The notes under the pieces are model-generated. The model did not search any database. It worked only from the letters and a program-made list of their open reading frames with translations, and had not been told where the DNA came from. Of a stretch of DNA of 23,898 nucleotides, positions 1-23,898 are shown piece after piece. A program made the translations under genes and the position numbers. Source of the stretch: a virus. The stretch spans positions 1 to 23,898 of the IMG/VR virus record IMGVR_UViG_3300008450_000447, one strand, 5' to 3'. How positions within the stretch are numbered: the first letter of the stretch is position 1; each line of letters begins with the position of its first letter.

Positions 1-285
1 AAGGCCGCTTACTTCTTTTTCTCAAACGAAGGCGTCAAAGACAAACTTGCCGCTATGCGCCAACCCGAACATCCGATTGCGTGGGAAGTGCCGAGGGATG
101 TCAGCGATGACTATCGAAAACATATGCTCGCTGAAATAAAAAAAGACGTTATTAACGCGAAGACCAAACAAATTGAACAACGTTGGGTTCGCATAAGCGG
201 CAAAGCAAATCACCTTTGGGATTGCGAATGCATTGCGCTAGCAGCGGCGATGCTTGCCGGCGTATTGCCAACTGGAGACTTATGA
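1..285 (+). CDS. Terminase large subunit, C-terminal fragment (GpA-like)
   Basis: The reading frame is open from the first base and ends at TGA 283-285, so only the last 94 residues are in the window. In the family this is the end of the nuclease domain that cuts concatemeric DNA while the ATPase domain, outside the window, pumps DNA through the portal. The support is the segment WVRISGKANHLWDCECIALA near the end: an Asn-His-x-x-Asp-Cys signature followed by an Ala-rich helix, as in GpA-type large terminases, where the Asp is a likely metal ligand. Position also fits, just upstream of gpW-like and portal genes in a lambda-like order. The stop overlaps the next start as ATGA. A different large-terminase family is possible because the ATPase motifs are not visible. 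Confidence 0.8.
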   Translation, partial: KAAYFFFSNEGVKDKLAAMRQPEHPIAWEVPRDVSDDYRKHMLAEIKKDVINAKTKQIEQRWVRISGKANHLWDCECIALAAAMLAGVLPTGDL

Positions 286-512
286 CCTACTCACAACTGC
301 GAGAAAAAATCATCAATGCCGGGTATTTTTTAGAGCGCGGCATGTGGGGCCATGGCGTCAGTGCCATGACGACTTGGGAAATCCGACGCAACCCCGAAGA
401 CGAGCCGCCATGGGAATCGTCTGACTTTGTAGATTTCAATGATAAAGTCGATGCGCTCCATGCTGCGGCCAAACAGGCCGAGCGTAGATGGGGCGTGCCG
501 ATCTTCAGTTGA
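282..512 (+). CDS. Small phage protein of unknown function (76 aa)
   Basis: The start at 282 is chosen because its ATG forms an ATGA overlap with the terminase stop, the pattern used throughout this window; an upstream in-frame ATG at 183 would lie deep inside the terminase gene. The protein begins MTYSQLREKI, has a Trp-rich middle with an acidic stretch, and ends in a predicted helix rich in Ala and Lys. I recognise no family. Its place between terminase and gpW suggests a packaging or head-completion accessory role, but that is inference from position only. Confidence 0.7.
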   Translation: MTYSQLREKIINAGYFLERGMWGHGVSAMTTWEIRRNPEDEPPWESSDFVDFNDKVDALHAAAKQAERRWGVPIFS

Positions 513-528
513 CGCAATTACCAAAACA

Positions 529-777
529 ATGGGCCTTAACAAAAGCTTTTATGGACTGCCGCTCGCAACGCTTGAAAGTCTGCGAGCTAAATACCTCGCC
601 TGTCTTGAGGCCATTGCGGTTGCAGGCGCTAGCTATTCGATTGCAGGCCGTTCATTTACTCGCGCCAATCTGGCCGAAGTTTCTCAGACCGTTAAAGAAC
701 TCACTGCCGCAATCGAGAGTGCCAATGGCACGCGAGTTCGCCGAACAGTGACCGCATTCCCGACCCAACTTCCATGA
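529..777 (+). CDS. gpW-like head-completion (head-tail joining) protein
   Basis: This is an 82-residue protein, close to the roughly 70 residues usual for lambda gpW. It shows the same plan: an N-terminal helix (ATLESLRAKYLACLEAI), a short beta hairpin (SYSIAGRSFTRAN) and a second helix (LAEVSQTVKELTAAIE), then a basic tail. In lambda, gpW closes the portal after packaging and prepares the site for tail joining. It lies between terminase and portal, exactly where gpW sits in lambda-like phages. The start at 529 is the first ATG after the upstream stop; no Shine-Dalgarno is visible, but TTGAC lies 14-15 bases upstream. The stop overlaps the portal start as ATGA. Confidence 0.65.
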   Translation: MGLNKSFYGLPLATLESLRAKYLACLEAIAVAGASYSIAGRSFTRANLAEVSQTVKELTAAIESANGTRVRRTVTAFPTQLP

Positions 778-2852
778 AGCAAGATTTCATTACTAAAGCA
801 CTTGCAGTCGTATCGCCAAATCTTGCGATGGGCCGAATGGTCGCGCAACAAAAGCTCCGTAATTTCGGGCGCTTTGATTCCGCGCTCGATTCAACCAAAC
901 GCGGCATTTCGCGCAACATTTCAGGGGCCGAGGATACGGCAGGCACAACTGAGCGCTATAAACTCATCCGCGCTGCTCGCGACCTCGCCGACAACTTCCC
1001 GCCGATTCGCTCGTTGCTTCTCAAATTTGCGACCTACATTGCAGGACGCTTGAACTATCAGGCCCGCACAGGCAACCGAGATCTTGACGTGCAGGTCGAA
1101 CGCTATTGGCGCGAATGGTGCGCTAAATGCGATTTCTTGCGCCGCCATGATTTTGTGACGCTGTTGCAACTCGCCATCATGGCGATACTTCGCGACGGCG
1201 ATTGCGGCTTTATTATCGTTCGTGAAAAGGGCGAACTCAAATTGCAGAGCGTCGAATCCGATCGCATCGGCTCGCCTTACAATCGCTTGATTGACTCTGA
1301 CAATTATATCGGCGGAATCATGCTCGATGAATATGGCCGCCCGGACTTTTACGAGATCTACGTTCGCACAATCAACAACCAATACATCTCCCCGACGGCG
1401 ATCCCTGCTGCCGAGTTCATCCATCTTTTCGATCCGACTCGCCTTGATGAATATCGTGGCCGCTCGGCCTTTGCAACGGCGCTCAATGCAGCACGCGACT
1501 TGCAGGAAGCACTTAAAGCTGAAATCCAAGCAATCAAATTCGCTTCTTACCAAACAGGCGTGATCGTTTCAGAAACAGGGGCCGCAGATGCGAGTGATTA
1601 TTTTGCAACGTCTACGCAAAATGATTTTGGCCAACGTGAAAAACTTGAAAGCATTGACCCCGGAACACTCAATTATCTCTCGCCCGGCGAGAAAATGGAG
1701 ATGTTCAAAAGCGATCGCCCAGGTGGCGCATTTGGCGAATTCGTTCGATTAGTGCAATCGCATATTTGCATGTCGGTTGGGTTGCCTTATGGGTTTTCTT
1801 TTGACGCCGACAAGTCCGGCCCGATGGCTCGCATGGAAGCCGAAATGGCCGATCGCACCTTTGCTCGCTGGCGTCGGTTGCTTGAATGCCAATTCCTTGA
1901 TCGAATTAAAAACATCGTTCTGCTTGATGCTGCATCTCGCGGGCTGATTCCTGACAACCCTGATTTACTCAATGGGCGTTGGGGATGGCCGCGCAAAGCA
2001 TCGATCGACTATGGCCGCGAGGCGAGAGCCGACATTGATCTGTGGAAGGCAGGGCTTAAAACTGCTGCGCAGATTTACAATGAGCAAGGCGAAGATTACG
2101 AAGACGCACTTCGCACGAGAGCAAAAGAGGCATCGATGCTTGTCGAGCTTTCTGAAGAGTATTCGATCCCGCCGCAATATATCTCGGATTCTATCGCCAT
2201 GCCAAAACGCGATGAAGTGATGCCTGCTGCAGCGACAGAATCTGTGCAGCAACTGCCTGAAACTGTCGCACCCGAAATTGTCGCACCCGTGCAAGCCGCC
2301 GAATTTCAAGACGGCCACAAACCCACGCAAGGCATGATTGCCGAGGCGAAGAAAGGTTTAGAATGGCGGCGTGAATATGGCCGAGGCGGAACGAATGTCG
2401 GCGTGGCCCGCGCTCGCGATATCTCCAATGGCAAGAATTTGAGCGAGGAGACGGTGAAGCGAATGCACAGCTACTTCTCCCGCCACGAAGTAGACAAGAA
2501 GGGCAAGGGCTTTTCTCCCGGCGAAGATGGGTTTCCATCCGCAGGCCGCATTGCATGGGCCTTGTGGGGCGGCGATGCGGGGCAAACTTGGGCAGCGGAT
2601 AAGGTGAAGGGCATGAAACTTTCAGAGCATCCCGAACGCAAGCACCTTGCTGTTGTGATGCGCGATGCCCACGGTCAATTTCAAGGTATCGAGCATCAAA
2701 CGGAACTTGTGATGCCTGAGCCTGAAGCGCGCGAAGAAGAAGATGACTTCATTGACCGCTGCATGATTCACCCGACTATGGAAAGCGAATACAAAGACAC
2801 CGAACAGCGGCTCGCCGTCTGCTATGCTCAATGGAGAGGAGAAAATAAATGA
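774..2852 (+). CDS. Portal protein, lambda type, with fused C-terminal domain
   Basis: At 692 residues this is the largest head gene and matches lambda-type portals in its first 480 or so residues: an early Arg-rich segment, the stretch NRDLDVQVERYWREWCAKCD, the strand block AILRDGDCGFIIV and the helix after HLFDPTRLDEYRGRS. Twelve copies would form the ring at one capsid vertex through which DNA enters. About residues 509-615 are an added domain with GRGGTNVGVARARDISNGKN, a Lys- and Gly-rich loop and GRIAWALWGGDAGQTWA; I recall this as a conserved phage domain of unknown function often found alone or on other proteins. Residues 656-689 carry a second motif, RCM...EYKDTEQRLAVCYAQW, with two Cys. 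The start is an ATGA overlap with the gpW-like gene, and the end overlaps the next gene. Confidence 0.9.
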   Translation: MKQDFITKALAVVSPNLAMGRMVAQQKLRNFGRFDSALDSTKRGISRNISGAEDTAGTTERYKLIRAARDLADNFPPIRSLLLKFATYIAGRLNYQARTGNRDLDVQVERYWREWCAKCDFLRRHDFVTLLQLAIMAILRDGDCGFIIVREKGELKLQSVESDRIGSPYNRLIDSDNYIGGIMLDEYGRPDFYEIYVRTINNQYISPTAIPAAEFIHLFDPTRLDEYRGRSAFATALNAARDLQEALKAEIQAIKFASYQTGVIVSETGAADASDYFATSTQNDFGQREKLESIDPGTLNYLSPGEKMEMFKSDRPGGAFGEFVRLVQSHICMSVGLPYGFSFDADKSGPMARMEAEMADRTFARWRRLLECQFLDRIKNIVLLDAASRGLIPDNPDLLNGRWGWPRKASIDYGREARADIDLWKAGLKTAAQIYNEQGEDYEDALRTRAKEASMLVELSEEYSIPPQYISDSIAMPKRDEVMPAAATESVQQLPETVAPEIVAPVQAAEFQDGHKPTQGMIAEAKKGLEWRREYGRGGTNVGVARARDISNGKNLSEETVKRMHSYFSRHEVDKKGKGFSPGEDGFPSAGRIAWALWGGDAGQTWAADKVKGMKLSEHPERKHLAVVMRDAHGQFQGIEHQTELVMPEPEAREEEDDFIDRCMIHPTMESEYKDTEQRLAVCYAQWRGENK

Positions 2853-3262
2853 TCGCCCAAGGAATCGCACTTGAAGCCAAGCGGCAGTTTTTAGTCGGCA
2901 TGCACCAGCCGACAGACACCTATAAGCTCGCACTCTATACCAAACGTGCCAATATCAGCCCATCGACTAAAACCTACACTGCCGAAGGCGAAGTGGTCGG
3001 CCCAGGATACACAAAAGGCGGGATCACTCTTACTGGCTATCAATCAGATATGGCGGGAAAGAATGCGTATGTAACCTTTGATGACATTCGCATCGAGCGC
3101 GCAACCTTTACAGCGCACGGCGCGATGGTTTATAACGCATCAAAGGGCAACGCTGTTCTTTGCACATTAAACTTCGGCAGTGATCGCCCCGTCTTTGACG
3201 GTGCCTTTGAACTCAAATTTCCGAAACCAAACGAAAACCAAGCACTCATCCTATTCGCATGA
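2849..3262 (+). CDS. Conserved phage structural protein of unknown function (137 aa)
   Basis: The start overlaps the portal stop as ATGA and has one of the few good Shine-Dalgarno sequences in the window (GGAGAGGAG, 2834-2842). The protein begins MIAQGIALEAKRQFLVGMHQ and continues with DTYKLALYTKRANISPST, TYTAEGEVVGPGYTKGG and a strand-rich half ending in KFPKPNENQALILFA. This resembles a family I recall from many tailed phages near head or tail-fibre genes, all beta-strand rich, with no firm function. Position between portal and protease suggests a virion protein, possibly decorating the head or acting with the repeat-rich protein two genes downstream. Confidence 0.75.
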   Translation: MIAQGIALEAKRQFLVGMHQPTDTYKLALYTKRANISPSTKTYTAEGEVVGPGYTKGGITLTGYQSDMAGKNAYVTFDDIRIERATFTAHGAMVYNASKGNAVLCTLNFGSDRPVFDGAFELKFPKPNENQALILFA

Positions 3263-3540
3263 TCGCTACTAATCCTATTGCTATCGACGGCAAAACCTAC
3301 GACCGCTACTCCTTGAATTTAGCGATAACGGGCAAATATAACGGCGATGGTAGCACTGACGCCAGCATCGCCTGCCGCCTTATCCCGACCCGCATCGAGA
3401 ACGGAGAGGTCATCACCGCCGAAGCCCACGCCAAAGGCATCGTCCTCGGAACGCTCGACGGCAGCGACGAAGCCACCCAGCAAGCCGTCGCCGCGATCCA
3501 GTCCGCATTGCAAGCCTACCTCGCCGCGAAAGGACTGTAA
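3259..3540 (+). CDS. Small phage protein of unknown function (93 aa)
   Basis: The ATG overlaps the preceding stop as ATGA. The protein has an N-terminal strand-rich part (IAIDGKTYDRYSLNLAITGK, then ASIACRLIPTRIENGEVI) and a C-terminal helix rich in Ala and Gln (DEATQQAVAAIQSALQAYLA). No family is recognised with confidence. It is part of the same overlapping gene chain as the structural gene before it and lies three bases before the fibre-like gene, so a shared role with that pair is plausible but unproven. Confidence 0.7.
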   Translation: MIATNPIAIDGKTYDRYSLNLAITGKYNGDGSTDASIACRLIPTRIENGEVITAEAHAKGIVLGTLDGSDEATQQAVAAIQSALQAYLAAKGL

Positions 3541-3543
3541 GCC

Positions 3544-5142
3544 ATGGCCCTCATTGTTTCAGCAGCGAGCGGAAATTTTAACGCAGGAGCGACATGGGTC
3601 GGCGGCGTTGTGCCTACGGTCGGTGACGAAGCGCGGGCTTCGGATACTCACACTATCACAATCACCGCAAATGCCACTTGCGATGAAGTCTCGAATGCAG
3701 GCACAGGCATTTTCACGCTCAACAGCGGCGTGACGCTGACTGCGAATGTCACAAGCAAATCCACCACTATCACGCGCAATTGCCTGCAATTCACCGCAGC
3801 ATCGCCAGCGACTGCAACGATTGTCGGAAACTGCACGGGGGGAACGGTAAGCACCGCAGTCGCCGTTGCAAATACATCCACAGGCTCGCTCACCATCACC
3901 GGAAACTGCATAGGTGGCAGTGGAGGCTCTGCCCACGGAGCAAACAACAACTCCACCGGAACGCTAACCATCACCGGAAACTGCACTGGCGGGAGTGGAG
4001 CCTCTACCTTCGGCGCAAACAACGCCTCCTCCGGAACAATGACCATCACCGGAAACGCGACTGGCGGGAGTTCAAGCAATACCAACGGAGCAAACAACAA
4101 CTCCACCGGAACGCTGACCATCACCGGAAACTGCACGGGGGGGAGCGGCGCTGCTGCCCACGGAGCAAGCAACGCCTCCACCGGAACGCTGACCATCACC
4201 GGAAACTGCACAGGCGGGAGTGGGGGCGGTGCCTTCGGCGCAAACAACAACTCCACCGGAACAATGACCGTCGTCGGCACAATCAACGCCAGCGAATTTA
4301 ATTATGGAGTCGGCGGCCCAAACCGAGGCCAAGTCACGCTTCTCACAGGGCCATTCATCGCCTCAACGACATTCGGCGTGAATCCGATTGGTTGCCTTTC
4401 TTGGCGGTGGGCCGCATCACTCAACAACCAGACATACATCACGGTCCCGACGAACAACCTCCTCGCAACGCGCAATTTGGTCACGCCTGACAACGCGACC
4501 AATTTCCCAGCCGCCAGCAATGTCCGCAGCGCAATCACCTATGGGATCGGCGGGGCATTAACTGGCACTTGCGCCGTCCCGCCTGCTGGGTCTGTCGCCT
4601 TCGGTGTGCCGGTCGATAATACAACTGGCACGGCCACGCTTTCCGCCGCGCAGATTTGGGATTATGCGCTTTCGGCTATCACATCAAGCAACACAATCGG
4701 CACGCTACTGAAAACCAACATCGACGCCACAATCTCAAGCCGCTCTACCGCTACGACCGCAGGAATCGCTGATGCCGTGTGGGATGAAGTTATGAGCGAC
4801 CACACGATCAATGGAACCTATGGCGATCGAATCGTTCGCTCGCTAAATAGCAACAACACCCTTCAACTCACAGGCTCGCACCATGCTGCCGCAGATGTTC
4901 ACGAATTCCAGCCCGATGTCATTACAAACGATGCCATCGCTGCCAGCGCCGTCACAGAAATCGCGACAGGCGTGCGCACTGAACTCGCCACAGAACTCAC
5001 CGCTATCACCGAGCTTCATCTCATCCACGGCCTAAAGAGCGGATCAACGCTCACCGTCACGCCAACGAGCCGCAGTGCCGGCGCCGTATCGCAGACGATC
5101 GGCGGCGATGGAACAACTTCCACCACAGTTTCCCGCGACTAA
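3544..5142 (+). CDS. Repeat-rich fibre-like virion protein (532 aa)
   Basis: Residues 1-60 contain GNFNAGATWVGGVVPTVGDE, a motif I associate with phage and secreted beta-solenoid proteins. Residues 91-240 are six tandem 25-residue repeats, each roughly LTITGNCTGGSG followed by a Ser/Thr/Asn-rich linker (GANNNSTGT); a seventh partial copy follows. The regular strand-turn pattern suggests a beta-helix or solenoid stalk. The middle has AAQIWDYALSAI and ADAVWDEVMSDHTINGTYG, motifs common in phage fibre and structural proteins, and the C-terminus ends with TSRSAGAVSQTIGGDGTTST. There are no transmembrane segments. It lies inside the head module, between portal and protease, which favours a head-attached fibre over a tail fibre. 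SD-like AAAGGA lies 11 bases before the start. Function as a fibre is inferred. Confidence 0.8.
   Translation: MALIVSAASGNFNAGATWVGGVVPTVGDEARASDTHTITITANATCDEVSNAGTGIFTLNSGVTLTANVTSKSTTITRNCLQFTAASPATATIVGNCTGGTVSTAVAVANTSTGSLTITGNCIGGSGGSAHGANNNSTGTLTITGNCTGGSGASTFGANNASSGTMTITGNATGGSSSNTNGANNNSTGTLTITGNCTGGSGAAAHGASNASTGTLTITGNCTGGSGGGAFGANNNSTGTMTVVGTINASEFNYGVGGPNRGQVTLLTGPFIASTTFGVNPIGCLSWRWAASLNNQTYITVPTNNLLATRNLVTPDNATNFPAASNVRSAITYGIGGALTGTCAVPPAGSVAFGVPVDNTTGTATLSAAQIWDYALSAITSSNTIGTLLKTNIDATISSRSTATTAGIADAVWDEVMSDHTINGTYGDRIVRSLNSNNTLQLTGSHHAAADVHEFQPDVITNDAIAASAVTEIATGVRTELATELTAITELHLIHGLKSGSTLTVTPTSRSAGAVSQTIGGDGTTSTTVSRD
3814..4263 (+). repeat. Six tandem 75-bp coding repeats
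   Basis: The units run 3814-3888 (divergent), 3889-3963, 3964-4038, 4039-4113, 4114-4188 and 4189-4263. Each encodes 25 residues. Units 2-6 share long near-identical DNA such as CTGACCATCACCGGAAACTG, with most differences concentrated in the middle of each unit. A Cys occurs at position 7 of every unit except unit 4, which has Ala. The nucleotide-level similarity points to recent tandem duplication and possible copy-number variation. Confidence 0.9.
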
Positions 5143-5630
5143 TGACAATTCTTACAAGCCTGCTCATAGCCACGCAGGGCTTGTTGCCCACGCCGACTCC
5201 TTTAGAGATCGGCACGCAGGGCTTGCTGACGGTTGGCGCACCACCACCACCGCCTATTGTCGGGCGCGATTTGCCTGGCGCATTTGGCCGAATCGAAGAT
5301 CGCAAGGTCGTTGTCAAGATTACCGGCACTACGGCCACGCTGCGCTCGAGCAATCTTGTTGAAATCGTCATCTCGGCCTGCGTCGATGTCGCAGGCACGA
5401 TTGACCAGATTGCAGGCAAAATCTGTGCTCCATCGGTTCACCTTGGCGCCATCGCCGAAGTCGCCGGCAATGTGCAGCATTTTTCAGCCATGCGCGTGAA
5501 GCCGACCATTTCGACTTCATTCACAATCATCGGTTGCCAGGAAGAAGACGAAGGCAAGATTCGCGCACTCGCGCAAGCTGCGCTCAAAAGATTTATCCTT
5601 GATTCGATCCAACGCGGATATAGTGACTGA
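5142..5630 (+). CDS. Phage protein of unknown function (162 aa)
   Basis: The start forms a TAATG overlap with the fibre-like gene. The N-terminus contains a duplicated hydrophobic phrase, IATQGLLPT and IGTQGLLTV, encoded by a repeated 13-base sequence (CACGCAGGGCTTG at 5171 and 5213), then a run of five Pro (residues 35-39). The rest is strand rich (DRKVVVKITGTTATLRSS, LVEIVISACVDV) and ends in a helix with basic residues (EGKIRALAQAALKRF). I do not recognise a family. Coupling to the fibre-like gene suggests a partner such as an anchor or assembly factor. Confidence 0.7.
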   Translation: MTILTSLLIATQGLLPTPTPLEIGTQGLLTVGAPPPPPIVGRDLPGAFGRIEDRKVVVKITGTTATLRSSNLVEIVISACVDVAGTIDQIAGKICAPSVHLGAIAEVAGNVQHFSAMRVKPTISTSFTIIGCQEEDEGKIRALAQAALKRFILDSIQRGYSD

Positions 5631-5651
5631 TTTTGACATTCGCGCCTTCGC

Positions 5652-6503
5652 ATGGACACGATCGAAGGCGTTTCAATCATCAGCGTAGGAGAGGCAAAAG
5701 GACATGGGCTTTTTGTCGATATGCAAACCTTGCAGGAAGTCAAATCCTGCGCCGAAACCTACAAGGGCGGCGTGAAGGTGAATCTCGACCACGGCGCTGG
5801 CATCAAGGACATCGTCGGCTTTGTCGATAACTTCCGAATCATCGGCGAACAGCTTCTCGGCGATCTCAACCTTTTGGAAAACGCAGAAAAACGCGACTAC
5901 ATCCTTGAGATCGCTAATAAGCTCCCAGACACATTTGGCATCTCAATCGCCTTCAGCGGGCCGATCCGCGAGCGAGATGGCCGTCGTTTCGCTAGTTGCT
6001 CCGAGCTTTACAGTGCCGATCTCGTTCAGACTCCGGCAGCAAATCCGACGGGCCTGTTTTCCTTCGAGGCCAAGACAGTTGACAATTCTTCCAAACAAAT
6101 GGAAGACGCAACCATCGAAATCGAACCGAAGGAAGATGAAGTGTCGATTGCCGACATTATTTCTCGCCTCACCGCCCTTGAGTCTGCCTTTGGCGACTAC
6201 AAGAAGAAAATGGAAGAGATGCCTGCCAAAGAAGAGGAAATGAGTAGCTGCGAGGCATCTGCCCCTAGCGACATTTCCAAACTTGAGGCAAAAATCGATC
6301 AGATCATCTCGAACTTTGGAGCCGCTCCGCTGAAGGCTAGCGCGGTCGCCGAGGATAAGCCCGCTGAGAAATTCGATCTCAAGGCGATCATCGAGAATAA
6401 AACTCGCGAACTCGGTTCTCGCACTGCGGCCATCAAGTTTGCGATGACCAATCACCCCTCCGAATACATCGCTCTTCGCGATTCCAATCAACTCAATTTC
6501 TAA
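5652..6503 (+). CDS. Prohead protease with C-terminal scaffold-like region
   Basis: The first 140 residues look like an HK97/assemblin-fold prohead serine protease. The candidate nucleophile is Ser98 in FGISIAFSG and the candidate partner is His47 in KVNLDHG; the following ELYSADLVQTPAANPTGLF (about 118-136) is a further conserved block, with Asp123 or Glu118 as a possible third residue. Such enzymes cleave scaffold and capsid proteins during head maturation. From about residue 150 the protein becomes acidic and helical, with a likely coiled coil (DIISRLTALESAFGDYKKKM) and a second helix (SDISKLEAKIDQIISNFG), as expected for an internal scaffold. Decoration and major capsid genes follow directly. 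The start lacks a Shine-Dalgarno; TTGACA lies 13 bases upstream. Confidence 0.8.
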   Translation: MDTIEGVSIISVGEAKGHGLFVDMQTLQEVKSCAETYKGGVKVNLDHGAGIKDIVGFVDNFRIIGEQLLGDLNLLENAEKRDYILEIANKLPDTFGISIAFSGPIRERDGRRFASCSELYSADLVQTPAANPTGLFSFEAKTVDNSSKQMEDATIEIEPKEDEVSIADIISRLTALESAFGDYKKKMEEMPAKEEEMSSCEASAPSDISKLEAKIDQIISNFGAAPLKASAVAEDKPAEKFDLKAIIENKTRELGSRTAAIKFAMTNHPSEYIALRDSNQLNF

Positions 6504-6521
6504 TCACCCACTTATATGGCA
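6501..6521 (+). promoter_or_regulatory. Duplicated leader before decoration gene
   Basis: From the protease stop to the third codon of the next gene, the sequence TAATCACCCA followed by five bases and ATGGCA matches the leader at 6867-6887 with only two differences in 21 bases. There is no Shine-Dalgarno in either. Both precede abundant virion proteins, so a shared translation signal or a duplicated gene start is possible. Confidence 0.4.
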
Positions 6522-6869
6522 ACACAAATCGACAATAATTTTCGCAGCTTCTCGTTCGCTTCGGCGATCAGCGCGAACACGCTCGTCTATGTTTCCGGCA
6601 ATAACGCGGCAGCCGCCGTTGTGACTGCCTCTGAAGCAATCGGCGTTGTTCAGGACGACACTGCCGCCGCTGATGTCGGCGACGTGAAACTTTTCCACCC
6701 AACCCAATTCGGCATTGTTTCTCCCGGTCCTGTGACTGCGGGCAACAACATCTTCGCCACCACTGGCGGCGTGATTGTCGGAACGCTTGTTACTTCGGGA
6801 GTCACGCTCGGCGTGGCGCTCCAAAGCGGCGCCACCGGCGAGGTCATCGAATACGTTGTGAAACTCTAA
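6516..6869 (+). CDS. Head decoration protein candidate (DUF2190-like)
   Basis: The protein has 117 residues, rich in Ala, Val, Gly and Thr, with strand blocks such as ANTLVYVSGNNAAAAVV, EAIGVVQDDTAAADVGDVKL and VTLGVALQSGATGEVIEYV. This layout (an initial value, loss with time, a Gly-rich reset and a final EVIEYV strand) resembles DUF2190-type proteins found just before major capsid genes, several of which act as capsid decoration or stabilising proteins. Its position, 12 bases before the major capsid gene, supports that. It is expected to bind the outer face of the expanded head. Confidence 0.75.
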   Translation: MATQIDNNFRSFSFASAISANTLVYVSGNNAAAAVVTASEAIGVVQDDTAAADVGDVKLFHPTQFGIVSPGPVTAGNNIFATTGGVIVGTLVTSGVTLGVALQSGATGEVIEYVVKL

Positions 6870-6887
6870 TCACCCAATCATATGGCA
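6867..6887 (+). promoter_or_regulatory. Duplicated leader before major capsid gene
   Basis: This is the second copy of the leader described at 6501-6521: TAATCACCCA begins with the stop codon of the decoration gene and ends in the start ATGGCA of the capsid gene. The invariant first ten bases lie where a ribosome-binding site would normally be, but carry no purine-rich SD core. Confidence 0.4.
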
Positions 6888-7841
6888 CTCTCTACCACCA
6901 CAATTCGCGGCGACATCGCCCAGGCCGTCTTCGAGGGCCGCAGCAATCGCCAAAATCTTTTCATCGGAACCGAAGTCATGCCTATCTATGTGGCTGACGT
7001 TCGCAGCGGTGAATATCTCAAAATCAATCTCGGCGAGTCCGAGGCGCTTAATGACGACGCGACGAAAATCGCTGCCGGAGCCGCCTATCCTCGCATGAGC
7101 CGCAAATTTGTCTCCGACACTTTTGCCACCACCGAGTATGGTCTTGAGGAAATTCTTCCTGACGCTACTCAGCGTGATCTCGCCCGCTTCCTCGATGTCG
7201 AGGTTGCTGTTGCTGACATGCTGCTCAACCAGATTCAAATCGGACACGAAGCCCGCGTGGCTACTGCCGCCTTTGCCGCGAATGGCTTGACTGCCATCTC
7301 TGGCACTGGCGCTGGTGCTGCTTACAGCGAGTCCAACTTGACGAGCTTCGATCTCCCCGCTGACGTTGCCGCTGGCAAGCTTGAGCTTGCCAAATACGGT
7401 GTTCTCCCTAACACGCTCATCATGTCGGCTGTTCTTTTCGAGCGCGTTCGTCGCTCGACCAAGGTTCAGAACCAGATGTTTGGCGTTGTGGCCACCGATA
7501 GCACCCGCTTGCTCTCTGAGCAGGAAGTTGCTCAAGCGGTCGGCGTTGATCGCCTCCTTGTCGGTCGCGCTCCCAAGAACACGGCTGCCAAAGGCAAGAC
7601 CTATTCTGGCGGATTCGTGTGGGGCAATTCCTACATGGCACTCGCTCATGTCACTGGCGGCGAATTTGCCGCTGGCGGATTCGGTCGCACTATCCTCTGG
7701 GGTGCTGATAGCCCGGTTCCCTTCGTCACCGAGACCTATCGTGACGAAGCCCGCCGCTCGAATGTTCTTCGCGTGCGTCAACACGCCGCCGAGAAGGTCA
7801 TCGACGGATCGAGCATCATCCGCATCACGACTGGCGTTTAA
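6882..7841 (+). CDS. Major capsid protein (HK97 fold, lambda gpE-like)
   Basis: At 319 residues the length matches lambda-type major capsid proteins. Recognisable parts are an N-terminal arm, a VSDTFATTEYGLEEILPDAT block resembling the spine region, the helix ARFLDVEVAVADMLLNQIQI, the segment GVLPNTLIMSAVLFERVRRS, and a C-terminal part with GRTILWGADSPVPF and VTETYRDEARRSNVLRVRQH. Hundreds of copies would form the icosahedral shell. It follows protease and decoration genes and is directly followed by a strong terminator, typical of a very highly expressed gene. The start has no Shine-Dalgarno but uses the duplicated leader. Confidence 0.9.
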   Translation: MALSTTTIRGDIAQAVFEGRSNRQNLFIGTEVMPIYVADVRSGEYLKINLGESEALNDDATKIAAGAAYPRMSRKFVSDTFATTEYGLEEILPDATQRDLARFLDVEVAVADMLLNQIQIGHEARVATAAFAANGLTAISGTGAGAAYSESNLTSFDLPADVAAGKLELAKYGVLPNTLIMSAVLFERVRRSTKVQNQMFGVVATDSTRLLSEQEVAQAVGVDRLLVGRAPKNTAAKGKTYSGGFVWGNSYMALAHVTGGEFAAGGFGRTILWGADSPVPFVTETYRDEARRSNVLRVRQHAAEKVIDGSSIIRITTGV

Positions 7842-7870
7842 GTTAGTTGGAAGGCATAGGTGTTTTGCGG

Positions 7871-7902
7871 AAAAGCCGGAGAGGAAACTCTCCGGCTTTT
7901 TT
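7871..7902 (+). terminator. Strong intrinsic terminator after major capsid gene
   Basis: A perfect 13-bp stem, AAAAGCCGGAGAG (7871-7883) with its complement at 7888-7900, encloses a GAAA tetraloop (7884-7887); the stem's own T-run extends into six T (7897-7902). It begins 30 bases after the capsid stop. It should end or strongly reduce transcription of the head operon. Confidence 0.93.
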
Positions 7903-7907
7903 ATGTC

Positions 7908-7936
7908 TTGAAACGATTCGATTGATCTGATAAAAC
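7908..7936 (+). promoter_or_regulatory. Candidate sigma70-like promoter for the glycan cassette
   Basis: TTGAAA (7908-7913, 5 of 6 to consensus) is separated by exactly 17 bases from TAAAAC (7931-7936, 4 of 6). It lies between the capsid terminator and the first glycosyltransferase start at 7950, which would leave a very short leader of about seven bases. No Shine-Dalgarno is seen, consistent with near-leaderless translation. Host promoter rules are unknown. Confidence 0.4.
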
Positions 7937-7949
7937 TTTGAAAAATATT

Positions 7950-9638
7950 ATGTCAAAACCACGATTGGTCGCCGCGCTCATTGCCGGCAATGAAGAGGAA
8001 CGCATCGAGCGATGCGTCACATCGCTTAAAAAAATCGCCGATGATATTGTCATCGTTCGAGCCATTGGGGCGAAGCCGCCTGATGCCACGCTTGATATTG
8101 CAAAGAAGCTCGGATGCCATGTCGATATTTACAATAATGCGCCGCTTTGCGCTGAATGGCATCACGTCGATAATTTCGCATCGGCGCGCAATAAATCCTT
8201 TGAAATTGCTTACGATCTTTGCGGCGCGGATGGTTGGGTAATGTGGGCCGATTGCGATGATGTTTTGCAGGATCACATGGTAGAACCTCACTTGAAAATG
8301 CTTCAAGAAGTCGGCAAGGAAATCGATTGGGTCTTGACCGATTATGTCATTACCGAGCAAGGCAAGCGAGCACCACCCGAAAGATTCTTTCGCCATAAGG
8401 CTGCATGGTGGTGGCGGCCAATCCACGAAAATGCGCATCCACCGATTGGGCCCGACGGGCAACCGTTGCCGAGGAAAATTCTCATCCGCCGAGACCTTGA
8501 GATTGAGCATCGGCCTGCACTCGGTCGACGGCCAAGCAATGAGCGAAACATTCGCATCTTGGATTTCAATGATCGGATGTCGGCGCATTTCAAATTTTAC
8601 TTGCATTACGAGCGCATGATAATCGGCGACATCGAGGGAGCCATGCGTTACGGCGCTGAATCGCTTGCCCTGCGGGATCTCGATGCAGTGCATCGCTATG
8701 AGACGTTGATGAACCTTTCAAACCTCTCGAATGGCGAATCTGCGCTAAAGCTTGCAAGACGCGCAAAGGCACTTGATCTTAATCGCCGCGAAGCCTACGC
8801 AATCGAGGCATCGATTCTTCTCGATATGGGCAACCCTGTCGCAGCGCTCGATGTTGTTGATGCGATGGAGAAGATCCCTGCGCCCACATTTCCGCAATGG
8901 ACGCATCGCCGGGAATGGTATGGTTGGAAAGCTCGCCGCCTTCGGGCTTGGTGCCTGCGAGAACTTGGTCGAGCCAAGGAGGCTTTTGATATTGAAATGG
9001 AAATCCTTGATTCGGCCAAAGGCCCGCGGATTTCCTTGCTTCATGCTACGCGGGATCGTGCGATTGCGGCGATCAGCAATATGACGCTTTGGTTTCAGCG
9101 TGCCAATCGCCCGGAGCGCGTGGAACATATATTCTCCGTCGATGCCGACGATGAAACTGCGGCAATGCTCAATCGCTTTGGCGGTGTTACGCAGGATGGC
9201 AACGGCCACTCAGTCGGCGCATGGAACCTCGCTGCCAATCATTCGACAGGAGATATTCTTGTTCAAATGAGCGATGACTTCGAGCCGCCACCGGGCTGGG
9301 ATGATGCCATCGAGTCGCGTCTTGATATTGATAAGGCGCAAGTTTTGCGAACAAGCGACGGCTACCGAACTGACGAGCTTTTACCTATGGCAATCTGCAC
9401 GCGCAAATTTTATGAACAATATGGATTCCTTGATTCGCGATTCAAAAATCAATACTCGGATGCCGAGTTCACCGTTCGTGCAAGTAAGGCGGGGGCGATT
9501 GTGGGTTCCCGTGATTTGTCTATCGTTCACCATCATCCGCTCTTTGAAAATCGTCCGCTTGATGCAACCTACCGTCGTGTGGCAGATCCTCAAGAACAAG
9601 CTCGCGCAAAAAAACTCTTTGAAGAAATAACAAAATGA
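7950..9638 (+). CDS. Two-domain family 2 glycosyltransferase with TPR-like linker
   Basis: Residues 1-190 form a GT2-like (GT-A fold) domain: RLVAALIAGNEEERIERCV at the nucleotide-sugar-binding start, then an Asp-rich motif WADCDD (99-104) that should bind metal and sugar nucleotide. Residues about 215-355 are helical repeats resembling TPRs. Residues 360-520 are a second GT-A-like domain: ISLLHATRDR, GAWNLAANHSTGDILVQM and SDDFEPPPGW (441-450), closely similar to the N-terminus of the next gene. No membrane segments are present, so it should act in the cytoplasm, adding sugars to a protein or glycan. The ATG at 7950 is preferred over an in-frame TTG four codons earlier, which would fall near the promoter's transcript start. 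Acceptor unknown; a virion protein or host surface glycan are the options. Confidence 0.8.
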   Translation: MSKPRLVAALIAGNEEERIERCVTSLKKIADDIVIVRAIGAKPPDATLDIAKKLGCHVDIYNNAPLCAEWHHVDNFASARNKSFEIAYDLCGADGWVMWADCDDVLQDHMVEPHLKMLQEVGKEIDWVLTDYVITEQGKRAPPERFFRHKAAWWWRPIHENAHPPIGPDGQPLPRKILIRRDLEIEHRPALGRRPSNERNIRILDFNDRMSAHFKFYLHYERMIIGDIEGAMRYGAESLALRDLDAVHRYETLMNLSNLSNGESALKLARRAKALDLNRREAYAIEASILLDMGNPVAALDVVDAMEKIPAPTFPQWTHRREWYGWKARRLRAWCLRELGRAKEAFDIEMEILDSAKGPRISLLHATRDRAIAAISNMTLWFQRANRPERVEHIFSVDADDETAAMLNRFGGVTQDGNGHSVGAWNLAANHSTGDILVQMSDDFEPPPGWDDAIESRLDIDKAQVLRTSDGYRTDELLPMAICTRKFYEQYGFLDSRFKNQYSDAEFTVRASKAGAIVGSRDLSIVHHHPLFENRPLDATYRRVADPQEQARAKKLFEEITK

Positions 9639-10801
9639 AAATCTCATTACTCCACGCAACCCGCAGCATGCCTGAACGCGCACTCCTCACGCGCAAAATT
9701 TGGATAGAACGAGCCGACAAGCCTGAAGACGTCGAACATATTTTTGGGATTCAGGCCGACGATTACGCAAGCCGAGAAGCATTTGACCTGGCTGGCGCGC
9801 AATGGGCCCTAGGCTATACGCCGCCTGAATGGGCATCAAGCAGCGTAGGGAATTGGAACGCTGCTGCTGAGATGGCTGATGGCGATATACTTGTTGTCAT
9901 TGCTGACGATCTCACGCCGCCACAAGGATGGGATACTCAGCTTCGCAAGCTCCCTGATCCCGCGCAACCATGGGCCTGCTACGTGCCTGACTCGCTGCGC
10001 CAAGACGGCCTTATGTGCCATCCAGTCCTTTCTCGCGGCCTTTACAATAAACGCGATTATGTTTTCAATCCGAAATTCTATGGCGTTTTTTGTGACAATG
10101 ATTTTACGGTTCGCACGCAATTAGAGGCATCGATCTGGGGCGTCAAGAATCTTAAGTGGCAGCACGATCATCCTAGCAATAACACACGCGAACAGGACGA
10201 CATTGTTCGCCACCAGAACAGCCAGCGGGCCTATGAATACGGAGGCCAGACATTTGCAAGAATGTGGCCGCTAGCGCATATCTTTAATCGTTCTCGATCA
10301 ATTTGCGGAGATATTAACGAGCACATGCTACGGCTCGCGCAACTTGCTAGAGAATGCGAACACATCACAGAATTTGGTGTTCGCACAGGGATGAGCACTT
10401 ACTCGTTCCTGCATGGATTATCTAACAAGCCAAGAGCAATTTTGCGAAGTCACGACCTGCATGACTTTTTCAATATCTTTGCCATCCGTCCGCAACTTGA
10501 AATCGATTGGACGTTTCGACAGGCTTCGACGCTTGATATTGACCCAATCGAGCCGACGGATTTGCTTTTCATCGATACCCTACACACTTACGCGCAGGTC
10601 AAAGGAGAACTCGAAAAGCACGGTCTGAGGGCGCGCAAATATATTGTTTTCCATGATACAGTCGCCTTCGGAAAGGTCGGCGAAGACAACGGCGAGGGCA
10701 TCAACAAGGCTATTTTTGAATGGATGGCGGCCAACCCTCAATGGAAGGTCGCCGAGCATTACGAGAATAACAATGGATTGACAATTCTCGCAAAACAATG
10801 A
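9635..10801 (+). CDS. Glycosyltransferase-methyltransferase fusion
   Basis: Residues 1-180 are a GT-A-like domain: MKISLLHATR, a VEHIF strand, GNWNAAAEMADGDILVVIAD with Asp-Asp at 91-92, and DLTPPQGWD. Residues about 220-388 resemble a Methyltransf_24-type class I SAM methyltransferase: motif I ITEFGVRTGMSTYSF (244-258), DLLFIDTLHTYAQVKGEL (309-326) and KYIVFHDT (335-342). Such a fusion could add a sugar and then O-methylate it or a neighbouring residue. The start overlaps the previous gene as ATGA, and the stop overlaps the next. Asn in place of the usual glycine-rich loop was not seen, so binding of SAM is plausible; catalysis is not shown. It could also act on carboxyl groups of sugars. 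Confidence 0.78.
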   Translation: MKISLLHATRSMPERALLTRKIWIERADKPEDVEHIFGIQADDYASREAFDLAGAQWALGYTPPEWASSSVGNWNAAAEMADGDILVVIADDLTPPQGWDTQLRKLPDPAQPWACYVPDSLRQDGLMCHPVLSRGLYNKRDYVFNPKFYGVFCDNDFTVRTQLEASIWGVKNLKWQHDHPSNNTREQDDIVRHQNSQRAYEYGGQTFARMWPLAHIFNRSRSICGDINEHMLRLAQLARECEHITEFGVRTGMSTYSFLHGLSNKPRAILRSHDLHDFFNIFAIRPQLEIDWTFRQASTLDIDPIEPTDLLFIDTLHTYAQVKGELEKHGLRARKYIVFHDTVAFGKVGEDNGEGINKAIFEWMAANPQWKVAEHYENNNGLTILAKQ

Positions 10802-11487
10802 GTGCAACACATTCAGTTTGGATCGGCCCGAAGCTCGGCCTCATGGAAAAACTCACATTGCAACTTTTGCTTAATGCCGGGCATTCGCCGACTCTTTGGA
10901 CAAAAGGCAAAGTTGAAGGAGTGCCGAATGGAGTTCAAGTTGAGACGCTGCCAAAAGGAACGCTTGAGCCGATCGGCTTTGCCGGCAATCCCCATGCCTA
11001 CATCCCAAATGGCGGCATCGGCAGCTTTGCACATTGGAGTGATTATTTTGCATTCGAGACCCTCTCAAAACATGGCGGGATTTGGGTGCAGATGGATTGC
11101 GCGATCACCGTCAAGCTTGAACTTGAACCCTATACATTTTCCCCCTGGCTCTCTAGCGTCTCGCCTGTCGTCATGGCACTCCCGAAAGGTGACGCCTTCT
11201 CCAAGGACACGGCGGCGCACCTTGCCGATATGCTCTCTGACGGCATGGCGGGACGCGATTGGCACGAGGCCATGGTCGCGATCCATGTCGGACTGCAACG
11301 CCATGGTATCGCTTACAAAACGCTGCCAAATTATTTTGACTGCGGTGGAGTTGCCGAGTCGCCTTACACGCACCCGATCAAGGCCGATGTCATTCATTGG
11401 TCGAATGCCACGCACAATCAATCAAAGGAAAAGCCGACAAAGGGCAGTGAATACGAACGGTTGTGCAAACTCGCAAAATTGATCTAA
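10798..11487 (+). CDS. GT32-like sugar transferase (DXD-type, variant motif)
   Basis: The central segment WSDYFAFETLSKHGGIWVQM followed by Asp100 matches the core of GT32/Gly_transf_sug proteins, where Ser-Asp, a hydrophobic helix and Gly-Gly-Ile-Trp precede the metal-binding DXD. Here the first Asp of DXD is replaced by Gln98 (Q-M-D). The N-terminus MSATHSVWIGPKLGLMEKLT fits the usual WxGxxl start of that fold. The C-terminal half carries NYFDCGGVAESPYTHP and a His-Trp pair (HWSNATHNQ), positions often used for metal or acceptor binding. The start overlaps the previous gene as ATGA; the next gene starts four bases after the stop. It is likely cytoplasmic and works with the two preceding enzymes. 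Activity may be altered by the variant motif. Confidence 0.72.
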   Translation: MSATHSVWIGPKLGLMEKLTLQLLLNAGHSPTLWTKGKVEGVPNGVQVETLPKGTLEPIGFAGNPHAYIPNGGIGSFAHWSDYFAFETLSKHGGIWVQMDCAITVKLELEPYTFSPWLSSVSPVVMALPKGDAFSKDTAAHLADMLSDGMAGRDWHEAMVAIHVGLQRHGIAYKTLPNYFDCGGVAESPYTHPIKADVIHWSNATHNQSKEKPTKGSEYERLCKLAKLI

Positions 11488-11491
11488 TGCT

Positions 11492-11800
11492 ATGCTGATT
11501 GCCGATTATTTTCGCGATGACCTTGATGCGATCATTTCTGATCTTCCGATCACGATTTCGCACAAGGGCCGCATATTCACGGCGGCAAGAACAGCATTTC
11601 GGCGTGAAAATGATCTCGGCGATGGCGGATTCATGCGAACGCTCGCAATGTCATTGACTGCGCCTTACAATGAAACAACGCAACTTGTCGAGCTTGGTGA
11701 TACGGTCACAATCGACGGTTCTAAATTTCGCGTGATCTCGGCAGAATTGTCGCAGGATGCTGTCAGCGTTGATTTCGTTCTAGAGGACATCAACAAATGA
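11492..11800 (+). CDS. Head-tail connector candidate (gpFII-like)
   Basis: This 102-residue protein begins with a helix (LIADYFRDDLDAIISDL) and is then strand rich, with ELGDTVTIDGSKFRVISAEL near residues 70-88. That Gly-Asp-Thr-Val-Thr-Ile-Asp-Gly phrase and length resemble lambda gpFII-type head-tail joining proteins, which bind under the portal-gpW neck. Gene order agrees: it precedes a tail-terminator candidate. It is separated from the capsid gene by the glycan cassette, whereas these genes are normally close. The start follows the previous stop by four bases without a Shine-Dalgarno; the stop overlaps the next gene as ATGA. Confidence 0.6.
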   Translation: MLIADYFRDDLDAIISDLPITISHKGRIFTAARTAFRRENDLGDGGFMRTLAMSLTAPYNETTQLVELGDTVTIDGSKFRVISAELSQDAVSVDFVLEDINK

Positions 11801-12285
11801 GCCTGTTTTTCCCTTCTCAGCTAACATTGCCAGCGCCGCAAAAACCTACGGCGACGATCACACTTACACTTGAAAAGGCGCTGACTGACGGCTTTATACA
11901 AGCCCTGCAAACAGAACTTGGCAACTCTGTGACTATTACCGCAGTCGAGAATTTCAACGGGATTTCACTGCCGGCTGTTTTCGTCAAGGCAACCCGGCAA
12001 CGCGAATCAATCGTTAATTCGGCAATCTACCAATTCCAAATTGACGTCGCTTTACTAGTGCAGGCCGATGACGCAACTTCGCAAGACCTAGAAGCCTATT
12101 GGGCTGAGATTCTTTGCGTGACGCATAATATCCAGAACCTGATGCCGCGCCTAAATGCGATCCGCCCGCAGACATTTAAGGTTTTCGGCATCCTTCGTGA
12201 CGGCTCAGTGTCGATGCAGACAAACGAGCGCCATTTCGAGCGATCAGTTTCCCTAACCGTTCACGCGGCCTCAATCGGAAATTAG
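11797..12285 (+). CDS. Tail terminator or neck protein candidate
   Basis: The 162-residue protein has a helix (LEKALTDGFIQALQTEL) followed by the strand phrase NGISLPAVFVKATRQRESI and YQFQIDVALLVQADD, an alpha-beta layout shared by tail terminators such as gpU and by minor neck proteins. Position supports this: after the connector and before the tail-tube candidate. A terminator would cap the tail tube at its final length. No specific family signature is decisive, so this is an inference from size, fold pattern and order. Start is an ATGA overlap. Confidence 0.5.
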   Translation: MSLFFPSQLTLPAPQKPTATITLTLEKALTDGFIQALQTELGNSVTITAVENFNGISLPAVFVKATRQRESIVNSAIYQFQIDVALLVQADDATSQDLEAYWAEILCVTHNIQNLMPRLNAIRPQTFKVFGILRDGSVSMQTNERHFERSVSLTVHAASIGN

Positions 12286-12297
12286 AGTTGACATTTT

Positions 12298-12312
12298 GGC
12301 CACGATATGGCC
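12298..12312 (+). promoter_or_regulatory. Small hairpin covering the tail-tube start codon
   Basis: GGCCA (12298-12302) pairs perfectly with TGGCC (12308-12312) around a five-base loop, CGATA. The A of the start codon lies at the end of the loop and its TG in the stem. This could tune initiation of an abundant protein, although a 5-bp stem may be chance. Confidence 0.3.
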
Positions 12313-12678
12313 GCAACTGTCATCACCTCTTCAAGCGCCGCGAATGTTACTTTTGGCGCGACTGCCGAAACCGGCGTTATTCTTTCTTCATTCTCCCGCA
12401 GCGTTCAAAGCTCAAAATCTGAGCTGATGGACGAAGACGGAGACATCGTTGCCGTTTCCTATTACGGTGCCACCGCCACCATCTCGGTTTCTGGCGCGAT
12501 CAACGGAACGAGCGGCGTTGCAACTGCTGCCGTTGGCGGCTTGCTCACCCTTGCCAATGCCACGACCGCGCACGGTGTGACTGGCGGCAAGATCGTTGTT
12601 GATAGCGTGAGCGCAGAAAGTGGCAGCGATGCCTTCCGCACGATCACCGTCGAGGCGACCCAATATCCTTCCCTGTAA
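12307..12678 (+). CDS. Major tail tube protein candidate
   Basis: This is a small (123-residue), Ala/Ser/Thr/Val-rich, strand-dominated protein with no membrane segment. The phrases AETGVILSSFSRSVQSSKSE and SYYGATATISVSGAI resemble the beta-sandwich of tail-tube subunits, and the position between a tail-terminator candidate and the frameshifting chaperone gene is where the tube gene normally sits. It is shorter than lambda gpV because it lacks an Ig-like extension. It would polymerise around the tape measure into the tail tube. The start has no Shine-Dalgarno; TTGACA lies 13 bases upstream. A minor structural role cannot be excluded. Confidence 0.6.
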   Translation: MAATVITSSSAANVTFGATAETGVILSSFSRSVQSSKSELMDEDGDIVAVSYYGATATISVSGAINGTSGVATAAVGGLLTLANATTAHGVTGGKIVVDSVSAESGSDAFRTITVEATQYPSL

Positions 12679-12699
12679 TTTCCAAGCACGCGGGGCCGC

Positions 12700-12733
12700 T
12701 GGCAGGCCGGTAAAAAGTCTGCCGCCTATTTTT
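12700..12733 (+). terminator. Weak terminator-like hairpin after tail-tube gene
   Basis: An 8-bp stem with two G-U pairs joins 12700-12707 to 12717-12724 around a nine-base loop; five T follow at 12729-12733 after a four-base gap. A partial terminator here would lower expression of downstream tail genes relative to the abundant tube protein. The structure is imperfect. Confidence 0.3.
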
Positions 12734-12740
12734 AGAGATT

Positions 12741-13154
12741 ATGCAAATTGAAAATATATCGGTCAAGGAGGCGTATTTCTACACCTCGAACATCAAAGTC
12801 GCGGCAGCGCTCGCGACACTAGGTTTTGCGATGAAGCGCCCGGAGCCAGTCACGCGAATGGTTCGTCCTGACGGCAAGGAATCAACGGTTTTTTGGTTCG
12901 ATGATATATCGGCCACAGGGGAAAAGGCGAGCGATGTCGCGCTCGGCATGACAAAGAAGGCCGATGAGCTTGACGAGAAAGACCCTGAAAACCCACTCAA
13001 TTACATTCGCGCCGCGCTTCTCAATCGCGAAACCCTAATCGATATCGTTCATTCCACACCGCGCAGGATTGTGATTGAACGTGACGGCAAGCGGATCGCA
13101 ATCCGCGAGGATGCAACAAATGAAGACAAGAAAGCAATCGCTGAGAAATTATGA
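12741..13154 (+). CDS. Unknown tail-module protein with DUF5659-like start
   Basis: The first 55 residues, including YFYTSNIKVAAALATLGF and, after a basic linker, STVFWFDD, recall the DUF5659 pattern of a Thr-Ser turn, an Ala/Leu helix and a final F-x-F/W-D strand. The remainder is helical and basic, with RETLIDIVHSTPRRIVIERD near the end. This domain is known to me only as a small uncharacterised phage-associated fold. The gene sits directly before the frameshift chaperone and overlaps it as ATGA, so it may assist tail assembly. Function is not established. Confidence 0.6.
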   Translation: MQIENISVKEAYFYTSNIKVAAALATLGFAMKRPEPVTRMVRPDGKESTVFWFDDISATGEKASDVALGMTKKADELDEKDPENPLNYIRAALLNRETLIDIVHSTPRRIVIERDGKRIAIREDATNEDKKAIAEKL

Positions 13155-13543
13155 AAAAACCTAAAGACATGATCAAGGACGACGAACTCCTTCGCGAAGA
13201 AGGAATGTGCGATGGCCCGACGAAAATTGGGAATATTGAAATGCGACCGATTACAGCGCTTTCGGTATCGTGGATGCAACGCAATCAAATCTTTTCGGAT
13301 TCTAAGGATATGATCTGGAGGTCTGCAGCCTTCGCGTTTCTACATGCTGCACCGAAGAGCGATATTCGCCGCGTCGTCAACGATGCTGATGAATTTGCAA
13401 ATGCCGTTGATGCATGGATCGACGAGAACATCCTTCACCATTCTGAGACAACAAAAATCGCCGAGGCCATGAATCGAGCTTTCGAGCGATATATGTCAGC
13501 GACGAGCGAGTCGGTCGGAAATGATGGCGCAATAAAAAACTAG
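13151..13543 (+). CDS. Tail assembly chaperone, short form (gpG-like)
   Basis: A 130-residue, mostly helical protein with no secretion signal, lying directly upstream of a neck candidate and the tape measure, where siphoviruses encode the gpG chaperone. Recognisable stretches are EMRPITALSVSWMQRNQIFS and DEFANAVDAWIDENILHH. In lambda the short form coats the tape-measure protein during tail assembly. The last two sense codons are AAA AAC, preceded by A, a perfect -1 slippery heptamer, with the stop TAG immediately after. Assignment as chaperone rests chiefly on this signal and on gene order. The start overlaps the previous gene as ATGA. Confidence 0.75.
   Translation: MKKPKDMIKDDELLREEGMCDGPTKIGNIEMRPITALSVSWMQRNQIFSDSKDMIWRSAAFAFLHAAPKSDIRRVVNDADEFANAVDAWIDENILHHSETTKIAEAMNRAFERYMSATSESVGNDGAIKN
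13534..13540 (+). promoter_or_regulatory. -1 programmed ribosomal frameshift site A_AAA_AAC
   Basis: In the reading frame of the gene starting at 13151 the codons are ATA AAA AAC TAG, so bases 13534-13540 read A AAA AAC, one of the best X XXY YYZ heptamers. The stop lies directly after it and the -1 frame is open for 74 codons. A possible downstream stem pairs 13546-13550 (AGCCC) with 13599-13603 (GGGCT) and 13561-13565 (GCCGG) with 13592-13596 (CCGGC), starting five bases past the slip site. Confidence 0.85.
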
Positions 13544-13764
13544 CAAGCCCTGGTTGGCTCGCCGGATATGTGTTTCGGCTCGCCAAGGCGACCGGCTGGG
13601 GCTTCAAAGAATGCATGGAAGACGTGCCATTTTCCGCAGGCCTGCAAATCCTCTTCTGCGACTCCCTAATGGGCGGCAAAAAGCCACGTTGGAAAAATAA
13701 TCGCACATCGGCTTCGGTTGACGTTTTGGCCCAAATAGACGCTGCCTTGAAAGCTCATGCCTAA
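13540..13764 (+). CDS. Frameshift extension of tail chaperone (gpT-like part of gpGT)
   Basis: This segment has no independent good start: the only in-frame candidate is GTG at 13570. It is read in the -1 frame after slippage at 13534-13540, giving a predicted 204-residue fusion (130 residues plus 74). It encodes a Trp/Gly-rich stretch, LASPGWLAGYVFRLAKATGW, then FKECMEDVPFSAGLQIL and a basic tail, consistent with the T domain that recruits tail-tube subunits in lambda. It ends eight bases into the next gene, an overlap. Confidence 0.75.
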   Translation, partial: LASPGWLAGYVFRLAKATGWGFKECMEDVPFSAGLQILFCDSLMGGKKPRWKNNRTSASVDVLAQIDAALKAHA

Positions 13765-14584
13765 ATTCAAGTTCACAACAAAAAAGCTCGAAAACATTCT
13801 TGAGGACTATGCCGAGATTCGCAAACAAACGATTCCCGACACGGTTGTCGCGAATGCTAGGTTGCTTTGCGTAGAGCTGGCTCGGCGCACACAGCCATTC
13901 GGAGAATCCGAAGATGTGAAAAAGACTGGCGAAAAGGCGATCACTCGCGATCTTCGAGGTCGCGGGGGCGCGGGTAGTGTTCGCGCTGGCCTTTTTGGCA
14001 CTGCAGACTTTGGTGATGATGAAGGATTTGAGTGGTATGCTACCGGCCCGAACGTGCGTTTGTTTATTTCCAAAGATGGGTATGCCTATGGGACAGATAA
14101 ATCGTTCTTCAAGCCAGACGTGAGTCAAAGCGAAATGCGTTCTTTCCATAAAAGCAAATTTGTTAATGGGAAAATGTCATCAGCAGGCGGGCGCGACCGC
14201 TCGATTGGCCGTTGGAAATTCATTGAAAAATGGTTCGTGAATTCTTCTACGTTGGATTCCTACGTTGATTCGCAAATCAAAAAGGTCGGATGGGCGAAAG
14301 CCGGGTGGGCCGCTTGCGCTCGCGAGCTTCGCAAAGTGACAAAGGGGAGCGCAACCAGAGGCATCCCGACGTGGGTAACTCGGCACGATTCTATTCACAG
14401 CGATGTCATTGACAATTCTAGCAATTTACAGAACCCCAGCGTGACGTTGATCAATACTACGCCATACGCTCATCAGGTGATTCCAGCAACTGAGGTGCAA
14501 AATGCCAAGGCTGTTGTTATACAGAAAATGATTACACAAATGCGAACAATCTTAAAAAAGCGTCAAAAGACGTTAGCTGACTAA
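13757..14584 (+). CDS. Neck or minor tail protein candidate (275 aa)
   Basis: The protein starts MPKFKFTTKKLENIL, is strongly basic, and contains CVELARRTQPFG, a glycine-arginine stretch (ITRDLRGRGGAG), and a helical middle with several Trp (IGRWKFIEKWF, VGWAKAGWAACARELRKV). The C-terminal portion includes NPSVTLINTTPYAHQVIPA, a pattern I associate with HK97 gp10-like and other neck-completion proteins, though length is greater than usual. It lies between the chaperone and the tape measure, overlapping the former by eight bases. A firm family call cannot be made. Confidence 0.55.
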   Translation: MPKFKFTTKKLENILEDYAEIRKQTIPDTVVANARLLCVELARRTQPFGESEDVKKTGEKAITRDLRGRGGAGSVRAGLFGTADFGDDEGFEWYATGPNVRLFISKDGYAYGTDKSFFKPDVSQSEMRSFHKSKFVNGKMSSAGGRDRSIGRWKFIEKWFVNSSTLDSYVDSQIKKVGWAKAGWAACARELRKVTKGSATRGIPTWVTRHDSIHSDVIDNSSNLQNPSVTLINTTPYAHQVIPATEVQNAKAVVIQKMITQMRTILKKRQKTLAD

Positions 14585-14585
14585 T

Positions 14586-16913
14586 ATGGCCGACGTATCA
14601 GTAGAGTTTGGAGCAAAGGACACAGGTCTTGAAGCAACGCTTAAAACCGTGCAGGCAGAAATGTCGCGCCTTGATGCAGAGATCAAAAGCGGCGAACTCT
14701 CATTCAATGAGCTTAATAAGGCAATGCGGAATCTCGCACAGGCTGAAAAAGTCAATGAGCAGTTGCAATCAATAGCAAGTGCCACGCAAAATGCCGGCAA
14801 TGCTGCTAATGCAGCATCCCCAAAAGTTGACGACCTTGGAAATAAGACAATCGATGCGGGCAAAAAGGCTGATGATTCGGCTGGGCTTTTCGATGCAGGA
14901 TTCAAGAAAATCGCAGCGGCCTTTACAGTCGGGAATCTTGCTGCCGAAGCTTTTCAGAAAATAATAAATATAACATTTGATGCTGCAAGGTCGGTTGTTC
15001 AGGGCTTTAGCGATGCGCTTGATCTTGGCGGCAGATTGAACGAACTATCCGCTCGCACTGGGGAGGCTTCCGGCAAATTGCTTGTCCTTGAGACGGCATT
15101 TAAGAATAGCGGGCTTGAGGCATCGAATGTCGGCATGGCAATCAATAAGTTGCAAAACTTTATGGCTGATGCTGCCGCTGGTGGGGATAAGCAGACGACG
15201 GCAATGCGCAATCTTGGCATTTCATTAGATGAATTGAATGGCAAGACGCCGACTCAGCAAATGGCATTGTTTGCGCAAAAAATTTCAGAAATCAAAGATC
15301 CGACAGATCGAGCCGCAGCCGCATCAGAAATTTTTGGTGATAAGCTAGGCGGTAGGCTGCTCCCATTATTGACTGATTTCTCCGGCAACCTTGACGATGC
15401 TCGCAATAAGGTTGGATCGCTTGAGCAGGTAATGGATGAGAATGCCTCAACATTCGATGCGACAGGCGAGACGATTGACGCGGTGAAGGGTAAGATGGCG
15501 GCATTCGCGGCAGGAGTTTTAAGCGAGGTCATTCCGGCTGTTCAGGATTTAGGAACGTCAATGGAAGAAGTTGACGCGGCTGGCCTGGGCCAAAAAATCG
15601 GTTCCGCGCTTAACCCTATATTAGACGATTTCAAGTGGTTATTGAAAGACGCTCAGACGGCATTGGATATCCTTGCGGAATCTGAGCGCAACGCACAGCA
15701 AAACACAGGATTTTTAGGGCAGGCATATAATGCGACAAGCGGGGCGCTTTCTACTTTCAACCAAATGCTTATTGATGGCCTCAAATTCATAACGCCATTC
15801 GATGCATCATTGACTGCATTAGAGGGAACTTTTGTAGGAACGCAGGACAGTGCAGGGGTTGCGACCGCAGCCATTCAAAGTGTTGGCAATGCATCTGTTG
15901 AAGCTAAACAAAAACTCGACGCATTGCCGGGCGCAGGCGAAGCTTTAGCAACTGAATTTGAGAGAGTGCCCGAAGCGATTAGTTCGAGTCTTCCGATGAT
16001 CGGAGAATTCAAGGCCAATCTTGACGGTGCCGCGCCATCGATCACTGGCATCTCTGAAGAAATCACAGCAGTCAAAAATGATTTTTCTGAAATCTCATCT
16101 TTGACGGCACAGCTTCCGGGGCAAACCGAAACTTACAATCAAACAATCGGCAGCGTGAATGAGCAATTAAGATTGCAAGACGAGCTTTATAAGGGGATCA
16201 TTCCAGAAATTCAAGCTGCCGGATTAGCGACAGACAATACCAGCAAGAGCGCCGGCAAGGTTACCGAAAATCTTCAAGGTGCAAGCGATGAGGCCCGCAC
16301 AGTCAAAGGAATAATGGACGAAATTGCCAATGCCAAAATGGAGGCATCGCCCGAACGGCTCAAGGAACGCACAAAGGATGCACGCAAAGAACTTAAAGAC
16401 ATGGCCGACTTCATCGGTGATGATTTGAGCCAGATGCCACTCGATGACATTATCGATAAACTTGGCCTTGATTCAAGCAAGCTAAAAACAACCGACGAAA
16501 AGCTCCGCGCCGTGGAAGGTGCAATCAAAGACATTGGCGGGGCGGATCCGGCAGACATCACTCCCGCTGTTGATGAAACTGGCGTGAATGATAAGTTGGA
16601 AAAGGTGAAAGGCTATCTTGCCAACCTTGAGAAAAAAAGAGCTGATGCCACACCAAAGATCGACCAAGAGGAAATTAAAACGCAAGCCAACGCAACACGC
16701 GAAACGATTACAAAAAACTTGAAGAGCTTAGAAGCCGAAGTGACTGTAAAGCCAAAGTTCGACAAGGAGGCATTAAAAGCAGAGGTCGATATGGCATTTG
16801 CCAGTTCCAAGGGGACCGAGCATCTTGCCAATATCGATAAATTGGTCGATGTGATTAAAGGCTTTGTCGAAAAAATTGAGGGCAAACTGCCGATGCAGGC
16901 GCTGGCATATTAA
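14586..16913 (+). CDS. Tape measure protein
   Basis: At 775 residues this is the longest protein in the window. It begins with coiled-coil-prone helices (about 10-65), an Ala/Asn-rich linker, then a hydrophobic segment AAAFTVGNLAAEAFQKIINI (110-129). Residues 145-330 match typical tape-measure N-terminal regions: GGRLNELSARTGEASGKLLV, NKLQNFMADAAAGGDKQTTA, DPTDRAAAASEIFGDKLGGR and a long helix. The end (about 550-775) is charged and helical. Tape measures set tail length and are ejected with DNA; at about 0.15 nm per residue this would give a tail near 115 nm. Start one base after the preceding stop. The gene follows the chaperone and a neck candidate, as expected. Confidence 0.9.
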   Translation: MADVSVEFGAKDTGLEATLKTVQAEMSRLDAEIKSGELSFNELNKAMRNLAQAEKVNEQLQSIASATQNAGNAANAASPKVDDLGNKTIDAGKKADDSAGLFDAGFKKIAAAFTVGNLAAEAFQKIINITFDAARSVVQGFSDALDLGGRLNELSARTGEASGKLLVLETAFKNSGLEASNVGMAINKLQNFMADAAAGGDKQTTAMRNLGISLDELNGKTPTQQMALFAQKISEIKDPTDRAAAASEIFGDKLGGRLLPLLTDFSGNLDDARNKVGSLEQVMDENASTFDATGETIDAVKGKMAAFAAGVLSEVIPAVQDLGTSMEEVDAAGLGQKIGSALNPILDDFKWLLKDAQTALDILAESERNAQQNTGFLGQAYNATSGALSTFNQMLIDGLKFITPFDASLTALEGTFVGTQDSAGVATAAIQSVGNASVEAKQKLDALPGAGEALATEFERVPEAISSSLPMIGEFKANLDGAAPSITGISEEITAVKNDFSEISSLTAQLPGQTETYNQTIGSVNEQLRLQDELYKGIIPEIQAAGLATDNTSKSAGKVTENLQGASDEARTVKGIMDEIANAKMEASPERLKERTKDARKELKDMADFIGDDLSQMPLDDIIDKLGLDSSKLKTTDEKLRAVEGAIKDIGGADPADITPAVDETGVNDKLEKVKGYLANLEKKRADATPKIDQEEIKTQANATRETITKNLKSLEAEVTVKPKFDKEALKAEVDMAFASSKGTEHLANIDKLVDVIKGFVEKIEGKLPMQALAY

Positions 16914-16915
16914 TT

Positions 16916-17683
16916 ATGGCATACACTTATCACGGAACAACGGATCTTATCGCACTGCCGAATCGAACGGTGCAGACCTTCCCCAGCGGCCTCGTTCGCG
17001 TGGAGAGGTCGTTTGTTTGCAGAAAATCCTTAGTCGGAAAATATCGCCCACAACTTCGCAGTAATCAACTCATGCCATTTGATAATGGAGCACCTGCGAT
17101 TGATGGTCTTTATATTTTTCCTGACCCTCAAGAAATCGATCGAGGAGACGGATTTGTTGAATTTAGCGTGACTGCGTATGGGAGGACGAATACAACCGGA
17201 AATATTGAAATATCACTCGCCCGCAATTTGTTTGGCGTGTATCGCCAAGTTCAATACGAAGGAATTGGATATACTTATGCAATTTTCCCAAGTTATGTTC
17301 AAAAAATAGTTCTTAAAAGCGAAGAAATTGATAGGGGGTTTTTTGAGCTAAATGCTGATCCAAAAATTATATCGGTCGCGATGGTTGTTGGACAAAATAT
17401 TTTAGGTCAAGGGGGAAGATCTGAGGTGTATGTCCCATTTGATTTTTGGAAGAACTATGTGAAATTAAATCCAAAAGATCCGGGAATTTTGTATAATGGC
17501 GCACTTTTATTTTCTGGAATTCCCGTAGGAATACCCATTCCTGATGGCGCAATATTTACAGAAACACCCATTTTTAGAAATATTTTTGCGGAAAACTCAA
17601 CCTCGACAAGTTTTGGAGTATTTAGCGAATACTCTATTTTATACAAAACAAATTTTAATGGAGACTTTAGGAATATAGCATAA
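16916..17683 (+). CDS. Tail-tip protein of unknown function, mosaic composition (255 aa)
   Basis: It starts two bases after the tape measure, where distal-tail proteins usually lie. The first 45 residues (AYTYHGTTDLIALPNRTVQT and FPSGLVRVERSFVCRK) are encoded by DNA of about 55% GC in a hand-counted 60-base block; the rest is AT rich (30-35% in three counted blocks) and encodes a strand-rich protein with many Phe, Tyr, Ile and Asn residues, ending FGVFSEYSILYKTNFNGDF. That shift suggests a conserved N-terminal anchor joined to an acquired or fast-evolving domain. No Dit or Tal signature is recognised. It could be a receptor-contacting tip protein. Confidence 0.65.
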   Translation: MAYTYHGTTDLIALPNRTVQTFPSGLVRVERSFVCRKSLVGKYRPQLRSNQLMPFDNGAPAIDGLYIFPDPQEIDRGDGFVEFSVTAYGRTNTTGNIEISLARNLFGVYRQVQYEGIGYTYAIFPSYVQKIVLKSEEIDRGFFELNADPKIISVAMVVGQNILGQGGRSEVYVPFDFWKNYVKLNPKDPGILYNGALLFSGIPVGIPIPDGAIFTETPIFRNIFAENSTSTSFGVFSEYSILYKTNFNGDFRNIA

Positions 17684-17961
17684 TGCCTTCTAATCCTCCA
17701 GTTGATTTTCAAGCAATCGCTCAAGGCGCAACAGGGTCGACAAACAAGGATTACCCTTACGCGATCAAGGCGACAGACCTAATGAAGAACTTCGTCTTCG
17801 CAACGCTCATTATGGAGGAGAGTCTTTACGAAGAGGTGACCGGCATGCAGGGCCACAGCCAGCGCAGACTCAAAATCCCAGCCGTCCCCGGTGGCGGCAC
17901 TTATGTGCTTGGGGCCATAGATGGCGAAATGCAATGGATCGCCACGGAGGAGTGCGCATGA
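17683..17961 (+). CDS. Small conserved tail-module protein (92 aa)
   Basis: The start makes a TAATG overlap with the previous gene. It contains DYPYAIKATDLMKNFVFATL, EGVT-like turns around VTGMQGHSQRRLKIPAVPGG and ends GAIDGEMQWIATEECA. I recall similar short proteins in tail regions of environmental phages, usually of unknown function. The base composition returns to normal here between two AT-rich modules, indicating it is part of the stable backbone. It may be a tip adaptor. Confidence 0.65.
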   Translation: MPSNPPVDFQAIAQGATGSTNKDYPYAIKATDLMKNFVFATLIMEESLYEEVTGMQGHSQRRLKIPAVPGGGTYVLGAIDGEMQWIATEECA

Positions 17962-18641
17962 CCGTCAAGCGCAATGGCGACAAGGTGATTTTGAAAGATG
18001 GGAAGGTGAGTTGTGGGTGTTGTGATCTGGGGGAGTGTTTTTTCTACCCATCAATTGGAATTCGTGAGGGGCTTTATACTGCGGCAGATTTGCCAGATTT
18101 TGTTAATCTAACATTTAATGAAACATATCTTTATCAAAAGTCAGGAGATATGTATTTTTCAACAACTCCTATTGGAATATTTCCTGCGGGAAATACTAGA
18201 ATTATAATTTATAATAGAGGCGGCCCAATATGGACGCCTGGCAATGAAGATTTTGATTTACTCTGGGCATGGCAAGGGCTTTTTGAGGACGGGTGGCAAC
18301 TTTTAGTTAGCGTTGAAGGTTCTTTAATTAGCTTTAGCAATATTGGAAATTTCATAGTGCAAGATTTATTCGCGGATACATATACAGTTACTGGAATATT
18401 TAATGGACAACAAGATTCAAGAACTGTATCAAGAATTCCGCCATCAATCCCTCTTTTCCCAAAAACATGCGTCTGGCAGGGTGATGGTGTTACACTAAAA
18501 TATAACGGAAGATTCACTTACGACAGAGAACCGCCATTCACATTGCAAGGAAATTTCAAATTTCAAGTTAATGGCAACAACAAAATCGGCTTCCAAAACA
18601 CCCCCGTCGGCTCCTACGAGGGAGGTTATTCCGTTTCATGA
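17958..18641 (+). CDS. Tail-tip protein with CxCC motif and variable middle (227 aa)
   Basis: The ATG at 17958 is preceded by GGAGG (17946-17950) and overlaps the previous stop as ATGA, so it is preferred to an in-frame upstream ATG at 17934. The N-terminus MTVKRNGDKVILKDGKVSCG contains Cys19, Cys21, Cys22 and Cys27 (C-x-C-C-x4-C), which could bind metal or form disulfides. Residues 30-215 come from AT-rich DNA (30-42% GC in counted blocks) and are rich in Phe, Tyr, Asn and Gly, ending GFQNTPVGSYEGGYSVS from normal-GC DNA. The framed composition suggests a swapped module between conserved ends, typical of receptor-specificity proteins. No family is recognised. Confidence 0.65.
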   Translation: MTVKRNGDKVILKDGKVSCGCCDLGECFFYPSIGIREGLYTAADLPDFVNLTFNETYLYQKSGDMYFSTTPIGIFPAGNTRIIIYNRGGPIWTPGNEDFDLLWAWQGLFEDGWQLLVSVEGSLISFSNIGNFIVQDLFADTYTVTGIFNGQQDSRTVSRIPPSIPLFPKTCVWQGDGVTLKYNGRFTYDREPPFTLQGNFKFQVNGNNKIGFQNTPVGSYEGGYSVS

Positions 18642-18859
18642 CCTGCCAACACATCACCTCCACAACGAAGGAATACAACGTCTGCGCCCTCGGCCTCTAC
18701 GGCGGCAAGCCCAGCCACGGAACGTGCCAAGTTTGCATCTCCAAAGGCCAGAACACCCCCGAATACGCCGCCGAGCTTTTCGCCAAAGCCGAACGCACCC
18801 ACCCAAGCAACCGAGCGAGAATCAGCGGCTGCTGCGATAGCGCCCGCAATTACATTTGA
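18638..18859 (+). CDS. Small Cys-rich protein (73 aa)
   Basis: This gene overlaps the previous one as ATGA. The protein has seven Cys: Cys3, then one before LGLYGGKPSHGTC, a C-x-x-C pair (TCQVC) and a final CC. His5 and a second His near the Cys pair make a zinc-ribbon-like arrangement possible. The phrase GLYGGKPSHGTC is one I associate with small phage proteins downstream of tail-tip genes, function unknown. It may be a folding or assembly factor for the preceding CxCC protein. GC content is high, unlike the module before it. Confidence 0.65.
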   Translation: MTCQHITSTTKEYNVCALGLYGGKPSHGTCQVCISKGQNTPEYAAELFAKAERTHPSNRARISGCCDSARNYI

Positions 18860-18879
18860 CACAACCCACAAAATAGACC

Positions 18880-20613
18880 ATGGCACGCGATCTTTTTATT
18901 GACCTGACAAACAATCGCCTCGCGGCGAGCGAAACCAATCTGGCCCCGGCAGGGCCGATTTCATTTACGAAAGGTGATACAGGAACTTGGAACCTTTATT
19001 TCCTAGAGGCAACTGGAGTCATCAACAACCCGTTCGTCATCGTCGATAAAAGTGCGGCAAGCGTGAAGGTCGGCATCGGCTCGCGCACAGGCACGCCGAC
19101 AAGCGGCACATGGACGATGACCTTCGGCGGCGATACGACGGGCGGACTTTCCTATGCGATCACCGCTGGCGGCGTGCAAAGCGCACTGAATGGCCTTACA
19201 GCGATCTCTAGCGCAGGCGGCGTGACAGTTGATGGAACGCTCGAAACGCATTTCACGGTTCGGTTCAATAACGCAGGTTCTCGCGGGCCGATTACTGCAA
19301 ATGTTTCCGAACTCATCCCCGATACGATTGCCGTCATCGACGAACGCATTGCCGGATCAGGCAGCGCAAAAGAAATTCAGGAGATCCAACTTCGCCTGAC
19401 GCCTGCCGTCTACCAACCGACGTGGACGGATCTTTCCACAACCGTTACCGCAACGATTGCAACGACAGTCACAGGGTCATCGACGCTCAACGAGGTCCAG
19501 CGTCTTTCCTTCACTCAGGAGCCATATGAAGGAACCTATCGCCTGACATTCCCAGCGGCGACACTGACCTCGACATCGACAGTCACAAACGGCGTTTTCA
19601 TTACGACGACGAACCACGGCCTCGCACTAAACCAGCCGGTCACGATTACCGGGTTCGATACAACAATCACCGGCTACACTCGCGGAACGACCTACTACGT
19701 CAAGACCACGCCCGAAGCTACGCAATTCACTGTAGCTGCTACAGCAGGCGGCACGCTTATCACTGGATCGGCAACAGCGATCACGACAAGCGGAACAATC
19801 TCGACAATCCTTCGCCAAACCGCCCCGATCGATGCCGACGCGAGCGCAGCAGACGTGCAGGCGGCACTTGAAGCACTTGATTCAATCGGTAGCGGCGGCA
19901 TGATCGTGAGCGGCATTCAAGGCCAATATTACGACATGGCATTTAGCGGTCAAAAAGGCTATGCCGATTTGCCACTGATGACTGTGCAGAGCGGCCTATC
20001 AGCAAAAAAAGGCAAGACCGCCGATATTGATTTCTCGACATTCGCCTTGCGCGATCTTCTGCAAAACAACACAAGCTCGGATCTTGAGCTAGAGATCGAA
20101 TTGACTGAAGGCGGCAAGCGCACGACGGTAGTTCTCTCCTCCTGCACGGTGGCCGAGGAACTCATCGATGCCGATGCGTTCTCGCCGACTGTTGCTTATC
20201 CCTCATTCATTTTTCAAGCTCTCACCGCGACTGCCGCAAATGCGACGACATCGCTCATTGCGATTACCGGGCTGAATTGGACCGCGCAGGCGAACTCAGA
20301 GTATTTGGTTGAATGGTCGATTCATTACAACACCGGGCTTACATACTCAACTAAAAACGCAATAACTTATCCAGTTGGTGCATCCCTTTATGGAACGTGG
20401 CTTGATCAAGCAACTGGAAGTCTTAGTTACAGTTCCACTAATTTAACTTCTGAATTTGAAATGGAACCTCAATCTGCACAAATTTTGCAAAAAGGATATT
20501 TGAAAACCGGGACAACAGCTGGAACCGTTTCATTTTTAATTGCAAGCAGCGAGTATGATACGAGCGCCGCAGCCGTCACCGGTTCTTGGGTTCGCGTCGA
20601 AAAAATAGCATGA
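18880..20613 (+). CDS. Tail fibre / receptor-binding protein candidate (577 aa)
   Basis: The N-terminus MARDLFIDLTNNRLAASETN followed by GPISFTKGDTGTWNLYFLEA resembles phage fibre or tip proteins that carry a conserved assembly domain. The middle is Thr/Ser/Ala-rich beta structure, including a repeat-like insert with TTNHGLALNQPVTITGFDT and RGTTYYVKTTPEATQFTVAA, a motif widespread in viral structural proteins. The last 110 residues (from about position 20280) are encoded by visibly more AT-rich DNA and contain many Tyr, Ser and Asn, a common pattern for receptor-binding tips. No chaperone or catalytic site is recognised. It is the last structural gene, directly before the lysis cassette, and overlaps it as ATGA. 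Confidence 0.7.
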   Translation: MARDLFIDLTNNRLAASETNLAPAGPISFTKGDTGTWNLYFLEATGVINNPFVIVDKSAASVKVGIGSRTGTPTSGTWTMTFGGDTTGGLSYAITAGGVQSALNGLTAISSAGGVTVDGTLETHFTVRFNNAGSRGPITANVSELIPDTIAVIDERIAGSGSAKEIQEIQLRLTPAVYQPTWTDLSTTVTATIATTVTGSSTLNEVQRLSFTQEPYEGTYRLTFPAATLTSTSTVTNGVFITTTNHGLALNQPVTITGFDTTITGYTRGTTYYVKTTPEATQFTVAATAGGTLITGSATAITTSGTISTILRQTAPIDADASAADVQAALEALDSIGSGGMIVSGIQGQYYDMAFSGQKGYADLPLMTVQSGLSAKKGKTADIDFSTFALRDLLQNNTSSDLELEIELTEGGKRTTVVLSSCTVAEELIDADAFSPTVAYPSFIFQALTATAANATTSLIAITGLNWTAQANSEYLVEWSIHYNTGLTYSTKNAITYPVGASLYGTWLDQATGSLSYSSTNLTSEFEMEPQSAQILQKGYLKTGTTAGTVSFLIASSEYDTSAAAVTGSWVRVEKIA

Positions 20614-20801
20614 CAGACCATACCCCAATGATCGGCACTGTCGGGACTTTAGTCGCTGCGGCAAGTATCGCCGCAGGAAAGATTGAGGAACTCGACCTCT
20701 ATGTGAAATTCGGGATTTCTTGCATTGGCCTTGTTACGGCGCTTTTAACGCTCGCATATATGTCGCTTCGCCTTTGGCACAAAACCTACAAAAAAGAATG
20801 A
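20610..20801 (+). CDS. Small two-helix membrane protein, holin or antiholin candidate (63 aa)
   Basis: The start at 20610 overlaps the fibre stop as ATGA and is preferred over an upstream in-frame GTG-type start inside the fibre gene. Two hydrophobic segments are visible, about residues 7-23 (MIGTVGTLVAAASIAAG) and 34-53 (FGISCIGLVTALLTLAYMSL), separated by a short acidic loop, with a basic C-terminus WHKTYKKE. This matches class II holin-like topology, and it opens the lysis cassette. An antiholin is equally possible because another membrane protein lies two genes on. Confidence 0.6.
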   Translation: MTDHTPMIGTVGTLVAAASIAAGKIEELDLYVKFGISCIGLVTALLTLAYMSLRLWHKTYKKE

Positions 20802-20998
20802 GAATCGCGCTTGCTGTTTTTGCTCTTGCTTTGCCGGGGTGCATTACAATCCCGATCCCTCCGGGCGGCGAGCATATGGGCAAATTCGGCGCGATTCGCA
20901 TTAGCATTTCCTACGAAGGCCCAAACAAACAAAGCGAGAGAAGTAGCAGCATGTGGTATGCTGCAACGCAATTCTCGCGAACCCTGAAAGACAAATGA
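20798..20998 (+). CDS. Small lipoprotein, outer-membrane spanin candidate (66 aa)
   Basis: The protein begins MRIALAVFALALPGC: a short positively charged, hydrophobic signal and a lipobox Leu-Pro-Gly-Cys with lipidation expected at Cys15. The mature part is about 51 residues, includes ITIPIPPGGEH and ends with charged, polar residues. It overlaps its neighbours on both sides as ATGA and sits between membrane-protein genes and the endolysin, where Rz1-type outer-membrane spanins are often encoded. No matching inner-membrane spanin was identified. Presence of a lipobox supports a diderm host. A non-lysis lipoprotein is possible. Confidence 0.6.
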   Translation: MRIALAVFALALPGCITIPIPPGGEHMGKFGAIRISISYEGPNKQSERSSSMWYAATQFSRTLKDK

Positions 20999-21168
20999 AA
21001 ATCATCAACGTCCTACTTGAAAAACTCTCCGAAAACTCCACATGGCGTGGATTGATCTTGGTCGCTACCGCGCTCGGCGTTCAGCTTGAGCCAGAGCTTC
21101 AAAATCACATCGTCGCCGGCGGCCTTGCATTGGTCGGCTTGATTAATGTAGCTCGCAAGGGCAAATGA
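20995..21168 (+). CDS. Holin candidate (57 aa)
   Basis: The chosen start at 20995 forms an ATGA overlap with the lipoprotein gene. The protein has a basic N-terminal helix, a first hydrophobic helix starting at WRGLILVATALGV (about 17-29), a turn LEPELQNH and a second AGGLALVGLINV (41-52), ending RKGK. This matches a small holin-like family in which the Trp-Arg-Gly turn starts the first helix and a Glu-Pro-Glu turn joins the two. It immediately precedes the endolysin, which it would release to the periplasm. One of this and the gene at 20610 may be the holin and the other its partner. Confidence 0.7.
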   Translation: MKIINVLLEKLSENSTWRGLILVATALGVQLEPELQNHIVAGGLALVGLINVARKGK

Positions 21169-21746
21169 CCCGCGCTCAGATCGAGTCGATGCAGGCCCGC
21201 ATTGGCGTGCGGCCTGATGGCTGGTGGGGGCCGAAAAGCATTGCGGCGTGCAAGCGGCACTTGCAAGCCATGTCGCCGCATCCATCGCCAGCACCTAAGC
21301 CATCGACTGCGGCCTGCACGGCATTTTACGGAGAACCCGGCAAGGTGCCGATCGTTCGAATCAAGCCGCCGTATCGAATGTTTTTGTATGACGGGCCAGA
21401 CACAATCGACGGCATAGTGATCCACGCTAAATGCGCGGAAAGCCTGCAAAGTATTCTTGAGAGTTTGCTCGATATTTATCCAACCGCTCAAGCAAGGAAC
21501 GAGGCTGGCATTGATAAGTTTTTTGGCAGTTATGTGAACCGCCCACAGCGCGGTGGCACGCAGCCGAGCAAGCATGCTTGGGCGGCAGCGATCGATTTGC
21601 ATGCTTCAAATAATGGGCTGCACACATGTTGGCCGACCCGCTCGCACATGCCGCTACAAGTCATCGAAGTTTTTGCCCAACACGGATGGATCAACCTGGG
21701 TCCGCTAATCGGGCGCGATGCCATGCACTTTCAATTTACTCAATGA
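21165..21746 (+). CDS. Endolysin, M15/VanY-type peptidase with short N-terminal repeat
   Basis: The catalytic domain shows SKHAWAAAID (135-144), giving His137 and Asp144, then GWINLGPLIGRDAMHFQF (174-191), giving Asp185 and His188: the zinc-binding and catalytic pattern of M15 L-Ala-D-Glu or D-Ala-D-Ala peptidases. The N-terminal 33 residues (RAQIESMQARIGVRPDGWWG, then PKSIAACKRHL) resemble a short peptidoglycan-binding domain, followed by a Pro-rich linker (PHPSPAPKP). No signal peptide is seen, so export depends on a holin. It starts in an ATGA overlap with the holin candidate and ends in one with the next gene. This should cut peptide stems of the host cell wall. Confidence 0.88.
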   Translation: MTRAQIESMQARIGVRPDGWWGPKSIAACKRHLQAMSPHPSPAPKPSTAACTAFYGEPGKVPIVRIKPPYRMFLYDGPDTIDGIVIHAKCAESLQSILESLLDIYPTAQARNEAGIDKFFGSYVNRPQRGGTQPSKHAWAAAIDLHASNNGLHTCWPTRSHMPLQVIEVFAQHGWINLGPLIGRDAMHFQFTQ

Positions 21747-21973
21747 AAAAGCCGCCAAAAGATCGCGAGCAAGCAATCACGCAGGCGCGGGAATTACTCG
21801 CCGACTTTTTTGATTCTGGCATCTGCATCGCCTCTTGGGAAGAGGCAGGCGAGACATACGAGATGCACTTTAATCTCGGCAACCATTATGCGTGCGAATC
21901 AATCGCTCGCAAAGCCGAGGAAATTCTTTTTCCCATCGAGGACAATGAGGAAGAAGAGGAGGAAAACGCATGA
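21743..21973 (+). CDS. Small acidic protein of unknown function (76 aa)
   Basis: The start overlaps the endolysin stop as ATGA. The protein begins MKKPPKDREQAITQAREL, has a central segment ASWEEAGETYEMHFNLGNHY and ends with a strongly acidic tail (EDNEEEEEENA). I recognise no family. Acidic tails of this kind occur in single-strand-DNA-binding and DNA-mimic proteins, but nothing else supports such a role. It overlaps the phosphoesterase gene as ATGA and so may be expressed with it. Confidence 0.65.
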   Translation: MKKPPKDREQAITQARELLADFFDSGICIASWEEAGETYEMHFNLGNHYACESIARKAEEILFPIEDNEEEEEENA

Positions 21974-22977
21974 AACAACAATGGACAGCAATCGCTCGCG
22001 AACAACAAGGCAAGGCCCACAAGGCCGAAACCGATTCGCTAAAGGCACAAATTGAAAACTATGCGCTTACGGTCAGTGACCTTGAACGGCAACTAGGCAT
22101 CGCGCTTTCACTTGGAAACGCGAAGATCAATGCCAAAACGATAGGCATCGACATGAGTGACAGGGCCGAAGCCGTCGCCATTGCGTTAGCTTCCGATTGG
22201 CATGTCGAAGAAACCGTTGAAGCCGCATCAGTCAATGGCTTGAATGAATATCGGCTCCCGATTGCCAAGACCCGCATCCAAAAATTCTTTGCAACGATTG
22301 CAAGGTTGGCCGAGATCGAGCGTCACGGTGCCCGCATCGATGATCTGATCCTTTGGCTCGGCGGCGACTTGATGAGTGGCATGATCCACGAGGAGCTAGC
22401 AGAGACAAATTCTAAGACCCCGACGCAAACAATTCTTTGGCTACAGGAGCGACTTCTCGAAGGCATCGCCACGCTCAAGCCGCACTTCAAAAGAATTTTG
22501 ATCCCGACTTCCTACGGCAACCATGGCAGAACAACGAAGAAACCTCGCCATGGAAGCGGTGCCGCGCACAGCTACGAGTGGTTACTTTACCGCATTCTTG
22601 AGGGTCGCACGGCAGGCGATTCACAAGTCGAATGGCAGATCGCCGACAGCTATTTCAACTTCATGGAGGTTTACGATCGCCGACTTCGTTTCCATCATGG
22701 CGACGGATTGAAATTTCAAGGTGGCGTAGGGGGGTTGACCATTCCGACTGAGAAAGCCATCGCGCAATGGAACAAATCCCCAAACCGCGCCGACCTCGAT
22801 CTTTTTGGCCATTGGCACCAATACCAACAGAGCCGCACATGGTTATGCAACGGGTCGCTCATTGGCTACAACGCCTATGCTCTAAGCATCAAGGCAAGTT
22901 TCGAGCCTCCAACGCAAACCTTCTTTTTGCTGGACAAGAAGCGCGGTCGCACGATGACCGCACCAATTTTGCTATGA
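21970..22977 (+). CDS. Calcineurin-like metallophosphoesterase
   Basis: All sequence motifs of the calcineurin-type fold are present in order: SDWH (75-78; Asp76, His78), GGDLMSG (131-137; Asp133), GNHG (183-186; Asn184, His185), HHGDG (242-246) and GHWHQ (280-284; His281, His283). These ligate two metal ions for phosphoester hydrolysis of nucleic acids, nucleotides or phosphoproteins. Residues 1-60 form an added helical, charged region (EQQGKAHKAETDSLKAQIEN) that may be a coiled coil. It overlaps its neighbours as ATGA on both sides. Phage members of this family are often of unknown substrate; a role in DNA processing or recombination is one possibility. Confidence 0.88.
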   Translation: MKQQWTAIAREQQGKAHKAETDSLKAQIENYALTVSDLERQLGIALSLGNAKINAKTIGIDMSDRAEAVAIALASDWHVEETVEAASVNGLNEYRLPIAKTRIQKFFATIARLAEIERHGARIDDLILWLGGDLMSGMIHEELAETNSKTPTQTILWLQERLLEGIATLKPHFKRILIPTSYGNHGRTTKKPRHGSGAAHSYEWLLYRILEGRTAGDSQVEWQIADSYFNFMEVYDRRLRFHHGDGLKFQGGVGGLTIPTEKAIAQWNKSPNRADLDLFGHWHQYQQSRTWLCNGSLIGYNAYALSIKASFEPPTQTFFLLDKKRGRTMTAPILL

Positions 22978-23372
22978 ACTGGAAAAACACCGTCTCAAAA
23001 CTAAACGCGAAACATTATGCCTTTCCCGCCGGCTGGGACACGCGGGACGCAGTTGCCGAGCAACTCGATTGCTCTCCTGATCGCGTCGATTCCTTGCTAG
23101 CGCCAGGCTTGAAAAGCGGAGAGATTGAGAAGGCGCAATTCCCTGTGTGGGAACCACGGCTCAATCGTAAGCTTATGGTTGTTGGCTACCGTCAACGGCC
23201 CGCAGAGGCAGAGAGCGTGAAACCTGTAGCGCCAAGCGAACGCAATGAAATCATCGCCGCGCATAAACGCCATCCGCATCTCACGGCGGCACGTTTGCGA
23301 GACTACTTGAGGAAAGAACTCAAGGGCAAATATACAAAAGAGAAAATCGCCGAGATCATCAAAGCCGCTTAA
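22974..23372 (+). CDS. Possible DNA-binding protein (132 aa)
   Basis: The chosen start at 22974 is an ATGA overlap with the phosphoesterase gene; an upstream in-frame ATG lies inside it. Residues 17-60, starting FPAGWDTRDAVAEQLDCSPD and followed by DSLLAPGLKSGEIEKAQFP, look like a winged-helix motif: a helix, turn, recognition helix and a short strand pair. A second helical region, about 95-132, is basic (HLTAARLRDYLRKELKGKYT). The two-part, basic, cytoplasmic protein suggests DNA binding, perhaps regulation or packaging. I recognise no specific family. It ends just before a terminator-like hairpin. Confidence 0.6.
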   Translation: MNWKNTVSKLNAKHYAFPAGWDTRDAVAEQLDCSPDRVDSLLAPGLKSGEIEKAQFPVWEPRLNRKLMVVGYRQRPAEAESVKPVAPSERNEIIAAHKRHPHLTAARLRDYLRKELKGKYTKEKIAEIIKAA

Positions 23373-23387
23373 ACAGGGCTTTTGAAC

Positions 23388-23413
23388 CGATCAATTTTTT
23401 GTCGATTTTTTTT
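23388..23413 (+). terminator. Terminator-like hairpin with T8 tract
   Basis: CGA and CAA (23388-23390 and 23392-23394, with one bulged T) pair with TTG and TCG (23399-23404) around a TTTT loop, followed by A and eight T (23406-23413). The stem is short, but the T-tract and position after the last gene of the chain support a terminator. Confidence 0.5.
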
Positions 23414-23414
23414 G

Positions 23415-23443
23415 TTTACATCATCGCGTCTTCGCGGTTTGAT
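23415..23443 (+). promoter_or_regulatory. Candidate sigma70-like promoter
   Basis: TTTACA (23415-23420, 5 of 6) and TTTGAT (23438-23443, 4 of 6) are separated by 17 bases. It directly follows the terminator-like hairpin, and the spacer contains a small CGCG-TCTT-CGCG hairpin (23425-23436) that could be an operator or chance. It would drive the two genes at 23507 and 23754. Confidence 0.35.
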
Positions 23444-23506
23444 GTCTTCAAGCAAGCGGGCAACCGTGAGCGAAACTAGAAATAAAAATCCAAATAGAAA
23501 TAGAAA

Positions 23507-23752
23507 ATGAATACAGCAAAAATCGTAATCGCAGACGGGCAAAAGGTAAAAGTTCAATGCCAAACTCCGCTTAAAGGCATGGTGCCAGTGATTGAGCTTT
23601 TAGGCTACAAATTCACTGGATTTAACAAGAATTGCTATTGCCGTGCCGAGCTTCGCGACCTTCCTGTTTTTTCTGGCCTTTGCGGGCCAATGTGGGATGG
23701 CGGAAATATTCGCTATGAAACGCAAGAAGCTTATAACTTGCTTTCTAAATAA
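23507..23752 (+). CDS. Small protein of unknown function (81 aa)
   Basis: The gene follows 134 bases that hold a terminator-like hairpin and a promoter-like site, so it probably begins a separate transcript. The leader is A-rich (about 45 bases of mostly A, T and few C) without a clear Shine-Dalgarno. The protein begins MNTAKIVIADGQKVKVQCQT and has four Cys (18, 43, 45, 59), three within a Phe-Asn-x-Asn-Cys-Tyr-Cys context, plus Trp63. A metal site is conceivable. No family is recognised. Confidence 0.65.
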   Translation: MNTAKIVIADGQKVKVQCQTPLKGMVPVIELLGYKFTGFNKNCYCRAELRDLPVFSGLCGPMWDGGNIRYETQEAYNLLSK

Positions 23753-23753
23753 A

Positions 23754-23898
23754 ATGAGGCTCTATCTTTGTTCTGCCACTAGCCCGATCGGCATCTTCTC
23801 TGATTACGTCTGGGCATCCAACCGAGACCAAGCCGTTCGCAAATTCTATGACGCCCACGGCTGCATGCCGAATCACATTTTTCTTGAAAGGAAATCAA
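23754..23898 (+). CDS. Small protein of unknown function, cut by the window end
   Basis: An ATG one base after the previous stop opens a frame that is still open at the last base (48 codons). It encodes MRLYLCSATSPIGIFSDYVW, then a helix-like ASNRDQAVRKFYDAHG and a Cys-Met-Pro-Asn-His segment ending ERKS. The Trp-Ala-x-Asn-Arg-Asp-Gln-Ala pattern suggests a small mixed alpha-beta protein, but I recognise no family. Its length is unknown because the frame is truncated by the window edge, not by a stop. Confidence 0.5.
   Translation, partial: MRLYLCSATSPIGIFSDYVWASNRDQAVRKFYDAHGCMPNHIFLERKS

Follow-up and report, generated by a model that had tools for sequence, protein, structure and literature searches.

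A capsid-adjoining glycosyltransferase locus with a proposed role in virion glycosylation in an uncultured tailed-phage lineage

Bacteriophage virion glycosylation has been shown for a few cultured mycobacteriophages, as far as the surveyed portions of the literature go, and it is reported for Che8, Corndog and Myrna (PMC12363180). The closest precedent for the locus described here is the Corndog group (cluster O) of mycobacteriophages, whose enzymes are made in infected cells but did not turn up in virions banded twice (PMC4351075). Two flagellin glycosyltransferases are also relevant: GmaR, the GlcNAc transferase of Listeria, glycosylates flagellin (PMC9638930), and the TPR domain of FlmG from Caulobacter binds flagellin (PMC7591256).

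The window, a viral DNA stretch of 23,898 nucleotides, carries three enzyme genes, referred to as GTa, GTb and GTc, between the major capsid gene and a head-closure gene. The interval is probably a virion-glycosylation locus within the head operon of a tailed-phage lineage. That the enzyme genes adjoin the capsid gene within one operon is no more than suggestive.

Gene order, transcription signals and conservation

All genes of the region lie on the + strand. A putative head decoration protein of 117 aa (6516..6869), with weak matches to PHROG head decoration (0.02) and Pfam cement (0.035), precedes the major capsid protein gene (6882..7841; 319 aa; PHROG 1005 major head protein, 1.1e-31), which is the constant upstream neighbour of the cassette. 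An intrinsic terminator on the + strand (7869..7902; dG -25.2 kcal/mol, z -5.66) occupies the spacer. GTa (7950..9638) starts with ATG, with a TTG upstream at 7938; GTb (9635..10801) overlaps it by 4 nt, and GTc (10798..11487) overlaps GTb by the same length. After a gap of 4 nt the downstream border is formed by an Hc1-type head-closure connector gene (11492..11800; PHROG 82 head closure, 9e-4; Pfam Phage_attach, 8e-4, below the Pfam cut-off), whose relative place is unchanged in relatives. No terminator-like site was found on the + strand between GTc and the connector. None of the three enzymes has a membrane segment, the highest 19-residue Kyte-Doolittle means being 1.24, 0.91 and 0.97 for GTa, GTb and GTc.

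An earlier note, made by a model from the letters of this DNA, had described three enzyme genes without membrane segments at the capsid-connector junction, a strong terminator ahead of them and none behind, and a connector beginning four bases past the third enzyme. The coordinates, profile matches and hydropathy values agree with this description, and its view that the cassette is not a self-contained moron is supported; the cassette is part of the late head operon. The promoter that it placed at 7908-7936 fared worse: the site matches at 9 of 12 positions, and a sigma-70 promoter before GTa was rejected when the best scores of homologous spacers equalled those of shuffled sequence (6.06 vs 6.00). 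A strong hairpin followed by a T-run is present in the capsid-GTa spacers of all 87 non-redundant relatives, with differing stems. Because a terminator is conserved behind the capsid gene, the enzymes are suggested to be transcribed below the capsid level; co-expression with the neck and tail genes is plausible.

The comparison of capsid-connector intervals that the note proposed as a check was carried out on 117 distinct IMG/VR loci that had been chosen for their capsid similarity and nothing else (identity of 71-92% for the capsid and 51-75% for GTa). GTa comes next after the capsid gene in every one (117/117), although these cases are not independent because all belong to one lineage. The cassette is not a chance insertion, and the word "wedged" in the note misleads, as GTa belongs to the core gene order of this lineage. 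Median dN/dS is 0.052 for GTa vs 0.075 for the capsid gene, so that purifying selection on GTa is at least as strong. Divergence of GTa follows that of the capsid closely (r 0.90), compared with r 0.56 for GTb/GTc. Every one of the 84 distinct GTa-to-Hc1 intervals is occupied: 49 hold a DUF5672 gene with a conserved unassigned protein, 30 hold GTb and GTc, and five hold a methyltransferase and/or another glycosyltransferase (GT). The genes after GTa are an exchangeable module, and locus L200, which joins a clade-2 capsid gene to GTb and GTc, records such an exchange. Neither Pfam nor PHROG nor the PDB sequences gave a match for the protein that usually accompanies DUF5672; its reading as a heptosyltransferase was dropped, the N-terminal likeness having been judged by eye with no profile match behind it.

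Each of the seven long contigs examined has the decoration protein gene. One contig with a 39%-identical capsid (L256) has 38 kb with no GTa match, but it stops about 340 nt past the capsid gene. Ten loci together contain a single tRNA gene, which gives no host clue. Two profile scans, one with GTa and one with the capsid, returned no relatives from 84,980 species genomes. Among isolated phages (50,697 records) no GTb relative, one weak GTa match and three capsid relatives (22-27% identity) were found; in the two of the latter that were inspected, phiSHP3 and TJ1, small proteins lie past the capsid gene and no GT is annotated.

Domains and folds of the three enzymes

GTa consists of a GT2 domain (approximately residues 1-190), TPR-like helices (195-355) and a second GT-A domain (360-562). 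Residues 17-163 match Pfam Glycos_transf_2 (PF00535; 2.2e-15; 57.4 bits, above the gathering cut-off of 23.3), and the C-terminal part shares 35% identity with the N-terminal end of GTb, in keeping with the two-domain GT2 that had been noted. DxD-type residues are invariant in both GT domains among relatives; the DxD aspartates of the first domain are D101 and D103. In the AF2 model (pLDDT 81), the best structural matches over residues 1-297 are SunS (Z 23.1; VIA) and ThuS (Z 21.0); the best PDB profile match is the GT domain of GmaR (5e-8), and the TPR region matches designed TPR proteins (E 0.003). The modelled GT-A domain with TPR-like helices directly after it places GTa in the SunS/GmaR fold group. 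The score against the SunS family model TIGR04195 is 21.4 bits, far under the equivalog cut-off of 350, and a fold like that of SunS does not dictate which acceptor is used. In phmmer, GTa also gave WD-40 matches, which were discarded as a repeat artefact. The second GT domain resembles the fucosyltransferase WrtF (Z 15), whose solved acceptors are oligosaccharides. GTa is proposed to be an initiating protein glycosyltransferase.

GTb combines a GT2-like domain (PHROG glycosyltransferase, 4e-11) with a SAM methyltransferase domain that matches Methyltransf_24 (PF13578) at 5.9e-5, its 24.3 bits lying just below the gathering cut-off of 26.3. An ADD motif and the SAM motif EFGVRxGMST are invariant in relatives, and the GT-methyltransferase fusion of the earlier note is retained; GTb is proposed to extend and O-methylate a glycan. 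GTc is soluble and falls among the GT-A enzymes of the GT8/GT32/GT44 fold group. Its AF2 model (pLDDT 81) has the GT-A fold of the glycogenin/SetA/YeGT group, with Foldseek matches to SetA (2e-7), YeGT and glycogenin, and D100 of its DxD-like motif is invariant in relatives. The label "GT32-like" given to it before is fair as a statement about fold, at the level of the wider group, and fails by sequence, where GT32/Caps_synth matches are insignificant, Gly_transf_sug (PF04488) scores 13.5 bits under a cut-off of 23, and a profile search against PDB sequences gave no match. GTc, too, is proposed to extend a glycan.

Acceptor and function

What follows on the acceptor and the sugars, on the order in which these are transferred, on the target of methylation, and on expression level and benefit is our inference. 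GTa, a soluble GT2-TPR-GT2 protein of SunS/GmaR type, would bind its acceptor protein through the TPR-like helices and place the first sugar, perhaps the second too, on a universal virion protein of the phage, most likely the adjoining capsid protein or the decoration protein. GTb would then add a sugar and O-methylate one, and GTc would add another. With an exchangeable distal set, related phages may share the initiator and differ in their outer glycans. The terminator behind the capsid gene would hold the enzymes under the capsid level, and the phage may benefit from a masked or altered particle surface. The capsid and decoration proteins both lack an obvious Ser/Thr-rich tail, which counts against this explanation. 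Modification of one of the phage's own virion proteins, as the earlier note suggested, is still the best reading, given the capsid linkage in 117/117 loci, the similarity to protein and peptide GTs and the precedent of Corndog and Firecracker.

The note's more specific suggestion was that fibre and repeat proteins rich in Ser, Thr and Asn are plausible acceptors. On such a reading the acceptor might be, for example, the repeat protein encoded at 3544-5142 or a tail fibre, with a glycan that aids host binding. Ser, Thr and Asn make up 37% of the repeat protein, and collagen-like fibres occur near the cassette in many relatives. However, the repeat protein is absent together with the whole portal-protease block from L200, L168, L228-L232 and L243, and could not be found in contigs G012-G014; it is an unlikely acceptor because relatives lacking it keep GTa. 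Of the 28 GTb-GTc relatives, 26 lack collagen-like fibres, as does the window. An acceptor of either kind is considered improbable.

During infection the enzymes might instead modify LPS or some other envelope glycan at the host surface, giving superinfection exclusion or sparing progeny from re-adsorption to debris. Pelagimyophage glycosyltransferases have been interpreted as host-surface modifiers (PMC7029224), the second GTa domain resembles WrtF, and the outer genes differ between relatives, as envelope glycans do. This reading seems unlikely in view of the missing membrane segments, the late-operon position beside the capsid gene at all 117 loci and a first GTa domain closest to peptide and protein glycosyltransferases. 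Among the Pfam matches of the non-structural genes of the relative G004 there is no nucleotide-sugar family and no integrase family; as the latter is missing, lysogenic conversion is unlikely there. The remaining alternative, that phage DNA bases are glycosylated (hypermodified) against restriction, is very improbable. Phage GTs that add sugars to modified DNA bases are known (Pyle et al. 2024, as cited in PMC12619734), and in some relatives a single C5-methylase, Mom-like or DNA methyltransferase gene is inserted between the capsid gene and GTa. Yet among the matches listed for the G004 non-structural genes (Pfam; PHROG best 25 of 46 families) there is no base hydroxymethylase or hypermodification family, the relevant matches being limited to a DNA methylase of ordinary type and a gene resembling nucleoside deoxyribosyltransferase; the best GTa fold matches are peptide and protein enzymes, and the cassette stands among late genes.

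If virion glycosylation is correct, obligate particle glycosylation may exist in a phage group quite different from the mycobacteriophages, and related virions would wear different sugar coats through cassette switching. One initiator with several alternative extenders also offers a testable way to ask what a sugar coat gains the phage.

Comparison with known systems

Phage-encoded GTs are known from gtr serotype-conversion clusters. Unlike those clusters, which combine a membrane-spanning GT with a flippase, the present cassette has no membrane-spanning protein (no 19-residue mean above 1.3) and lies within the head operon, not beside an integrase. GTa shares with the peptide S-glycosyltransferases SunS and ThuS a GT-A domain followed by TPR-like helices, but it is about 20% identical to them, has an extra GT domain and adjoins no bacteriocin peptide. 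GmaR and FlmG likewise pair a soluble GT with TPR and act in the cytoplasm on the protein of an assembled filament; FlmG is a GT-B enzyme and GmaR carries an antirepressor domain, unlike GTa, and neither is phage-encoded or capsid-linked in the papers describing them (PMC9638930; PMC7591256). In literature searches no SunS-like cassette next to a capsid gene came up, which is no proof of absence.

Corndog and Firecracker resemble this locus in having an O-methyltransferase and several GTs within a tailed-phage head gene block. Their cassette sits between portal and protease, whereas the present one follows the capsid gene; their hosts are actinobacterial, and they have no GT2-TPR-GT2 fusion. 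Sequence comparisons by BLASTP and HMM showed none of the three enzymes to be clearly similar to Firecracker gp33-gp36, the best match being GTb to gp36 (E 0.001, 6.5 bits, in a seven-protein search). We give roughly even chances to an obligatory capsid-linked GT2-TPR-GT2 initiator with interchangeable glycan modules throughout an environmental lineage, assembled separately from the mycobacteriophage system. As in phages of the Corndog, Che8 and Myrna kind, a phage-encoded GT is conserved with structural genes (GTa after the capsid gene in 117/117 loci; dN/dS 0.05). The locus suggests a variant of known phage virion glycosylation, in which an uncultured lineage combines an invariant capsid-adjoining GTa with exchangeable outer-glycan genes.

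Gene order and conservation of the first enzyme

The window, a virus record of 23.9 kb from IMG/VR, carries the late genes of a tailed phage in the order lambda-type portal, protease, putative decoration protein, major capsid protein, three putative glycan enzymes (GTa, GTb and GTc), head-closure protein (Hc1, the connector), and neck and tail genes. The genes for GTa (7950-9638, 562 aa), GTb (9635-10801) and GTc (10798-11487) overlap by 4 nt at each junction, and the connector starts 4 nt past the end of GTc. Base composition does not mark the enzyme block off from its neighbours, with a GC content of 0.48-0.55 that is inside the range of the surroundings.

Relatives were picked from IMG/VR by their capsid proteins alone, and the count took in distinct loci whose sequence continues for at least 400 nt past the capsid gene. 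GTa follows the capsid gene in all 117 of them, usually 80-115 nt downstream. These loci are mutually related and represent a single lineage, so they do not count as independent cases. Identity to the window is 71-92% for the capsid and 51-75% for GTa. The enzymes have median dN/dS values of 0.052 (GTa), 0.068 (GTb) and 0.080 (GTc), against 0.075 for the capsid, and GTa distances follow those of the capsid closely (r 0.90), with GTb and GTc looser (r 0.56). GTa thus belongs to the core genes of the lineage and is not recently gained cargo.

A strong terminator (7869-7902, z -5.7) lies between the capsid gene and the enzymes, and none was found between GTc and the connector in the window. Because a terminator occurs in 87 of 87 non-redundant capsid-GTa spacers of relatives, yet with different stem sequences, it must be under maintenance. 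The promoter proposed before GTa in the earlier note (7908-7936) could not be upheld; it matches only 9 of 12 consensus positions, and the relatives' spacers score like shuffled sequence. The spacer between terminator and GTa is also an insertion spot for single genes (L029:9106-10260, L054:6894-7448, L075:9038-9664, L084:7576-8208 and L031:4630-5178 in relatives), several of which encode DNA-modification proteins (C5-methylase, DNA methyltransferase, Mom-like).

The motif TTGACA precedes gene starts by 18-30 nt far above expectation (four of six sites in the window, at 5633, 10778, 12288 and 18856, with 0.09 expected). It precedes GTa in 95 of 106 relatives, five other contigs have a similar excess, and many of the genes so preceded have no visible Shine-Dalgarno sequence. 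The motif sits too near the start codon to be an ordinary -35 box and is read here as a start-associated signal.

Predicted enzymes and the exchangeable outer module

In GTa, a GT2 domain (Pfam, 2e-15) and a second GT-A domain flank a helical middle. The second domain shares 35% identity with the N-terminus of GTb, and both glycosyltransferase domains have invariant DxD-type residues. In the AlphaFold2 model (pLDDT 81), residues 1-291 resemble the peptide S-glycosyltransferase SunS (VIA Z 23.1, rmsd 2.7; Foldseek 4e-16), and the model also matches ThuS (VIA Z 21.0). The middle part resembles TPR proteins, and the second GT-A domain WrtF and ppGalNAc-T2. Against the PDB, an HMM built from 19 relatives hit GmaR, a flagellin glycosyltransferase, at 5e-8 and SunS at 5e-5. 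GTb combines GT2 with a Methyltransf_24-like domain, and GTc is predicted to belong to the glycogenin/SetA/YeGT group of GT-A enzymes. None of the three has a membrane segment.

The genes between GTa and Hc1, here called the outer module, are exchangeable among relatives. None of 84 distinct intervals is empty: 49 hold a DUF5672 protein with a second conserved protein of no assigned family, 30 hold GTb and GTc, and five hold other sets, which include an additional GT2 and SAM methyltransferases of the FkbM or other types. Locus L200 joins GTb and GTc to a clade-2 capsid (72%), which shows that outer modules move between lineages and GTa stays with the capsid. A subgroup (L045:10692-10949, L058, L060, L063, L069, L094) has an orphan protein of 85-88 aa between GTa and GTb, with no PHROG match. 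Inserts between head-closure and neck genes are usual with the DUF5672 module and occur in only 2 of 28 phages with GTb-GTc.

Candidate acceptors

If every member of the lineage carries GTa, each should also encode the acceptor. The Ser/Thr/Asn-rich repeat protein suggested in the earlier note is missing, with its neighbours, from several relatives that keep GTa, where the portal-protease junction shrinks to 34-38 nt. Nor was it found in contigs G012-G014 (35-36 kb); an empty answer by itself would be weak, but the decoration protein did turn up in these contigs. This 532-aa protein (3544-5142), between portal and protease, has repeats like STGTLTITGNCTGGSG, is variable in length and is possibly a head fibre. 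Collagen-like (GPPGP) fibre genes inserted between Hc1 and the following neck gene (L018:10301-11011, L030:12865-14025, L089:8113-9600) are likewise facultative; a fibre is a less likely acceptor. The portal, protease, decoration, capsid, Hc1, neck, tail tube and one tail protein are, among others, common to the window and all seven long contigs, and proximity would favour the capsid or decoration protein. The portal (774-2852) has a C-terminal extension (residues 516-614), conserved in relatives, matching PHROG 2859 (1e-26; no function annotated).

Proposed pathway and comparison with known systems

The enzymes are encoded and conserved, and from this point we infer a pathway. Capsid transcripts would end mostly at the terminator, and read-through would yield fewer enzyme molecules. 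The TPR-like helices of GTa may bind a virion protein, as FlmG binds flagellin through its TPR (PMC7591256) and as has been proposed for GmaR (PMC9638930). GTa would add the first one or two sugars, with nucleotide sugars supplied by the host (the non-structural genes of contig G004 showed no nucleotide-sugar family), and the outer enzymes would then extend and methylate the glycan. Action on the host surface or glycosylation of DNA is less likely than this modification of a virion protein.

Virion-protein glycosylation has been reported for Che8, Corndog and Myrna (PMC12363180). Corndog and its relatives encode an O-methyltransferase and glycosyltransferases between portal and protease (PMC4351075), as the Firecracker map also shows, whereas the window enzymes follow the capsid gene. 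Because of this different place in the head block, and because the window enzymes have no clear sequence similarity to those of Firecracker, such an arrangement appears to have come together on separate occasions.
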